From NCBI GenBank assembly GCA_009786535.1, contig WQRX01000001.1, forward strand, positions 1 to 64,000: 64,000 bases of DNA, in the 5' to 3' direction. The DNA comes from Defluviitaleaceae bacterium (GTDB lineage: Bacteria > Bacillota > Clostridia > Lachnospirales > WQUN01). A program made the translations under genes and the position numbers. The first letter of the stretch is position 1. The number at the start of each line of letters is the position of its first letter. Below, piece by piece: positions 1 to 64,000 of this stretch. Below the pieces are notes generated by a model. That model was not told the DNA's origin. It ran no database searches and was given only the letters and a program-made list of their open reading frames with translations.

Positions 1-14
1 CCCCCCCCCGAATT

Positions 15-980
15 TTGGAAAAAAATGGAGAAATTTCCGCTACCGAGATTGGTGGTTTGTTAAAACAGCTTCGCACTCAAGGGGGCATAAAGCCTAAGGA
101 GATATATCATGGCTTATGCGATAAAGGAACTTACTCCCGTATAGAAAGCGGCGCGATTAAGCAACCAACGAGTCTTTTGTTAAATTCGTTATTCCAGCGG
201 TTATCGTTTAACATAAATAATTATTTCACGATTTTTTTAACCAGGGACGAGTTTGAAGAAACACAATTGTATAAACAAATCCGCCATTTACTTAATCAAC
301 GCAAGCCCAATGAAGCCGCGCCATTGATACGTGAACTCGCACAAGGGAAGTTTTACAGCCAAGGGTTTGGTGTGCAATACCTTATGCTGGTGGAAGATGT
401 ATGCATAAGAAATCAAGACGCGGGCGCAAATTTTCAAACGCTTTATTATAAGCTGGAAGCGACACACATAGAAAGAACGTTGCAAGCCATAAAAATAACC
501 ATCCCCGATTTTAACGAGGAAAAAATTTGTATCTATCGTTTTACTGAAATTGAGTTCCTGCTTGTTAATCAGCTTGCCATGATTTATTGCCATGCAAACG
601 AAGTAGCGCGCGGGGTAAATATTTTTAAGCAAATGAAGGAAAACTTGCGCGTAACGGGCGACAAAGGAAGTCCAACATTTATTACCCTAACATTGCATAA
701 CCTTTCACATTTTATGTGTGCGCTTGGACCACAGGTAATGGATGAAATTTTGCAATATGCCAAAGAGGGGGAGCGGTACGCGCTACACATTGGTGAATTT
801 AAAGTACTGCCCCAGTACGCCATTACCCAAGCCGCTACATTGGCGGCATCTAATCGCAAGGACGAGGGCACACCATTTTTACCCTTGGCGTATTACGGCA
901 GTTATTTAAACGGGAATATGGATAACCATAACGCTACCCGCGGAGCGGCAAAAGAATTATGGAATATTGACTTTGAATAA
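15..980 (+). CDS. XRE-family regulator with TPR-like C-terminal region (Rgg/PlcR type), 5' end uncertain
   Basis: About 321 residues. The first ~70 look like a Cro/C1 helix-turn-helix (IGGLLKQLRTQGGIKPKEI, then YSRIESGAIKQPTS), followed by ~240 mostly helical residues typical of TPR-type peptide-sensing regulators. The listed start is a TTG with no visible ribosome site, and the frame is open to the window edge, so the true start may lie upstream. A strong terminator follows directly, so it is probably monocistronic or last in its operon. Residues ~75-165 resemble the decayed fragment at 50599-50889, so the genome probably carries a family of these. Target genes and ligand cannot be read from the sequence. 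Confidence 0.75.
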   Translation: MEKNGEISATEIGGLLKQLRTQGGIKPKEIYHGLCDKGTYSRIESGAIKQPTSLLLNSLFQRLSFNINNYFTIFLTRDEFEETQLYKQIRHLLNQRKPNEAAPLIRELAQGKFYSQGFGVQYLMLVEDVCIRNQDAGANFQTLYYKLEATHIERTLQAIKITIPDFNEEKICIYRFTEIEFLLVNQLAMIYCHANEVARGVNIFKQMKENLRVTGDKGSPTFITLTLHNLSHFMCALGPQVMDEILQYAKEGERYALHIGEFKVLPQYAITQAATLAASNRKDEGTPFLPLAYYGSYLNGNMDNHNATRGAAKELWNIDFE

Positions 981-983
981 TGG

Positions 984-1031
984 TGAAACATATCGCCCCA
1001 TGTGATTTGTTGCATGGGGCGATATGTTTTA
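984..1031. terminator. Strong intrinsic terminator
   Basis: A perfect 17-bp stem (986-1002 with 1013-1029, core CATATCGCCCCATG) with a 10-nt loop. T-rich sequence follows on one side and A-rich sequence precedes on the other, so it may work in both directions. It closes the XRE regulator gene. Confidence 0.85.
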
Positions 1032-1137
1032 TGAAAAAACAGGTGTGTATACTTCTTCTATCTTCACAGGAGCATGAATCAACCGGTAAGGATTTCTTAT
1101 CGGTTGCCCATTAACCAACATTAGGAGGAGTACAAAA

Positions 1138-2145
1138 ATGCATCATGCAAAAAAAGGGCGCTCTCTCGCCCGCAAGGTATTGGCGACGTTGCTCGCTATA
1201 ATGTTTGTGTTGTTATTGCCACTTACGGCATCAGCCAACACTGTGAGTATATCAGGGGAAGTCCCGTGGTTTGGTGAAGTTGACCGTTTCACATGGACGG
1301 TTTTTCCCGGTGGCGGAGATAATGGGGTTTCATTTTCACCTATCCCCGTTGCTTGTGACGAATGGGAAAGGCTTTATGTGCTTCCGGGAACCGTGGTTAC
1401 TTATAATCCTGCGGTTATTGAAATTTTCTTCGGGGAATTTTACGCCGTTGATGGCGGAGCCGGTATGCGACATGTAACACCGGGTAGATACACCGCACCC
1501 GGGCAATTTGTTATCGAAACGCCCGGTCGATATGAATTTGGTGCAGAGACAAGCAGCGGCGATTTATCCATGTTTAGCATAACGGTTGTCGGAAACGAAA
1601 TCGCACAACAACCTGCGCCTATTCCTACACCAACGCCTACTCCCGTTATTACTCCTGTAACGCCCGCACCCGTGGTTGCTGTACCCGTTACCGCCGCCGT
1701 AAACTTGCGTACTACGGATAACCTTGTAACAGTGCTTCCCCCTGCACCTATCGCGGGGCAAGATTTACGCTATACCGTACAAGCGGGGGAAGCCCTGTGG
1801 AATATCGCTTTCAATTTCTACGGTAATATGCGTACGGAAACGATTAACCGCATTTGGGCGGCGAACGCGGCGTATTTCCGCAGCACCAACGGTGTATTGG
1901 AAGCAGGTGCGGTTATCGTATTGCCTGCGGAAGGGTTAATCCAACCCATAACACAAGGAAGCCGCGGTATTGCCGCAGGTGTGTATCGCGTACAAGCGGG
2001 GGACACATTGGGTGCAATTGCCTATCACTTCTTTGGCAATACCAATGAATGGCGTAGAATTGCCGAAGCAAACGCCGACCGCATTCGCATCGTAAACGGT
2101 TCGCCCATGATTTTTGAAGGACAGTGGATTATTATCCCGCGATAA
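1138..2145 (+). CDS. Secreted protein with two C-terminal LysM domains
   Basis: 335 residues. The N-terminus is a signal peptide (basic start, hydrophobic core at residues ~16-30, cleavage near ASA-N33). A unique ~120-residue beta-rich region (34-150) follows, then a Pro/Thr linker (PIPTPTPTPVITPVTPAP, ~157-175), then two LysM modules, ~211-262 (YTVQAGEALWNIAFNFYG) and ~283-335 (YRVQAGDTLGAIAYHFFG). LysM binds GlcNAc-containing peptidoglycan, so the protein is probably held at the cell wall. No catalytic hydrolase domain is visible, so it is a wall-binding protein of unknown role. The ATG at 1138 is set by AGGAGG at 1123-1128. It is flanked by terminators and appears to be a single-gene unit. 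Confidence 0.85.
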   Translation: MHHAKKGRSLARKVLATLLAIMFVLLLPLTASANTVSISGEVPWFGEVDRFTWTVFPGGGDNGVSFSPIPVACDEWERLYVLPGTVVTYNPAVIEIFFGEFYAVDGGAGMRHVTPGRYTAPGQFVIETPGRYEFGAETSSGDLSMFSITVVGNEIAQQPAPIPTPTPTPVITPVTPAPVVAVPVTAAVNLRTTDNLVTVLPPAPIAGQDLRYTVQAGEALWNIAFNFYGNMRTETINRIWAANAAYFRSTNGVLEAGAVIVLPAEGLIQPITQGSRGIAAGVYRVQAGDTLGAIAYHFFGNTNEWRRIAEANADRIRIVNGSPMIFEGQWIIIPR

Positions 2146-2178
2146 AATTTCCAACCCCGCAATATTTCGGATAGAGGC

Positions 2179-2211
2179 AAGCCCCGTCAACATGCTCCGA
2201 CGGGGTTTTTG
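2179..2211 (+). terminator. Intrinsic terminator after the LysM gene
   Basis: Stem AGCCCCGTC/GACGGGGTT with a 10-nt loop followed by a T run, about 35 nt after the stop codon. Confidence 0.85.
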
Positions 2212-2262
2212 CTATTCTCCCCACATTTCATATATAATCACAGAAAAACTAAGGAGCAGAAT

Positions 2263-3450
2263 ATGTACACCTATATCAGAGATATCCTATACAACGCAGG
2301 CTTTGACCAATTTAGCAGCTTAATCACTTACGCCGTGCTTGCGGTGCTGGGTGTAATTTGCTGTGCGATTATCCGCGGGGTTATTCGCGGCATTGCGGGG
2401 CGGGTGCTTTCGCAGGACACGGTACGCGGTAGTGCGCTAACAATTGTTATGCAGCGGGTATCTAATATTGTAATACCTGTTGTATTTATTTTTTTGGCAC
2501 GGGATTTAACGCATCGCTATTATTTCCTTGGCGTGTTGGTAGATGTTGCCTTTATTATTGTGGTAATGCTCATCATTTTTTCGTGCATTAAGAGCCTTGG
2601 CGCGGTATATGATGCCCATGAGGTTTCCAAGGCATTCCCAATACACGGGATATTGCAGGTCGTTACTGCCATTGTGGGCATTATTGGCGGCATTGTTATT
2701 ATTGCACGGTTGGTGGGGCAAAGCCCCATGGTACTGCTGGGCAGCCTTGGTGCAATGACGGCGATAATCACCCTTATTTTTAAGGACGCGATTTTGGGCT
2801 TTATGGCGGGGATAATCCTTACGGCAAACAAAATGATACAAATAGGCGATTGGATAGAGCTGCCCAACCACAGCGCCAACGGCTTTGTCATTGACTTAAC
2901 CATGACCACTGTTAAGGTAGAAAATTTTGACAAGACGATAACGTCCATTCCCGCATACACCCTAATTTCCGACTCGTTTATTAACTGGCGCGGTATGATA
3001 GAAGCAGGCGCACGGCGCATTATGCGCTCGCTTTTTATAGACGCGGCAATGATTCGCATCTGCTCGGATGAAATGCTGGAGCGGTATAAAAAAGTGCCCC
3101 TGTTAGCGGCGCATTTTGCACAACACGAAGGAGCAACCTTTACCAATATCGGCGTTTTCCGTGCGTATATCACGGCGTATTTGCGTAACCACGATTTAAT
3201 TCATCAAGAAATGATGCTGCTGGTGCGCCAGCTAAACCCCACGGCAAGCGGCATTCCCATGGAAATTGTCGCCTTTGCCAAAGCCACCGCTGCCATGGAA
3301 TTTGACCCAATCCAGTCCGATATTTTTGACCATTTATACGCCGTCATTTCGGACTTTGATTTGCAGGTATATCAAAGCCCATCAGGTAACGATATCCGTA
3401 GTATTGAGCTTCGCAAATATCACGGTGAGCAAAACAGGGAACATGTATAA
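2263..3450 (+). CDS. MscS-family mechanosensitive channel, YbdG-like
   Basis: 395 residues from the ATG at 2263, which has AAGGAG at 2251-2256; the longer upstream frame has no ribosome site. Several membrane spans fill residues ~15-175. They are followed by the signature ITLIFKDAILGFMAGIILTANKMIQIGDWIELP, where the pore helix joins the beta domain, and then a soluble C-terminal part. The ANKMIQIGDWIE string resembles the YbdG/MscM branch better than classical MscS. The likely role is release of solutes on hypo-osmotic shock. Its last 69 nt overlap the 3' end of the convergent DUF6020 gene. Confidence 0.85.
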   Translation: MYTYIRDILYNAGFDQFSSLITYAVLAVLGVICCAIIRGVIRGIAGRVLSQDTVRGSALTIVMQRVSNIVIPVVFIFLARDLTHRYYFLGVLVDVAFIIVVMLIIFSCIKSLGAVYDAHEVSKAFPIHGILQVVTAIVGIIGGIVIIARLVGQSPMVLLGSLGAMTAIITLIFKDAILGFMAGIILTANKMIQIGDWIELPNHSANGFVIDLTMTTVKVENFDKTITSIPAYTLISDSFINWRGMIEAGARRIMRSLFIDAAMIRICSDEMLERYKKVPLLAAHFAQHEGATFTNIGVFRAYITAYLRNHDLIHQEMMLLVRQLNPTASGIPMEIVAFAKATAAMEFDPIQSDIFDHLYAVISDFDLQVYQSPSGNDIRSIELRKYHGEQNREHV

Positions 3451-5109
3451 AATAGACAAATAGTACCGCCAAAACCCATGTACAGGGGAGGCAATACACG
3501 CCAAAATTATCATTAACGCAGGCAGGAAATATATAATTTCGCGCCATAATTTCCGCTTAATTAAAAGGAGTACTAAAAATGCCATCGCCCATGTGTAATT
3601 CCCCGTATGGAAGAAGAAGCCAACAAAGGGCAGCCGTTCCACCACCTCCATTACACGGGCAGGGAAAATACGCATCCCATACGTAGAAAAAACATACCCA
3701 ATATCGTCGCGCTCCAGCACTTGAATCGCTTCGTGACTGCTTTCTCGCCAAACTATCATCCAGTCCGGACCAAACGGCACAACGTAACTAAACGAAACGG
3801 CAATAGCCGCTTCTATATACGCACGCGGCGCACGCAACCCCATCGCCGCCCACGTTCTAAGATATGCACCCAAATCCGTGCCTTCTATAAAAAGGTCTTT
3901 TACGGGGTCGGAAATACGGGGGTGATATAACTCGCCAATCATGTAATAATCTTCAAAAGTAGCAGCAAGCACGGCACGTTCTTCCGGGGTGATTCGGTCT
4001 TCATGGTAGCGCATAAAACGGGCAGTCTGCTGTATGGGAATGGAAATTACATCGCGCACGCTTCCGCTTTGTGCGTTCGTTATCGCCATCGCACCACCCA
4101 CAAGCAACCTAACCGCAATAAAAACGGCAATGGCACTGCCCATTAGCACAAATCTGCGGTTTTTTTGTGCATAAAATATACCCAGCGCAAAAATCGAAGG
4201 TACAACCACAAACACGACTTCGCTTCTAAATAATGAGGCGACAATGGCGGCAACAAAGCACAGAACTAGCTTTTTACGCGTAAATTCTTTTGCCAAATCT
4301 ATATAAAACAGGATAAACAAAAGCATAAATACCGCCGCAGAGGTGTCCTTTAAAATCGTCTGCGCCCATATACCAAAGACGGGAAACGCCGCATAAAAAA
4401 CCATTACACCCAAGCGCACCCGATAATTTACGCCCCACTTTTTCAAATACATGAGGGTAAGCGAAAACCCCGCAGCCATCATTACATTATGCACAATAGT
4501 AATAAACGCAAGCCCCAGATTTGCATTGCCCAGCAGTATGCCCAGCCGATAAAATGAACCTAAAAAAAAGGTGGAATACAAAGGGTGGGCGTTAATAAAC
4601 GGGGTAATCCCTTCAACTTGCGCAAGCTGCCTTACGGCGTCATTAATTAAATTTCCGGGGAAATAGATGATAAAATAGGGTAGCCACGCTGCAAGAAACA
4701 ACACAAACGGCGCAAAAAATTGACTAAAACGCCCTTCATCGTGTGGTTCAATTTTGCATGCGAGTACTTTGTCAACCAGCAAGCATGTAATAACGTAAAA
4801 AAACGGAATAAACCCGGCGAGCATAACAAAAAAGAATAGGATATTTACCCGGCCGGCGGTAAACATGGCAAAGGAATCATAGCGTGTAAATGTAAGCCCA
4901 AGCATATGGGCAAGGCTTAGCAATACGGAAAAAACGCATTCTGCCCTTCGTATTTGTTTATGGTCGTGCTTATAATACAGCCAAACCGTTGCAACAATAA
5001 AAACCGCGCCCCCAAAATAATGGGTAGGGATAAAAAACGTAGCGGTTCTTGAAAAAAGGGCAATATAGCTAACATAAGCAAGTATAATACATACGGCTGT
5101 TTTAATCAT
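3382..5109 (-). CDS. DUF6020 family polytopic membrane protein
   Basis: 575 residues with about a dozen hydrophobic segments. Family-like stretches include the region around FPGNLINDAVRQ, then NAHPLYSTFFLGSFYRLG and AAFPVFGIWAQTILKDT. DUF6020 proteins resemble the membrane half of GT-C glycosyltransferases but have no established reaction. It is the last gene of a minus-strand operon and starts in an ATGA overlap with the DUF2304 gene. Its GT2/GtrA neighbours suggest handling of a lipid-linked sugar or wall polymer outside the membrane; that role is inference. The 3' end overlaps the convergent channel gene by 69 nt. Confidence 0.7.
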   Translation of the reverse strand: MIKTAVCIILAYVSYIALFSRTATFFIPTHYFGGAVFIVATVWLYYKHDHKQIRRAECVFSVLLSLAHMLGLTFTRYDSFAMFTAGRVNILFFFVMLAGFIPFFYVITCLLVDKVLACKIEPHDEGRFSQFFAPFVLFLAAWLPYFIIYFPGNLINDAVRQLAQVEGITPFINAHPLYSTFFLGSFYRLGILLGNANLGLAFITIVHNVMMAAGFSLTLMYLKKWGVNYRVRLGVMVFYAAFPVFGIWAQTILKDTSAAVFMLLFILFYIDLAKEFTRKKLVLCFVAAIVASLFRSEVVFVVVPSIFALGIFYAQKNRRFVLMGSAIAVFIAVRLLVGGAMAITNAQSGSVRDVISIPIQQTARFMRYHEDRITPEERAVLAATFEDYYMIGELYHPRISDPVKDLFIEGTDLGAYLRTWAAMGLRAPRAYIEAAIAVSFSYVVPFGPDWMIVWRESSHEAIQVLERDDIGYVFSTYGMRIFPARVMEVVERLPFVGFFFHTGNYTWAMAFLVLLLIKRKLWREIIYFLPALMIILACIASPVHGFWRYYLSILYMFPVLLTVIFAKLNTTDIVT

Positions 5110-5480
5110 TCCGCGTTCTCCTCATTATCGTCATTGGTAAAATCCTCTTTTTGCGTATCATTTAATAAAGCAAGGGCTTGCGTCAGCTGTAATATACGCT
5201 TTTCCATTTTTGAAAGCGTTATGGTTAAACGAAAAACAATCACCGCCAAAACCACAATTGCCGCGATAAATAACATATTGGTGGCGGCTTCAAATTGCAG
5301 CAAGTATGAAATGCGCATAATAAGATTGGGGAAAATAGCAATAAAAATTGCGCCTGCCGCAACAATAAGCCATGTAATGGCGTATCGCATATCCAAGCGC
5401 GTTGAACGTGCCGTGTATAAAATATATACCGTAAATGCAATTGAAAGTAAAATAACCAATATCGCTTGTAAGGTTGGCAT
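5106..5480 (-). CDS. DUF2304 family small membrane protein
   Basis: 124 residues with three hydrophobic helices (~5-22, 34-52, 68-88), then a charged helical tail. DUF2304 proteins commonly sit beside a polyprenyl-phosphate GT2 enzyme, as here, and are thought to act with it at the membrane. It ends in a 4-nt ATGA overlap with the DUF6020 gene and begins 4 nt after the GT2 gene, so the genes are surely co-translated. Confidence 0.75.
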   Translation of the reverse strand: MPTLQAILVILLSIAFTVYILYTARSTRLDMRYAITWLIVAAGAIFIAIFPNLIMRISYLLQFEAATNMLFIAAIVVLAVIVFRLTITLSKMEKRILQLTQALALLNDTQKEDFTNDDNEENAE

Positions 5481-5484
5481 GGGT

Positions 5485-6162
5485 TTACCCCTTTGTAATT
5501 AATAAGGCAAGACTTACTTTAATAATGTAGTAAACACTGTCAAGCATACGTATGGAGCTTTGTCCATTTTTACGTTCAAACATAGATGCGGGGCGCTCGG
5601 TAACGCGGTAGCCTTTTTTTAGTAACCACATGGTTGATTCAGGCTCGGGAAAATCCACGGGATAGCATTGGGCAAAGTATTTGATAATTCGCGCATTCGC
5701 AACGCGGTAGCCCGATGTAGGGTCGGACACCTTTTTACCGGACAGCAAGCGTATCATAATAGACAGCCATTTAATGCCTATCCTGCGTAACTTTGTAGAT
5801 AAAAATGTAGACTGCCCTAAAAAGCGTGAGCCGATAACAAAATCTGCCTCGTCATTAACAATCGGCTCCACGAGTGTATTTATGCTATTAATATCGTGCT
5901 GCCCGTCGCCGTCAAATTGGAAAGCGATGTCATATTTGTGCGCCAATGCATATTTATAACCGCATTGCACCGCACCGCCAATGCCTAAATTATTACAAAG
6001 CGATATAAAAGGAATGCCGTTTTTTATACATTCTGCCTCGGTTTCGTCTTGTGATGCGTCATTAATTACAATAACGTCGATATTTTTATCCATTACGGAT
6101 TTTGCCGTAGGCACGATATTCTTCGCTTCGTTAAATGCTGGAATAATGGCAATTACACGCAT
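5485..6162 (-). CDS. GT2 glycosyltransferase, polyprenyl-phosphate (DPM1-like) type
   Basis: 225 residues with a GT-A fold. It shows the N-terminal nucleotide-sugar site (VIAIIPAFNEAKNI), the metal-binding DxD region in FQFDGDGQHD (~residues 83-92), and DFVIGSRFLGQ further on. It lacks the C-terminal membrane helices of larger relatives, which fits a partner role for the GtrA and DUF2304 membrane proteins on either side. The likely reaction is sugar transfer from a nucleotide donor to undecaprenyl phosphate on the cytoplasmic face. The donor sugar cannot be read from the sequence. Confidence 0.85.
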   Translation of the reverse strand: MRVIAIIPAFNEAKNIVPTAKSVMDKNIDVIVINDASQDETEAECIKNGIPFISLCNNLGIGGAVQCGYKYALAHKYDIAFQFDGDGQHDINSINTLVEPIVNDEADFVIGSRFLGQSTFLSTKLRRIGIKWLSIMIRLLSGKKVSDPTSGYRVANARIIKYFAQCYPVDFPEPESTMWLLKKGYRVTERPASMFERKNGQSSIRMLDSVYYIIKVSLALLITKG

Positions 6163-6186
6163 CGCGTTTCCTCCACTTTTATTATA

Positions 6187-6606
6187 TCACTCACCGGATA
6201 CCTTGAAAACATAATACTTGCTTGCCACATAGTTAAACACAATGCTAACGATTTGCGCAAATACAAACACGACGGCTTCATTTAAATGCAAGATATCAAC
6301 AAAAATTGTCATAATACCTACATATATGCCCAATTGAATAATTCGGCAGAAATAAAACGCAAAAAGCTCGCGCCTTTTTTCGCCGACCGATTTTGCATTG
6401 CTTTGAAACACAAAAGCCCTGTTGGTTACATACGCAAATAAAACCGCCAATACCCAAGATATAACAGACGAAACCCACGTAGATAGGCCCAACCCCCACG
6501 ACGCGGTAAAGTATGAAACGGCACTAACAATGGTGGTAAGTCCGCCAAAAAATAGGTACCGTATAATTTCTTTGTACTTGTGATAGATGTGTTTTATAGC
6601 AGACAT
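6187..6606 (-). CDS. GtrA family membrane protein
   Basis: 139 residues with four membrane helices. The conserved start is IIRYLFFGGLTTIVSAVSYF, with VTNRAFVF after helix 2 and FNYVASKYYVF near the end, all typical of GtrA. GtrA proteins are proposed to flip or help move polyprenyl-linked sugars. It starts 1 nt after the radical SAM gene ends and precedes the GT2 gene by 24 nt. Confidence 0.88.
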   Translation of the reverse strand: MSAIKHIYHKYKEIIRYLFFGGLTTIVSAVSYFTASWGLGLSTWVSSVISWVLAVLFAYVTNRAFVFQSNAKSVGEKRRELFAFYFCRIIQLGIYVGIMTIFVDILHLNEAVVFVFAQIVSIVFNYVASKYYVFKVSGE

Positions 6607-6607
6607 G

Positions 6608-8020
6608 TTAAGTCTTTACCAGGAATAATGCCGACTTTATGAGCGTAATTATCCGCTTTATTCCGCCCTTTCCAAATAATGAAAGTGCATACCGCATTAA
6701 AATGCACGGGCGCATGTAAAAACGGCGATATAATTCCTTGTGTTTTTGCAATAGTATTTCCTTGGTTAGGCCATGAGGTACAAAAACGGGACGCCAATAA
6801 TTAAATTGTGACCAGTCCGTTTCATCTAATGTGCCGTAATTTTTCGCATTGCGGTACTGCACCGAGCCGGGAATGGGCGTGTTTATTGTTGCAACTACAT
6901 CATCTAAGGGGAGCGATAGGGCAAACTTTATTGTTTTTTCAATCGTTTCCGTTGTTTCGCTGGGGTGACCGATAATAAAGAACCCGGCGGTTTTAATTTT
7001 ATGCTTACGGCAGGCGAGTACGCTGTGCCTAATCGCCTCGACCGTAGTGTTTTTGCGGATTTCCTTTAAAATTTGGTCGTCGCCCGATTCTATACCCAGC
7101 AGAATTTTCCAGCAGCCATTCTTTTTAATGAAGGCGACAAATTCATCGTCGTGCAAATCTCTAATTCTTGCCCTGCAAGACCAATCAAGCTTTATATTTG
7201 CTTCATCTAAAAGCGCAAAAAGCTCGTACACCCGCTTTTTGTCCACCAGGAAGGTATCATCAACAAAATCAATTTCTTTTACGCCGTATTGGTCACGCAG
7301 TAAAATAATTTCATCAAAAATATTTTTTGCCGAACGCCGCCTGTACTTGCTTCCGAATATATTTTTATCACAAAATGTACACTGCCCCGGGCACCCTCTG
7401 CTGGTAATAAGACTCCTAACGGGCAATGTTTTGTAAGCAGACGGCGCAGGGGTGTATTTATTAATATCCGGAATTAATTCATATGCAGGGAAGGGTAGGG
7501 TGTCCAAATCTTCAATAAAAGGGCGCGGCTCATTTTTAACCGGTTGCCCTTCTTCCCTATAAATTACCCCTTGGATATTATGCAGCGCCGCATTTGACAA
7601 AAGCGCCTCGCATAGCTCATGCATGGTAATTTCGCCCTCGCCGTATACGCCGTAGTCAAAAACGGGGTATGACATGGCATGTTGATAATTTGATGTGATA
7701 TGTGGTCCGCCCAAGATAATGGGCAATGAGAACTTCGCCTTTATTTCGTGCGCCACTTCTAACGCGCGGTGGAACGCCACCGTAGTAGAACCTATGCCTA
7801 TAAAATTTGGCTTAAACACACCCACCCGTTGAACAATTTCCTCGGCGGTTAGATTTTCGGCTTCCGCATCTATTACTTGTACTTCGTACCCCTTGGAAAG
7901 CATGTACCCCGCAAGATAATAAATGCCCAGCGGTATTTGCCTGCCACCGGAATTACCAATATCCGAGGAGTATCGTTCCTTCTTAGAAATAGGCGGATAT
8001 ATAAACAAAATGCGTGCCAT
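6608..8020 (-). CDS. B12-binding-domain radical SAM protein
   Basis: 470 residues. The N-terminal ~150 form a cobalamin-binding Rossmann-like domain (ILFIYPPISKKE at the start, IDAEAENLTAEEI, GIGSTTVAF, ILGGPH). The radical SAM core follows with SRGCPGQCTFCD, a CxxxCxxC cluster at ~residues 207-214. The region LGIESGDDQILKEIRKN is also typical. Class members methylate or rearrange unactivated carbons in lipids and natural products. Being first in the operon with GT2, GtrA, DUF2304 and DUF6020 suggests a modified lipid carrier or wall sugar; that is inference. Confidence 0.85.
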   Translation of the reverse strand: MARILFIYPPISKKERYSSDIGNSGGRQIPLGIYYLAGYMLSKGYEVQVIDAEAENLTAEEIVQRVGVFKPNFIGIGSTTVAFHRALEVAHEIKAKFSLPIILGGPHITSNYQHAMSYPVFDYGVYGEGEITMHELCEALLSNAALHNIQGVIYREEGQPVKNEPRPFIEDLDTLPFPAYELIPDINKYTPAPSAYKTLPVRSLITSRGCPGQCTFCDKNIFGSKYRRRSAKNIFDEIILLRDQYGVKEIDFVDDTFLVDKKRVYELFALLDEANIKLDWSCRARIRDLHDDEFVAFIKKNGCWKILLGIESGDDQILKEIRKNTTVEAIRHSVLACRKHKIKTAGFFIIGHPSETTETIEKTIKFALSLPLDDVVATINTPIPGSVQYRNAKNYGTLDETDWSQFNYWRPVFVPHGLTKEILLQKHKELYRRFYMRPCILMRYALSLFGKGGIKRIITLIKSALFLVKT

Positions 8021-8118
8021 GTTCTCCTCTTTCCCTTAAAGGCGTAAATTAGCGTGATTATGACAGAAGCGGGGTGGAAAGACAAGGAAATGACGGGTTA
8101 GTTAAATTAACTTTTATC

Positions 8119-8147
8119 TTGACCCCATCACATTTTTATGCTACTGT
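8119..8147 (+). promoter_or_regulatory. Candidate promoter for the ABC-F leader transcript
   Basis: TTGACC (-35, 8119-8124), a 17-nt spacer, then TGc-TACTGT (extended -10, 8139-8147). This would start transcription near 8154, about 40 nt before the leader ORF. Confidence 0.5.
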
Positions 8148-8192
8148 TCCTAACGATTTATTACCAACCGAAAGGTGAAAGGCGGTGACGGC

Positions 8193-8309
8193 ATGAAACA
8201 AATCATTTTGGCGGTTTTACACCACCAGCTTTCAGCAGGTGCGGCAACAAACAAGGGCGTAGTATGCCCATTTGACATTTGTTTGATGCCCACTCGCATA
8301 AACGCGTAA
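8193..8309 (+). CDS. 38-codon leader peptide upstream of the ABC-F gene
   Basis: The short frame begins MKQIILAVLHHQLSAG and ends in MPTRINA. It has an SD-like GGCGGTG 6-8 nt before the ATG. It sits between a promoter and an intrinsic terminator ahead of an ABC-F gene, where ribosome-protection genes often carry translated leaders. Its late codons (8281-8293) overlap the 5' half of a candidate antiterminator, so ribosome position on this frame could choose between the RNA folds. No matching known leader came to mind; the function is inferred from architecture. Confidence 0.6.
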   Translation: MKQIILAVLHHQLSAGAATNKGVVCPFDICLMPTRINA

Positions 8310-8360
8310 GTATAATTCCCTTGCGTATAACCCGTGTGGCTCAAACCCCACGGGTTTTTT
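8248..8360 (+). promoter_or_regulatory. Transcription attenuator (alternative hairpins and terminator)
   Basis: Three mutually exclusive pairings can be drawn. Hairpin 1 pairs CAAACAA (8248-8254) with TTGTTTG (8279-8285). The antiterminator pairs GTTTGATGCCCAC (8281-8293) with GTGTGGCTCAAAC (8334-8346): 12 bp with two single-base bulges. The terminator pairs AACCCGTG (8329-8336) with CACGGGTT (8349-8356) before a T6 run. Hairpin 1 and the antiterminator share GTTTG; the antiterminator consumes the left arm of the terminator. A ribosome stalled early in the leader would break hairpin 1 and favour read-through. Confidence 0.65.
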
Positions 8361-8391
8361 AATGGATGAACTTAATAAGGAGCGAAATAAC

Positions 8392-9945
8392 ATGATAGAC
8401 ATTTCCCTGCACGAGTTAAACAAATACTATGGTGCAAACCACGTACTTCAAGGCATTAGCTTAGAGATTTACAATGGCGAAAAAATTGGTCTGCTTGGGC
8501 GCAACGGCGCGGGCAAGACTACGCTTTTCCGCGTACTTGCAGAGGACGAGGATTATGAAAGCGGTACGTTGTCGAAGGCTTCGGGCAAGAAAGTAGAGAT
8601 TTTAGCGCAAATCCCAAGCTTTGGGGAAGGGGACACGGTAGAGGATATTCTGCGTACTTCCTTTGCCGAGGCAACCGCCGTATACCACGAAATGAAAAAA
8701 ATTGAAGGCGACCCCGACCCAAAGGTGCTGGACAGGTACGGCAAACTGATGGAGGACTACGAGCATCTTGGAGGCTACGACATCGACTATAAAATTGACA
8801 AAATTTGCAATGGCATGAGCATCAGCGATGGTATGAAAAACAGTCTATTTGCCACCCTTAGCGGCGGGGAGAAAACCCGCGTAAACCTTGCGCGCATTCT
8901 GCTGCGCGAATGTGATATCCTGCTGCTGGACGAGCCTACAAACCACCTTGATTTGCCCTCGCTGGCATGGCTGGAGCAGTTTCTGCGTGATTTTAAAGGT
9001 ACGATTGTGTGCATTTCCCACGACCGCACGTTTTTGGACAATGTGGTAAAGCGTATCATCGAAATTGACCACGGCAAGGCGCATTTCTACGGCGGAAGCT
9101 ACACCTTCTATGCGCAGGAGCGGCAACTTCGCCACGCAAAAGCCGCCGAGCAATACGAGCGCCAGCAAAAAGAAATCAAGCGTATAGAAGAACGCGCAAA
9201 ATGGTTTGTACAAAACAACCGCTTTACCACCAAGCACCATGCGATTTTGTCGCGCCTTAATCATATGGAAAAAGTTGACCGCCCCAATACCGTGCGCAAA
9301 GTTACGGAAGACTTTAAAAGCGGGGGCTACGCGGCAAAGGTAGTGGTAGAGCTGGACAATGTACACAAAGCATTTGGTGACAAGATTTTGCTTGACGGTG
9401 TAAATATGCACATCGCGCGCGAAGATAGAATTGCCCTTATCGGCGCAAACGGCTGCGGTAAATCTACGCTCATTAAACTAATCACAGGGGAAGAACCCTG
9501 CGATGCAGGTAGTGTAAAGGTAAGCAGTAACATCAAGTTTGCCTACCTGCCGCAAATCGTTAGCTTTAATGACGAATCACTCACCATGTTGGAAACCGTA
9601 CGCAACGAAACCGGGCTGCCCGAAGACAAAGCCCGCGCAATGCTCTCTGCATTTAATTTCCGCATGGCGGACGTAACAAAAAAAGTAAGCGCGCTTTCCG
9701 GCGGGGAAAAAAGCCGCCTAAAGCTATGCTTACTTATGCAAGACAAGGTAAATTTTCTAATCTTAGATGAGCCGACCAACCATTTGGACATCGAATCCCG
9801 TGAGTGGATAGAAGAAGCCATCGAAGACTTTGACGGCACGCTGCTAATGATATCCCACGACCGTTATTTTATGAACAAATTTGCCCGGCGCATTTGGCAT
9901 ATGGAAAACGGCACGCTAACGGAAATTGACACAGATGAAGACTAG
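8392..9945 (+). CDS. ABC-F family ATPase (putative ribosome-protection factor)
   Basis: 517 residues, soluble, with two ABC domains and no membrane segment. Walker A motifs are GRNGAGKT (~residues 38-45) and GANGCGKS (~344-351). Both signatures read LSGGEK and both Walker B regions read LLLDEPTNHLD/LILDEPTNHLD. A long charged helical linker (~235-300) is the element that reaches into the ribosome in this family. ABC-F proteins bind the E site and rescue stalled or antibiotic-bound ribosomes. The start at 8392 has TAAGGAG at 8376-8382; a longer in-frame ATG at 8362 lies in the terminator T run and has no ribosome site. The attenuator upstream favours an antibiotic-response role, but a housekeeping role is possible. 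The 3' end overlaps the convergent HD-GYP gene by 4 nt. Confidence 0.88.
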   Translation: MIDISLHELNKYYGANHVLQGISLEIYNGEKIGLLGRNGAGKTTLFRVLAEDEDYESGTLSKASGKKVEILAQIPSFGEGDTVEDILRTSFAEATAVYHEMKKIEGDPDPKVLDRYGKLMEDYEHLGGYDIDYKIDKICNGMSISDGMKNSLFATLSGGEKTRVNLARILLRECDILLLDEPTNHLDLPSLAWLEQFLRDFKGTIVCISHDRTFLDNVVKRIIEIDHGKAHFYGGSYTFYAQERQLRHAKAAEQYERQQKEIKRIEERAKWFVQNNRFTTKHHAILSRLNHMEKVDRPNTVRKVTEDFKSGGYAAKVVVELDNVHKAFGDKILLDGVNMHIAREDRIALIGANGCGKSTLIKLITGEEPCDAGSVKVSSNIKFAYLPQIVSFNDESLTMLETVRNETGLPEDKARAMLSAFNFRMADVTKKVSALSGGEKSRLKLCLLMQDKVNFLILDEPTNHLDIESREWIEEAIEDFDGTLLMISHDRYFMNKFARRIWHMENGTLTEIDTDED

Positions 9946-10928
9946 AGCGCAACAAAAATAGGTACGATTAACGGGTCGAAGTGTGTGCCCGCGTCTTTTT
10001 TGATAATTGCGACCGCCTCTTCGGGGGAAAAGGCTTTTTTGTACGGGCGTTCCGATATTAACGCATCATACACATCTACAATTGCCATGACGCGCCCCAT
10101 GAGCGGAATTTCTTCGCCCTTTAAGCCATATGGATAGCCCGTTCCGTTCCATTTTTCATGGTGCGAAACGGCGATGGTTTTAGCATAGGTGAGAAATTCC
10201 GCTTCCCCCGTGCGGGCAATGATATTGTCAATAATGCGTTCGCCTTCTAACACGTGGGTTTTCATTATTTCAAATTCTTCGATTGTAAGCTTGTCGGGCT
10301 TGTTAAGCACCGAGTCGGGGATAAGAATTTTCCCCACGTCGTGCAAGCGCGATGCCGAAACAACAAAATCTATATTCCATGTTCTAATTTCATCGGCATA
10401 CACCTTTTGCGTCAGCATTTGCTCGATAAGCAGCTGCATGTAAACCGATGTACGGTCAATATGCCCGCCCGTGTTTTTGTCACGACTTTCTACCAAGTCT
10501 GCCATGGCAAAAACCAGCCCGTTTTTTAGGTTAAAAAGCATCTCTGTACGTTCGCGTATTACGTCGTCTACATGCAAATGGTGCTTGATGCGGTTAAGAA
10601 AAACCGCTTCCGAAAAGGGCTTCATTATAAAGTCGGCTGCACCCATTTCTATGCCGTGGGCTTCGCTTTCTTCGTCTGTTTTTGCGGTTAAAAAAATTAC
10701 GGGAATGTCCTGATGCTCTTTGCTGTCCTTTAGCTTGCGCATTGCGTCAAACCCATCTATTTCGGGCATTTCCACGTCAAGCAGGATTAAATCGGGTTTA
10801 AATTTTTTTAACGCGGTAAACATTTTATCCGCACCGGAAAGCGACACCACCCGATAATAACGGGAAAGCACGTCCTCTGCCACGGTTAAATTGGTCGCGT
10901 TATCATCTACAAGGAAAATTGTTTTCAT
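9942..10928 (-). CDS. Response regulator with HD-GYP output domain (putative c-di-GMP phosphodiesterase)
   Basis: 328 residues. The receiver domain (1-120) has acidic residues DD at ~8-9, phosphoacceptor Asp in LILLDVEMPEIDG (~residue 52) and Lys in MKPFSE. The HD-GYP domain (~135-320) has HDVGK (~195) and the full HHEKWNGTGYPYGLKG motif, so metal ligands appear intact and hydrolysis of cyclic di-GMP is expected. It starts immediately after the TAG of the large hybrid kinase, so the two very likely form a phosphorelay. Confidence 0.9.
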   Translation of the reverse strand: MKTIFLVDDNATNLTVAEDVLSRYYRVVSLSGADKMFTALKKFKPDLILLDVEMPEIDGFDAMRKLKDSKEHQDIPVIFLTAKTDEESEAHGIEMGAADFIMKPFSEAVFLNRIKHHLHVDDVIRERTEMLFNLKNGLVFAMADLVESRDKNTGGHIDRTSVYMQLLIEQMLTQKVYADEIRTWNIDFVVSASRLHDVGKILIPDSVLNKPDKLTIEEFEIMKTHVLEGERIIDNIIARTGEAEFLTYAKTIAVSHHEKWNGTGYPYGLKGEEIPLMGRVMAIVDVYDALISERPYKKAFSPEEAVAIIKKDAGTHFDPLIVPIFVAL

Positions 10929-13900
10929 CTATGCCATCCCTCCGGGAAGCAGGTTTTGTAAGCTATCTAATTCGTCGATTAGTTTTTTCACCGCCGTGAT
11001 AAATGGCGGATTTTTTTCTGTAATTTTTGAAAAATTATTTTCACGCACGGCATTTTCCAACTCAGCGGCAATGTAGCCAACATGCTCGGCACAAATGTCC
11101 ATACTTAGGTTTTTAATCGTCCTAACGGCTGATGCGTAGTCGCCCAGTGTTTCGGGGGAGATATTTTCAATGCGCTTTAATATCTCGCTTACATCATCGG
11201 CATAAGCGCGCAAAATTTCCATATATAATTCTTCGTCGCCGTTAAAACGCGCAAGCCCTTGCATAAAATCAATGCCGTTGTCTTTTTTATTTACCACTTT
11301 TTTGTGATAGATGTACTTCATTAACGCCGCGTCTAAACGCCGCACATTAATAGGCTTTGAGATAAAATCGGTAAATCCGCTTTGCAGGAAGATATCGTCC
11401 TGCCCTGCTACGGCGTTGGCGGTAAGCGCAACAATGGGCTGGTTATACCCCAGCGCGTGTATGTGCCGGGTGGCTTCTATCCCGTCCATTTCGGGCATCA
11501 TGTGGTCCATAAAAATTATATCATATACATTGCCGTCTTTTATTTTGTTAATTGCTTCCTGTCCGCTGCTTGCGGCTTCTACTTGCAATTTATACAGGTT
11601 TAACAAGCCCGTAGCAACGTATAGGTTTGTTGCAACATCGTCTACGACCAGCACCTTTCCATAGGGCATGGGTTCGCGTTTTAATTGTTTTTGCTTGGTA
11701 TTTTTTAATGAATGGGTGCGGAATTGCTGTAAATTGGTCGCGACTTCGCGCCCAAGCGTTTCCTTGCTTCCAACCTCCTGCGGTAAGCGAATGGTGAAAA
11801 CCGACCCCTTGCCTTTTTCGCTTTTTACCGATATTTCGCCGTGCATAAAGTTTAATAACCGCTGGGTAATTGCCATGCCCAAGCCCGTGCCCTCAATGGT
11901 GCCTTCGTTTTCATTGGTAAAGCGCGTGTATTCGTGGAAAAGGGCTTCAACCTGTTCCTCTGTCATGCCTACGCCCGTATCTTGGATACTAATTTCCAAT
12001 GTAACAAATGATTCCTTTGGGTTAGGCTGTGCATTTATGGTTAGGCGCACCGTACCCGATTCGGTATATTTAAACGCATTAGAAAGTAAATTGTTTAAAA
12101 TTTGCTTAACCCGCAGAGAATCGCCGAATAATTTTGCGGGCAAATTTTCGTCTATTTGCATTTCAAAGGTGATAGGCTTTTCATTAATACGCATAATGTT
12201 TAACTGTACGGTATCGCTGATTAGGCTTGCGGTATTATATTCCGCATTGGCAATTTCCATTTTACCCGCCTCTATTTTTGAGAAGTCAAGTATATCGTTA
12301 ATAATACCCAGCAGCATATCACACGAGGTATGGATTTTTTTCAAGCTGCTTCCAATATCCTGCGGTAACGCTTCGCGTTGAAGCAACAATTCCGTAAAGC
12401 CCATGACGGCGTTCATTGGGGTGCGTATCTCGTGGCTCATATTGGCTAGGAAAACAGACTTTGTGCGGTTGGCGGCTTCGGCTTCTTGCTGTGCGTTGTG
12501 CCGCTGGTGTGCAGAAATTGCAAGCGCCATAAGGTCGGCAAGGGACGCGGCAAAATTTTGCTCTTCCAACGTCCAGTCGCGCCGTTTGGGGAATTTTTCG
12601 CAAATATTTTGTTCAATACATACCACGCCTACGGTTTTACCGTCGATACGGATAGGCGCTTCCATTGCGGCGCACATTGCCGTGTCATAAACCTCGGAAG
12701 CGGGGCTATAAATCACTTCACAATCTGCACGGGTATTCATAACGATAACGCGTTCGTATTCAAGAAGCTCCGTATATATTTTATGCCGTGTAAGGTCTAT
12801 GACAGGTACAATGCGCTGGTCGTAATCCACCGCAATATGGCGCGAAATATAATACAACTGTGTATCATCATCCGAAACGCGCCAAATATTTATTTCATCT
12901 ACATCAAAGGCGGCACAGCCTTCTTTTGCTAAATAGTCGGCGGCATCGTTCAAGTCGCCGGACGATAGGGTAGGGGACTGGGTAATACGCGCGAGTGCGT
13001 TGCTTAGCTTATTTGCATTTTCATAATTTGCAGACAACTGTGCTTCCAAGCTCTTGCGGACAGAAATATCGCGCGCAATACCGATAATACCAATTTTTTT
13101 GCCTTCTACGGCAAGCGGGGCTTTTGTAATTTCAAAAATAGGATTACCGCCGCGCAGCCCGGGTACGCATTCTTCATGGGTTACGATGGTATTTTCGTTA
13201 AACGATTGGCGGTCAAATTTGCGGAAGCGTTCCGCCACGTAATGGGGAATATTAAAACTTTCTTCGTCTGTTTTGCCAACAACTTCTGTTTTTTCCATAT
13301 TAAAATAGTTGAGCATATTGCGGTTTACATCGGTATAGCGGAAATTTGCATCCTTCATAAATACAAACATGGGAATTGAGTCTACCAGCGTGGTAAGGGT
13401 CGCCGTTTTCATAGATAGTTCCTGCGTGCGTTCATCCACCATCGTTTCCATACGCTGGCGCTCCGAACGGCTATGGATTAACGTGTACGTAAAAAGTAAA
13501 ACCAGCACAGCAAATAATGTAGCCGCGCTAATAATCCACGGCATTTGTGCCTGCGTTAAACGGCGCATATAATCGCGAGTGCGGGAGGCGAGATAGTCAT
13601 GGGTGCGGTGCATAATTTGTTCAGAAATAATACGCGTATCTACAAGGCTTAGCGCATCGTTAAAAATAGAAAGCAACTCCGTTGCGCCCATGTAGAACCC
13701 AAAACCCGACCGGGCATAGCTGTCAAAAATAATGTTAATCATAAAATCGGTTTGCTCAAGGTAATTAATTAAGTACAGTAACGTGCTGTAGCTGCTCATT
13801 ACCAAGTCTACATGTCCTAAAGAAAGCGCGTTAAACGCCTCGCCCTCCGTGTCAAATAGATAAACATCGCTGTGGTTGGGAAACAGGGAGAAAAAATACA

Positions 13901-15155
13901 TAGCATGAAGCGTTCCCCGTTCCAGTCCAACCCGCATAGACGTTACCCGTTCTAAACTAACCATATTAAATCCTGTACGCGAAATAAGCACAAACGGGTC
14001 AAATAAATAAGGGATATCGGGCCATAGGAAATAATTTTCGTGCTGTGGTTTTCGGTTAAGCTCGGCAATAAAGGGAATTTCGCCACTGCTAAGCATACGG
14101 ATTAATGTTGTATAGCTTGTTGTAATCTCATTGGCAACGATAAAATGCATACCTGTCAAATCAGAGATTTCATGTAAAACATCGAAGGCGATGCCCTGCC
14201 ATTCTTGCTCATATTCATTAAAATAACTGGCGGGGTAATTATTATAAGCCGCGCCAAAATATACTCTAGGGTTGTTTTGTATAAATAGGCGCTCATTTTC
14301 ATCAAGCATTAGAAATAATTTGTGCCGCAAATAAACCCTATGCCCTTTGGCATACAAATCTTCAATAAAACAACGCCCAATTTCATCTAATGCGGCTTGC
14401 ACCACGCGAATAATAATCGCAAGCTCGGGATTAGCCGTAGTTAATGAAACGGGCGCATAAATAAACGGGATAAACGGTGAAGAAATAACATCGCCAAACA
14501 TATCAAACCGTGCCTCGGCGGCGCATTCGGCAAGCAGTGCATCAATTTCCCTCGAATGCAATAATGCGTGGGCTTGATAATAATCGGTGATAAATACAGG
14601 TTCGAACGGGTTACGCCTGTAGCGAAGCACTTTTTCCGCCGTAGAAGAACCCGCAAGCAACGCATACCGCGGCAAAACATTTGCGTTATTTTCAATCGGG
14701 TTATCTATAAGATGGAAATACCGTACCGTGCGCCGTGCTATCGGCTCGGTTGAAAAATGCACATTTTCGGACGGCGCTAGTGCGCCCGTAAAGTCGATGG
14801 AATGGTTTTCAACATTTTCCAGTAATTCATTCCATGTAAATATTTGCGGTACAAATGGCACGCCAAATAAACCGGTAAGCCACTGTGCAAACAACGCGGC
14901 ATACCCCTGCACGCTGCCGTCTGCATCTTTAAATGCCTCGGTGCTATGTATCATGCCGTACACAAAATAATACCTGCGCGCGAGCAAGTTTTCTACGGCT
15001 TCTATTTCATACGAAGTTAAGGAAGAAATATCCCTAAAACACGAAATATATGTACAGGTAACTATGTACTCATCTTCGGTACGCGAACCGCAACCCGAAA
15101 GCAGAATTAATAAAAAAACTAACGCTAAAAGATAGTAATGCCGCAAACGCTTCAC
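10929..15155 (-). CDS. Hybrid sensor kinase: two periplasmic-binding-type domains, PAS, GAF, HisKA, HATPase, REC, degenerate HPt
   Basis: 1408 residues. The N-terminus is lipoprotein-like (LLILLSGC). Two solute-binding family 3-like domains fill ~30-530, then a membrane helix ~536-556, PAS ~590-690, GAF ~730-885, HisKA with NMSHEIRTPMNAVMGF (His ~908), HATPase (GTGLGMAITQRLL), and a receiver with FMDHMMPEMDG (Asp ~1217). The last ~100 residues look like an HPt domain, but the position normally held by the phospho-His reads AVRTIKNLS (Arg ~1345). It probably binds an amino acid-like ligand outside the cell and passes phosphate to the HD-GYP regulator directly downstream. The terminator at 15202-15240 isolates it from the flagellar/par operon upstream. 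Confidence 0.88.
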   Translation of the reverse strand: MKRLRHYYLLALVFLLILLSGCGSRTEDEYIVTCTYISCFRDISSLTSYEIEAVENLLARRYYFVYGMIHSTEAFKDADGSVQGYAALFAQWLTGLFGVPFVPQIFTWNELLENVENHSIDFTGALAPSENVHFSTEPIARRTVRYFHLIDNPIENNANVLPRYALLAGSSTAEKVLRYRRNPFEPVFITDYYQAHALLHSREIDALLAECAAEARFDMFGDVISSPFIPFIYAPVSLTTANPELAIIIRVVQAALDEIGRCFIEDLYAKGHRVYLRHKLFLMLDENERLFIQNNPRVYFGAAYNNYPASYFNEYEQEWQGIAFDVLHEISDLTGMHFIVANEITTSYTTLIRMLSSGEIPFIAELNRKPQHENYFLWPDIPYLFDPFVLISRTGFNMVSLERVTSMRVGLERGTLHAMYFFSLFPNHSDVYLFDTEGEAFNALSLGHVDLVMSSYSTLLYLINYLEQTDFMINIIFDSYARSGFGFYMGATELLSIFNDALSLVDTRIISEQIMHRTHDYLASRTRDYMRRLTQAQMPWIISAATLFAVLVLLFTYTLIHSRSERQRMETMVDERTQELSMKTATLTTLVDSIPMFVFMKDANFRYTDVNRNMLNYFNMEKTEVVGKTDEESFNIPHYVAERFRKFDRQSFNENTIVTHEECVPGLRGGNPIFEITKAPLAVEGKKIGIIGIARDISVRKSLEAQLSANYENANKLSNALARITQSPTLSSGDLNDAADYLAKEGCAAFDVDEINIWRVSDDDTQLYYISRHIAVDYDQRIVPVIDLTRHKIYTELLEYERVIVMNTRADCEVIYSPASEVYDTAMCAAMEAPIRIDGKTVGVVCIEQNICEKFPKRRDWTLEEQNFAASLADLMALAISAHQRHNAQQEAEAANRTKSVFLANMSHEIRTPMNAVMGFTELLLQREALPQDIGSSLKKIHTSCDMLLGIINDILDFSKIEAGKMEIANAEYNTASLISDTVQLNIMRINEKPITFEMQIDENLPAKLFGDSLRVKQILNNLLSNAFKYTESGTVRLTINAQPNPKESFVTLEISIQDTGVGMTEEQVEALFHEYTRFTNENEGTIEGTGLGMAITQRLLNFMHGEISVKSEKGKGSVFTIRLPQEVGSKETLGREVATNLQQFRTHSLKNTKQKQLKREPMPYGKVLVVDDVATNLYVATGLLNLYKLQVEAASSGQEAINKIKDGNVYDIIFMDHMMPEMDGIEATRHIHALGYNQPIVALTANAVAGQDDIFLQSGFTDFISKPINVRRLDAALMKYIYHKKVVNKKDNGIDFMQGLARFNGDEELYMEILRAYADDVSEILKRIENISPETLGDYASAVRTIKNLSMDICAEHVGYIAAELENAVRENNFSKITEKNPPFITAVKKLIDELDSLQNLLPGGMA

Positions 15156-15201
15156 AGGGACGCCCCCCAGTATTAGTTTTAATTACGAATATACCATTAC
15201 T

Positions 15202-15240
15202 GCACAAAAAAAGCCACTTAAATTAAATTTAGGTGGCTTT
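15202..15240 (-). terminator. Intrinsic terminator of the par/flagellar operon
   Basis: Near-perfect stem AAAGCCACTTAAAT with ATTTAGGTGGCTTT around a short loop. Read on the minus strand it is followed by a run of at least seven T, about 20 nt after the yvyF-like stop codon. Confidence 0.85.
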
Positions 15241-15261
15241 CATGTTTAGTAAATATGTGCG

Positions 15262-15651
15262 CTATCTATTAGTGAACATACCTGTGGTATTTTTCTTTGC
15301 TTCGGCTTGGGCTTTGTTTACAGCCATGATGCCTTCTAATGCGCTTGCTGTACCTTTTGCACAGCGGTCACACATGCGCCCGTTTTTAATGGGACGTCCG
15401 CATTTAGAGCAATTAATCATGCCCTCTAAGCCCGTTGCAATTTCCAACTTGCCTTCACGCACATAATGAAGCAGACGCTTGACCGAAACGCCACACGTTT
15501 CAGATACCTCTTGCGCACTGCTTAAGGGGTTTTCTTTCACGAATAACCGAACCTCTTCAAATTTTTCGGCTTCGGCTTTTACGCAGTCTTTGCATATTGG
15601 CGAATCTTCCCTGCTAAACATTTTTCCGCAACGCGGGCAGTTTTGTGGCAT
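15262..15651 (-). CDS. yvyF: YvyF-like flagellar operon zinc-ribbon protein
   Basis: 129 residues with two Cys clusters, CPRCGKMF...CKDC (~5-23) and CSKCGRPI...CDRC (~82-98). Between them is a helical segment, EKFEEVRLFVKENPLSSAQEVSETCGVSVKRLLHYVREG, that looks like a helix-turn-helix. This layout matches the flagellar operon protein family found near flgM in Firmicutes; its exact function is unsettled. It is the last gene of the operon that includes flagellin and fliS, which supports the assignment. Confidence 0.8.
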   Translation of the reverse strand: MPQNCPRCGKMFSREDSPICKDCVKAEAEKFEEVRLFVKENPLSSAQEVSETCGVSVKRLLHYVREGKLEIATGLEGMINCSKCGRPIKNGRMCDRCAKGTASALEGIMAVNKAQAEAKKNTTGMFTNR

Positions 15652-15671
15652 AGTACATCAATCCCTTCCCT

Positions 15672-16664
15672 TTATTTTGGCAAGCCCACGGCTTTTTTTA
15701 CACGTGCCATTGTGGACGTTGCTAATACTTTTGCTTGCGCAGCACCGCTGGCGATGATACCGTCCAGATAGGCTGTATCTGCCATAAGGCGCGCATGTTC
15801 ATTGCGGTATGGGGTAATCGCTTCTACCAGCGCTTCGCCTACGGTGGTTTTTAATGCGCCGTAGCCCTGTCCTGCGAAGTCCTTTTCGCAGTCCTGCGGC
15901 GTACGCCCCGTTACACAGGAGTAGATAGAAAGCAAATTGCTTACACCCGCTTTTTCCTCCGGTGCGTAGCGAACTTGACCGTCCGAATCTGTTACCGCTC
16001 GCTTGAACTTTTTTATTATAGCATCGGACGTATCGGAAAGGAAGATACTATTGCTAATATTTTCGTCCGATTTTGACATTTTTCGCGTTGGGTCTTGTAA
16101 TGCCATGATGCGTGCGCCCACGGGGGGGATATATCCTTCGGGAATGACAAAGATATCGCCGTACACGTGGTTAAAGCGCTGTGCTACGTCGCGTGCCAGT
16201 TCTACATGCTGGCGCTGGTCGTCCCCCACGGGCACAAGATGGGTTTGGAATAGTAAAATATCCGCCGCCATTAGCACGGGGTAGGTGAATAAGCCTGCAT
16301 TTATATTTTCTTCGTTTTTAGCAGACTTGTCTTTGAATTGTGTCATGCGGTTTAACTCGCCCATGTAAGTATAGCAGTTTAATATCCACGCAAGTTCGGC
16401 ATGTTCCGCCACATGAGATTGAAAGTATAAAATATTTTCATCGGGATTAATGCCCAGCGCGATATACCATGCAAGCACACTGCGTGCATTATTGCGAAGC
16501 TGCGCAGGGTCTTGCCTTACGGTAAGGGCGTGCAAATCTACCACGCAATAAAGGCAATTGTAATCCGCGCTTAGCTTTGCCCAATTGCGTGCCGCGCCTA
16601 ACCAATTGCCTATGTGTAAATTGCCCGTTGCTTGCATTCCGCTAAAAATTGTTTTCTTTTGCAT
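15672..16664 (-). CDS. trpS: Tryptophan--tRNA ligase
   Basis: 330 residues, the usual length for bacterial TrpRS. Class I signatures are visible: the HIGH-like HIGN in TGNLHIGNWLGA (~residues 14-25) and KMSKSDEN (~residues 194-201). It charges tRNA-Trp in the cytoplasm. It lies 15 nt after fliS and 20 nt before the yvyF-like gene on the same strand, so a housekeeping gene is embedded in a flagellar operon. The ATG at 16664 has a GGCGGAG ribosome site. Confidence 0.95.
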   Translation of the reverse strand: MQKKTIFSGMQATGNLHIGNWLGAARNWAKLSADYNCLYCVVDLHALTVRQDPAQLRNNARSVLAWYIALGINPDENILYFQSHVAEHAELAWILNCYTYMGELNRMTQFKDKSAKNEENINAGLFTYPVLMAADILLFQTHLVPVGDDQRQHVELARDVAQRFNHVYGDIFVIPEGYIPPVGARIMALQDPTRKMSKSDENISNSIFLSDTSDAIIKKFKRAVTDSDGQVRYAPEEKAGVSNLLSIYSCVTGRTPQDCEKDFAGQGYGALKTTVGEALVEAITPYRNEHARLMADTAYLDGIIASGAAQAKVLATSTMARVKKAVGLPK

Positions 16665-16679
16665 GAAATAACTCCGCCT

Positions 16680-17135
16680 TTATGCCATGAAGCCTTTTTT
16701 GTCCCCGTCGTCGATATACTCGTCGGCTTGCCCGTCACGCCCGTAGGTTAGCCCCGAATATATCGTTGGGCTATCCCCTGCCACGGGGGGCAAATCCAGT
16801 GCGGCGACTTGATTTTCCGCATCCTTCCAGCCAACCAGTAAGGTTTCCAGCAACTCCTGTGCTTCGGCGGATGCTTTTTTACTTTCCGCTTCATCACGGG
16901 AAAAATGTGCCGTGTTTAACAACTGGTTTACATATTTATACACCTCATAGAAATCATGCGCAAGTGTTATTTCAAAATTTAATGAACGCACGAGCTGTTC
17001 CAAGGCGTTTTTTGCCTTCTCAAATTGCCCGTCACCGATAAAGGCGATGAGCAATTCGAAGTTGATAACCACCAGTTGGGCGGGGTTCGCCTTGGAAATA
17101 CGCGCGGTATATTCTTCTTTATTAATATTTTTCAT
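16680..17135 (-). CDS. fliS: Flagellin export chaperone FliS
   Basis: 151 residues. The helical bundle begins EEYTARISKANPAQLVVINFELLIAFIG, where family members have the conserved PxxLVxMLYDxAI region. It continues with NFEITLAHDFYEVYKYVNQLL and LLETLLVGWKDA. FliS caps the disordered flagellin C-terminus before export. It starts 6 nt after the flagellin stop codon. The C-terminal ~35 residues (acidic, Gly/Asp-rich) are longer than in model FliS proteins. The conserved Tyr-rich N-terminus is changed, so the assignment rests partly on position. Confidence 0.8.
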   Translation of the reverse strand: MKNINKEEYTARISKANPAQLVVINFELLIAFIGDGQFEKAKNALEQLVRSLNFEITLAHDFYEVYKYVNQLLNTAHFSRDEAESKKASAEAQELLETLLVGWKDAENQVAALDLPPVAGDSPTIYSGLTYGRDGQADEYIDDGDKKGFMA

Positions 17136-17141
17136 ACGCGC

Positions 17142-18686
17142 CTACTGTAAAAGCGACAGCAATTGCTGCGGGCGTTGGTTGGCTTGCCCAAGCATAGCCT
17201 GCGCGGCTTGGAACATAACATTATACTGCGCAAAGCGCGTAGATTCGCGCGCCATGTCGGTATCCCTAATGCGGCTGCGGGAACGCTCGGTATTCTCCGC
17301 CGCTACGTTAAGGCTGTCTACCGTGGACTCAAGGCGGTTTTGGAATGCGCCAAGGCGGGCGCGCACGCCGGAGACGGTTTCGATGGCATTATCCATAACG
17401 CGAATTGCCTGCTGTGCGCCGTCGCGGGTGGTGTAAAGCACTAGACTACGGCGTTCGCCGCCCACATATTCGATTAAGCCAAGGCTCTCCGCGTTTAGGC
17501 GGGGAATATGAATATCGATAGCATTGTTATGGCTCGGACCTGTTTGCAAACGTAGCGGACCAAATTCGCGGAAGTTGAAATTTAAATCTACACCCGTGAA
17601 GGGATCGTCGATAGGCGTTGCGCCGCCTGCCATGTCACCAAAAGTAAGGAAAGGAGGTGTGGTAGGGTCGCCCGGGTCAATCCGTACTTGCAAATTAAAG
17701 CGTACTTCTTCGCCGCCTGTACCGCGCACGGTTATTTGGTTGCCGTTTATTACGGTGGAAAGCGTTGTGCCGGGAATGGGGTTGTCGTTTACATCCAGCA
17801 ATTGCAATGTCTCGGGCGCGGCAGCGGTACCACCTAACCCTGTTACTATCGCATCAGAACCGGGACGGCTATAGGACAACTCAATCCCCAATATATCGTA
17901 GATAGGACCGCGTAAATCTACAACTTGGTCGCGCCCTGCCATACGCGTCATCATATGTGTTGTGCCTGTACTTTCGCATTCAAACATTTCGATGCCCGCA
18001 AATTCCATGGCTTTTTTAAGTACGGCCAAAACATTATCGCCCTGATTAAACTCGAATGGATTATTATTAAGCATAAACGAACCATCTGCAGAGGCGGTCC
18101 AATCAGCGGGCGTTGGGAAGGAGATAAACGCGGGTTTGCCCACTTCCAGCACCGTCAACGGAAGCGACCCGGGTCGTACGTGTTCGGAAATAAACAATAA
18201 ACTGGCAACACCGCGTGCGGGTACTGCACCTGTGCCGTGGTCTACCGTTGTTTCCACCACGCGGTCGCCTTCGCCGTTAAGTATGCGCATGCGATTAAAC
18301 TCGGTACGGTTGGCAATGTCGTGAATTTCGTCCACAAGTTGATTAATTTCACGGGTAATCTGCGAGCGGTCTTCTGCCGTGTTGGTGTCGTTTGCGGCTT
18401 GTACGGCGAGTTCGCGCATACGTTGCAGCATTGCATGTACTTCGTTTAGCGCACCCTCGGCGGTTTGAATGAGGGAAATGCCGTGGGTGGAGTTTTCGCT
18501 GGCGCGTTGCTGACCACCTAACTGGAAGCTAAGTTTGTTTGCGATGGCAAGCCCTGCGGCATCGTCCTTCGCGGAATTAATGCGGAAGCCCGTAGAAAGC
18601 CGCTGCATTGCGGTGGCTAGGCTTCGGTCACTGCGGCGCATACTTAAATGCGTTTGAAGTGCGGGAATATTGTGGCTAATTATCAT
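17142..18686 (-). CDS. Flagellin
   Basis: 514 residues. The D0/D1 N-terminus is classical (MIISHNIPALQTH, LSTGFRINSAKDDAAGLAIANKL, GISLIQTAEGALNEV, MRELAVQAANDT). The C-terminus likewise (ARLGAFQNRLESTVDSLNVAAENTERSRSRIRDTDMA, ending QLLSLLQ). The variable surface region is ~140-440. The start at 18686 is chosen because AGGAGG at 18701-18696 lies 9 nt away; the in-frame ATG at 18695 touches the ribosome site. The gene overlaps the tail of a 40-codon ORF by 11 nt, suggesting translational coupling. Confidence 0.95.
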   Translation of the reverse strand: MIISHNIPALQTHLSMRRSDRSLATAMQRLSTGFRINSAKDDAAGLAIANKLSFQLGGQQRASENSTHGISLIQTAEGALNEVHAMLQRMRELAVQAANDTNTAEDRSQITREINQLVDEIHDIANRTEFNRMRILNGEGDRVVETTVDHGTGAVPARGVASLLFISEHVRPGSLPLTVLEVGKPAFISFPTPADWTASADGSFMLNNNPFEFNQGDNVLAVLKKAMEFAGIEMFECESTGTTHMMTRMAGRDQVVDLRGPIYDILGIELSYSRPGSDAIVTGLGGTAAAPETLQLLDVNDNPIPGTTLSTVINGNQITVRGTGGEEVRFNLQVRIDPGDPTTPPFLTFGDMAGGATPIDDPFTGVDLNFNFREFGPLRLQTGPSHNNAIDIHIPRLNAESLGLIEYVGGERRSLVLYTTRDGAQQAIRVMDNAIETVSGVRARLGAFQNRLESTVDSLNVAAENTERSRSRIRDTDMARESTRFAQYNVMFQAAQAMLGQANQRPQQLLSLLQ

Positions 18687-18798
18687 GTTTGTCATCCTCC
18701 TTGGATTCGGTTACATTTATTTCGTTTGTTGGCTTATCTGCTTTTTCAATAAACTGTGTTAGCACAGCGACGGCGTTGTAAAAATCTTTTTTATCCAT
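18676..18798 (-). CDS. Small ORF (40 aa) between the DUF6240 gene and flagellin
   Basis: The frame encodes a hydrophilic peptide beginning MDKKDFYNAVAVLTQFIEKA, with an acidic Ser/Asp/Glu tail. Its ATG overlaps the stop region of the DUF6240 gene (8 nt), a GAGGTG site lies ~10 nt upstream, and its end overlaps the flagellin start by 11 nt with the flagellin ribosome site inside it. This fits a translationally coupled small gene in the flagellar operon. No family is recognised; the helix-forming N-terminal half could be a protein-binding module. Confidence 0.5.
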   Translation of the reverse strand: MDKKDFYNAVAVLTQFIEKADKPTNEINVTESKEDDKHDN

Positions 18799-21643
18799 GG
18801 ATAAACCGCACCTCACTAACGTTTACATCGGCATGTTGCGCCAATTCCAAAAGGGTATTGTGTTGTGCTTCCAATGCGGTTAGCGCTGCGGGCGTTTCAG
18901 CAGAAATAGTTACGTCTAATCCCACGTCTTTGTTGAGGCTAAAGTAAGCCGAAACCGTTCCCAGCCTCGCTGTGTCCAGCGACAAGAATATTTTTGCGCC
19001 ATCGGCGGTAAGGGCGCGGTCGTTAAGCACATACATATTTAGGTGACAAATGCGTCCGTTAATGCGAACGGGAATTTGGAAGCCGTTTTCCGCATCACCA
19101 TTATAGCCATGAGTTACGGAAAGCATAGCACGCAAGGGGTCTAGCGCGGGTTCTTCGCCTAGGACTGCGCGTATTTGCGCCAATATTTGCGCGGGGGAAT
19201 TTCCATTGCGCAGCGCAGAAAGGTCCGCAGTGGGAACGCTCCCATCATGTTCGCCCAGCGCTTTTGAAAGGGCAGACTCCAGCGAGCGGCTGTCCTTTTC
19301 AATTTCGTTTGCCGCTTTTATATTGCCCGTGCGGGTGGAAATATTGCGGGTTTGCAATTTATGAATGATGTCGGCATTTGCCTCTACGAAAGCTTCCAGC
19401 TGCTTGGTTGCGGTGGCGGAATTTACAGGGGTGGGAGCGGTTTCATTGTTGGCGAGGTCTTCTATGGCGCGCTCCATGCTTTGGGCAGATTGGATAAGTT
19501 TTTCTAACGCGGTGGGGGGCGCATTGTCGGTGAAGGTATCGGCTACTACGTCCATATGGGTGAGGGCGTGATTGGTTATACCTTGCGCAATGGTTTGACG
19601 GATATTACCTTCGGGGCGGGTTACGCGTTCCAGTTCGCCCAGCGCATCGTTTACCGTGGTGTCGAACCCGCCGCGCTTGCGGCTTTCCCTGCCTTGGGCG
19701 AGGTTTAGCAAATCCCCAAGGGTGAGAGGCGCATTCATTTGCATGGCAAGCCCCAGCGACGCCGCGCCGTCCTTTTGTATGACGTGGAGCATACGGTAAA
19801 TAGCTATCATGGTTTTGCGGGTATCGCCGTCAATAGCTTTATTTTCGTCCATTTCGCGGATATAGCGGGAAATTTTTTCCGCACCGCTTTCACCCATGTC
19901 GTAGTTAAATTGCTTGATGTAGGAAAGTACTTGGTCGGCGTGCATTTCCAACGGGTTTAAGCCTTCTTTAATCATGGTTGCGGCTATCATGGGGTGTAGC
20001 TTGTTGGTTATTGCCGTAATTTTTGCATCAATTTCCTTTACGGTTTGCAAATTCGCCTCGGTTACGTCAATTTTGTTTTTGCTTAGAATAAACGCGGCTT
20101 TTAACGCTTCATCAGTAGATGCAATGCCCATTTCGGTAAGCAACGGCGAAAATTGCGTCTTTACCTGTGCGAAGGAATCGCCGTATCGCGGGCTGGGAAC
20201 GGTTTCATTCTGTGCATAGCCTTCGTTGGCACGGGCGATAAGTACAGAGTCGTGCATCGCGTCAATGGTGAAGGGTACGTGGTTATGCAAAATGCCCGCG
20301 TGTACATTGGCGGTGAGGGGCTGTAATGCAACCAGCTTATCGAATACGGTGACCAACTGCTTCGCGGAAGCGCTCCCTTCCTCTACTTCATAGGCTTTGC
20401 CCGCAGGAACGCCCGCAATCTTTACATAGGCTTCGGCTTCCTGCAGGGTTAGCCGGTGCAGGTTTTCTTTCATCGCGTCGGTGTCGATGTGCAGTTCTTG
20501 ATGGCGCGTCGCCGCTTGTGTTGCCGCTTTTAGTTGCATTTCGACCAGGCGTACAATTTCCGACAGGGGGAGCGTTCCCAGCGGCTTATCTTCGCGGATA
20601 AATGCGGCGGAATGGTCAAAAAATGCTTCGCGGAAGTTTTCGTCCTGCGCTTTCTCGGGTAAGGTACGCAAAAGCTGTACCTTTGCCACAGTTTCTGCGG
20701 TGATGGGCAAATCGCGGGCAAGTAAAAACCGCGCGGCGGAAAGGTTATCGCGCGTGGGGTCAATATTTTCTTGGGCAAATAATTTTTCAATGGCTTCTCG
20801 CGGAGCTTGCCATGCGGGCACGGTTTCAACGGCTTCTTCTGGGATAGCGTCCTTTGGCGCGGCGTAGTTGCTTTTGTACACCGCATCGAGGGTTAACTCT
20901 GTTTTTTCGGACACAAGATAGGTAACCGCAGGGTCGGATATTTTGACCGGGAAGCGCTCCCATGCGCGTTCCATGTTAGCAACATTGCGCTCGGAAACGG
21001 GCAAGCCGTGACGGCGCAAGCCCGATACCATATGCTCGCCGTTTTCCCGCGTTGTAAATTGCGCGTCCTCTGAAGAGGGTGGGGTGGGGGTGCGGTCAAT
21101 GTGGTGCATGATTCTATCCATCATGGCGAAGCTTACTTTTGTAAGGTCCAGACCGCTGTTTACAATGGCGGCGATGGCGCTTTTGCCGTTTGTGTTTGCC
21201 ATAAAGCTTTGCGAACGGCGAATGGCAGCAAGGGCTTGCGCCATTTTTTGGCTATGTTCTTCCTTCATCTCGGCGCGAAGGTCGTTATTTTCTTTAATGC
21301 CGTCCATGGTTTGCGTAAAGTCTTTAATCGCGTCCATAGACGTTGCACGCCCGCGCGGGAGCGCTACCGCTTCGCTGTCATGTACCTGCGTAAGGGCAAA
21401 GCCGCTGCCGTTGCGCCGCACGTTAAAGGTAAGTGTGTCGCCTACCTGACCGCGGATATCCGACGCATTTGCAGTAAAAAGCACATCCCCCTCCGCGCGC
21501 AAGGTGGCTGTGCCGTTTTCAATGCTTTCCAGTTGTGCCGAAATGGTTTGACCGTGCTGCCATACCATTTCGGGTCTGCGGTTATTTTGGGTTGCGTTAA
21601 AAGCTTGTTGATTGCGGTTTACGTTGATGTTAAAGGCGTTCAT
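18791..21643 (-). CDS. DUF6240 family protein with FliK-like C-terminus (putative hook-length control)
   Basis: 950 residues, soluble, largely helical, with no signal peptide. The N-terminus (MNAFNINVN) leads into a small beta domain (MVWQHGQTISAQLESIENGTATLRAEG). The last ~130 residues (GFQIPVRINGRICHLNMYVLND, LDTARLGTVSAYFSLNKDVGLDVTISAET) resemble the C-terminal folding domain of FliK, the hook-length ruler. Position in the flagellin operon supports a flagellar role. The ATG at 21643 is preferred (AAGGAAG upstream); a GTG at 21652 is also possible. Two copies of the GGGAGCGTTCCC repeat lie inside it. Confidence 0.65.
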   Translation of the reverse strand: MNAFNINVNRNQQAFNATQNNRRPEMVWQHGQTISAQLESIENGTATLRAEGDVLFTANASDIRGQVGDTLTFNVRRNGSGFALTQVHDSEAVALPRGRATSMDAIKDFTQTMDGIKENNDLRAEMKEEHSQKMAQALAAIRRSQSFMANTNGKSAIAAIVNSGLDLTKVSFAMMDRIMHHIDRTPTPPSSEDAQFTTRENGEHMVSGLRRHGLPVSERNVANMERAWERFPVKISDPAVTYLVSEKTELTLDAVYKSNYAAPKDAIPEEAVETVPAWQAPREAIEKLFAQENIDPTRDNLSAARFLLARDLPITAETVAKVQLLRTLPEKAQDENFREAFFDHSAAFIREDKPLGTLPLSEIVRLVEMQLKAATQAATRHQELHIDTDAMKENLHRLTLQEAEAYVKIAGVPAGKAYEVEEGSASAKQLVTVFDKLVALQPLTANVHAGILHNHVPFTIDAMHDSVLIARANEGYAQNETVPSPRYGDSFAQVKTQFSPLLTEMGIASTDEALKAAFILSKNKIDVTEANLQTVKEIDAKITAITNKLHPMIAATMIKEGLNPLEMHADQVLSYIKQFNYDMGESGAEKISRYIREMDENKAIDGDTRKTMIAIYRMLHVIQKDGAASLGLAMQMNAPLTLGDLLNLAQGRESRKRGGFDTTVNDALGELERVTRPEGNIRQTIAQGITNHALTHMDVVADTFTDNAPPTALEKLIQSAQSMERAIEDLANNETAPTPVNSATATKQLEAFVEANADIIHKLQTRNISTRTGNIKAANEIEKDSRSLESALSKALGEHDGSVPTADLSALRNGNSPAQILAQIRAVLGEEPALDPLRAMLSVTHGYNGDAENGFQIPVRINGRICHLNMYVLNDRALTADGAKIFLSLDTARLGTVSAYFSLNKDVGLDVTISAETPAALTALEAQHNTLLELAQHADVNVSEVRFIHG
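19232..19243 (-). repeat. Copy 1 of GGGAGCGTTCCC near-palindrome (candidate parS-like site)
   Basis: The 12-mer lies on the minus strand inside the DUF6240 gene. It is one of four exact copies in the window, all within 9.2 kb around parAB. Half-sites are GGGAGC and GGGAAC, suggesting a dimer-binding site. Confidence 0.4.
20568..20579 (+). repeat. Copy 2 of GGGAGCGTTCCC near-palindrome (candidate parS-like site)
   Basis: Exact 12-mer on the plus strand inside the DUF6240 gene. The codon reading here differs from the other copies (Gly-Thr-Leu-Pro instead of Gly-Ser-Val-Pro), so shared protein sequence does not explain the repeat. Confidence 0.4.
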
Positions 21644-21737
21644 GCCCTTCACTTCCTTAGGTCAAATTCACCATCCGTGGCAATTTTTCCGTCCTTGGTA
21701 ATGTTTTCGGATAAAATAGAAAAATAGTTTAGATATG

Positions 21738-22781
21738 TTACATTGATGTTAAAACGCTCCGTAATTCGTCCATTGAATTTATCTTTGTGATGGGTACATT
21801 GTGTTCACCCAGCAAGTTTAAAAAGGCCTGCTTCGATTGTTGGGCGTGATTTATAAACTCGTCCATTTTCGTTGCGTCGAATTTATGGAAGAGCTGCAAC
21901 TCATTGGGCAGGGGCTTTCCTTGGTTATCTTCGATAATGGTGAGCCAATGTTGCAACTGCATAGCCGTTAGGTAAACTGCCATTTTGTCGCCGTTTTCGT
22001 GGTGGGTAAGCATAGAATCCCAACTGTCCAAGAACATTTCGTACCAGCCCGGCAAAAACTCGCCGGGCAGTACGCGGAATAGGCTGTGTTTTTGCTCATT
22101 TACATACTTGATTGATATACTCATCAGCGTTTTGCATAGGTTCTTGGCGCGTTCTATGTCCGTGTTTGCGTACATAATTTCCGAAAACGTATCAATAAAC
22201 CCGTCGGGCAGGCGGGGAAATGTTTTCAATTCATCAACGATATTGCTTGCGCCAAAACGCGGATGGGCGTCGTTTAGCTTGCACATGCAGTCGCACAGCG
22301 TATCTAAAATACGGGCGGCGTTTAACACATTATCGTCAACACAAAAATCTGCGAAGCAATCTTTTGCGTGTTGCAAATGCTTTTCTGCGGCGAAAATAGC
22401 CTCCGGTGTAATTTGTGTTGCGTTATTGCCGGTAATACGGCTTTTTAATTCCTCATATCTATGGCGGCTTTCGTCGTTTGCACTGTAAATTAGCGTCGAA
22501 TCCCTAAACATTGCGGCTTCTATATGGTGGGTGAAGGATGTATTTTCTAAATGTTCCCACGTAACGCATCCGACTTGTATTCGACAATCATCTATAATGT
22601 GCATAAGCCCCAGCGCCGCACCGCGTTCAGACTTAGGGACAACAAATAAATTAACGTTCGCCTCGTCCTGTGCGGGTGTGCTGTACCACCGCCGATACTT
22701 GAAAATAATTTCCACATCATCCGCATAATGGGTTTTTACTACATCCAGAAAGGTGTCAATAATTTGTTGGGTTTTTGTCAT
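21738..22781 (-). CDS. Hypothetical protein in the parAB-flagellar operon
   Basis: 347 residues, soluble, acidic, no signal peptide. I do not recognise a family. The N-terminal ~100 residues alternate strands and helices (DVEIIFKYRRWYS, VNLFVVPKSERGAALGLMHIIDDC, LIYSANDESR), loosely like a minimal nucleotidyltransferase fold but without its GS/DxD catalytic signature. The remainder is helical, similar in size to a HEPN-type bundle. AAGGAG lies 9 nt before the ATG. It is 26 nt after parB and ~95 nt before the DUF6240 gene, so it is probably co-transcribed. A role in segregation or motility would be guesswork. Confidence 0.75.
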   Translation of the reverse strand: MTKTQQIIDTFLDVVKTHYADDVEIIFKYRRWYSTPAQDEANVNLFVVPKSERGAALGLMHIIDDCRIQVGCVTWEHLENTSFTHHIEAAMFRDSTLIYSANDESRHRYEELKSRITGNNATQITPEAIFAAEKHLQHAKDCFADFCVDDNVLNAARILDTLCDCMCKLNDAHPRFGASNIVDELKTFPRLPDGFIDTFSEIMYANTDIERAKNLCKTLMSISIKYVNEQKHSLFRVLPGEFLPGWYEMFLDSWDSMLTHHENGDKMAVYLTAMQLQHWLTIIEDNQGKPLPNELQLFHKFDATKMDEFINHAQQSKQAFLNLLGEHNVPITKINSMDELRSVLTSM

Positions 22782-22807
22782 TTTTATTAACTCCTTTTAA
22801 AAAAATT

Positions 22808-23680
22808 TCATTGTATTCCCCTTAGCAACTGCAATAATCTTTCCAACTCATTGGGTGAATAGTATTCAATTTCTATGCGTCCTTTTTTCTTGCCCGGGCG
22901 AATGCTCACCTTTGCGCCCAGGGCGTGCTTTAGGTCAATTTCTGCGGTGCGGTAGGCTTGTAGGACGGATTCGGGCACGGTGCTTGTGCTTGTTTCCTCT
23001 GCGGCGCGCAGGGCGGCGGCTACGGCGGTTTCTGTCCCGCGCACGCTCAGCCCTTCGTCGGCAATGCGCTCAGCTAAATTGGCTTGAGTTTTTGGGTCTT
23101 CGATGGCGAGCAGCACCTTGGCGTGGCTTGCGGTAAGCTCGCCCGTTACGGCAAATACCTGTGCGGCGGGGGAAAGCTTGAGCAATTGGAGCGAACCCGC
23201 TATCGCGTGCTTGCTTTTGCCTACCTGCCGCGCAATGTCCTCCGCGCTAAAGAAAAATTCGTCCATTAAGCGCTGGTAGCACTGGGCTTCTTCGATGGGG
23301 GTCAAGTCTTGGCGTTGAATATTTTCGATTAGGGCAACTTGAAGCTCGTCCATTGCCGTGTATTCTTTGATAACGACAGGGACTTCCGTTAGCTGGGCAA
23401 GGCGTGCGGCGCGGTAGCGGCGTTCCCCCGCTATTATCGTGTAAAACCCACCTGATTCCTTCACCAGCAATGGCTGGATAATGCCGTAGGTCTTCATGGA
23501 TTGGGCAAGTTCCTCCAGCGCGGCTTCGTCGAAGTGTTTGCGCGGCTGCCCTGCATTGGGTTCCAGCTGGCGGATATCCACCATGGTAACGCCCGCTTGC
23601 GGTGCTTCGGCGGGTTTTGTGGTGTCTTGGTTATCCAAGAGGGCGTTTAAGCCGCGTCCTAGTCCTTTTTTCATGTTCAT
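22808..23680 (-). CDS. parB: ParB/Spo0J chromosome-partitioning protein with divergent recognition helix
   Basis: 290 residues. The CTPase motifs are intact: box I LEPNAGQPRKHFD, box II IIAGERRYRAARL, box III ENIQRQDLTPIEEA. The helix-turn-helix reads EDIARQVGKSKHAIAGSLQLLKL. Firmicute ParB proteins usually have GKSR..(I/V)xNxLRLL here, so the Asn and both Arg are replaced (R to K, N to G, R to Q). That predicts altered parS specificity. The C-terminus (YYSPNELERLLQLL) is the dimerisation region. The ATG at 23680, 3 nt after the parA stop, has AAGGA 6 nt upstream. ParB loads on parS and spreads as a CTP-gated clamp. Confidence 0.93.
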   Translation of the reverse strand: MNMKKGLGRGLNALLDNQDTTKPAEAPQAGVTMVDIRQLEPNAGQPRKHFDEAALEELAQSMKTYGIIQPLLVKESGGFYTIIAGERRYRAARLAQLTEVPVVIKEYTAMDELQVALIENIQRQDLTPIEEAQCYQRLMDEFFFSAEDIARQVGKSKHAIAGSLQLLKLSPAAQVFAVTGELTASHAKVLLAIEDPKTQANLAERIADEGLSVRGTETAVAAALRAAEETSTSTVPESVLQAYRTAEIDLKHALGAKVSIRPGKKKGRIEIEYYSPNELERLLQLLRGIQ

Positions 23681-23682
23681 TC

Positions 23683-24444
23683 TCAATCCTTCTCCATAAC
23701 TTCTTGCGCCAGCTGTACGTAGGCGTCCGCGCCTTTTGAGCCCGGGTCGTACAGCGTGATGGGAAGCCCATGGCTTGGGGCTTCGCTTAGGCGCACATTG
23801 CGGGGGATAATTGACGCGTATATATGCGCCGTAAGGTGGCTCTTTACTTCGTCCACCACTTGTGCGCTTAGATTTGTGCGTGCGTCATACATGGTAAAAA
23901 CTGCACCCTCTATGGCTAGGCGCGGGTTTAAACGCCGCTGTACAAGGCTTATGGTGTGCATAAGCTGGGTTAGCCCCTCTAACGCGTAGTATTCACACTG
24001 GATAGGCACAAGCACCGTGTCGGCGGCGCACAGCGCGTTTAGGGTAAGCATGTTCAAAGAAGGTGGGCAGTCGATGAGGATATAGTCGTACAGGTAGCGC
24101 ATGTGGCTGAATATGCCGCGCAAAAGAAATTCCCGCTGGGGGGCGTTCACCAACTCAATTTCTGCACCGCTGAGATGAATATTGGCGGGCAAAAGCGACA
24201 AATTATCCACGCAGGTGGGAACTTTTACCTGCTCTATATTTGCATCGCCCAGCAATAAATTGTAAATGGTATGGGTAAGGTCGTTTTTTTCAATGCCAAA
24301 ACCGCTGGTGGTATTGCCCTGCGGGTCCATATCTGCCACAAGCACTTTTTTGCCCGCCTGTGCCAAACAGGTAGACAAGTTAACATTGGTGGTGGTTTTA
24401 CCCACGCCGCCTTTTTGGTTGGCAATGGCGATAATTCGGCTCAT
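23683..24444 (-). CDS. parA: ParA/Soj partitioning ATPase
   Basis: 253 residues. It has the deviant Walker A KGGVGKTT (~residues 10-17), Walker A' DMDPQGN, and Walker B ILIDCPPSL. The N-terminal extension of plasmid ParA proteins is absent, so it is the chromosomal Soj type. Start MSRIIAIANQ at 24444 has AAGGGG 8 nt upstream. It heads the minus-strand operon; the 163-nt gap to the divergent carboxypeptidase gene should hold both promoters. In most Firmicutes parAB sits beside rsmG and mnmG near oriC, but those genes are not adjacent here. Confidence 0.95.
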   Translation of the reverse strand: MSRIIAIANQKGGVGKTTTNVNLSTCLAQAGKKVLVADMDPQGNTTSGFGIEKNDLTHTIYNLLLGDANIEQVKVPTCVDNLSLLPANIHLSGAEIELVNAPQREFLLRGIFSHMRYLYDYILIDCPPSLNMLTLNALCAADTVLVPIQCEYYALEGLTQLMHTISLVQRRLNPRLAIEGAVFTMYDARTNLSAQVVDEVKSHLTAHIYASIIPRNVRLSEAPSHGLPITLYDPGSKGADAYVQLAQEVMEKD

Positions 24445-24607
24445 GTATGTAGCCCCTTTTACTTGATTGCAAGCATCGTATTCCGCATAAACAGATAGCG
24501 ACCACCCAGTCAATGCTTTAGGCTGTCCACGGCATTATACAACGCCCCGTATGATTTGTAAAAATTCGCGAATAATATTTTAACAGTTCATAAGCGGAGG
24601 AATTTAC

Positions 24608-25822
24608 ATGTTTAAATTTATTTTTGCCACAACCGCAATAATTTTATTCTTTTCGACACAGGGCGCGTTACAAGTACGCGCGGAAGAAGTCCCAAAACCC
24701 ACCGTAAACGCCCACGGCGCAATTTTACTAGACGCGGAAACAGGGCGCGTATTGTGGGGAAAACAAGAACACAGCCCCCTTGCGATGGCGTCAACCACAA
24801 AAATTATGACAGCAATTATCACACTGGAAAGCGGAAGAATGGACGAAACCGTTACCGTTTCATCTAAGGCCGCCGCCGCCCCCAAAGTAAAAATGAACCT
24901 AACCGCGGGGGAAAAAATTCGACTTGGCGACCTAATGCTTGCGCTTATGCTGGAATCATCTAACGATGCCGCTGTGGCTATTGCCGAGCATTTGCACGGC
25001 AGTGTCGCCGAATTTTGCGCGGTCATGACCGAAAAAGCACGGGAAATAGGCGCAAAGGATACGCTGTTCGAAACCGCAAGCGGATTAGATTCAAACAACG
25101 ACAATCATTCCACGCCTTACGACCTTGCCATTATCACGCGGTACGCGCTGGAGGTGGACGGCTTTCTCGCCCTCACCAACACGCGCAGCGCAAATTTTTC
25201 CAGCAACAAGCGCAGTTACTCATTTAACAACCGCAACCGCCTGCTTAATGAATACGCAGGTGCAAACGGCGTAAAAACAGGCTTCACAAATAAAGCAGGG
25301 CATTGCTTCGTAGGCGCAGCAAAACGGAAAATTGACGGCGAGGATATGCAACTCATCTCTGTGGTGCTTGCCAGCGGCTGGGGGCAAAAAGGAAAAAGCC
25401 AAAAATATATAGACTCCAAAGAAATTTTAAACTACGGCTTTAATAACTACACATACGAAACGATTATTACTGCAGAAAATACGGCCGGGAGCGTTCCCGT
25501 AACACGTTCGCGCACGGTAGAAATTCCTTACGCTTACGCCGAAGGCTTGCGCGTTCCCCTCAACGCACAAGAAAAAACGGCAATAGCCGTAGAAGTTCTG
25601 GTACCCTCAAATATAAAAGCGCCCATTCAAGCGGGCGACATGTTAGGCACAGCAGATGTGTATATCGGTGAAAATCTTTACGCAAAAATTCCCCTTTTTG
25701 CGGTAGAAAATGCCGACCGCCACGACTTTAAAACATCGCTGGAAAAGGTGATAAATGCCCTATTTTCCCAGCTTACTGCATATCCCGTGGATATAGCGTT
25801 GCCCGACTTTACCACCGAGTGA
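24608..25822 (+). CDS. D-alanyl-D-alanine carboxypeptidase, DacF/PBP5 family
   Basis: 404 residues with a signal peptide (~1-25, cleavage near VRA-EE). Active-site motifs of peptidase family S11 are complete: SxxK in MASTTKIMT (~residue 63), SxN in ESSNDAA (~118), KTG in NGVKTGFTNKAGHC (~222). The C-terminal ~120 residues are a beta domain. It trims the terminal D-Ala of peptidoglycan stem peptides outside the membrane. GCGGAGG lies before the ATG. An inverted repeat just after the stop probably ends the transcript. Sporulation (DacF) versus vegetative (DacA) use cannot be told apart here. Confidence 0.93.
   Translation: MFKFIFATTAIILFFSTQGALQVRAEEVPKPTVNAHGAILLDAETGRVLWGKQEHSPLAMASTTKIMTAIITLESGRMDETVTVSSKAAAAPKVKMNLTAGEKIRLGDLMLALMLESSNDAAVAIAEHLHGSVAEFCAVMTEKAREIGAKDTLFETASGLDSNNDNHSTPYDLAIITRYALEVDGFLALTNTRSANFSSNKRSYSFNNRNRLLNEYAGANGVKTGFTNKAGHCFVGAAKRKIDGEDMQLISVVLASGWGQKGKSQKYIDSKEILNYGFNNYTYETIITAENTAGSVPVTRSRTVEIPYAYAEGLRVPLNAQEKTAIAVEVLVPSNIKAPIQAGDMLGTADVYIGENLYAKIPLFAVENADRHDFKTSLEKVINALFSQLTAYPVDIALPDFTTE
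25487..25498 (+). repeat. Copy 3 of GGGAGCGTTCCC near-palindrome (candidate parS-like site)
   Basis: Exact 12-mer inside the carboxypeptidase gene, ~1 kb from the parA start. The flanking bases C...G extend the palindrome to 14 bp with the same single internal mismatch. Confidence 0.4.
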
Positions 25823-25829
25823 CGCCCAT

Positions 25830-25866
25830 CTGGACTGTATCAATCGACTAATACAGTCCAGCCTTT
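25830..25866 (+). terminator. Probable terminator after the carboxypeptidase gene
   Basis: Perfect 11-bp stem CTGGACTGTAT/ATACAGTCCAG with a 10-nt loop, 8 nt after the stop codon; the T tract (CCTTTT) is short. It also separates the convergent DUF2752 gene. Confidence 0.65.
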
Positions 25867-25871
25867 TGCGG

Positions 25872-26270
25872 TTACGGGCGCAAATTTAAAAAACGCATAA
25901 TCACGGCTTCGTAATTAAAATTCATGGGCGGCGTATGCGGGAAAAACATAAGCATTCGCACCAGCCACACAATGCCAAATACAACGCCAATACCAATCCA
26001 GATATAATTTTGCGTTCGTATAGGAATTTTTTCATACCCTACCAGCGGAAGCAGGGGAACAGACCAAAATAACGGGTGGTAAACCAGTGCACCCCAAATA
26101 TCACCGCCGGCAAGCGTAATAAATGCCCGCGTTAGCCCGCAAACAGGGCAGGGGATTCCCGCAATATGGTACAACGGACAGGGGAAGCCCATGGCTGTAA
26201 AGAGGGATAGCACAAGCGCTATCCCTCCAATGACGACCAAAATTACATATAATTTAACAATGGATTTCAT
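25872..26270 (-). CDS. DUF2752 family membrane protein
   Basis: 132 residues from the ATG at 26270, 2 nt after the ylbJ stop. Membrane helices are ~6-25, ~45-62 and ~85-105. The family signature GIPCPVCGLTRAF follows an upstream Cys (GFPCPLYH), giving a compact Cys pattern. The function of DUF2752 is unknown. Coupling to ylbJ suggests co-expression. An upstream in-frame ATG at 26291 would overlap ylbJ; neither start has a strong ribosome site. Confidence 0.75.
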   Translation of the reverse strand: MKSIVKLYVILVVIGGIALVLSLFTAMGFPCPLYHIAGIPCPVCGLTRAFITLAGGDIWGALVYHPLFWSVPLLPLVGYEKIPIRTQNYIWIGIGVVFGIVWLVRMLMFFPHTPPMNFNYEAVIMRFLNLRP

Positions 26271-26272
26271 GG

Positions 26273-27244
26273 TCACATCATAGCAAACCATGCAACCGCC
26301 GTAAACCCTGCAGCCAAAGCACCGTGCATCAGCTTGCATAGCAAATAAGGCACCGCCTTAACCCCCGTACCCGCCGTAAAATGCAGGGCTTGGGCATGTA
26401 CGCTTAACCCGCCAAAGCCAATAATGCCCCCTGCCGCCGCAAGGGTTAAAGCACTAACTCCGCCGTTTGCAATAAGGCGCGCGCCGCTCGTTATTTCAAA
26501 AAAACCGCTAAAAAAACCGCTTTCTATTCCCGCCGCCATTTGCAAGAGGCGAACTAAAACATTGAAAAAAATAATCAGCCCACCCACCAATAGCATAGCC
26601 TCCATTGCATTTTTTACTGCTTCGCCCAGTATGCGCCCTATGCGAAGTTCGTCGCGTTTTTTTTTCAAATTTTGCGTATATGCACGCATTAAACTGCGAA
26701 AATCTATAAATTTTACTTTTTCGCCGTTTTTTCGCAATAAAACGCCCGTAAATATCGCACCAAGCAAGTGTCCGATTAATAATGCATATCCCGCACGCGC
26801 ATCGCCAAACATACCAATGCCCACTGCACCCACAATAAAAAGGGGCCCTGCGTTATTGCAAAAAGCCAGTAACCGCTGGGCTTCTTCCGTAGAAATATCC
26901 CCCGCGCGAAACAAGTCGCCCACGGTTTTTGCACCCAACGGATAGCCCGATGCAACCCCCGTAATAAACGCAACGCCTCCCGCACCGGCGATTCCAAATA
27001 ATTTTACAATTACAGGCGAAATAATATCGCCAATTAGCCGTAAAAAGCCGTATAACATTAAAATGTTCATGCCAACAACAAACGGCAAAAGGGAAGGAAG
27101 CACCGTGTTAAACCACAAAAGCAGCCCTTCGCGCGCGGCGTTTAACACATCCCGCGGAAATAATAGCAGAGAAATGTTGAACAAACCTACCAAAACAGGT
27201 ATAATCAGCCGCCGAAGCGAAGTCCATCGTATTACATTTTTCAT
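26273..27244 (-). CDS. ylbJ: Sporulation integral membrane protein YlbJ (nucleoside-recognition-like)
   Basis: 323 residues, polytopic. Paired half-repeats are seen at TVLPSLLPFVVGMNIL and GVASGYPLGAKTVGDLFRAG. The LAFCNNAGPLFIVGAVGIGMFG motif is typical of YlbJ/SpoVV. In Bacillus this protein is needed for dipicolinic acid entry into the forespore, so it is good evidence that the organism makes endospores. The ATG at 27244 has GGAG 6 nt upstream; the longer TTG start at 27256 is unlikely. Confidence 0.88.
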   Translation of the reverse strand: MKNVIRWTSLRRLIIPVLVGLFNISLLLFPRDVLNAAREGLLLWFNTVLPSLLPFVVGMNILMLYGFLRLIGDIISPVIVKLFGIAGAGGVAFITGVASGYPLGAKTVGDLFRAGDISTEEAQRLLAFCNNAGPLFIVGAVGIGMFGDARAGYALLIGHLLGAIFTGVLLRKNGEKVKFIDFRSLMRAYTQNLKKKRDELRIGRILGEAVKNAMEAMLLVGGLIIFFNVLVRLLQMAAGIESGFFSGFFEITSGARLIANGGVSALTLAAAGGIIGFGGLSVHAQALHFTAGTGVKAVPYLLCKLMHGALAAGFTAVAWFAMM

Positions 27245-27292
27245 CAAAATCTCCAAATATCTACATAATTAATGAAAAGGGGAGGGGATATT

Positions 27293-28753
27293 ATGGCACA
27301 CCCGCCAAATCGCAGAAAAGTACAAGTTTCCGTGTATGTTGTTGCCGCTTTTATCATTTTATTTACATTGGTGTACATGTTTAACATGGCGCGTAACCAC
27401 ATGGCACCCATTATTCCGACAGAAGTGGTACGCATGGGCATCATTGATACGCCCGAAACAATTTCCGCCATCATCATTCGTGACGAACGCGTATATTACG
27501 CACCCCGCGCAGGGCAGCTTGTATTTTCCGTTAGCGAAGGGGAACGCGTACGCGCGGGGGAGCGTATCGCAAGCATTCAAGATTCTACCGCCGTAGCAGG
27601 CATAAACGCCGATATGATTGCGCTGGATGCCCGCGCCATGCTGGTTAGCACCTTACGATACGACCAAGCCGACCCCAACATCACCCGCATAAACAATCAT
27701 ATTCGCGGGCAGGTAGATACCCGCGCCCACTCATTTACCGCCCTCAATTTTTCAGATTTATATGTGCTTCGCGATAATTTAAACCAGTCTATCCATAATA
27801 GAAACCAGCTGATTATCAGCGGAAGCCTGCACGCGGGGGGCGATTACGCCCGCCAGCAAGCGGAATTACTGGCACGCATGGGCGTACACTCCACCGATAT
27901 GTATGCCCGTTCCGGCGGAATTATGACCCCAATCATTGATGGATTAGAAGAAGTTTTTACCATATCGGGCATGATGAACCTTACCCGTGAACAGCTTAAC
28001 TTTACGCCCGACGCCTTCCCCCTTTTCCCCGCACAAGAACTGGAAATGAATGACGCCGCATTTAAAATTGTGGGTAATGTGTGGTACATTGCCGCGTATA
28101 TACCCAATGAAAAAATCCGCGGGTTTGCCGCACAGCAAATGCGGAATGTATATGTAGAAAGCCCTGTAACAGGCGCATTCGAACCCATGCAATTGCGCAT
28201 ACAGCAAATAAATGCAGGCACGCGCGACAGCCGCGTAATTTTCCGCAATACCCGCTATGTAATGGATTTTATGCACCAGCGCAATGTGAATATCCGCATC
28301 TCGCAAGTGGTGGAAACGGGGCTAAAAATCCCTAACACCGCCGTGACCGAACGGCAGTACTATATTATTCCGCTGCCCTTTCTTCACGGGCTAATTGACC
28401 ACCATATACTGCGCTATACGGGCGATGGGAGCGTTCCCATACCCGTAAGCGTTACCGAATGGGCGGGCGCAACCGTACACATTTCAAGTAATGCGCTTGG
28501 GTTAAATATGGGCGATATTATCCTGGACGGCTTAGGCGGGCGGCACACCCTTTCCGATATGCATACCGTGCAGGGCATCTACTGGGCAAACCACGGCTAT
28601 GCCCGTTTCCGCCCTATTTATACCGATGCACCCATTACCGACCGCGGCGGCACAACGCTGTTATGCCCCATGCGCAACCGTACAACGCTGCGTGAATTTG
28701 ACAGCATTGTCGTAGACGCAAATATGGTAAGCGAGGGCGATTTAATATGGTAA
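27293..28753 (+). CDS. HlyD-like membrane protein preceding the ylmE-sepF-ylmG cluster
   Basis: 486 residues. One N-terminal membrane helix (~10-35) anchors an extracellular region. Residues ~60-110 (AIIIRDERVYYAPRAGQLVFSVSEGERVRAGERIASIQ) form a lipoyl/barrel-sandwich-like half motif as in HlyD adaptors; a helical hairpin and beta domains follow. No transporter partner lies next to it. It overlaps ylmE by 7 nt and precedes sepF, so an envelope or division role is likely. GAGGGG lies 5-8 nt before the ATG at 27293. It contains copy 4 of the 12-mer repeat. Confidence 0.75.
   Translation: MAHPPNRRKVQVSVYVVAAFIILFTLVYMFNMARNHMAPIIPTEVVRMGIIDTPETISAIIIRDERVYYAPRAGQLVFSVSEGERVRAGERIASIQDSTAVAGINADMIALDARAMLVSTLRYDQADPNITRINNHIRGQVDTRAHSFTALNFSDLYVLRDNLNQSIHNRNQLIISGSLHAGGDYARQQAELLARMGVHSTDMYARSGGIMTPIIDGLEEVFTISGMMNLTREQLNFTPDAFPLFPAQELEMNDAAFKIVGNVWYIAAYIPNEKIRGFAAQQMRNVYVESPVTGAFEPMQLRIQQINAGTRDSRVIFRNTRYVMDFMHQRNVNIRISQVVETGLKIPNTAVTERQYYIIPLPFLHGLIDHHILRYTGDGSVPIPVSVTEWAGATVHISSNALGLNMGDIILDGLGGRHTLSDMHTVQGIYWANHGYARFRPIYTDAPITDRGGTTLLCPMRNRTTLREFDSIVVDANMVSEGDLIW
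28427..28438 (+). repeat. Copy 4 of GGGAGCGTTCCC near-palindrome (candidate parS-like site)
   Basis: Exact 12-mer inside the HlyD-like gene, flanked by T and A so the palindrome extends to 14 bp. Confidence 0.4.
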
Positions 28754-29460
28754 ACGATAAAAATATAATTCGCGAAAACGTTGCCAAAATACGAGAAAAT
28801 ATAGCACAGGCAGCGCAAAAAAGCGGACGGAACGCCTCCGACATTACGCTAATCGGCGTGACAAAAACCCTGCATCCGACAACAATAAACGAGATTATAG
28901 AAGCAGGCGTAACCCATTTAGGCGAAAATCGTGTGCAAGAATTTTTACCAAAATACGAGGAATTATTACCCCAAAGCCCTACGTGGCACTTCATCGGGCA
29001 CTTGCAGCGCAACAAAGTCAAACAAGCGGTCGACAAAATATCGTTCATACATTCGATAGATTCGCTGGAATTGGCGAAAGAAGTAGACAAGCGCGCCGAA
29101 AGCCTAAAAAAACGCATAGATATATTATTAGAGATAAATATTGCCAACGAACCCAGCAAATACGGCACTTGCCCCGAAAAAGCGAACGAATTGGCAAAAC
29201 ACCTGTTCGAGCTAAAATTCATCAATTTTCGCGGTTTAATGTGCGTCGCGCCTTTTGTAGAAAATGGAGAGAAAAACCGTTCGTTCTTCAGCAAAATGCA
29301 AAAAATTTCTTATAAAATAATGCTTGACTTTAAAAAAAATTCGTTGTACGATATTGCTCCACTTGAGCTTTCCATGGGCATGAGCGACGACTATTCTGTA
29401 GCAATAGAAGAGGGCGCCACAATGGTGCGAATCGGCACAGCGCTGGCAGGGAACAGGTGA
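28747..29460 (+). CDS. ylmE: YggS/YlmE family pyridoxal-phosphate homeostasis protein
   Basis: 237 residues, a single alanine-racemase-N-type TIM barrel. The PLP lysine lies in ITLIGVTKTLHP (~residue 40). Other signatures are HLGENRVQEF, WHFIGHLQRNKVK, LEINIANEPSKYG and the phosphate-binding region ELSMGMSDDYSVAIEEGATMVRIGTALAG. The family binds PLP without known catalysis and buffers free PLP. It overlaps the upstream gene by 7 nt and precedes sepF, the normal Gram-positive arrangement. Confidence 0.95.
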   Translation: MVNDKNIIRENVAKIRENIAQAAQKSGRNASDITLIGVTKTLHPTTINEIIEAGVTHLGENRVQEFLPKYEELLPQSPTWHFIGHLQRNKVKQAVDKISFIHSIDSLELAKEVDKRAESLKKRIDILLEINIANEPSKYGTCPEKANELAKHLFELKFINFRGLMCVAPFVENGEKNRSFFSKMQKISYKIMLDFKKNSLYDIAPLELSMGMSDDYSVAIEEGATMVRIGTALAGNR

Positions 29461-29495
29461 ATTTCTAAAAGAGGGTACAGGGAGGTACGTAACAA

Positions 29496-30023
29496 ATGAG
29501 AGAATTATGGCTAAAGGTAAAAACCAGCTTGCGCAACCAAATGCTTAGCCCGGGCTTCGACGATTACGACAGCGAAAACCATGAGGAACATTATTATGAA
29601 GAAGAAACGGTTAGCCGAGCGGATTCATGGCAGGACCATGCTATCGCCGCTACTGCGCCCAAAGCAACCAAATCAAAAATGTCTGATAAATATGTAGAAT
29701 TATATGGTCGCGATAAAAAAGCCGCCCCTTCATTAGAAGCAGGCTTTAACGTAACCATGCTAAGCCCCAAAACGGTGGACCAATCCAACATCGTAACCGA
29801 CCATTTAAAAGAAGGTGCGATTATTGCCCTTAACCTAACCGACATTGACCCTATTCAAGGTCAACGCGTGGTAGATGTAGTTTCGGGTGCGGTATACGCG
29901 TTAGGCGGTTCATTCCAACGCGTGGCAAAGACCGTATTCATTGTAGCGCCCGAAGGCGTGCGCATTACCAGCGAAATTAAAGAAGAACTTTCCAACGAGC
30001 TACCTTGGGCTGTAGGCAGGTAG
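29496..30023 (+). CDS. sepF: Cell division protein SepF
   Basis: 175 residues. An N-terminal amphipathic helix (MRELWLKVKTSLRNQM) can bind membrane, an acidic linker spans ~20-60, and the C-terminal DUF552 fold covers ~85-165 (VTMLSPKTVDQSNIVTDHLKEGAIIALNLTDIDPIQGQRVVDVVSGAVYALGGSFQRVAKTVFIVAP). SepF ties FtsZ to the membrane at the division site. It lies between ylmE and ylmG, with GGGAGG before the ATG. Confidence 0.96.
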   Translation: MRELWLKVKTSLRNQMLSPGFDDYDSENHEEHYYEEETVSRADSWQDHAIAATAPKATKSKMSDKYVELYGRDKKAAPSLEAGFNVTMLSPKTVDQSNIVTDHLKEGAIIALNLTDIDPIQGQRVVDVVSGAVYALGGSFQRVAKTVFIVAPEGVRITSEIKEELSNELPWAVGR

Positions 30024-30031
30024 GGTAGGGG

Positions 30032-30307
30032 ATGCATTTTATAACGGCGGTAGATTGGTTTTTTACCGCTTTGTACATCGTTTTACTTGTGAGAATCCTT
30101 TTGTCATGGTTTCCCAATGTGCGGGGGCGGTGGGTGTATTACATCTTCCACTTCACCGAACCTGTGCTTGCACCCATTCGCAAAATCATACAGCGCTCGC
30201 CTTTGGGCGGCTCTGGCATGGTCATTGATTTCTCGCCCATATTTGCATTCTTATTAATTTTCTTGCTACGTGATGTAATCATTTCTTTGCTGGGTCGCTT
30301 GCTCTGA
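30032..30307 (+). CDS. ylmG: YggT/YlmG family membrane protein
   Basis: 91 residues with two membrane helices (~8-24 and ~68-88) joined by LLSWFPNVRGRWVYYIFHFTEPVLAPIRKIIQ, the family core. Its usual position after sepF in Firmicutes supports a link to division or membrane organisation. It is the last gene of the cluster. Confidence 0.92.
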   Translation: MHFITAVDWFFTALYIVLLVRILLSWFPNVRGRWVYYIFHFTEPVLAPIRKIIQRSPLGGSGMVIDFSPIFAFLLIFLLRDVIISLLGRLL

Positions 30308-30378
30308 GCAAGGGCTGTTAAACGCACAGTATTTGTTTGCTTCCCTTATGCTAAAAACTTAGTTGTCTGCGTTCCAAG

Positions 30379-30401
30379 CGGTTTAGGTGACACCTAAACC
30401 G
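30379..30401. promoter_or_regulatory. Palindrome upstream of the por operon (possible operator)
   Basis: Arms CGGTTTAGGTG and CACCTAAACCG around one central base. No T run follows directly, so it does not look like a terminator. The TTTAGGT...ACCTAAA core resembles sites of DtxR-type metal regulators; that resemblance is from memory and not verified. The rest of the 30308-30555 gap holds T-rich DNA (30421-30447) and the por promoter. Confidence 0.4.
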
Positions 30402-30464
30402 TTACTGAGCGGGCGGCTGGGTTTTTTATTTTTATTTATTTTATTTGAAAAACTTATATTGTGT

Positions 30465-30493
30465 TTGCAAATCAGTTAGACATGTAGTACAAT
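30465..30493 (+). promoter_or_regulatory. Candidate porGDAB promoter
   Basis: TTGCAA (30465-30470), 17-nt spacer, TACAAT (30488-30493), about 60 nt before the first gene and downstream of an AT-rich tract. Confidence 0.5.
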
Positions 30494-30555
30494 TGTAATA
30501 ATGGCGTTGAACGACACAAACAACGTCAATTAACCCAAATGAAAGGTGGTCTAGC

Positions 30556-31137
30556 ATGTCTAACATGGTAGAAATTCGCTGGCATGGGCGTGGCGGACAA
30601 GGCGCAAAAACCGCTTCCTTGCTTCTGGCAGACGCGGCCTTCGCCCAAGGGAAATACGTTCAAGGTTTCCCCGAGTACGGCCCAGAGAGGATGGGCGCAC
30701 CCATCGCGGCATACAACCGCATCAGCGATGAACGCAGCTCGCTTCACTCCAACATCTATGAACCCGACTTTGTTGTGGTAGTAGATGCAACGCTTCTTTC
30801 GGCAGTAGCGGTAACAGGCGGTTTAAAAGAAACCGGCGGTATCGTAATTAATTCCGAAAAAGCACCCGCCGAGTTAGTTGACCAACTGGAAGGCTACAAA
30901 GGCAAAGTTTATACTATCGATGCATCTTCCATCGCAGGCGAGGAGCTGGGCAATCGCAGCCTTTCTAACACAGCCATGCTTGCCGCTATCGTAAAAGTGA
31001 CGGGCGTTATCCCCGAAGCCGCTTTTATGAAGGAAATGGAAGCATCTATTAAAGACACGTTCTCCTCTAAACCTCACGTTATCGCACCCAACATGAAAGC
31101 GATTGAGCGCGGTCTGAAGGAGGTTAAAGGCTTATGA
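30556..31137 (+). CDS. porG: Pyruvate synthase gamma subunit
   Basis: 193 residues. The gamma-domain signature near the N-terminus is EIRWHGRGGQGAKTASLLLADAA, then FPEYGPERMGAPIAAYNRIS. Part of the four-subunit 2-oxoacid:ferredoxin oxidoreductase, which converts pyruvate and CoA to acetyl-CoA, CO2 and reduced ferredoxin. Overlaps porD by 4 nt. GAAAGGTGG lies before the ATG. The order G-D-A-B and subunit lengths match the Thermotoga-type enzyme. A branched-chain 2-oxoacid substrate cannot be excluded. Confidence 0.92.
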   Translation: MSNMVEIRWHGRGGQGAKTASLLLADAAFAQGKYVQGFPEYGPERMGAPIAAYNRISDERSSLHSNIYEPDFVVVVDATLLSAVAVTGGLKETGGIVINSEKAPAELVDQLEGYKGKVYTIDASSIAGEELGNRSLSNTAMLAAIVKVTGVIPEAAFMKEMEASIKDTFSSKPHVIAPNMKAIERGLKEVKGL

Positions 31138-31439
31138 TTTATGTAAAAGATGCTAAGTTAGACCTCACTTGGAAAGAAGTAGAAGTCGGCGGGAACATAT
31201 TGGAAGGCGGCACATCGCTTGCGGTAAACACAGGCGACTGGCGCGTAATGATTCCCAAATTCTTCGAGGATAAGTGCAAGCATTGTATGCTGTGCTTCCC
31301 CGTTTGCCCCGACTCGGCAATTCCCGTAAAAGACGAAAAACGCCTGGACTTTGACTTCAAGCACTGCAAGGGCTGCGGCGTATGCTTTAAAGTTTGCCCC
31401 TTTGAAGGTGCAATTACCTGGGAAAAGGAGGACAAATAA
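31134..31439 (+). CDS. porD: Pyruvate synthase delta subunit (2x[4Fe-4S] ferredoxin)
   Basis: 101 residues carrying two cluster motifs, CKHCMLCFPVCPDSA (~43-57) and CKGCGVCFKVCPFEGA (~80-95), each CxxCxxCxxxCP. It passes electrons from the thiamine centre to soluble ferredoxin. It is translationally coupled to porG and ends directly before the porA ATG. Confidence 0.95.
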   Translation: MIYVKDAKLDLTWKEVEVGGNILEGGTSLAVNTGDWRVMIPKFFEDKCKHCMLCFPVCPDSAIPVKDEKRLDFDFKHCKGCGVCFKVCPFEGAITWEKEDK

Positions 31440-32618
31440 ATGCGTAAATTACTTTCCGGTAACGAAGCCACAGCAACCGCGATGAAGCAAATCAACCCCG
31501 ATGTAGTGGCAGCGTACCCGATTACCCCCTCTACCGAGGTTGTGCATTACTTTGCACAATACGTAGCCGATGGCGATGTAGACACGCAATTTGTTGCGGT
31601 TGAATCTGAGCATAGTGCCATGTCTGCTTGTATCGGTGCTTCCGCCGCCGGTGGTCGTACAGGTACGGTAACTTCTGCTTGCGGTCTTGCGTTAATGTGG
31701 GAGCTATTATATGTAGCTTCCGGTCAGCGCCTGCCCATGACATTGGCGGTAATTAACCGTGCACTGTCCGGTCCTATCAATATCAATAACGACCATAGCG
31801 ACTCTATGGGCGCACGCGACAGCGGTTGGATTCAACTCTACAGCGAAAACAACCAAGAAGCGTACGACAACTATATTATGTCTTGGAAAATTTCCGAGCA
31901 TAAAGACGTGCTTCTGCCCACCATGGTGTGCCAGGACGGTTTCATCACCTCCCACGCAGTAGAAAATATTGAACTGCTGGAAGACGCGAAGGTTAAGTCT
32001 TTCGTAGGTGAATTTACGCCCAACCGCCATTTATTGGACGGCAAAGCCCTTTCCGTAGGTCCTTATGACACACCACAATTTTACTTCGAGCATCAATACC
32101 AGCGCGCACAAGCCATGATTAAAGCCAAGGACGTGGTAGCGCAAGTTTCTGCGGAATTTGGTAAACTCACGGGGCGTAACTATAGCTTCTTCGAAGAATA
32201 TCAAATGAAGGATGCTGAAAAAGTTATTGTCGTGCTTAACTCCAGCGCAGGTACGGCACGCGTAGCCTGCGACCAACTACGCGCCAAAGGCGAAAAAGTG
32301 GGCGTATTAAAAATCCGCTTGTTCCGTCCTTTCCCCATGGAAGAAATTGCGCAAGCACTTTCTCACGTTAAAGCAGTTGCGGTTATGGATAAGTGCGACA
32401 GCTTCAACGGTATGGGTGGTCCTGTATTTGTTGATGTTCGCACCGCTTGTTACGAGTTGGCTAACCGTCCCATGATTATCAACTACATCTATGGCTTGGG
32501 CGGTCGCGACGTAACGGTGGAAAATTTCTTGCATGTGTATGAAAACCTCGATAAGGTAGTTAAATCTGGAAAAACCGACAACGTGTATCGCCATGTCGGT
32601 GTGCGGGGGGTAAACTAA
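31440..32618 (+). CDS. porA: Pyruvate synthase alpha subunit
   Basis: 392 residues. The pyrimidine-binding domain I has YPITPSTEVVHYFAQYVADG, VESEHSAMSACIGASAAGGRTGTVTSACGLALM and INRALSGPININNDHSDSM. The C-terminal domain (~260-385) has VIVVLNSSAGTARVACDQLRAKGEKVGVLKIRLFRPFP. It forms the active site with PorB. An in-frame run from porD and a downstream junction with porB show one operon. Confidence 0.95.
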   Translation: MRKLLSGNEATATAMKQINPDVVAAYPITPSTEVVHYFAQYVADGDVDTQFVAVESEHSAMSACIGASAAGGRTGTVTSACGLALMWELLYVASGQRLPMTLAVINRALSGPININNDHSDSMGARDSGWIQLYSENNQEAYDNYIMSWKISEHKDVLLPTMVCQDGFITSHAVENIELLEDAKVKSFVGEFTPNRHLLDGKALSVGPYDTPQFYFEHQYQRAQAMIKAKDVVAQVSAEFGKLTGRNYSFFEEYQMKDAEKVIVVLNSSAGTARVACDQLRAKGEKVGVLKIRLFRPFPMEEIAQALSHVKAVAVMDKCDSFNGMGGPVFVDVRTACYELANRPMIINYIYGLGGRDVTVENFLHVYENLDKVVKSGKTDNVYRHVGVRGVN

Positions 32619-33566
32619 ATGTCCTATAATTTGAAAAAAGAGTCCTGCAAATCGGAACGTTTCGTTGGCGGTCATCGTTTGTGTGCAGGCTGCGGCGCTT
32701 CCGTTGCGGTACGCGGCGTACTTCGTGCGGTAAATGACGAAGACAAAACCGTATGCGGCGTTGCGACCAGCTGTTTGGAAGTATCCAGCGTACTGTTCCC
32801 CTTTACCGCTTGGCAGGAAGGCTTCATTCACTGCGCGTTTGAAAACGTAGCAGCCACCATTGCGGGTGTGGAAGCCAACTATAAAGCCATGAAGAAAAAA
32901 GGCAAAGTTAAAGACAACTACAAATTTGTAGCCTTTGGCGGCGACGGCGGTACGTATGACATTGGTCTGCAAAGCCTTTCCGGCGCAATGGAACGCGGTC
33001 ACGACATGGTTTACGTGTGCTACGACAACGAAGCATACATGAACACGGGTATGCAGCGTTCTTCCTCCACGCCTAAATTTGCGGAAGTAACAACCGCACC
33101 CGTAGGTAGCGAGCAAGGCGTAGGTCAAATGGGCGTTGGTAAAGGTCAGCACAAAAAAGACCTTACCGCCATCATCGTTGGTCATGGTGTGCCTTATGTG
33201 GCACAAACCACCTTTACGGGCAACTTTAAAGACCTGCACGAAAAAGCGCACAAAGCCCACTATACACCCGGTGCTGCGTTCCTTAACGTGCTTGCTCCAT
33301 GCCCCCGCGGCTGGCGCTACCCGCCCGAAGAGCTAATGAACATCTGTAAATTAGCCGTAGAAACCTGCATCTGGCCGCTATACGAAGTAGTAAACGGCGA
33401 ATGGGCACTCACCTACGAACCCAAGAAAAAACTCCCCATCGAAGACTACCTAAAGCTGCAAGGTCGCTTCCGCCACATGTTTGCCAAAGGCAACGAATGG
33501 ATGATTGAAGACCTGCAAAAGCATGTAGACAAGAAGTGGGAGCAGTTATTAAAGCGTTGTAAATAA
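32619..33566 (+). CDS. porB: Pyruvate synthase beta subunit (TPP-binding)
   Basis: 315 residues. Cluster ligands are suggested by GHRLCAGCGASVAVRG (CxxC) and further Cys. The thiamine-diphosphate motif is FGGDGGTYDIGLQSLSGAMERGHD...DNEAYMNTGMQRS (GDG to N). Then KAHYTPGAAFLNVLAPCPRGWRY is typical of the family. It is the last gene of the operon, with a strong terminator 10 nt downstream. Confidence 0.95.
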   Translation: MSYNLKKESCKSERFVGGHRLCAGCGASVAVRGVLRAVNDEDKTVCGVATSCLEVSSVLFPFTAWQEGFIHCAFENVAATIAGVEANYKAMKKKGKVKDNYKFVAFGGDGGTYDIGLQSLSGAMERGHDMVYVCYDNEAYMNTGMQRSSSTPKFAEVTTAPVGSEQGVGQMGVGKGQHKKDLTAIIVGHGVPYVAQTTFTGNFKDLHEKAHKAHYTPGAAFLNVLAPCPRGWRYPPEELMNICKLAVETCIWPLYEVVNGEWALTYEPKKKLPIEDYLKLQGRFRHMFAKGNEWMIEDLQKHVDKKWEQLLKRCK

Positions 33567-33576
33567 AATTTATGCG

Positions 33577-33617
33577 GCAAGGGGAAGTCCTTATATTTAA
33601 GGCTTCCCCTTTGCAAT
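33577..33617 (+). terminator. Intrinsic terminator of porGDAB
   Basis: Stem GCAAGGGGAAGTCCTTA with TAAGGCTTCCCCTTTGC, one internal mismatch, 4-nt loop. The downstream T tract is weak but the stem is very stable. Confidence 0.75.
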
Positions 33618-33696
33618 TATAGTTAAGGTATGAGTAATTAAATTTTCAACACTCCTTTGAGTTCAAGTTAAATAATTATGAAGGGAATGACATGCA

Positions 33697-35019
33697 ATGA
33701 AAAAAAAATTATATTTATTTTATTTGCTTTTTATAACAATGCTTATTGTCAACACAACACTTTACGTAAATGCAAACAATAATTTCGATGAATTTAACGA
33801 TATAACATTTTCAATGTTGGCGCATGAAATTAACGAGAAGTTTGTTTCTGAGTTTGGGCACGAGTTTGTTCAAAATCACAATAGAGCCGTGGAAAACGCT
33901 ATGCTATTGCGACATTCTTTTATACAAAATCGGCAAGGTCAGGTGATGTATCCTGATTACTTTGGGGGTATGTACATTGATGAATCAGGTAATTTAGTTA
34001 TATTGATTCTTAATATGTATGAACGGTCCATGAATGTCGAAACTTTTAATTATTCGTTATCAGAAATTATTATTATGCCAGCGTCATTCTCATATAATGA
34101 ACTAAATGCGCTTTGGCGTTTTCTTGGTACACAAACAATTGAAAACGCTAGTTCTTGGCATGTTGATACCATTTCAAATAGAGTAATTGTCAGGTTAGAT
34201 TATTACAACGAGGAAAACATCGATATCTTCATTAATAATATCATTGATTCTCCAATGATTGTTTTTGAACAATTTATTAATAAAGAATATTATTATGAGT
34301 GTTTTCACTATGACCGATTAATACAATCAAAAGAAATATATGATAATAGCGCTCATTTGATTGAGCCGCTTAATACATTTATTACCTTTCAATCTGGTGG
34401 TCAAATAATGGTGCGAGGGCGTTTATATTCAATCGGATATGCCGCAACAGATGCAAATGGAAGAAGTGGTTTTGTAACTGTTGCACATGGTCCTCAACAT
34501 TCAGAACGATTACAACCCGGTGATAATGTATACATTAGACACGCAAATGCTTGGCAACGGATAGGCATAGTGCGCCAATCAAGACTTCAACGTACAGTTG
34601 ATAATTCAATTGTATCTCCATTTAGATTCAACGCTGCATTTGTTGAAATTGTTCCTCCACATGGATTTACAGTCAATTTTGTACCAAATCAACTTTTATC
34701 AGGTGTTCGTGACCCGATAGTGGGAGAAATTGTAACGATTAGAGGAACGAATGAAAGTGGAACTTTGCTCACGCGCCAGCAAAGAGTAACTGCATTAAAT
34801 GTCACACGCACCGACTTGGTGCCATTTGTAAGTATCGATGCAACAAGCACAACACCCGTTGTTACTGGACAAAATTTAGTATCAGGCATGAGCGGTGGCA
34901 TAGTATGGTTTAATAGTGACTTAAGAAATGCAGGAATTATTGTATCATCATGTGGGTTATTTTGCAGGGCACAATTAATAAATAATGGAGTTGTTGGATT
35001 TAACCTAACAACTCCTTAA
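33697..35019 (+). CDS. Secreted trypsin-like (S1) serine peptidase homologue with prodomain
   Basis: 440 residues, AT-richer than its neighbours. The signal peptide ends near VNA-NN (~27). A prodomain (~30-220) contains YPDYFGGMYIDESGNLVILIL, seen in bacterial S1 proproteins. The peptidase domain has the catalytic His in SGFVTVAHG (His264) and the Ser in VSGMSGGIVW (Ser399; GMSGG instead of GDSGG). Where family members have the catalytic Asp before AAFV, this protein reads RFNAAFVEI (Asn312). It may therefore be inactive or use Asp302. AAGGGA lies ~10 nt before the ATG. The disulfide candidates SCGLFC are near the C-terminus. Confidence 0.75.
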   Translation: MKKKLYLFYLLFITMLIVNTTLYVNANNNFDEFNDITFSMLAHEINEKFVSEFGHEFVQNHNRAVENAMLLRHSFIQNRQGQVMYPDYFGGMYIDESGNLVILILNMYERSMNVETFNYSLSEIIIMPASFSYNELNALWRFLGTQTIENASSWHVDTISNRVIVRLDYYNEENIDIFINNIIDSPMIVFEQFINKEYYYECFHYDRLIQSKEIYDNSAHLIEPLNTFITFQSGGQIMVRGRLYSIGYAATDANGRSGFVTVAHGPQHSERLQPGDNVYIRHANAWQRIGIVRQSRLQRTVDNSIVSPFRFNAAFVEIVPPHGFTVNFVPNQLLSGVRDPIVGEIVTIRGTNESGTLLTRQQRVTALNVTRTDLVPFVSIDATSTTPVVTGQNLVSGMSGGIVWFNSDLRNAGIIVSSCGLFCRAQLINNGVVGFNLTTP

Positions 35020-35110
35020 CTACAGTGTTGCAATTATAAACACAGCTTTTCATGTTTTATTAACTCATGCATTTATTTTTCATGAAGCTAGCGTAGAATA
35101 AGTACGTACA

Positions 35111-35164
35111 TTTAAGCAGGATGGTAGTTACTTACACTAACTTAAGTAACCCTTCCTGCTTAAA
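35111..35164 (+). promoter_or_regulatory. Long hairpin just upstream of the Ig-like gene
   Basis: Outer arms TTTAAGCAGGA (35111-35121) and TCCTGCTTAAA (35154-35164) pair perfectly; inner arms GTTACTT and AAGTAAC pair inside. No T run follows, and the ribosome site is only ~6 nt away, so it may control translation of the next gene. Confidence 0.45.
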
Positions 35165-35180
35165 TTGAAAAGAGGCATAA

Positions 35181-35714
35181 GTGCGTAAATTTATTTTTAT
35201 TTTATTAATACCTATCTTATTTATTCTATCCGTGTTTATTTATATAAAAATAAACAAACCCTTTTGGCATAATTGGGAATATAGCCCACCTTTGCAAGTA
35301 ATAAATGAATTATCATCAGTCTCTGCAACACACATTCAAACAAATGTAGATGAACGCAATCGAAGAGGGATAAATATAAATAACGTGACAATAAATATTG
35401 AAAACAAGACGGAATTTTATATTTCACGTTCATTATGGGGATTTTTTACTTTTCCTAATGAAAGACTGGCAAATGCTTTGGAATTTTTTGACGGTGAAAA
35501 CTGGCGATTGGTTCCTGTTATAAGCGAACCTTCTGCGTCTTTACTCGTATACGCACCGCTATCTCCTTATGAGGAATGGGTTGTCTCATTTTATATACAC
35601 TTCCACTTCGGTTATTTAAACCCTGGATTGTACAGGATTAGGGGCGGCGTTCAAAAACATGGAGAAGCCCATCTCGGTACACATGACTTAGTTGCCGAAT
35701 TTTATATTCATTAA
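35181..35714 (+). CDS. Membrane-anchored protein with bacterial Ig-like (Big_14-type) domain
   Basis: 177 residues from a GTG start with AAGAGG 5-8 nt upstream. One N-terminal anchor helix (~4-23), then an extracellular beta domain. NVTINIENKTEFYISRS...LEFFDGENWRLVP...LSPYEEWVVSFYIHFHFGYLNPGLYRIRGG is the pattern of the Ig-like family common in Clostridia. Probable surface or folding role, unknown. It shares the low GC of the preceding protease gene, and the two may have arrived together. Confidence 0.65.
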   Translation: MRKFIFILLIPILFILSVFIYIKINKPFWHNWEYSPPLQVINELSSVSATHIQTNVDERNRRGININNVTINIENKTEFYISRSLWGFFTFPNERLANALEFFDGENWRLVPVISEPSASLLVYAPLSPYEEWVVSFYIHFHFGYLNPGLYRIRGGVQKHGEAHLGTHDLVAEFYIH

Positions 35715-35796
35715 TGTGTAATCAAACCTTGTAAACCGTGTCATACTATGATATGGTTTTTCTTGTAGTACGATGACATATAAGGCGTGAGATTTC

Positions 35797-38700
35797 TTGA
35801 GCAAACCCCCTATTTTTCCCAAATCTTCTATATTTATTCGTATGTTTTTGCCCATCATTGGCATTATGGTGCTTTTGGTGGGTTTTATTAACTTGTTTTT
35901 GCATATAAACGGCACAGTACGCGAATTAAATGACCGTTCGGTTGACATTTTGGCAAAAAATGTGCAAATTCGCGGCGACAATTTGGAACGGTTAATGGTG
36001 CATTATTGGTCTAATGTTGACCGCCTTGAATACGAAGTTTTGGCAGCCACGCGCGCATTTTTGGCGCAAGAGAGCATAACGATAGATGAATTGCTTGGCA
36101 ACGACACGCACGAAATTGCACTGCTTGGCGAATTATCGAGCAGCTTGTTAGACGCACTGCGAGTAGGTGCTTCTACAGGCGTCTTTATTTATTTTTTGAA
36201 TGGCGACGGCTTCTCGGAAGAAGTGCATACCCTAAACGGGCTGTATTACCGCAACCTTAGCCCGCTTACGCATATCCATGCGAATATTATTTTTCTGCGC
36301 GGGCATGTAGATATCGCACGGCGTGACAATATTCCTACGGACAGCCTGTGGGAGGAATATTTTACCTTCGACCCGCAGCACACGGATATTTGGCGCGGGT
36401 TTGCATACCCGCAGCTTGCGGCGGAAGCGATACCCCAGGGTGCATCCGGCGATTTGTCATATTGGAATGCACCGCACTTTTTTAACCCGCCTCCAAGGGT
36501 AGATGCGAATTTACAAATTACGTATAACCGACCCATTATTTTTGAGGGGCGCCCCATCGCAATGATTGGTACAGATATGCAAATGACGCATATTGACAGG
36601 CATATTCCCCAGCGCGATTTGGATACATTTGCGGAAAGCGGTTATATGCTAATCCGTTACGATACGCGCCAAATACGGGCAGACGGCTCCATATCGGGGG
36701 ATGTACTACGTATAACAGGGGGAGTAATGCATCGGCTTTTGGGCGGGTATACGCAAGTAACGATGCGTTGCCATCCCGAAGGCGGTCAATTTATACTGGA
36801 AACGACCTTAGGAATGCGCGGGTACGCCTTCCCTCTGCATTTGTATAACCATGGCACGCCCTTTGCGCATGAATCGTGGATGCTCGCCGCAATAAGCACC
36901 GAGCATTCGTTATTTGAAATGACACGCATTATAACCAATACGATTATCGTTAGCTCGGTTGTGGCGGTACTGCTGGGCGGTTTTATATTGTTTTTGCTGA
37001 TAAAAACAGTACTAACCACCCCCATCGGCGCAGTAATTAAGCAGTTAAAAATAAGCAACGGTGACGAAACCGTAGGGTTTAAAACCAATGTGCGCGAGTT
37101 GGACGAACTCACCGACACCTTTAATTCCATGATTGAGCAGCGGCTAATCGCGGAACGTTATATCCATGAAGAACGCCAGCGTTATTTGCTTGCGCTGGAA
37201 AGCTCTTCCGATACGTTTATTGAATACGATATTGAATACGATGTTCTCACATTTTACTTTTTTTCGGAAGCATCTTCCCACACGCCCGAAAGTGTTATGG
37301 TGGAAAATTTTCAAAAACAAGCCCATATTTTTCTGCACGCAGACGATGTAAGCACGCTTGCTTCAAACAGCAGCTACGAGCTGCGGATTAAAACCGAATA
37401 TGTAGACCATATAAAAAATGTGGACTCGGATAACGGGTATTACTGGTTCTTTGTCAAAAGCATGATGATGCATGACGAAAACGGCAAGCCCTTAAAAATA
37501 TTTGGCACAGCGCGCGAAATAACGGAAGAGAAAAAACAAGAAGCCGCAAAAATTGCCCGCAGCCAACGCGATGAAAACACAGGCTTTTTAAATAAACGCT
37601 ACGGTTTAGAGCAAGTACAGCGCAAAAGACCGCCATACCTCGCATTATCGCTGGTGACAATGCACAATTTTTCAAATATGGAATTGGCGTATGGGCTTAT
37701 ATTCGGCGGTATATTTATTGCACAGCTGGCGCAAGCACTGAGGGAAATAGTAGGCAACGACGGCGTTATTGTACGCACAGGCAATGACGAATTTTTAATT
37801 TGCTATGATTTGCCCCCCTCCGAAGCGCGCCGGCGGGACGAAAAAATTATCAAAGGGTTTAACCGCTTATACGCCGGAGAATTGCCCGAACACAAGCCAA
37901 TACTTGAAATTAAAACCCCGGGGGTCATAAACTCCATTCAGTTTACCGCTAACGAAACGCCCATTAAAGTAAACCCAAATAACAAGGAAAATATTTCCCT
38001 GCTTGCGTTGGAAATGTATGAACGCACTAGCTTTGTCGGTGCGTCAACGCGCAAATTAATAGGCTTAATTGGGCGGTTGTTTGCGTTAGATAGGGTAGTA
38101 GTTTGTTTATACGACACCAACTTTAGCACCAGCCAAGTTATACACGAATGGCATAAAGAAGGCGTAAGTGCGCCCCATAGGGAAGTACGGCGCGTTTCGC
38201 ATAAGGGTTTTCGTAAGTTGGCAAGCATGTTAGAAAATGACGCCTGCATTTACACGACACAAGACACCCCCGATGCAGCGCTTACGCATATCCTGTGCAT
38301 TCCCGCTAACGAATCCGTAAGCATATTCTGTTGCACCCATAAGGAACAGGAAGTGTTTACGGGCAGCGTACTTTTCATGTCCTGCGACCAAGCACGCGTA
38401 TGGGACGAACACGACAAAACATTGCTGGACGGGATAGCGAACGTTATTTCATCGTTTATTAATGCGGAGAAGGCGCGTTCCGCTTCGCAAGCAAAGAGTA
38501 AATTTCTGTCCAAGGTATCCCATGAAATACGGACGCCCATGAATGCCATTTTAGGCATGACCAACATCGCAATAGATGCCGTAGACGAATCTAACCACCC
38601 ACGCGTAAAAGACTGCTTGGAAAAAATTAATGTTTCCGCCAATTATTTGTTATCGCTGATTAACGATGTGCTGGAAGTTTCGCGCATTGAGAGCGGAAAA

Positions 38701-39645
38701 ACCATGCAAGTAGAGGAAAAACCCTTCTCCTTAGCCCATTTTGTACAAACAATCGAAGCCGTAATCCGCTTCTCTATCGAAAACAACGGTATAACATTTG
38801 CTATCGAAAATAATATTCAAAACGATTTTGTAATTGGTGATGCGTATCGGTTAAAGCAAGTCATTATTAATTTGCTTGGCAATGCAAATAAATTTACCGA
38901 AGAAGGCGGTACAATAACGCTTTCCATTGACGAGCAGGAAGCGGGGCAATTCCGCTTTGCGGTTAAGGATACGGGGGTTGGCATTTCCCGCGATAAACAC
39001 GAAGCCATTTTTAATCCCTTCGAACAGGTAGATACACCCAACGGCAGCGGACAGCAGGGTACGGGGCTTGGGTTAAGCATTAGCCGTAATATTATTTCGG
39101 CAATGGACAGCACCATAGAGTTGGAAAGTGAGCCCAACCAAGGGGCGGAGTTTAGCTTTACCCTAAGCTTACCCCTTGCCAACCCCGGCGATATAACCCA
39201 AGGCGATGACGAAAAAAATAAGCACGATACGACCGTGCTTGCGGGTAAGCGCATACTGGCGGTAGATGATGTAACCCTTAACCTGGAGATTGTCACCTTT
39301 ATATTGGAAGGCGTGAACATTATTGTAGAAACCGCCGAAAACGGACACGAAGCGTTGGAAATGTTTATCAAAAACCCGCCAAACTACTACGATGCCATTT
39401 TAATGGATATACAAATGCCTGTGATGGACGGTATCACCGCCGTACGCGAATTACGGGGCATGTCCTACCGCCGCGATGCACAGGAAATTCCCATAATCGC
39501 GCTTACGGCTAATGCATTTGACGAGGACTTTAAAAAATCAGCGGAATCGGGTATGAACTGCCACATAAGCAAACCCGTGGACGGTAACGAGCTTTTACAA
39601 ACATTATATACATTCATAACCTTGGAGGGTAAACATGAAAGCTAA
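35797..39645 (+). CDS. Hybrid sensor kinase: extracellular sensor, HAMP, PAS, degenerate GGDEF, GAF, HisKA, HATPase, REC
   Basis: 1282 residues from a TTG start (AAGGCG ~10 nt upstream); an ATG at 35842 is an alternative. Membrane helices ~17-37 and ~382-405 bracket a ~340-residue sensor. HAMP follows ~405-455, PAS ~460-580, then a GGDEF-like region with NTGFLNKRYG (~595) and VRTGNDEF (~658) where GGDEF should be, so diguanylate cyclase activity is unlikely. GAF is ~760-885, HisKA has KVSHEIRTPMNAILGM (His ~909), HATPase has GTGLGLSISRNII, and REC has ILMDIQMPVMDG (Asp ~1204). The 3' end overlaps the binding-protein gene by 11 nt, which points to it as sensory partner. Confidence 0.88.
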   Translation: MSKPPIFPKSSIFIRMFLPIIGIMVLLVGFINLFLHINGTVRELNDRSVDILAKNVQIRGDNLERLMVHYWSNVDRLEYEVLAATRAFLAQESITIDELLGNDTHEIALLGELSSSLLDALRVGASTGVFIYFLNGDGFSEEVHTLNGLYYRNLSPLTHIHANIIFLRGHVDIARRDNIPTDSLWEEYFTFDPQHTDIWRGFAYPQLAAEAIPQGASGDLSYWNAPHFFNPPPRVDANLQITYNRPIIFEGRPIAMIGTDMQMTHIDRHIPQRDLDTFAESGYMLIRYDTRQIRADGSISGDVLRITGGVMHRLLGGYTQVTMRCHPEGGQFILETTLGMRGYAFPLHLYNHGTPFAHESWMLAAISTEHSLFEMTRIITNTIIVSSVVAVLLGGFILFLLIKTVLTTPIGAVIKQLKISNGDETVGFKTNVRELDELTDTFNSMIEQRLIAERYIHEERQRYLLALESSSDTFIEYDIEYDVLTFYFFSEASSHTPESVMVENFQKQAHIFLHADDVSTLASNSSYELRIKTEYVDHIKNVDSDNGYYWFFVKSMMMHDENGKPLKIFGTAREITEEKKQEAAKIARSQRDENTGFLNKRYGLEQVQRKRPPYLALSLVTMHNFSNMELAYGLIFGGIFIAQLAQALREIVGNDGVIVRTGNDEFLICYDLPPSEARRRDEKIIKGFNRLYAGELPEHKPILEIKTPGVINSIQFTANETPIKVNPNNKENISLLALEMYERTSFVGASTRKLIGLIGRLFALDRVVVCLYDTNFSTSQVIHEWHKEGVSAPHREVRRVSHKGFRKLASMLENDACIYTTQDTPDAALTHILCIPANESVSIFCCTHKEQEVFTGSVLFMSCDQARVWDEHDKTLLDGIANVISSFINAEKARSASQAKSKFLSKVSHEIRTPMNAILGMTNIAIDAVDESNHPRVKDCLEKINVSANYLLSLINDVLEVSRIESGKTMQVEEKPFSLAHFVQTIEAVIRFSIENNGITFAIENNIQNDFVIGDAYRLKQVIINLLGNANKFTEEGGTITLSIDEQEAGQFRFAVKDTGVGISRDKHEAIFNPFEQVDTPNGSGQQGTGLGLSISRNIISAMDSTIELESEPNQGAEFSFTLSLPLANPGDITQGDDEKNKHDTTVLAGKRILAVDDVTLNLEIVTFILEGVNIIVETAENGHEALEMFIKNPPNYYDAILMDIQMPVMDGITAVRELRGMSYRRDAQEIPIIALTANAFDEDFKKSAESGMNCHISKPVDGNELLQTLYTFITLEGKHES

Positions 39646-41056
39646 GTTAATCATCATTTCCATTGCAATGCTGGTATTTATAACAGGTTGCAACCAAAAC
39701 GGCGAAGCAGGCATACGCCTAAACCCCGACAACCCCGTTATTGTAACGGTGTGGCACTTCTACGCGGGGGCGGTGCTTACCGCGTTTGATGCAATGGTAC
39801 ACGAATTTAACGAAACGGTAGGGATGGAACGCGGCATCATTATCGAAGCGATTAGCTTTGGCGGTGTAAGTGACCTTGCTTCGGCGGTTATTTCTTCTGC
39901 ACACCGCGAAGTGGGCAGTATGCCGTTGCCTAATGTTTTTGCCGCTTTCCCGGACACGGCATACGTATTACAAGAACTGGGGCTGCTTTCTAATTTGGAC
40001 GAATATTTTACCCCCGAGCAACAGGCGGAATATTATACGCCCTTTATCGACCGCGGGCGCATGGGTGATGATGGGGAGTTGCGCATCTTCCCCGTGGCGC
40101 AAGCGACGGAAGTATTAATGATAAACGAAACCGATTGGCGCCCCTTTGCCAACGCTCACGGCTTTACCGATGCCGACCTTGCCACAATGGAAAGCATAAC
40201 CCGCGTAGCGCAGGTATATTACAACGAAACGGGCAGGGCGTTTTTTGGACGCGACCAGTTTGCCAATTTTATTATCATTGGCTCGAAGCAATTTGGTACG
40301 GAAATTTTTGAAGTAAACGCGGGAGAAGTAACGATTAACTTTAACCCCACGGCAATGCGCCGTTTTTGGGATTATTACTTTACGCCCTTTGTAAGCGGAT
40401 ATTTTGCCGCTTACGGGCGATTCCGCAGTGATGATGTAAGGGTAGGGGACCTGCTTGCGTATGTAGGGTCTAATACTTCGGCGGTATTTTTCCCTCAGGA
40501 AGTACGGCGCGATGGTGAAACGCGGGCAATACAAGGGCGCGTGCTTCCCCCGCCGTTATTTGACGGCGGCGACGCAATGCTTATCCAGCAGGGCGCGGGC
40601 ATGGTGGTAACGCTGGACACGCCGGAAGTTCAGTACGCCAGCTTAATTTTCCTGCGTTGGTTTACCGAGCCGTTTAATAATTTACGATTTTCTGCGCTAA
40701 CGGCGTATTTGCCCGTGCGGTACGCGGCGATGGATGCATCCCTTGTATACAACGCGGCGTTAGATGCGGGTTTAAACTTTACCCTCATGGCATACGAAAC
40801 GCTTCACGTTGCGCTTACCACCGTGCGGGAACGCACGTTATATGCGACAAGCTCCTTCGTGGGCAGCAGCGACGCACGCGATGTAATTAACACCTATTTG
40901 CGCAACTACGCCATTGCAGGGCGCGCAGAAGTGCTTGCGTTAATTGAAAGCGGCATTCCCCGCGCCGATGCCATCGCACAGGTGACTTCGGACGAAAACT
41001 TTCACGCATGGGTGGAAGGAATGCGCGCCTCGCTTTACAGGGTGGTGGGCAAATGA
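39635..41056 (+). CDS. Extracellular solute-binding lipoprotein (family 1) coupled to a hybrid kinase
   Basis: 473 residues. Lipobox FITGC gives a diacylated Cys at ~19. The mature part is a family 1 (sugar-type) binding protein (IVTVWHFYAGAVLTAFDAMVHEFNE, NVFAAFPDTAYVLQELGLL, GAGMVVTLDTPEVQYASLIFLRWFTEP). No ABC permease or ATPase lies nearby. GGAGGG sits before the ATG inside the kinase gene. Binding proteins co-transcribed with kinases often present ligand to the sensor domain; that is the likely job here. The ligand is unknown. Confidence 0.85.
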   Translation: MKAKLIIISIAMLVFITGCNQNGEAGIRLNPDNPVIVTVWHFYAGAVLTAFDAMVHEFNETVGMERGIIIEAISFGGVSDLASAVISSAHREVGSMPLPNVFAAFPDTAYVLQELGLLSNLDEYFTPEQQAEYYTPFIDRGRMGDDGELRIFPVAQATEVLMINETDWRPFANAHGFTDADLATMESITRVAQVYYNETGRAFFGRDQFANFIIIGSKQFGTEIFEVNAGEVTINFNPTAMRRFWDYYFTPFVSGYFAAYGRFRSDDVRVGDLLAYVGSNTSAVFFPQEVRRDGETRAIQGRVLPPPLFDGGDAMLIQQGAGMVVTLDTPEVQYASLIFLRWFTEPFNNLRFSALTAYLPVRYAAMDASLVYNAALDAGLNFTLMAYETLHVALTTVRERTLYATSSFVGSSDARDVINTYLRNYAIAGRAEVLALIESGIPRADAIAQVTSDENFHAWVEGMRASLYRVVGK

Positions 41057-41643
41057 GCGGTTATACAATACGCAACATGCGCAGTGACGAAATTAACACC
41101 ATCGCAGCTATGATAGCAGACGGGTACAAAAACGACATCTTTTTCCACTGGGTGGTGGACAACCCCGCAGACCATCAGCAAGTGGTTTGCGACTATTACA
41201 AAGTATATTTAAATGCGGCGGGCTGTGTTGCCCATGTGGCAGAAGCCCCCGACGGCACGCGCATGGGCGCAACCGTGTGGTTACCCGACGACGTAGACCC
41301 AAGCATTTACGATGAAATTGACCGCGTAACAGGCAAATACGCCCCGCAGTTCCGTGCCGTTGCAGATGCATCCCACGAAAGTGAGCCCGATGAACGCCCC
41401 TTTTACCAGCTTGTTGGCTTTGTAGTTGACCCCGCCCTGCGCGGGAAGGGTATAGGCGCGGCGCTCCTCAAGCACCAACTGGATATTTTAGACAAAAAAG
41501 GCGTACCCACCTATTTAGAAGCGAGTACGCCCTTCCATGGCGGCGGCGTGTATGGGAAGTTTGGCTACGAAAGGGTAGGGGAGCTGCTCACATTTTCCGA
41601 CACGGCGGTGCTTTGGCCGCTGTGGCGCGGGGTAAAGAAATGA
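41053..41643 (+). CDS. GNAT family N-acetyltransferase
   Basis: 196 residues from ATG 41053, which overlaps the preceding stop in ATGA. The acetyl-CoA site is LVGFVVDPALRGKGIGAALLKHQLD (V-x-P-x-x-R-G-x-G). PTYLEAST and YGKFGYERVGEL near the end are typical of the family. Substrate unknown. Co-translation with the binding protein puts it in the kinase operon. Confidence 0.88.
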   Translation: MSGYTIRNMRSDEINTIAAMIADGYKNDIFFHWVVDNPADHQQVVCDYYKVYLNAAGCVAHVAEAPDGTRMGATVWLPDDVDPSIYDEIDRVTGKYAPQFRAVADASHESEPDERPFYQLVGFVVDPALRGKGIGAALLKHQLDILDKKGVPTYLEASTPFHGGGVYGKFGYERVGELLTFSDTAVLWPLWRGVKK

Positions 41644-41657
41644 TAAGGCTTGCAAGG

Positions 41658-42317
41658 TTAAAAATGGCGAGCCATTAATCGACCCTCATTTATGTTGATA
41701 ACTACGTCTGCTTGATTAGCAATGCGGTCATCATGCGTAACTAAAATTACGCATTTTTTATGCTCTTCTTTTAATGCCAGCAAGGCATTCATCACATGAC
41801 TTGTATTTATGCTGTCTAAATTTCCTGTAGGTTCGTCGGCTAAAATCACATCTGCGTTGGTTGCCAATGCTCGCGCGATAGCAACACGCTGCTGTTCCCC
41901 GCCGGATAAACTTGAAACAACACGTTTATGTTTTTCAACGGGAAGATTTATTGACATTAGCAGATTAGATGCATGGTAAGCTTTGTCACCCGTAAACTTA
42001 CCTATATTCAATGCCATTACTATATTGTCCAGTGCAGTATATTTATTTAATAAATTAAAACGCTGGAAAATAATACTTATATATTTTGAACGATACACAT
42101 TAGCATTTATTTGTGTAATATCACGCTCATTAAAATATATTTTCCCCTTTGTTGGGTTGTCTAATTTGGCAAGGATTGACAATAATGTGGTTTTACCCGA
42201 CCCGGAATGCCCCATAACGGCATACAAGCACCCTTTATTAAACGTATAATTTATCCCATGTAAAACATTGGGGCTTTTATGGTTATATTTATAATATACA
42301 TCTTCTATACGAAGCAT
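41658..42317 (-). CDS. ABC transporter ATP-binding protein, MacB/LolD type
   Basis: 219 residues. Walker [10 protein letters not shown] (~35-43), signature [17 protein letters not shown] (~136-152), Walker [14 protein letters not shown], switch His in LVTHDD. The EPTGNLDS string is typical of ATPases that pair with FtsX-like permeases. It follows the permease gene by 12 nt with GAGGTGATG before its start. Probably exports or extracts a peptide or lipoprotein; these genes are AT-rich relative to the window. Confidence 0.92.
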
Positions 42318-42329
42318 TACATCACCTCA

Positions 42330-43661
42330 TTAATCTCGTAAATTTAATAATTTTAACGGCTGGGTAAAAAGAATTAAACCGGATGATATAACAATTGACA
42401 GAATGGTGGTAATAGTAATTAACCCAAAATTAATAAGTAAGCTACTTACTATTGGACTTAAAATGGGAATTTGCAACGGGATAAAAAATTGCCCCAACAA
42501 CTGCGGGTATATAATAATAAATGTACCGATTCCTACAATCGCTGCAACAAAAAACACTATCCATATAAAAAACAAATTTTCCATTATATAACCTATGATT
42601 AATCGAAATTTGCTCATACCCATAGCACGTAAAACAGCAATGTCGTATTTACGGCTATTCACCATAATTATTGCGGTTATAATTGTAAGCGCAACAATAA
42701 AGGTTGCGGAAATTAACGCAAGCATGTTGCTAAATTGCTGCATTGCAGTCATAGTGTTAAGATGGGTTATATGCTCGTTGCGATGCCGCATAAACAAGCT
42801 ATGCGTACCATTGGTGCGCCGTTGCACGACATTTCGCATAAACTCAAAATCATCTGCACTGCGCAAATAAATAATTGCGTCATAACCGGCGGGAATATAA
42901 AATCCTGATGCGCCATCCAGTCCCAAGCCCTGCTCCTTTTGCGGAAATATATTAAAAACCTCTGCACCCGAAAAGGTAGTAAATAAAGCAGGTGAAGGCC
43001 TTGCATTTTCCCATTCCGTTTCGTCTAATAAGCCAACTATTGTAAATGTTTTATAAAATTCTCCTTGTGCAAATGTAATACTGTCCCCAATTTCATATGT
43101 ATACATTTGAACAAAATCACCACATATAATCGTTACATTACGAAATGCCACTGCTTCATTATCATTTTCAAACATTCGACCTTCTACAACATTAAAATGG
43201 AAGCCTGTTATAGGTAATAACACATCATTAAAACCAACAATTGCAATTTGTCTTAAAAGATTTTGCAGGGCTGTCTTTTCTATGCCATTTTGCGTTGTCC
43301 ATGTTAATTCATTTTCATTAAAAACCTTATGCCATAAGGATTCGCCGTTTGCATCAAAGCCAAATGCAGAGGGGTTAAACATAAAACTGGTAAACTGAAT
43401 ATCATCCACGAAGGGTGATTGTGAGAAGTATACGTAATCGTCATAGGTGATTGTTGCGGGTAACATTTGAAAACCAGGCATTCCAATTGATGCCGTGCTA
43501 TAAAAATGTCGCTGTATGGAAGCAAATGTACTGTTGGCAAAAAAACCAATACACAAAAGTACAACTGCTGCGCTGATTAGCAAAAAATAAAACGTACCAA
43601 ATAAAGTATATATTGATTTATACCTACCTAAATTTTTAAGCGCATTTGTAATTAAGTACAT
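42330..43661 (-). CDS. FtsX-like ABC transporter permease
   Basis: 443 residues from the ATG at 43661 (GGAGAG 5 nt upstream). One N-terminal helix (~18-45), a large extracellular MacB-like domain (~45-310), then three helices near the C-terminus (~310-345, ~375-405, ~415-440) with RAMGMSKFRLIIGYIMENL, a coupling-helix-like string typical of FtsX permeases. It partners the ATPase downstream. An intrinsic terminator ends directly before its ribosome site. Confidence 0.88.
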   Translation of the reverse strand: MYLITNALKNLGRYKSIYTLFGTFYFLLISAAVVLLCIGFFANSTFASIQRHFYSTASIGMPGFQMLPATITYDDYVYFSQSPFVDDIQFTSFMFNPSAFGFDANGESLWHKVFNENELTWTTQNGIEKTALQNLLRQIAIVGFNDVLLPITGFHFNVVEGRMFENDNEAVAFRNVTIICGDFVQMYTYEIGDSITFAQGEFYKTFTIVGLLDETEWENARPSPALFTTFSGAEVFNIFPQKEQGLGLDGASGFYIPAGYDAIIYLRSADDFEFMRNVVQRRTNGTHSLFMRHRNEHITHLNTMTAMQQFSNMLALISATFIVALTIITAIIMVNSRKYDIAVLRAMGMSKFRLIIGYIMENLFFIWIVFFVAAIVGIGTFIIIYPQLLGQFFIPLQIPILSPIVSSLLINFGLITITTILSIVISSGLILFTQPLKLLNLRD

Positions 43662-43673
43662 ACTTACTCTCCA

Positions 43674-43718
43674 TAAAAAATTATGGCTTTCTTTTTCATA
43701 GCAGAAAGCCATAATTTA
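43674..43718 (-). terminator. Intrinsic terminator between the Cys-rich protein gene and the ABC permease
   Basis: Stem AAATTATGGCTTTCT/AGAAAGCCATAATTT with a ~10-nt loop. On the minus strand it is followed by TTTTTTATGG, i.e. the T run leads straight into the permease ribosome site, so permease expression would depend on read-through. Confidence 0.8.
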
Positions 43719-43727
43719 GTAAATTTA

Positions 43728-44174
43728 TTATACTTCAAAACCGCAATTAGAACAAAATGCATGACCAGGCGCATTAAGCAATGGAACCCAAGTGTGACTT
43801 CTTGACGACTGTGTTGATGTTTCGGAATACATCCTAAAACACACAAGGCATTGTCGCGTAGTTGTGGCTATTGTGTAGCTGCAAAATGATGCGTTCGGTC
43901 CGCCGCTAGTCATTATTGTCGTTCCCGGTAGCGCAACGCTGTTACACCAATTATTGTTTATCCTACAAATTATGAAAGGTTGTATGCCTACGTACGTTGC
44001 ATCTTTATCGGTGTCGTAAATGTGATGGCAACAATGCTCATAAAAAACAATTTCATCGTGAATCACTTTTTCATGATACGCTTCCTCACTGTAACCTGTT
44101 GCGTACAATGGGGAAAACACACTTAGCGCCAATACAATAACAAGCGCAATTGAAACTAACATTTTTTTACGCAT
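43728..44174 (-). CDS. Exported Cys-rich protein of unknown function
   Basis: 148 residues from the ATG at 44174 (AAGGTAGG ~7 nt upstream). Signal peptide ~1-27 (MRKKMLVSIALVIVLALSVFSPLYATG). The mature part holds about ten Cys, including CCHH, CLVC and a final CSNCGFEV, which could form a zinc ribbon or disulfides. No family recognised. It lies directly upstream of a MacB-type transporter, separated by a terminator. Confidence 0.75.
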   Translation of the reverse strand: MRKKMLVSIALVIVLALSVFSPLYATGYSEEAYHEKVIHDEIVFYEHCCHHIYDTDKDATYVGIQPFIICRINNNWCNSVALPGTTIMTSGGPNASFCSYTIATTTRQCLVCFRMYSETSTQSSRSHTWVPLLNAPGHAFCSNCGFEV

Positions 44175-44231
44175 AACAAAACCTACCTTTAAGTTATTTA
44201 CTGCTTGCGCGCGATTTAACAGTATGTATGC

Positions 44232-44260
44232 ATTTAAACATATGTATCTAAGCATGTCAA
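44232..44260 (-). promoter_or_regulatory. Candidate promoter with overlapping inverted repeat
   Basis: On the minus strand a consensus TTGACA (44260-44255), 17-nt spacer, then TTAAAT. An interrupted inverted repeat (AACATGTAT ... ATACATATGTT) spans the -35 and spacer and could be an operator for the Cys-rich protein gene. Elsewhere in this 172-nt gap there is a tandem 10-mer TATATGTGCT (44310-44329). Confidence 0.45.
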
Positions 44261-44346
44261 TACATGTTGAAATATTTTAAAATGTTTTTTTTGCACTAAG
44301 CACCAATTATATATGTGCTTATATGTGCTACATAGAAATGCACATT

Positions 44347-44988
44347 TTATTTAACAACAAGATTATCATACATCAATTTTATTGCTTCGAATGCGGCGGA
44401 AAAGCCGCAACCCTTATCAGCTAGTGTGCGAAGTGTGCCCTGTGCGTATAATTTTTCCCCAACAGCAAACGCTTTCGGCTGGTGTTCCTTTAGCCGCGCG
44501 GCAACGGGGTTAAGGGGTGCGCCGTTGTCAATTTCCAATTCCATATGTGCGGCTAAAATGGCGGTTATTGCTTCCGCTGTGCCGCCTTCGAAAATAATGT
44601 CTGTATTTTTGGACGCTACATAGGGCAAGTGCTTGCACATATCAGTCGCGCCCGCCCATGGGTCTGCCATGGCGATACGCACCTTGCGTACATCACTCAT
44701 CACAATCGTACCCATGCACATGGGGCAGGGCTCGGTGGTGGTGTACATCGTGTATTGGCGGATATCCGGATGCGCTTCGTATTCAAGGTTTATGAGCGCC
44801 AGCATTTCTGCGTGCGCCATTTTTCGGTTGGTGAAGGTTTTTTCAAAAATTTGGTTACGCCCTGTGGAAACGATATTGCCCGCCGTATCGGCAATTACCG
44901 CGGCGATAGGTAGGGATTTTTGCTTAAAACTTTCCCACGCCAGGTCAAAGGTAAGCTGCCACGGGGTAGGGAGTTGGGAGAGGTTCAT
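44347..44988 (-). CDS. Nucleoside/guanine deaminase-like protein (cytidine deaminase fold)
   Basis: 213 residues. Zinc site HAE in NRKMAHAEMLAL (~residue 60) and PCPMCMG (~residues 88-94), as in tRNA adenosine, guanine and cytosine deaminases. A ~70-residue C-terminal extension is unlike TadA. Start at 44988 (AAGGA ~8 nt upstream) is preferred over the ATG at 44997, which touches the ribosome site. Substrate uncertain; a free base or nucleoside is more likely than tRNA. Confidence 0.85.
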   Translation of the reverse strand: MNLSQLPTPWQLTFDLAWESFKQKSLPIAAVIADTAGNIVSTGRNQIFEKTFTNRKMAHAEMLALINLEYEAHPDIRQYTMYTTTEPCPMCMGTIVMSDVRKVRIAMADPWAGATDMCKHLPYVASKNTDIIFEGGTAEAITAILAAHMELEIDNGAPLNPVAARLKEHQPKAFAVGEKLYAQGTLRTLADKGCGFSAAFEAIKLMYDNLVVK

Positions 44989-45117
44989 CTTTATCATCCT
45001 TTAAAATGAGGTATGCAAAGTATACCACATGGTTGAATCGCTATCACCCACGCGGTTATTGCAGTGTTTCTGTCCGGTACATAGAATAAGGGCACAAAAC
45101 CGAAGGGAGCGTTGTAT

Positions 45118-46029
45118 ATGAAACTAAACATTGGTGCAAACATTCACCGGTTGCGCGGCGAAAAGCAAATTACGCAGGAGCAACTAGCCGAGCATTTATT
45201 AATTTCGTGCCAAGCGGTAAGCAAGTGGGAAACGGACATAACTACGCCGGATATCACACTTTTGCCCGCCATTGCCGATTTTTTTGACGTGCAAATTGAC
45301 GAATTATTTAAAACCGATATGTCGGGGTACCGCAACAAAGCCGAGCGACTGGCGGCAAAATACGACATGCACGGCAAAAAGGAAGACTACGAAAAAGCGA
45401 CCGCCGAATACGAACGCTTGCTGGCAAACGAAAATGCCGAAGCGGAAGATTACAGCGGCTACGCACGACTTCAAATTTTCCGCACGGAAGCATTGACAAA
45501 AGCCGCTGAATCATTGCTAAACCAAGCCATTGAAATGGGTGACGAAAGCGCGGAACATCAATTAATCACACTACTTTCTAAACAAAACCGCGCAAATGAA
45601 AGCATAGAAAAATACAAACGTCAATGCAAAGTCAACCCCCAAAACCCAAAAAACTGGCACAAACTCATACACGCATACTACCCGATAGGGCGCGATTATA
45701 ACGCACCTAAAAATCCTGCCAAAGCACTGGAAACCGCCAAAACAGGCATCGCCAACTTTCCACAAGACGCATTTATGCTATGTTTGTGCGGGTTCGTTTG
45801 CCACGGCGAAGAAAAGTACGAAGAAGCCCTAACCTGCTGGGAAAAGTCCATGCACCTAGACCCCGAAATTATCGACAATTATTATGCCATAGCCCGCCTG
45901 CACGAAGTCCAAAGCCGCCCCGCAAATGCCATCACCGTCTATGAAAAGCTCATCGCTTTCTACCAATCCAAAGGCCTGCACGAGCACACCCACCGCCCCG
46001 GCCGTGAGATAGCGAGGATTTCTCAATAA
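45118..46029 (+). CDS. XRE-family regulator with TPR repeats
   Basis: 303 residues from the ATG at 45118 with AAGGGAG 9 nt upstream. N-terminal helix-turn-helix ~4-62 (IGANIHRLRGEKQITQEQLAEHLLISCQAVSKWETDITTPDITLLPAIADFFDVQIDELF). The rest carries helical TPR-like pairs, e.g. ALTCWEKSMHLDPEIIDNYYAIARLHEVQSRPANAITVYEKLI. Likely a cytoplasmic DNA-binding regulator with a protein-interaction tail; the target is not shown. Confidence 0.88.
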   Translation: MKLNIGANIHRLRGEKQITQEQLAEHLLISCQAVSKWETDITTPDITLLPAIADFFDVQIDELFKTDMSGYRNKAERLAAKYDMHGKKEDYEKATAEYERLLANENAEAEDYSGYARLQIFRTEALTKAAESLLNQAIEMGDESAEHQLITLLSKQNRANESIEKYKRQCKVNPQNPKNWHKLIHAYYPIGRDYNAPKNPAKALETAKTGIANFPQDAFMLCLCGFVCHGEEKYEEALTCWEKSMHLDPEIIDNYYAIARLHEVQSRPANAITVYEKLIAFYQSKGLHEHTHRPGREIARISQ

Positions 46030-46032
46030 CTC

Positions 46033-46066
46033 AAAAACCGCGCTGCCGTGTGCCGCGCGGTTTTTC
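46033..46066. terminator. Bidirectional intrinsic terminator
   Basis: AAAAACCGCGC/GCGCGGTTTTT stem with an 11-nt loop. It lies between convergent genes and has T runs in both directions. Confidence 0.88.
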
Positions 46067-46084
46067 ATTTATTATTCTAATCAT

Positions 46085-47083
46085 CTACCGCCCTACAGCT
46101 ATTTCTGCAAAACGGTTATCTACCAGCCGTTCAAAGGGGGCGCGCTGGGTTAACTCCCCGGCAGATTCCATAACCCGCTGCATACGGTCAAAGGATTCGC
46201 GCGTCATAATGGGCGTGGCAGAGAATGCATCAATTTCCTTGTAACGCGCAATGGCATTTTCCATAATTACGGGGTCGGCTTCGGGGAAGAATGGCGCAAT
46301 TACGCGCGCAATATCCGCGGCGGAATTTTCCAACGTCCAGCGTTGCCCGCGGTATAATGCATTAGTAAAGCCTTGAATCACTTCCGGATTGGCTTCGATA
46401 AAACTTGCCAGTGCATAGTAAGCAGTGTAAGGAATTTCCCCGCTTGCTTCGCCTACAGATGCAACAACAAAGCCGCGCCCTTCTGCTTCGATAGTAGAGG
46501 CTACGGGTTCGAATGCGGTTACAAAATCCCCCGTGCCGTTTACAAAGGCACTCACCATAGCGGCGAAAGCGATAGACGTATCAAAGGTTACATCTACATC
46601 GGGTAATATACCGTGCATACGGGTTACATATTCCAGTGCCATAAAGGGCATACCCCCACGGCGGCCGGGCAGTACGTGAGCGCCGCGGATATCGTCCCAC
46701 GTGAAGTTGGGCATAGGTTCGCGGGCGATAAGGAACGAGCCGTCCCGCTTGGTTACTTGGGCAAAAACCACGGCATGGTCGGTGCGCCCTTCATTAAAGA
46801 CGTAAATGGTCGCCTCCGGACCGGAGAAGCCAATGTCTGCCGCGCCGGTAAGCAAAGCGGTCATTACGCGGTCTGCTCCGTCGCTGGTAAAAAGGTCGAT
46901 GCTTAGCCCTTCGTCTTCAAAGAAACCCATCGCAATTGCCACATACTGCGGTGCGTAGAAAACGCTTCGCGTTACCTCGCTTACGCGTACCGTAATCAGG
47001 TCGCTGTCTTCCCCTTGCCTGCAAGCCGATAATACGGCTACCATGGCAATTAGCACCACAGCTATGAGTAATACTTTTTTCAT
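46085..47083 (-). CDS. NMT1/THI5-like ABC substrate-binding lipoprotein
   Basis: 332 residues. Lipobox VLSAC (Cys ~21). The family start is VRVSEVTRSVFYAPQYVAIAMGFFEDEGLSIDLFTSDGADRVMTALLTGAADIGFSGPE, typical of SsuA/ThiY-type binding proteins. It would capture a small aromatic, sulfonate or pyrimidine-like compound outside the cell. Third gene of the operon after ATPase and permease. No TPP riboswitch is visible upstream, so thiamine precursors are not specially supported. Confidence 0.88.
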   Translation of the reverse strand: MKKVLLIAVVLIAMVAVLSACRQGEDSDLITVRVSEVTRSVFYAPQYVAIAMGFFEDEGLSIDLFTSDGADRVMTALLTGAADIGFSGPEATIYVFNEGRTDHAVVFAQVTKRDGSFLIAREPMPNFTWDDIRGAHVLPGRRGGMPFMALEYVTRMHGILPDVDVTFDTSIAFAAMVSAFVNGTGDFVTAFEPVASTIEAEGRGFVVASVGEASGEIPYTAYYALASFIEANPEVIQGFTNALYRGQRWTLENSAADIARVIAPFFPEADPVIMENAIARYKEIDAFSATPIMTRESFDRMQRVMESAGELTQRAPFERLVDNRFAEIAVGR

Positions 47084-47102
47084 ATATTTCTCCTCTCATT
47101 AA

Positions 47103-47918
47103 TTACTTTACTTCGGCTGTAATGATGCGCATTACAACCCATTCCAGAAAAACCACCATCAGGTACAAAAGTGCCGCAAGCACCGCAAGGATAATTACAC
47201 TGGTCATAACCAAATCCATTTGGAAAACCTGCCCCCCATACACGATAAGGTAGCCAAGCCCCGCACGGGATACGAGAAATTCCCCCGCGATTACGCCCAC
47301 CAGCGTTAAGCCGATATTTATTTTTAACCCATTAAACAAGGTGTGTAAGTTGGAAGGGAATACAATTTTATTAAACGCCTGCAAACGGCTTGCGCCAAAG
47401 GTACGCGCCATTTTCATTAACTCCGCATCGGTATTGCGAAAGCCATTTAGCATTTCCATCACCGTTACAACCAGTGAAATGGCTAACGCCATTACAATCA
47501 CCGCTTGCATTCCCGCGCCCACCCATATAATAATCACAGGACCCAGCGCAATTTTAGGCAACGCGTTTAACACCACAAGAAACGGCTCAGCAACCTTGCC
47601 AAGAAATTCCGAATACCACAAAATAAATGCGATAATAATGCCCAGCGCAACCCCCGCGGTAAAGCCAATCGCCGTTTCCAGCATGGTTACGCCAATGTGG
47701 TGGAGCAAATTGTTGTTTTGAAAATTGGCAATCGTGCGCCATATCCGCGACGGCTGGCTCATTAAAAAGCTATCGATAACGCCAATGCGCGCCAAAGCTT
47801 CCCACAATCCAATAGTGAAAAACAGCACCGAAAACTGACATGTGCGGATTAATTGCAAACGGCGGCGCTTCTTACGTAAATACACAACACGGTTAGGGGA
47901 AATCGCTTCATTGCACAC
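47103..47918 (-). CDS. ABC transporter permease, SsuC/TauC type
   Basis: 271 residues from a GTG at 47918, which overlaps the ATPase tail by 11 nt and has AAGGGG 10 nt upstream; the longer frame inside the ATPase gene is unlikely. Six membrane helices. The EAA-like loop is EMLNGFRNTDAELMKMARTFGASRLQAFNKIVFPSNLHTLFNGLKINIG, the contact site for the ATPase. Confidence 0.88.
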   Translation of the reverse strand: MCNEAISPNRVVYLRKKRRRLQLIRTCQFSVLFFTIGLWEALARIGVIDSFLMSQPSRIWRTIANFQNNNLLHHIGVTMLETAIGFTAGVALGIIIAFILWYSEFLGKVAEPFLVVLNALPKIALGPVIIIWVGAGMQAVIVMALAISLVVTVMEMLNGFRNTDAELMKMARTFGASRLQAFNKIVFPSNLHTLFNGLKINIGLTLVGVIAGEFLVSRAGLGYLIVYGGQVFQMDLVMTSVIILAVLAALLYLMVVFLEWVVMRIITAEVK

Positions 47919-48654
47919 AAATATCCAACCCCTTCCATACAGAAGTAAAGTACCCGCGAAAGGCAGGGTCTTCGCGGCGTGCCAGGGGCGAAATATGGGG
48001 CGCATCAAATACAAGCGGCGTATCGGTTTGCACCCGCCCGGGGCGCTTCGAAAGCACAATTAAACGGTCTGCCATGCTTATGCCCTCGGCAATGTCGTGG
48101 GTTACGATAATGGCGGTCTTTTTCTCGCGCCGCAAAATACTGCATACATCGTCTGCAACAACCAAGCGCGTCTGATAGTCCAGTGCGCTGAATGCTTCGT
48201 CCAGCAGCAACAAATCGGGGCGCGTGGCAAGGGTCCGTATTAATGCGGCACGTTGGCGCATTCCCCCCGATAGTTGCGAGGGGTGCTTGTGGCGGAATTC
48301 CCATAGCCCATACGTTTCCAGTAAGCTGTCAACGTAACTTATGCGCTCGGCGGTCTTATTGCCACAAATTTCAAGCCCAAGCAGTACATTGCCGCGAATT
48401 GTGCGCCAATCCAGCAAATTATCTTTTTGCAGCATATACCCGGGCGTTCCGTTTATACAAACCGACCCGCTTGTGGGCGGCTCCAGCCCCGCAATTAAAG
48501 AAAGCAGCGTCGTTTTCCCACAGCCCGAAGGCCCAATGATGGAAACCAACTCCCCTTCATACACCACAAAATGGATATTTTTTAACGCCTCTACCTCGCC
48601 GTTTTCGGCTTGGTAGGTGAGCGAAACATCATTAAAGCGCAGTATTTCGCGCAT
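47908..48654 (-). CDS. ABC transporter ATP-binding protein, SsuB/TauB type
   Basis: 248 residues from ATG 48654 (GGGGAAGG ~8 nt upstream). Walker A GPSGCGKTT (~40-48), Q-loop MLQKDNLLDW, signature SQLSGGMRQRAALIRTL, Walker B LLLLDEAFSALD, switch His VTHDI. First gene of a complete importer operon (ATPase, permease, binding protein). Its 3' end overlaps the permease start. Confidence 0.92.
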   Translation of the reverse strand: MREILRFNDVSLTYQAENGEVEALKNIHFVVYEGELVSIIGPSGCGKTTLLSLIAGLEPPTSGSVCINGTPGYMLQKDNLLDWRTIRGNVLLGLEICGNKTAERISYVDSLLETYGLWEFRHKHPSQLSGGMRQRAALIRTLATRPDLLLLDEAFSALDYQTRLVVADDVCSILRREKKTAIIVTHDIAEGISMADRLIVLSKRPGRVQTDTPLVFDAPHISPLARREDPAFRGYFTSVWKGLDICVQ

Positions 48655-48812
48655 AACCATCACCTTCCCCGTGTTCACAATATATGCAGTAGGGTAGGGG
48701 TTGGTTATCACCTCGTTTTTTTTGCGTTTTTAACCGAATGTTATTGCACATACGCCCGCAGTGTACTATACTGGATAAAATATGTAATAAATCACAAACG
48801 GGGGTACATATC

Positions 48813-50051
48813 ATGATAGTACGCAAATCATATTTATCGCATTTACTGGCATTTAAAGATAAAAAAGAAATAAAAGTAATCACAGGTGTGCGGCGGTGCG
48901 GTAAATCTACCTTGCTTACCGCGCTAAAACAACGATTGCTGGAAAGCGGCATCTCCGAAGGGCGCATTATTTGCCTTAATTTTGAATCTGCGCGATATAA
49001 AGCACTTAAAACGCGCAGCACCCTACACGCATATTTAACCGATAAAATGGGCGCACCCGGCGAAACCGATAAATTTTACCTGCTGTTGGACGAAATACAG
49101 TGGGTAACAGGCTGGGAGGAAGCCCTCACCCTTCTGCGCGAAAGCTATGCGGTTGATATATACATTACTTCATCGGGCACTCACGTACCTGTAGAGCGGT
49201 CAACCTTCCTGGGGGGCGCGTTTGTGCATATTAAAATGCATCCGCTTTCCTTCAAGGAATACTTGCAATTTAACCCCATCGACAGCGCAAATTTCACCGA
49301 AAGTCGTGATACACTGCTTGAGCGTAAATTTTTAGATGAATTTCTTATCTTTGGTGCAATGCCCCCCATTGCCGGGAAAAATATGGCTGCAGACGCCTTG
49401 GAAACAACGCTTATAGATATTTTTGACGCGGCAATGGCACGCGATGTAATTGAACGCAACACCGTTCGCGATGCAGCACTGCTTAGAAGCGTAGTGGAAT
49501 TTTTAGCCGAAAACATTGGCAATACTTTTTCGTCTAAAAAAATAAGTGACCATCTTTCCACGGGCGAAAAAAAAACCACCAGCGAAACCATCGACAACTA
49601 CCTAACCATGCTGGAAGATGCATTCCTCTTCCACGGCGTAAAACGCTACGACATTAAAAATAAACAGCACTTAAAAACGCTGGGCAAGTTTTACATGACC
49701 GATATGGGAATGCGCAACGCCCTGCTGGGCAATACTGTAAATCCCGCCCCCGCCCCTGCGCTTAAAAACGTCATCTACTTTGAACTGCTTCGCAGATACG
49801 ACCGCGTGTACCTGGGCAAACAAGGCAGTTATGAAATTGACTTCCTTGCCGATTCGTATACCGACCGTAAATACTTTCAAGTTTGTCCGTCTATCCCCGA
49901 TGCCGCCGCGCTAAAGCAAGCCATCAAACCCTTAGAATCCATTAACGACAACTACGAAAAAAATATTCTCACCATGGAAAAACGCTTGCCCCCGTCCGTA
50001 AACGGCATAAAAGTAATAAATATCATTGATTTCCTGCTGCATCATAGATAA
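48813..50051 (+). CDS. AAA+ ATPase with DUF4143 domain
   Basis: 412 residues. Walker A GVRRCGKST (~24-32), Walker B YLLLDEIQWV (~85-95), sensor region YITSSGTH. Residues ~190-380 include the DUF4143 module (NTFSSKKISDHL, winged-helix-like; FYMTDMGMRNALLG; YFELLRRYDRVYLGKQGSYEIDFL, a PD-(D/E)xK-like end). These scattered ATPases are common in anaerobes; function is unproven. The ATG follows a GGGGGT ribosome site. Confidence 0.9.
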   Translation: MIVRKSYLSHLLAFKDKKEIKVITGVRRCGKSTLLTALKQRLLESGISEGRIICLNFESARYKALKTRSTLHAYLTDKMGAPGETDKFYLLLDEIQWVTGWEEALTLLRESYAVDIYITSSGTHVPVERSTFLGGAFVHIKMHPLSFKEYLQFNPIDSANFTESRDTLLERKFLDEFLIFGAMPPIAGKNMAADALETTLIDIFDAAMARDVIERNTVRDAALLRSVVEFLAENIGNTFSSKKISDHLSTGEKKTTSETIDNYLTMLEDAFLFHGVKRYDIKNKQHLKTLGKFYMTDMGMRNALLGNTVNPAPAPALKNVIYFELLRRYDRVYLGKQGSYEIDFLADSYTDRKYFQVCPSIPDAAALKQAIKPLESINDNYEKNILTMEKRLPPSVNGIKVINIIDFLLHHR

Positions 50052-50083
50052 AACAAAACGAATCCGTTCAGGATTCATACGAG

Positions 50084-50569
50084 GTGTTTCCCATTAAGGA
50101 TAAAGTAAAAAGCAGGCTAAAGCCCCTGTTTATCATCATTTTTTTCATGTTTATCGTCTTTACGGTATACCGTATCTACGCCCCCCGCACCATTACCCTG
50201 GACGCTGCCGCAACCCGCTACGGCGAATACTTCGAAACCGCCGAAATAACTCTGGAAATTACCCAGCGCCGCAGCATTACCCTAGCCATTCGCCTATACG
50301 GACGCATCTTTTTTAATGGCGAAGAATACATCAGCGCATACGACATACGCAACACAGGGGATATTCTTGTATCGGGGCAATTACCGCCCAACACATTCTT
50401 GCCCGCGCATTACACCACCCGTTTAGAAGACGCGGTTCTCTTTGCCCACAACGCCCGCCAAATACAAATCACCCCGGGGGGCAGCCGCCTTTTCCCAAGG
50501 TTTTCCGTTTTTACCATAACCGTGGACGGGGAGAGAGTATACCATGCATACCATGCTTATTCGTATTAA
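50084..50569 (+). CDS. Hypothetical membrane-anchored protein
   Basis: 161 residues from a GTG with no clear ribosome site, 32 nt after the ATPase gene. One N-terminal helix (~15-32), then an extracellular beta-rich domain (LDAAATRYGEYFETAEITLEITQRRSITLAIRLYG). No family recognised. A terminator follows directly. Confidence 0.55.
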   Translation: MFPIKDKVKSRLKPLFIIIFFMFIVFTVYRIYAPRTITLDAAATRYGEYFETAEITLEITQRRSITLAIRLYGRIFFNGEEYISAYDIRNTGDILVSGQLPPNTFLPAHYTTRLEDAVLFAHNARQIQITPGGSRLFPRFSVFTITVDGERVYHAYHAYSY

Positions 50570-50573
50570 TGCT

Positions 50574-50608
50574 CGCTTAGGATACCTCGCCAAGCGGTTT
50601 TTCTTTTA
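50574..50608 (+). terminator. Intrinsic terminator
   Basis: CGCTTaGG/CCAAGCG stem with an 8-nt loop followed by GTTTTTCTTTT. It overlaps the beginning of the regulator remnant. Confidence 0.75.
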
Positions 50609-50889
50609 TCCTTTTAACCAAGAATGAATTTAAAGCCTTTAACTTGCAAAACGAGTTCACATATGCACAAAGCAAATATGATACAAAAAAGATGAAGCAG
50701 TTAATCACCGAAATGGAAGCTTTGCCCGAATTTCAAACAGGGCTGCATAAACAGAGACTTTTGTTAGATAAGTCGATTTTACATTTACATGAATACCCGG
50801 ACGATTATGAAACTGCTAAAGTATTAATTGACGAAGCTATTTTGCTTTCAATACCCACATTTAATCCCAACGATATTTTATTTAACTAG
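50599..50889 (+). pseudogene. Remnant of an Rgg-like XRE/TPR regulator
   Basis: A 97-codon frame reads FILLTKNEFKAFNLQNEF, then QLITEMEALPEFQTGLHKQ, DYETAKVLIDEAILLSIPTFN and stops. It aligns with residues ~75-165 of the regulator at 15-980 (IFLTRDEFEETQLYKQI; AIKITIPDFNEEKI). The helix-turn-helix and the C-terminal half are missing and no start with a ribosome site is seen, so it is a truncated leftover. A hairpin terminator at 50955-50984 still follows it. Confidence 0.65.
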
Positions 50890-50954
50890 CTTTACAAGTA
50901 AAATTCAACTATAAAATAACTTTTACCATTCAATACAACCGAAAATAACTTATC

Positions 50955-50985
50955 ATAGCCGTGTAACCCGCGCGGCTATTTTTTA
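50955..50985 (+). terminator. Intrinsic terminator
   Basis: ATAGCCG/CGGCTAT stem followed by a T6 run, 65 nt after the regulator remnant. Confidence 0.75.
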
Positions 50986-51015
50986 TTCTATGTATACGAA
51001 AGGAGGCGGCGCACC

Positions 51016-51075
51016 ATGGATAGAGGTAAAAAGCACCCCATCCGAAAAGGCAAAGGCATATTGCAGAGAAAATAA
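51016..51075 (+). CDS. Possible 19-aa basic peptide ORF upstream of the GT8 gene
   Basis: A perfect AGGAGG (51001-51006) lies 9 nt before an ATG that opens a 19-codon frame, MDRGKKHPIRKGKGILQRK, with 8 Lys/Arg. A second SD-like AAAGGGGAG (51078-51086) and ATG 51094 follow before the GT8 start. It may be a translated leader; expression is unproven. Confidence 0.35.
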   Translation: MDRGKKHPIRKGKGILQRK

Positions 51076-51160
51076 CTCAAAGGGGAGAACCCAATGCCTG
51101 CAATATGCCGTAAACGTATGCGCACCGCACGGTTTCCTCTTAATTTTGGAGGAAATCGCA

Positions 51161-52084
51161 ATGCGATATGCGTATGTAACCTTTCTTATGCGCGGCGACA
51201 GCTACCTGCCCGGTGCGCTGGTGCTTGCGTATGCGTTAAAAATGCAATCCCAACAGGATTGTATATGCCTTGTAACCCATGACGTTTCCCACGAAGCGAG
51301 AAAAGCCCTGCACGTATTATATGATGCGGTAATACCCATCGATGCGCTGCAGCTTGAAAAAACAGCAACAGGAGGCAGAAGTGACAGAAAAATACTTCCC
51401 ACGCGCTTTCAAGCGCTGCGCCTGTGCAAAAACGGCGGACTGGGCAAAGCCTACGACAAAATAATATTACTGGACGCCGATGTATTGCCGCTGTGTGATT
51501 ACGATTCGCTTTTCCGACTAAATACTCCTGCGGGCATTCTCATGGAAAATAAAAACGCCTGCTATTCACACGCAAGCGAAAATACAGATAAATGGAACTG
51601 GCATACCCTGTACGACCCCATATGCCCGCATGGTACGCGTATTCCTGCGCAATTTACCAACCGCGTTTTACACGACCCAAGCAATATGGGCGTAAACGCA
51701 GGGTTATGGGTGCTTGCACCTTCCATGCCGGAATATGAAGCCATTCTACACGCATTGCCGCAAGTGGCGCACCTCGCAGCTATTTTTCCGTGGCCTGAGC
51801 AACAACTGGCAACACTGCTATGGTCGGGCAGGTGGACAAACGTAGATATCCGTTACAATTCCATCGGCGGGTACCCACGAGCAGAAGTGCTAAAAGGTAT
51901 CCACTACGCAGGGGTTAAGCCATGGCAATGGAAGCACCGTTCAATTAAGCTTTACAGCCGATTTGCGGACTTTAAATTGTGGTACACTTATTACAACGCT
52001 ATGTACGTAAGCCACAAAGCATTTCGCAACCGCCCCGCGCTTGTCCGGTTATGGAAATTTATTGTATCCCAAACTCCATTTTAA
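51161..52084 (+). CDS. GT8 family glycosyltransferase (glycogenin/galactinol-type fold)
   Basis: 307 residues from ATG 51161 with GGAGG 8 nt upstream. Family features: YAYVTFLMRGDSYLPGALVLAYAL at the start, metal-binding DxD in IILLDADVLPLCDYD (~105), NMGVNAGLWVLAPS, and HYAGVKPW near the end. Retaining transfer of a sugar from a nucleotide donor is expected; acceptor unknown. No polysaccharide genes are adjacent. The 3' end overlaps the convergent GrdX-like gene by 26 nt. Confidence 0.88.
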   Translation: MRYAYVTFLMRGDSYLPGALVLAYALKMQSQQDCICLVTHDVSHEARKALHVLYDAVIPIDALQLEKTATGGRSDRKILPTRFQALRLCKNGGLGKAYDKIILLDADVLPLCDYDSLFRLNTPAGILMENKNACYSHASENTDKWNWHTLYDPICPHGTRIPAQFTNRVLHDPSNMGVNAGLWVLAPSMPEYEAILHALPQVAHLAAIFPWPEQQLATLLWSGRWTNVDIRYNSIGGYPRAEVLKGIHYAGVKPWQWKHRSIKLYSRFADFKLWYTYYNAMYVSHKAFRNRPALVRLWKFIVSQTPF

Positions 52085-52517
52085 GCAATTCCTGCAACAT
52101 TTGCATCATGCATCTCAAATCATACATTTGAAAATGCTGCACGGTATCGTCGCTATGCGAAATAAAACGCAGTTTTGCGTTTTTCTTGTATAGCGACAGC
52201 GCTTCGTCTATGCGCTTTACCGATTGAAAGTCCACCGTATCGTTAGGCGAGGTGGTTAGCACCGTTAAATAAGGATTAACCACGCCTTGCTTTTGTATGG
52301 GCACAGTGCGAAGGCTTTTCCCCTGTGCCTGCACGGCGGGAAGGTTAATACCAATCAACGGGTTTGTTACCAACACCGCACCCTTGCGGATATTTGCGCG
52401 CGCCGCGCTTAGCACTTCCATGGCCGGCGCGCTTACCCATTTTACGGTGCAACCCAGTTCGGGCTTTTGCTTAAAAAATTCTGCCACCGCATTATTATTT
52501 GTATATACCGTGTACAT
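52059..52517 (-). CDS. GrdX-like protein
   Basis: 152 residues, soluble. YTNNNAVAEFF at the start and KGAVLVTNPLIGINLPAVQAQGKSLRTVPIQKQG in the middle resemble GrdX, a small protein of unknown role named from glycine reductase clusters. FQSVKRIDEALSLYKK near the end also fits. No glycine reductase genes are here, so the similarity may only reflect the family. Lies 3 nt after the HPr-like gene. Confidence 0.55.
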   Translation of the reverse strand: MYTVYTNNNAVAEFFKQKPELGCTVKWVSAPAMEVLSAARANIRKGAVLVTNPLIGINLPAVQAQGKSLRTVPIQKQGVVNPYLTVLTTSPNDTVDFQSVKRIDEALSLYKKNAKLRFISHSDDTVQHFQMYDLRCMMQMLQELLKMEFGIQ

Positions 52518-52520
52518 ATG

Positions 52521-52784
52521 TTATGCCGATTTGGCCGTTGCTGTGGCCAAAAATTCTTCAAGTACGGGTAACGCACATTGCTCGTCTTCCCCATCGGCTA
52601 CAATTTTCACGGTTTGACCGCCCTTTATGTCCAAGGAAATAATGCCCATAATGCTTTTGGCATTTGCGGTTTTTTCTGCGTGCATAAGCGAAATACGGCT
52701 ATTAAATTTGCTCGCCGTTTGTACCAGCAATGCGGCTTCCCCGGGTTCGAATAGGGAGTTTACCTGCACCCTTCTTTCAATCAC
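52521..52784 (-). CDS. HPr/Crh-like protein lacking the phosphocarrier histidine
   Basis: 87 residues from a GTG at 52784 (AAGGAG 9 nt upstream); an in-frame ATG at 52793 touches the ribosome site. The HPr fold is clear: EAALLVQTASKFNSRISLMH, NAKSIMGIISLDI. The active-site loop that normally reads GLHARPA is LFEPGEA, so His15 is Glu and Arg17 is gone. Ser46 (in KSIMG) is kept. It cannot accept phosphate from enzyme I but could be a substrate of the HPr kinase encoded in the same cluster, like Crh. Overlaps whiA by 8 nt. Confidence 0.85.
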   Translation of the reverse strand: MIERRVQVNSLFEPGEAALLVQTASKFNSRISLMHAEKTANAKSIMGIISLDIKGGQTVKIVADGEDEQCALPVLEEFLATATAKSA

Positions 52785-53418
52785 TTGTACCATCTCCTTT
52801 TAGCCCTTCGGCTATTTCAATTATTTTACGTAAACGGTGATTTACACCGGATTTACCAATGGGCGGCACAAGCATTGCGCCAATTTCTTCTAAGCTTGCG
52901 TTTTCATGAGCCAGGCGAAGTCTTGCCACTTCTTCCAGCGATTTTTCTAAGAAGTTAAGCCCAGCTTTTTCATCTATCAACTGTATGGCACTAATTTGCA
53001 CTAATGCGGCGGATATTGTTTTATTCATATTAGCGGTTTCGGAATTAACTTTACGGTTTAAGTTATTGCGTATATCTTTTTCAACCCGCGCATTTTCAAA
53101 CTCGAATAGCGCCTTGTGTGCCGTCATAATGTTTAAAATGTCTGCTATTTCTGCGGCTTCTTTTACGTATACGCGCTGTAGCTTCTCGCGCGGGGTTTGC
53201 CTGGGTTTTAGGTCAAACCCATGCAAAACCTGCACCAATTTTTCCGCACGTTCCTTGTCCAAAATAAATTCCAAATGGTACGAGCGGTTAGGGTCGGAAA
53301 TTGTGCCCCCAAGCAAAAAGCATTCCCGTACAAAGCCGCGATTATCTGCGCCGTTCAACGGCAGGGACATAATCTCCCCCCGCACCCGCGCCGAAAACGA
53401 TTGTATACTACTTGGCAT
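52777..53418 (-). CDS. whiA: WhiA-type sporulation/division regulator, half-size
   Basis: 213 residues; usual WhiA is ~300-320. The start SFSARVRGEIM matches the normal N-terminus, but it then goes directly to FVRECFLLGGTISDPNRSYHLEF, normally the second LAGLIDADG half, so the first half is missing. The rest is typical (LNIMTAHKALFEFENARVEKDIRNNLNRKVNSETANMNKTISAAL). The C-terminal helix-turn-helix is intact (ASLEEIGAMLVPPIGKSGVNHRLRKIIEIAE). The start at 53418 overlaps rapZ by 11 nt. The frame is intact, so this looks like a stable shortened form. Confidence 0.85.
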   Translation of the reverse strand: MPSSIQSFSARVRGEIMSLPLNGADNRGFVRECFLLGGTISDPNRSYHLEFILDKERAEKLVQVLHGFDLKPRQTPREKLQRVYVKEAAEIADILNIMTAHKALFEFENARVEKDIRNNLNRKVNSETANMNKTISAALVQISAIQLIDEKAGLNFLEKSLEEVARLRLAHENASLEEIGAMLVPPIGKSGVNHRLRKIIEIAEGLKGDGTSD

Positions 53419-54298
53419 ACCCGCCGCCGCTATGCCGCGAAGGGTCTTTATCAATATCGCGATGGCTAAGTACTACGGAATTGGTAGGGTTTAAATCATT
53501 AAACAACTCATTCGCCAGCGCTACAGAGCGATGCCGCCCCCCCGTACAGCCAATGCTTACAATCAACTGGTTTTTCCCCTCGCTAACGTAGTGGGGGATA
53601 AGAAAGCGTAGCATAACAAGCAAACTTTCGGAAAAACGCACGCTTACATCATGGCTCATTACGTAGTCGCGCACTTCGCGGTCAAGCCCCGTGAGCGGAC
53701 GCAACTCGGGGTTATAAAACGGATTGGGCAGAAAACGCACGTCAAAAACCAAGTCCGATTCTTCAGGAATGCCAAACTTGTACCCAAAACTTACTACGTT
53801 AATCATCATATTATCAAATTCTGCGTTATCAATAAAGATTTTTAAGATTTTTTCTTTCAACTGGCGCGGTAAAATAAAGCTGGTATCAATTACGTGGGTC
53901 GCCTTATCCTTTACGTCTTCCAAGATGGCGCGTTCTTTTAAAATGCCTACGCTGGCGAGGTCGTTTTTCGCCAATGGGTGAAGGTGGCGCGTTTCTTTGT
54001 AGCGATTAATTAACACGTCGTTGCTTGCATCTAGGAATAAAATGGAATACGTAACATTATCTTGTTTATCAAGCGCTGCAAGCCCGTGGGCTAAATCATC
54101 AAACATTTTACCGCCTCGAATATCTATACCCAGTGCAACCTGCGTTATACCTGTGTCGCGTTCCACACACAGTTTAGCAAAATCGCCGATAAATGTGGGG
54201 GGTAAATTATCTACGCAGTGGTAGCCCGCGTCTTCAAAAATTTTAAGCACGGTCGTTTTCCCGGCACCCGACATGCCCGTAACAATTACAATGCGCAT
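53408..54298 (-). CDS. rapZ: RapZ/YvcJ nucleotide-binding protein
   Basis: 296 residues from ATG 54298 with AGGGGG upstream. Walker A VTGMSGAGKTT (~6-16). Family signatures: DNLPPTFIGDF, GIDIRGG, VSFGYKFGIPEESDLVFDVRFLPNPFY, and IGCTGGRHRSVALAN. In Firmicutes it sits with whiA and crh and links envelope synthesis to metabolism. yvcK, often between rapZ and whiA, is absent: rapZ and whiA overlap directly. The longer upstream frame runs into murB. Confidence 0.95.
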   Translation of the reverse strand: MRIVIVTGMSGAGKTTVLKIFEDAGYHCVDNLPPTFIGDFAKLCVERDTGITQVALGIDIRGGKMFDDLAHGLAALDKQDNVTYSILFLDASNDVLINRYKETRHLHPLAKNDLASVGILKERAILEDVKDKATHVIDTSFILPRQLKEKILKIFIDNAEFDNMMINVVSFGYKFGIPEESDLVFDVRFLPNPFYNPELRPLTGLDREVRDYVMSHDVSVRFSESLLVMLRFLIPHYVSEGKNQLIVSIGCTGGRHRSVALANELFNDLNPTNSVVLSHRDIDKDPSRHSGGGYAK

Positions 54299-54306
54299 AA
54301 CGCCCC

Positions 54307-55233
54307 CTACGTTTCCCATGGATATTTTCTGCCAAAAATTTTTACTTCGGGTTCTAACCATACGCCTGCCATCTCGTGTACGCGGTTGCGTACTTCGTGC
54401 ATAAGTCGGCAAACGTCCTCGGCGGTAGCCCCGCCTTTATTTATCACAAAACCTGCGTGTTTTTCGCTCACTTGTGCGCCGCCTACGGTAAAGCCCTTTA
54501 ACCCCGCTTGCTCAATTAATCCGCCCGCAAAATGCCCTTCCGGGCGTTTAAATGTACTGCCCGCGCTAGGTTCGAAGGGTTGCTTTTCGCGCCGTTTGTT
54601 ATTAAGTTCCTTTGTTTCGGCTTGGATTTGTGTCATATCACCGGGCAAAAGGCGAAACAATGCCTCTACAATAATGCCGCCCTCGCGTTGAATACGGCTG
54701 GTGCGGTAGCCAAAACCCATCTCCGGGGTAGGAATTTCCACTAACTTGTTATTTTGAAGCACCGTGACGCGCGTGCAAACTTCTTCAATATCGTGCCCGT
54801 ATGCGCCCGCATTCATATACACCGCGCCGCCTACCGACCCGGGTATCGCTTGTGCAAACTCAAGCCCCTGCAAGCCCGCTTTACACGCCGTATCGGCAAG
54901 CTTTGCCAGCTTTACGCCCGCGCCCACGGTAATATAGCTAACCTCGTTGGGCTTTATATCCACTTCAAGCGTATTTAGCCCCGTAGTGAGAAGGACAATG
55001 CCACGCAAGCCTTCGTCTGCGATTAACACGTTGCTTCCTTCGCCTAAGATGGTTAGCGACCAATTATTTTCGCTACATAGCTTGCTAATTTGCTGTATCT
55101 GTTCAATTTTTTGGGGCAGTACCAGTATATCCGCTTTTCCCCCAATTTTGAAGCTTGTATATTTTGCCAATGGCTCGTTGGTTTTTAATGCCTCGCCGGG
55201 CAGTATCGTGCGTAACGTTTTAATAAACGTCAT
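54307..55233 (-). CDS. murB: UDP-N-acetylenolpyruvoylglucosamine reductase
   Basis: 308 residues, type II MurB. FAD-binding: TSFKIGGKADILVLP, LGEGSNVLIADEG, IPGSVGGAVYMNAGAYG. Catalytic Ser in SAGSTFKRPEG and C-terminal Glu in LEPEVKIFGRK. It makes UDP-MurNAc for peptidoglycan in the cytoplasm. Overlaps the hprK tail by 14 nt. Confidence 0.96.
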   Translation of the reverse strand: MTFIKTLRTILPGEALKTNEPLAKYTSFKIGGKADILVLPQKIEQIQQISKLCSENNWSLTILGEGSNVLIADEGLRGIVLLTTGLNTLEVDIKPNEVSYITVGAGVKLAKLADTACKAGLQGLEFAQAIPGSVGGAVYMNAGAYGHDIEEVCTRVTVLQNNKLVEIPTPEMGFGYRTSRIQREGGIIVEALFRLLPGDMTQIQAETKELNNKRREKQPFEPSAGSTFKRPEGHFAGGLIEQAGLKGFTVGGAQVSEKHAGFVINKGGATAEDVCRLMHEVRNRVHEMAGVWLEPEVKIFGRKYPWET

Positions 55234-56224
55234 GAACCTTCATCACTCCACCGGAATTTTTTAGAACGCGCTCGGTTAAAGCATCTGCGGCGTTATAGCC
55301 TAACTTTTTTTGTCGGTGGTTAATCGCGGCGGACTCGCATAATATCGAAAGCGAACGCCCGGGGCGTATGGGAATAGAATGGCTGTTTATCTTATTACCT
55401 AAAATTTCCGTAAATTCTTCAACCTGCCCCAAACGGTCATAGGTGCGCGTACCATCCCATAATTCCAAGTTAATAATTAGGTCAATGTTTTGTGTGGGCT
55501 TTATTGACTGTACGCCAAACATTTGCATCACGTCAATAATGCCAATGCCGCGCAATTCCAAAAAGTAACGTATATTTGCGGGACAGCTTCCGATAAGCGT
55601 TTCCGATGAAACGCGGCGTACTTCCACCGCATCATCGGCAATAAAACGATGCCCGCGCTTAATCAGCTCCAGCGCCATTTCAGACTTGCCTACGCCGCTT
55701 TCCCCGCAAATAAGCGTGCCAACGCCGTAAATATCCAGCAAGCAGCCATGCATGGTAATGCGCGGCGCAAGCTGTACCTTCATCCAACGGATAATCTCGC
55801 TGATAAAGTCCGTCGTGGTTGACGTGGTGGAAAAAACGGGAACATCGTACCGCTCGGCATAATCCAGCATTTCCGGAAAAATACCCAGCTTACGGCAAAT
55901 AATAATAGCAGGAATGCGATGCTGGAAAATGCGGCGCAAGTTTTCACTGCGGAAGCCTTCTTCCAGTCGTGTGAGGTAGGTATGCTCTACCATGCCGATT
56001 ACCTGCAAACGTGACGTGTCAAAATAATCGAAAAAACCCGCCATCTGCAAAGCAGGGCGGTTAATATTGGCGCGGGTAAGCACCTTCGATTCAATGTCCA
56101 CGGCAGGGGTTAGCAGGTCTAACTCAAATTCCTTTGCCATAACAGAAAGGGGAACGGTATACCCCGTACCCGGTGTGTTATATGCACCGCTTGCGGCAAG
56201 ATTTGCGTTCGCCGCCGCATTCAT
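55220..56224 (-). CDS. hprK: HPr kinase/phosphorylase
   Basis: 334 residues, slightly longer than usual because of a ~25-residue Ala/Asn-rich lead (an internal ATG at ~56140, MAKEFELDLL, could be the true start). Walker A GVGTLICGESGVGKSEMALELIKRGH, the K-loop/signature region ELRGIGIIDVMQMFGV, and PGRSLSILCESAAINHR. Phosphorylates Ser46 of HPr and Crh-type proteins for carbon catabolite control. Overlaps the small upstream gene by 4 nt. Confidence 0.93.
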   Translation of the reverse strand: MNAAANANLAASGAYNTPGTGYTVPLSVMAKEFELDLLTPAVDIESKVLTRANINRPALQMAGFFDYFDTSRLQVIGMVEHTYLTRLEEGFRSENLRRIFQHRIPAIIICRKLGIFPEMLDYAERYDVPVFSTTSTTTDFISEIIRWMKVQLAPRITMHGCLLDIYGVGTLICGESGVGKSEMALELIKRGHRFIADDAVEVRRVSSETLIGSCPANIRYFLELRGIGIIDVMQMFGVQSIKPTQNIDLIINLELWDGTRTYDRLGQVEEFTEILGNKINSHSIPIRPGRSLSILCESAAINHRQKKLGYNAADALTERVLKNSGGVMKVHDVY

Positions 56225-56523
56225 TGGATAGCTATCCCCGTTACTTCGCGCTTGCTATCAAATTCGACCTTACATACGATGCCGTTAAACAGCAAACGAA
56301 CGGGGTAGTATGTGTCATAGGCGGTCATCATCTTTTCCAACAAGTCTTGTTGGTAGTCGCGCATCACATTATTAAGCTCTTTTATCGTCATCATATGCGA
56401 TGGCTCCAGTGTTATACGCCCGTCACTTTCCGAAAGCTCCAGCGTTATACGTAACTGACGAAATTCCTCGCTGCCTTCTGCGTTATACACATACTCCATA
56501 CTCCATATGGGCTTGTATTCCAT
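56221..56523 (-). CDS. Small hypothetical protein between uvrC and hprK
   Basis: 100 residues, soluble, acidic; strands (WSMEYVYNAEGSEEFRQLRITLELS, GRITLEPSHMM) then a helix (IKELNNVMRDYQQDLLEKMMTAYDTYYPVRLLF). No family recognised. Coupled to hprK by an ATGA overlap and 35 nt after uvrC. An AGGTGCGG ribosome site precedes the ATG. Confidence 0.75.
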   Translation of the reverse strand: MEYKPIWSMEYVYNAEGSEEFRQLRITLELSESDGRITLEPSHMMTIKELNNVMRDYQQDLLEKMMTAYDTYYPVRLLFNGIVCKVEFDSKREVTGIAIQ

Positions 56524-56558
56524 GCCGCACCTCCGACGATTTTTTTGTATTATAGCAT

Positions 56559-58391
56559 TTATTTTTCGTTTGTGTTAAAAAATTGAAAAACTGCTTCCGC
56601 ACTTTTTTTATTCATGGAAGATGCGGCAAGCAAATCGTCTATCGAAGCCGTGCGAATTGCCTCGATATTTTTGAAATGCATAAGCAACGCCTTGCGCCTA
56701 GTCGCGCCTACACCTTTTATATCGTCCAGCACCGAGCGCACTTGGGTTTGCGCGCGCAGCTTCTTATGATATTCCAGCGCAAAGCGGTGGGTTTCGTCCT
56801 GTATGCGCGTAACCAGCTTAAAACCGTCGCCCGTGCGGGGCAGGGGAACTTCCTTGCCCTCATATAACAGCCCGCGCGTGCGATGGCGGTCGTCCTTTAC
56901 CATACCGCATACAGGAATATCCATACCCAGTGCCGCGAGTGCTTTTTTTGCCGCCGATATTTGCCCCTTACCACCGTCAACAAAAATTACATCGGGTAAT
57001 TTTGAAAATGCCACATGGTTTTGGTGGTAACGTGTTAAACGGCGGGTAAGTACTTCCTCTATGCCTGCGTAGTCGTCCGGACCGATTACGCCTTTTAGCT
57101 TAAATTTGCGGTAGTCGTTCTTTTTCGCCTTGCCGTCTTCGAAAACTATCATCGAACCTACGGATTCAAAGCCTTGCGTATTGGAAATATCCAGCGATTC
57201 GATGCGCGTTAGGCGCATTTCTAAGCCCAAGGCATCGGTAATTTCCTGCATGGCGCGGCGGTTGCGTTCGGTTTCGTTACGTATGTGTGCGCCAAACTGC
57301 GAAAGCGTTAAATTTGCATTGGTTTGCGCCAGCTTTACCATTTCGCGCTTTTCGCCTTTTTGGGGGACGTTGATTTGCACCTGTCGTTCCGCTAAGTGGG
57401 ATAACCACGTAGTGATTGCATCCTTCTCCGCAGGGGCGCATACAAGGGATAGTTCCTTGGGAATATACGCTGCCTCGCTGTAGAATTGCTTTAAAAACGC
57501 CGCCATCATTTCTTCGTCCGATGCTTGGGCGTCGGGTTCCATCATAAAATGTTCGCTACCGGTCATTTTACCGCCACGCACAAAGAAAATTTCCACCAAT
57601 GCATCTACATTGTCGCGCGCTAGGGCAATTACGTCACGGTCTTCGCCGCCTGTGTCAATTTTTTGTGTTTCACTTAGCGCTTCCAACGTGGCGATGGTGT
57701 CGCGTATTTCTGCCGCGCGTTCGTACAGCATCTCCTCGGCGGCTTCCGCCATTTCTTTTTTTAATCGGGAGAGGACATTGGTGGTGCGCCCCTGTATAAA
57801 ACGCTCTGCTTCAGCCACGTATTGGGCGTAGGTTTCTTCGTCAAACAGTTTATTACAAGGCGCACGGCATTGCCCGATATGATGGTTTAAGCATGGGCGC
57901 CCTTTGTTAAAATCGCGGGGGAAAATCTTGGTACAGCGCCGTATTGGCCACAGCTTATGCACAAGGTTTAAAATTTCGCGCACACGACTGCCCGACATAA
58001 ACGGCCCAAAATATTTTGCCCTGTCTTTCCCGCGCTGACGCGCAAAGAGGACGCGCGGTAAGCGTTCATGCACGGTAATGCGGATATACGGATATGCCTT
58101 GTCGTCCTTTAACCGCGTATTAAATTTAGGGCAGTGGCGTTTAATTAAGCTGTTTTCCAGTATGAAGGCTTCGATTTCATTATCGGTAACGGTGTAGGAA
58201 AAATGCGTAATATACCCCGCCATATGGCGTGCCTTATAGTCTGCTGCGCCCCCTTCACGAAAATAGCTTTGCACCCGCTTGCGCAGGTCTTTTGCTTTAC
58301 CCACATAGATAATTACGTCATTTTCGTCACGCATAATGTATATGCCGGATTGATGGGGTATTTTCTTTAATTCTGCTTTAATATCGAACAT
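56559..58391 (-). CDS. uvrC: Excinuclease ABC subunit C
   Basis: 610 residues. GIY-YIG nuclease at the N-terminus (SGIYIMRDENDVIIYVGKAKDLRKRVQSYF), Cys-rich zone (CLNHHIGQCRAPC), UVR motif region ~205-240, RNase H-like nuclease (SLDISNTQGFESVGSMIVFEDG; VDGGKGQISAAKKAL) and C-terminal helix-hairpin-helix (LDDIKGVGATRRKALLMHF; IDDLLAASSMNKKSAEAVFQFF). Start MFDIKAELKKIP overlaps the previous stop as TAATG. Makes the dual incision in nucleotide excision repair. Confidence 0.96.
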   Translation of the reverse strand: MFDIKAELKKIPHQSGIYIMRDENDVIIYVGKAKDLRKRVQSYFREGGAADYKARHMAGYITHFSYTVTDNEIEAFILENSLIKRHCPKFNTRLKDDKAYPYIRITVHERLPRVLFARQRGKDRAKYFGPFMSGSRVREILNLVHKLWPIRRCTKIFPRDFNKGRPCLNHHIGQCRAPCNKLFDEETYAQYVAEAERFIQGRTTNVLSRLKKEMAEAAEEMLYERAAEIRDTIATLEALSETQKIDTGGEDRDVIALARDNVDALVEIFFVRGGKMTGSEHFMMEPDAQASDEEMMAAFLKQFYSEAAYIPKELSLVCAPAEKDAITTWLSHLAERQVQINVPQKGEKREMVKLAQTNANLTLSQFGAHIRNETERNRRAMQEITDALGLEMRLTRIESLDISNTQGFESVGSMIVFEDGKAKKNDYRKFKLKGVIGPDDYAGIEEVLTRRLTRYHQNHVAFSKLPDVIFVDGGKGQISAAKKALAALGMDIPVCGMVKDDRHRTRGLLYEGKEVPLPRTGDGFKLVTRIQDETHRFALEYHKKLRAQTQVRSVLDDIKGVGATRRKALLMHFKNIEAIRTASIDDLLAASSMNKKSAEAVFQFFNTNEK

Positions 58392-60154
58392 TACGATAAT
58401 GGCGGCGGCGTTGGAATAGGCGCGCCAATAGGCGGCGGGGCAGGGGTTGCAAAGGGGTCGCCGCCATAGGGCGGAAGCGGCGTGGCAGGCGGCCATGGGC
58501 TAATTTGTAACGGCGTTAAAAGAAGTGTGCTGGAATTTTCCCCCGCGATAATTGTTTTAGTGATTTCGCGCTCTTCATAGCCTTGCAAACGCGCCGAAAC
58601 GGTATATACACCTAAAGGAAGTTCATGGAATAATTCCGAATGCCCGACAAAAACGCCGTTTACAAATATCTGCGCATTGGTAGGCAACGTAATAATGTGC
58701 ATCATACCTGTGCGCACGGCTTCTACCAGTTCAAATGTGATGCTTGCCACCGTACCTGTAATGTTAATCACTTGCTCCTGCGGGATAAAGCCGTAGCTTT
58801 CCACACGAATTACATATTCGCCAAACTCCAGCTGTATGGGGTTATCGTCCATGCGCTCGTTATTTACGTAAATAATGGCATCGGGCGGGGTGGTGTGTAC
58901 ATGCAAATGTGCGGTGCGCAATTGCGTTAGCCCAAGGTTTAAGATAAACGTTTCGCCCTGCATAATTTCTACGTGGGTAACATAGGTTTCGATATTTTGT
59001 CCTGTGATTACCACGCGGTGCGTACCCTCTTGTAATTGAATTAGCCCAATTTCAAACAGGGGAAGGAAATGATAATTACCGATTTCGATATGCCCGTTAA
59101 TTACGCGGTAGGCGTTTGCTACTTGCAAGAACCCATGCCCCGCGTCCAGCTGCACAAGCCAAACATGGTTGCCGTAGCCCACCAGCGTTACGGAATTCAT
59201 GGACTGGATATGCGCGATGGGGAAGGGTTGCCCGCGGTACAGCACCATGGTTTGGTGGTGGCTGAAGGAGAACACATCGTTGCCCGCGGTAATGGTATCG
59301 TTTTCAAGGTCGATGCGCAAATTGGTTTGGGCGCGGCGCTCCCATGCGCGGCGGCTTTGGTTAGCAGTTAGCAGATTATCGGTGCGTGCATCGTATCCGA
59401 TGTCTAACAATTGCCCTATCTGCAATTCTTCGAAATGCATGGGGCGACCGTGAATGTTTGTCATTTCTGTGCCTTCGGTATAGTTAAAGGTATGGCGAAT
59501 CCCGCTTGTTAAGTTTACCACCTCTAATTCAAGAACATTAGGGCGTGTATCAACGCGGATAATTTGCGCCATAAGATTGCGCACATCAGGCGGTACGACG
59601 ATGGTAGGCGGCGGCGTTGGGGCAGGGGACGCAGGCACGGTCTGCGCCCCTATTTCCTGTATATTTTGGAAATGCAGCGCAAAAAACGTTAAACAGAGGG
59701 CAATGCCCACCACAAGCGCAAAAATATATACTGCGGCAAATTTCTTCTTGCGCGATGCGATTTTTTTTGGGCGCGGGGCGCGGCGGTCGGGGGAAACGCC
59801 GTCGGAGCGTCTTTCTTCACGTACTTCCCCCCCGCGCGGACGGCGGCGGTTAAGCAAACTTGGGTCTAACCGATTGGGGCGCGGAATAGGCGGGCGGCGG
59901 GCACCCTCCGTAGCACGCGAAGGAGGCGGCTGTATGCGTTCAAACATAGGCCGCCGTTCTGATGGGGGAGAGGGGAAGGGTTCTCCTTCTGCTTCATCAT
60001 CGGAAGTTAGAAAAAAATCTCTGTCATCGTCCCTGTTGGTTGTTAGGGCAAATTCATCATCTTCTCCGCTAGAGGTTAGGGAAAATTCGTCATCATCACC
60101 CATTGATGTTAAGGGAAAATCATCATCTTCGTATAGGTTTTCACGTTCGTCCAA
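58391..60154 (-). CDS. PEGA-domain membrane protein with repetitive acidic cytoplasmic tail
   Basis: 587 residues. Residues ~10-55 hold four degenerate acidic repeats (DDFPLTS, DDEFSLTS, DDEFALTT, RDFFLTS). Then a Pro/Arg-rich basic region (~60-135), one membrane helix (~138-160), a Pro linker, and an extracellular beta domain (~185-410). Two PEGA repeats follow (TTPPDAIIYVNNERMDDNPIQLEFGEYVIRVESYGF, LPTNAQIFVNGVFVGHSELFHELPLGVYTVSARLQGY), then a Pro-rich end. PEGA modules bind surface or wall polymers. Overlaps uvrC by 1 nt. Confidence 0.82.
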   Translation of the reverse strand: MDERENLYEDDDFPLTSMGDDDEFSLTSSGEDDEFALTTNRDDDRDFFLTSDDEAEGEPFPSPPSERRPMFERIQPPPSRATEGARRPPIPRPNRLDPSLLNRRRPRGGEVREERRSDGVSPDRRAPRPKKIASRKKKFAAVYIFALVVGIALCLTFFALHFQNIQEIGAQTVPASPAPTPPPTIVVPPDVRNLMAQIIRVDTRPNVLELEVVNLTSGIRHTFNYTEGTEMTNIHGRPMHFEELQIGQLLDIGYDARTDNLLTANQSRRAWERRAQTNLRIDLENDTITAGNDVFSFSHHQTMVLYRGQPFPIAHIQSMNSVTLVGYGNHVWLVQLDAGHGFLQVANAYRVINGHIEIGNYHFLPLFEIGLIQLQEGTHRVVITGQNIETYVTHVEIMQGETFILNLGLTQLRTAHLHVHTTPPDAIIYVNNERMDDNPIQLEFGEYVIRVESYGFIPQEQVINITGTVASITFELVEAVRTGMMHIITLPTNAQIFVNGVFVGHSELFHELPLGVYTVSARLQGYEEREITKTIIAGENSSTLLLTPLQISPWPPATPLPPYGGDPFATPAPPPIGAPIPTPPPLS

Positions 60155-60261
60155 TTAAATCACCTATAAGTATCATAGCGGATTATGGTATGATAATCAA
60201 TAGTGCGTAGCGCGCAATTATAATGCAAATATCGCATCTATCACAAAAGGGGAACACCATC

Positions 60262-62049
60262 ATGCCATTTTTGCCTGTGCATCCGCACGAAGTAAAAAAT
60301 AAAATAGACTTTGTTCTTGTCACAGGCGATGCATATGTGGACCACCCGTCCTTTGGTGCTGCAGTTATGGCGCGTGTGCTGGAAAGCCGAGGTTACTCGG
60401 TTGCCATTATCGCGCAGCCCGATTGGAAAACCACCGCCGAGTTTACCCGCTTTGGCGTACCGCGCCTTGCGTTTCTGGTAACAGGCGGAAATATTGACTC
60501 TATGGTAAACCACTACACGGTAGCGCTGCATAAGCGTAAAACGGACGCATATTCCCCCGCTGGGAAGGTCGGCTTGCGCCCCAACCGCGCCACCATTGTA
60601 TATTGCAACAAAATCCGCGAGGCATATAAAGAAGTACCCATCATCATCGGCGGGCTAGAGGCAAGCCTTCGTCGTATGGCACATTATGACTATTGGGAAA
60701 ATACCGTGCGCCGCTCTATTTTGCTGGACAGCGCCGCAGATTTGCTCGTGTACGGCATGGCAGAACGGCAAATCATAGAAATTGCGGAAGCGCTGGAAAG
60801 CGGACTTGCGGTAAGCGACCTTGTTTTTATTACAGGGACGGTGTTTAAAACAAAAGACATAACTGTATCGCACCAGCCAATTTGCCTTCCTGCGTTTTCA
60901 GCCGTAAAAGATGCAAGTGCGAGGGCAAAAAAGGAATATGCCCGCAGCTTTATGCTGCAATATGCGAATGCAGACCATTTATCGGCGCGCCCATTAGCGG
61001 AAAACTACGGCAATACATGGGTTATTCAGAACCCACCCGCCGCACCGCTTACCGTATCCGAACTAGACAGAGTATACGCATTACCCTACATGCGCGACTA
61101 CCACCCCATGTACGAAAAAGACGGCGGCGTACCCGCCATCGAAGAAGTGCGCTTTAGCATAACCGCGAGTAGGGGATGCTTTGGGGGCTGTAATTTTTGT
61201 GCGCTTAACTTCCATCAAGGGCGAATGGTGCAAGCACGCAGCCATAAATCCATCATTACAGAGGCCACAAAATTTACCCACGACCCTGCCTTCAAGGGGT
61301 ATATCCACGATGTAGGCGGACCAACGGCAAACTTCCGCAAGCCGCCTTGCAACCGTACTGCTGCATGCAAACGCCAATGTCTTACGCCCAAGCCCTGTCC
61401 CAATTTGCAATGTGACCACGCAGAATATCTCGCGCTGTTAAAGGCGTTGCGCGCTATTCCCAAAGTAAAAAAAGTGTTTATCCGCTCGGGCATTCGGTTT
61501 GATTACGTGTTGCATGACCCTAATGGCGATATTTTTCTGCGCGAATTATGCGAACATCACATAAGCGGGCGGTTAAAGGTTGCGCCCGAGCATGTGTCGG
61601 ATAAGGTGCTTTCCTGCATGGGCAAACCCGCGTTTGACACGTATAAACGCTTTACGGAACGGTTTTCCGCCGCGAATAAAAAGGAGCAATTTATCGTGCC
61701 GTACCTTATGTCCAGCCATCCGGGCTGCAACCTAGACGATGCCATTGCACTTGCGGAATACTTGCAAAGCATTAACGCCCAGCCCGAAGCGGTGCAGGAT
61801 TTTTACCCGACACCCGGAACGCTGTCTACCTGCATGTATTACACGGGACTAGACCCACGCACGGGCAAGCGCATATTCGTACCTAAAAGCCAGCGCGAAA
61901 AAACCACCCAGCGCGCGCTTATGCAATACCGTTTGCCCGCCAATTATGATATTGTAAAAAATGCGCTTATCCGCGCAGGAAGAAAAGATTTAATCGGACA
62001 TGACCCAAAGGCGTTGCTTCGGCCGCGAAAAGGCAAAGGGAAGCGGTAG
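60262..62049 (+). CDS. YgiQ family radical SAM protein
   Basis: 595 residues from ATG 60262 with AAAAGGGGA upstream. N-terminal domain DFVLVTGDAYVDHPSFGAAVMARVLESRGYSVAIIAQPDW. The SAM cluster is SRGCFGGCNFCA (~312-319, CxxxCxxC). A Cys-rich insert CNRTAACKRQCLTPKPCPNLQCDH is typical. Then KVAPEHVSDKVLSCMGKP and VQDFYPTPGTLSTCMYYTG. Widespread family of unknown reaction. Confidence 0.93.
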   Translation: MPFLPVHPHEVKNKIDFVLVTGDAYVDHPSFGAAVMARVLESRGYSVAIIAQPDWKTTAEFTRFGVPRLAFLVTGGNIDSMVNHYTVALHKRKTDAYSPAGKVGLRPNRATIVYCNKIREAYKEVPIIIGGLEASLRRMAHYDYWENTVRRSILLDSAADLLVYGMAERQIIEIAEALESGLAVSDLVFITGTVFKTKDITVSHQPICLPAFSAVKDASARAKKEYARSFMLQYANADHLSARPLAENYGNTWVIQNPPAAPLTVSELDRVYALPYMRDYHPMYEKDGGVPAIEEVRFSITASRGCFGGCNFCALNFHQGRMVQARSHKSIITEATKFTHDPAFKGYIHDVGGPTANFRKPPCNRTAACKRQCLTPKPCPNLQCDHAEYLALLKALRAIPKVKKVFIRSGIRFDYVLHDPNGDIFLRELCEHHISGRLKVAPEHVSDKVLSCMGKPAFDTYKRFTERFSAANKKEQFIVPYLMSSHPGCNLDDAIALAEYLQSINAQPEAVQDFYPTPGTLSTCMYYTGLDPRTGKRIFVPKSQREKTTQRALMQYRLPANYDIVKNALIRAGRKDLIGHDPKALLRPRKGKGKR

Positions 62050-62093
62050 GGGCGCGATGGGGTTCATTGATGGGACGCAATTAACCAAGCGCC

Positions 62094-62127
62094 ATCTATT
62101 CGCAAAAGTTGTCTTTTGCGAATAGAT
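62094..62127. terminator. Perfect 15-bp hairpin over the kinase stop codon
   Basis: ATCTATTCGCAAAAG/CTTTTGCGAATAGAT with a 4-nt loop. It overlaps the last codons and stop of the kinase gene and lies 45 nt after ygiQ-like, between convergent genes. No long T run on either side, so it may be a terminator or an mRNA 3' stabiliser. Confidence 0.55.
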
Positions 62128-64000
62128 TAATCGCTTCTTGTGCGTCTTTATATTGCCCAATGAAAACCTTTTGCAAAATATCATCCAGTGCCTTGCCGAC
62201 CTTGGGGTGCGCCGTAAAGGGTTGAAGCGCCTCCGTTATTTCATCAATCGCGCTTACGTCAAAAGATGCAAGTGCGGCGTTTAAATTTATAAGAAGCTCT
62301 TCAAGCTGTATCTCGTTAAAATCCTTGTTTTCTTTTTTGGCATCATTAGTAAGCACACCGTTAATTTCTGTTAATAATTTTTTCAAATTTGCTATAAACG
62401 CAGAATTGTTTTGTGCGATAAAATCTGCGTCTTTGTTAATGCCCGCATTTTCCAATGCATTCGCTTCTGCCGAGAGTAAATTTGCACCAATATTTGCACT
62501 GGCAGACTTCATCGCGTGTACGTGAATCGTATACAGTGCAATATTACCCTCGCTTGCACATCTTTCAATTTCGTTTATAATTTCGCTTCCGCTTTTCAAA
62601 AATACAGCCAAAATCTCAAGGTAGTTAGACATGCTTCTGCCGCAAAACGCAATGCCCCTTTCAACATCTACGCCATCTATACGTAATTCTGCAGATGCTT
62701 CGTTTTGCGTCTGCGGCACATCTTCTCCCTGCTGTTGTTTTTCTTTGGGTATCCACTTAGACAAAATACTATTCAACTTACCTACTTCTATAGGCTTTGA
62801 TAAAAAATCGTCAAAACCATTTGCTAAAAACATTTCCCGTGCGCCAACAATAGCATTTGCGGTTAGCGCAACGATGGGAATTTTTTTTAATTTCTCATCT
62901 AAATGACGGATTATTGCCACTGTTTCTACGCCATCCAATTCGGGCATCATGTGGTCCATTAACACCATATCATATTCTTCGGTCATTACAGCCGAGATTG
63001 CCTCACGCCCACTTAGACAGGTATCAACCTGTATACCGTATAATTTTAACAACCCCTCCCCTACCTTTAGATTTGTGGCAATATCGTCGACTAAAAGGAT
63101 TTTTGCATCCGGCGCAATAAATCGTTCAATATTTTGGTTGCATACAGAATAATCTGCATTGCGCCCCGTAAGCACATTTCCAATAGAAATGAAATAGGCA
63201 GGCATTATAAGCAGTGTAAAATCTTGCCCGTTACGCGCTTCGTAGGTTGCATCATAGGAGTCGGAAAGCATAACTATTTTTGTGTTAAGTCCTCTTGTGT
63301 CAATAATTTTCTGCGTGACGGCGGTCATATCTGCTTCTGCAAAAACGAAGTCCCATTCCCCGCTTGCAAGTGCTGTACCCAATTCGCTTTCATTGGCAGG
63401 CATTTCATATTGCACAGATAAATCGGACAGGGATTTGCCGATATACTCCAAATTTAATGCCGTGCGACAGTATAATAAAACCTTCAAATTTGCAAAACGC
63501 GGAACTTCGTCGCCTGTGTTCACAACGGTTTGTGGTAATGCAATCGAAAATTCCGTACCTTCACCATATTTGCTGGATACATCAATACACCCACCCATTA
63601 GCTCAACAAGGCTTTTTGTTATCGCAAGTCCCAGCCCTGTACCTTCTATATTGCGATTTTTTTCTAAATCAAACTGGTTAAATTCGCCATAAAGCGCACC
63701 AATATCCTCTGCTTTTATCCCAATGCCTGTGTCTTTGATTTTTATGCTTAATGTAACGGTGTCTGCGTTCTGCTCACCCGTAACATTTAAGGAAAAATAC
63801 CCGACCTTTGTGTATTTTAAAGCATTGGTAAGTATATTTAACAATACCTGTCGCACCCGCACCTCATCGCCATACAGCGTTGTGGGCAAATCATGCTGCA
63901 TATACACTGCAAAACGAACATCAGGGTTAGACATGCGCATTTTAATGATGCTAATAACGTCTTGTATTGTGGAATGGAAGAGATATTGTGCCTTCACAAG
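62096..64000 (-). CDS. Hybrid sensor kinase C-terminal part (HATPase, two receivers, HPt), truncated by the window edge
   Basis: At least 634 residues; the frame is open at the right edge. HATPase: NILTNALKYTKVG (N box), KDTGIGI, GTGLGLAITKSLV. A degenerate receiver-like domain (~170-280) lacks the acceptor Asp. The true receiver has ILLVDDIATNLKVGEG and MVLMDHMMPELDG (Asp ~345). The HPt domain keeps its phospho-His in HVHAMKSASANIG (~494), unlike the kinase at 10929-15155. Closest in layout to that kinase. The sensor and HisKA parts lie beyond the window. Confidence 0.9.
   Translation of the reverse strand, partial: LVKAQYLFHSTIQDVISIIKMRMSNPDVRFAVYMQHDLPTTLYGDEVRVRQVLLNILTNALKYTKVGYFSLNVTGEQNADTVTLSIKIKDTGIGIKAEDIGALYGEFNQFDLEKNRNIEGTGLGLAITKSLVELMGGCIDVSSKYGEGTEFSIALPQTVVNTGDEVPRFANLKVLLYCRTALNLEYIGKSLSDLSVQYEMPANESELGTALASGEWDFVFAEADMTAVTQKIIDTRGLNTKIVMLSDSYDATYEARNGQDFTLLIMPAYFISIGNVLTGRNADYSVCNQNIERFIAPDAKILLVDDIATNLKVGEGLLKLYGIQVDTCLSGREAISAVMTEEYDMVLMDHMMPELDGVETVAIIRHLDEKLKKIPIVALTANAIVGAREMFLANGFDDFLSKPIEVGKLNSILSKWIPKEKQQQGEDVPQTQNEASAELRIDGVDVERGIAFCGRSMSNYLEILAVFLKSGSEIINEIERCASEGNIALYTIHVHAMKSASANIGANLLSAEANALENAGINKDADFIAQNNSAFIANLKKLLTEINGVLTNDAKKENKDFNEIQLEELLINLNAALASFDVSAIDEITEALQPFTAHPKVGKALDDILQKVFIGQYKDAQEAINLFAKDNFCE

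Follow-up and report, generated by a model that had tools for sequence, protein, structure and literature searches.

A 213-aa WhiA protein with a single LAGLIDADG half is encoded in the 64,000-nucleotide stretch of DNA analysed here (the window). Single-half WhiA is conserved, has several origins and has kept the helix-turn-helix (HTH) domain, the operon context and the operator. The protein is functional and has been inherited vertically. We consider it probable, though by no means certain, that it acts as a reduced, HTH-driven transcription factor of the S10 operon, with a half-domain that has no partner.

The short whiA gene, its product and its operon

The gene is an intact ORF (ATG at 53416-53418, stop codon at 52777-52779). 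Its start overlaps the end of rapZ (53408) by 11 nt, and its 3' end overlaps the start of the downstream HPr-like gene (52793) by 17 nt. The coordinates of all features are listed in Table 1. These overlaps, the intact ORF and the presence of the HTH bear out the sequence-only reading, in which the gene was described as not broken.

Table 1. Features of the whiA region in the window
Feature	Position	Strand	Basis
Short whiA gene, 213 aa	52777..53418	-	ORF and family matches
Retained N-terminal segment SFSARVRGEI, predicted helix at residues 5-16	53371..53406	-	AlphaFold2 secondary structure; motif in nearly all short forms
Deletion junction, residues 17-25; ~100 residues of the first LAGLIDADG half missing	53344..53370	-	Alignment with full-length relatives; TIGR00647 match from 122
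LAGLIDADG helix with E32, L36 (full-length: G, A/G/S)	53305..53343	-	Column comparison; modelled helix at residues 26-37
Remaining (second) LAGLIDADG half, residues 27-117	53068..53340	-	PF14527 (LAGLIDADG_WhiA), E 2.5e-22
WhiA C-terminal HTH domain, residues 121-203	52810..53058	-	PF02650 (HTH_WhiA), E 1.2e-31
HPr-like gene overlapping the whiA end	52521..52793	-	PF00381, profile 18-80
rapZ, overlapping the whiA start; true start probably internal to this ORF	53408..54412	-	NF003828, 339 bits
murB, conserved neighbour	54307..55233	-	Order kept in relatives; name from sequence
hprK, conserved neighbour	55220..56224	-	Order kept in relatives; name from sequence

The product begins with a short helix, which is followed by a single LAGLIDADG half and the HTH. 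According to the Pfam analysis, only the second half and the HTH are present, with no match to WhiA_N. In the comparison with the NCBIfam profile TIGR00647, the protein scored 202.8 bits, above the curated family cut-off of 44.1, and the alignment spans only profile positions 122-304 of 304. The first half is therefore cleanly absent, as had been proposed from the sequence. The motif SFSxxVxxEI survives about ten residues before the LAGLIDADG helix of the second half; since this motif of the ordinary WhiA start is kept and the ~100 residues following it are gone, the first half was lost by an internal deletion. The window protein is a single-half variant and not a canonical two-half WhiA, and its orthology rests on other features. 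It shares the second half, the linker and the HTH with WhiA/DUF199 proteins (TIGR00647; Thermotoga maritima 3HYI; Streptomyces venezuelae 8DY7, 8DY9), as well as the rapZ-whiA operon context and the core operator before rpsJ, and differs from them in the absence of the first half, in changed residues of the helix interface and in length (213 versus about 310 aa).

A single WhiA HTH was detected in the whole genome, which indicates one WhiA copy. The WhiA_N profile (PF10298) had no match at E ≤ 10 anywhere in this genome, rated 100% complete, in a search that is weak for very divergent domains. This result argues against a split WhiA, in which another protein would supply the missing half in trans; the conserved operon holds no candidate for such a protein, the interface residues are lost, and we regard this arrangement as very improbable.

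AlphaFold2 modelling of the short WhiA, run as a monomer prediction with an alignment of full-length relatives as input, gave a mean pLDDT of 91.6 and a pTM of 0.65; the remaining half-domain is thus predicted to be folded. The best fold match of the model was the T. maritima WhiA structure 3HYI.

The gene order hprK-murB-rapZ-whiA-ptsH-like (HPr-like) was found in the window and in most short-form loci of its family. In the HPr-like protein, the usual His15 motif is apparently absent (there is no GLHARPA, and the Pfam alignment starts only at profile position 18) and the KSIMGI Ser46-type region is retained; judging by these residues, the protein may act as a regulator of the Crh type and not as a PTS carrier. 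Four short-form loci of another family of the order, f19 (L168, L170, L171 and L173), showed no detectable rapZ in the interval from murB to whiA and lack the WhiA core upstream of rpsJ; whiA may have been rewired in these loci.

Distribution and origins of the short forms

Similarly short WhiA proteins, the possible existence of which in relatives had been raised earlier, were found across the genus and the family of the window. The four other genomes of the genus all encode the short form (five of five with the window's own), none of these very close relatives having a full-length WhiA, and 15 more genomes of the family encode it as well. As relatives share the short form, an assembly or sequencing deletion artefact is rejected; the same junction region recurs in all five genomes of the genus and in many assemblies made independently of one another, which leaves this explanation a negligible probability.

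Within the family, short WhiA was found in six genera (g1, g2, g8, g11, g13 and g16) and full-length WhiA in g4, g6, g7, g10, g12, g15 and g18, and g3 and g17 carry first-half remnants of about 35 and 75 residues. An order-wide survey of 245 genomes, with a second look at low scorers, revealed short forms in two other families of the same order, namely f19 (seven genomes) and f16 (three genomes and a further one truncated at a contig end), and a partial remnant of the first half in f15. Full-length members occur in f19 and f16 as well. The partial remnants in L025, L026, L030 and L050 (about 35 to 75 residues, with the interface glycine kept) are apparent intermediate states. The short form is thus clade-wide, arose more than once and is accompanied in relatives by graded remnants, which goes beyond the sequence-only reading.

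Among about 140 genomes of the phylum outside the order, no short WhiA was found. Low scorers of f35, f41 and f101 were rejected as short forms: those that were read carry N-halves that are divergent or contain inserts. The sequence of G332, also outside the order, is cut by a contig end. In the full-length WhiA of L241-L243 (f35), the two LAGLIDADG halves are separated by an insert that is rich in Gly, Pro and Arg and varies in length. A literature search, lacking most subscription journals, found no paper describing a single-half WhiA.

A tree was constructed on the shared WhiA region without positions 32 and 36. Five changes of state between short and full-length forms were required on this tree, and a single clade of all short forms was rejected (AU test, p=0.0013); when only the family of the window was considered, a common clade of its short forms was not rejected by the tree test. 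Loss of the first half has thus occurred several times within one bacterial order.

The short whiA genes are under purifying selection, with pairwise dN/dS of 0.05-0.17 (rough ratios, several dS values being near saturation). No broken copies were found among complete short-form genes except for one flagged in-model stop in G138, the downstream frame of which is intact. Strong purifying selection and unbroken genes, together with the retained operator before rpsJ, speak against a decaying relic that would have largely lost its regulatory function and whose HTH would persist for DNA binding of a weak, general kind. Such decay would agree with the graded loss of the N-half across the order and with the report that the Bacillus subtilis WhiA does not act as a classic transcription factor (PMC10714963); on balance, we consider it improbable.

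The LAGLIDADG helix face

In LAGLIDADG proteins, small residues at certain positions of the LAGLIDADG helix allow tight packing of two helices. A comparison of 186 columns between 141 full-length and 30 short WhiA proteins showed that residue 32, the third position of this helix, is the strongest discriminator between the two forms (average over three families). Residue 32 is glycine in 127 of the 141 full-length proteins and in none of the 30 short ones, in which it is D, E, K, R, Q or N (27 proteins) or A (three proteins). One turn beyond, residue 36 is small in 134/141 full-length versus 13/30 short proteins, i.e., not small in seven and 17, respectively.

Glycine at position 32 is kept in all four partial-remnant proteins. 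It is already replaced by E, T or S in the full-length sisters of the f16 short forms, and by A in one of the two full-length f19 proteins examined; its loss is therefore not caused by loss of the half alone. These substitutions suggest that loosening of the interface can precede loss of the half. Independent pairs for comparing glycine loss with half loss were few, only three being well supported, and gave no statistical power.

The short WhiA resembles single-motif LAGLIDADG homing endonucleases (I-CreI, 1BP7, and others) in having one half per chain and in a weak fold match of the model to these proteins (E about 0.05-0.2). I-CreI is a homodimeric nuclease without an HTH, whereas the short WhiA has one and lacks both the acidic motif residues and, with E32 and L36, the small helix-packing residues of homodimeric single-motif proteins. 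The earlier suggestion that the short form might dimerise to restore the fold is consequently disfavoured, at least as an I-CreI-like homodimer, since residues 32 and 36, which would be expected to pack against a partner helix, carry charged, polar or bulky side chains in most short forms. The former contact face for the lost half is now polar or charged, and so the half-domain is probably not packed on a second copy in the usual way.

The rpsJ operator and the role of the short protein

In Mycoplasma gallisepticum, the WhiA HTH binds the core GAYACRCY before the rpsJ operon, whereas ATP and an auxiliary motif are contacted by the homing-endonuclease domain; the core is reported before rpsJ in most WhiA-bearing bacteria (PMC11701221). 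According to published Mycoplasma work, repression needs DNA contact by both domains. For Streptomyces WhiA, monomeric binding and specific recognition of GACAC by the HTH alone were described in a study that called the role of the large, degenerate homing-endonuclease domain unknown (PMC3781837).

As in M. gallisepticum, the core is present before rpsJ in the genome of the window (GACACGCC, 37 bp upstream). The extended pattern GAYACRCYNGGNNNCGTG has one mismatch-free occurrence in the 3.42 Mb genome, at rpsJ; with one mismatch allowed, two sites were found, the same level as in the reversed-pattern control. At a chance expectation of about 0.015 per 120 bp, the core precedes rpsJ in 15 of the 16 short-form genomes of the window's family in which this region could be read, the remaining one having a 7/8 match, and in 3/3 of f16. 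Only one of the seven f19 short-form genomes has it, and therefore the short lineages do not all share one target.

The rpsJ site is an imperfect inverted repeat (quasi-dyad, GACACGC-N6-GCGTGT). A conserved quasi-dyad (GAYACRC, CGG spacer, GTGT) is seen before rpsJ in L182-L236, in full-length and short-WhiA genomes alike, and its right arm matches the expected place of the Mycoplasma auxiliary motif. Within the window's family, most short-form members have CGTGT, CGTGA or CGTAT in place of the right arm AGTGT, and the symmetry of the site is thereby slightly higher than in full-length genomes (mean 4.6 versus 3.8 of 6 arm pairs; p=0.004, uncorrected for ancestry).

An inverted repeat of this kind, with its slightly increased symmetry, would suit two short WhiA proteins paired on the quasi-dyad with one HTH per arm and the halves side by side, i.e., a symmetric pseudo-dimer templated by DNA, which we regard as unlikely. 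The dyad also occurs with full-length WhiA and so did not arise with the deletion, the charged residues on the helix face (D/E at 32, E/K/D at 36) would work against a tight symmetric fit, and the monomeric binding in Streptomyces points the other way. On the same doubtful footing, the short WhiA would be a re-evolved single-motif LAGLIDADG protein, a DNA-templated homodimer before the S10 operon with a new polar interface; if this were true, it would in effect reverse the duplication and fusion behind two-half LAGLIDADG proteins.

The reduced, HTH-driven transcription factor agrees with the second earlier proposal, dependence on the DNA-binding part, which is favoured by the retained HTH, known operator before rpsJ and operon context; given the core and the unique extended site before rpsJ, the HTH is probably still used. 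It would bind the conserved core before rpsJ and regulate the S10 ribosomal-protein operon, which the unique, conserved operator and the published WhiA work suggest is probably the main target. Functions that depend on both halves, among them the second DNA contact and the response to ATP reported for Mycoplasma, would be lost or changed, as would any protein input requiring a complete domain. The points against this explanation include the missing rpsJ core in six of the seven f19 short-form genomes and the interface glycine already lost in full-length proteins of f16 and f19. In addition, by analogy with Mycoplasma, where a complete two-half domain serves the auxiliary site and ATP, a single half might fail the two-domain DNA contact needed for repression, and a quasi-dyad operator would suit a dimer.

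The roles proposed for the WhiA domain, namely WhiB contact in actinobacteria and second-site DNA binding with ATP sensing in Mycoplasma, come from few species. The short WhiA is a natural experiment on the purpose of the LAGLIDADG domain, and since short and full-length forms occur in matched sister species, the function of this domain can be tested directly. Repeated natural deletions of one half of it, with retention of the HTH and the rpsJ operator, suggest that WhiA can lack the complete two-half fold and still have a role bound to its operator.
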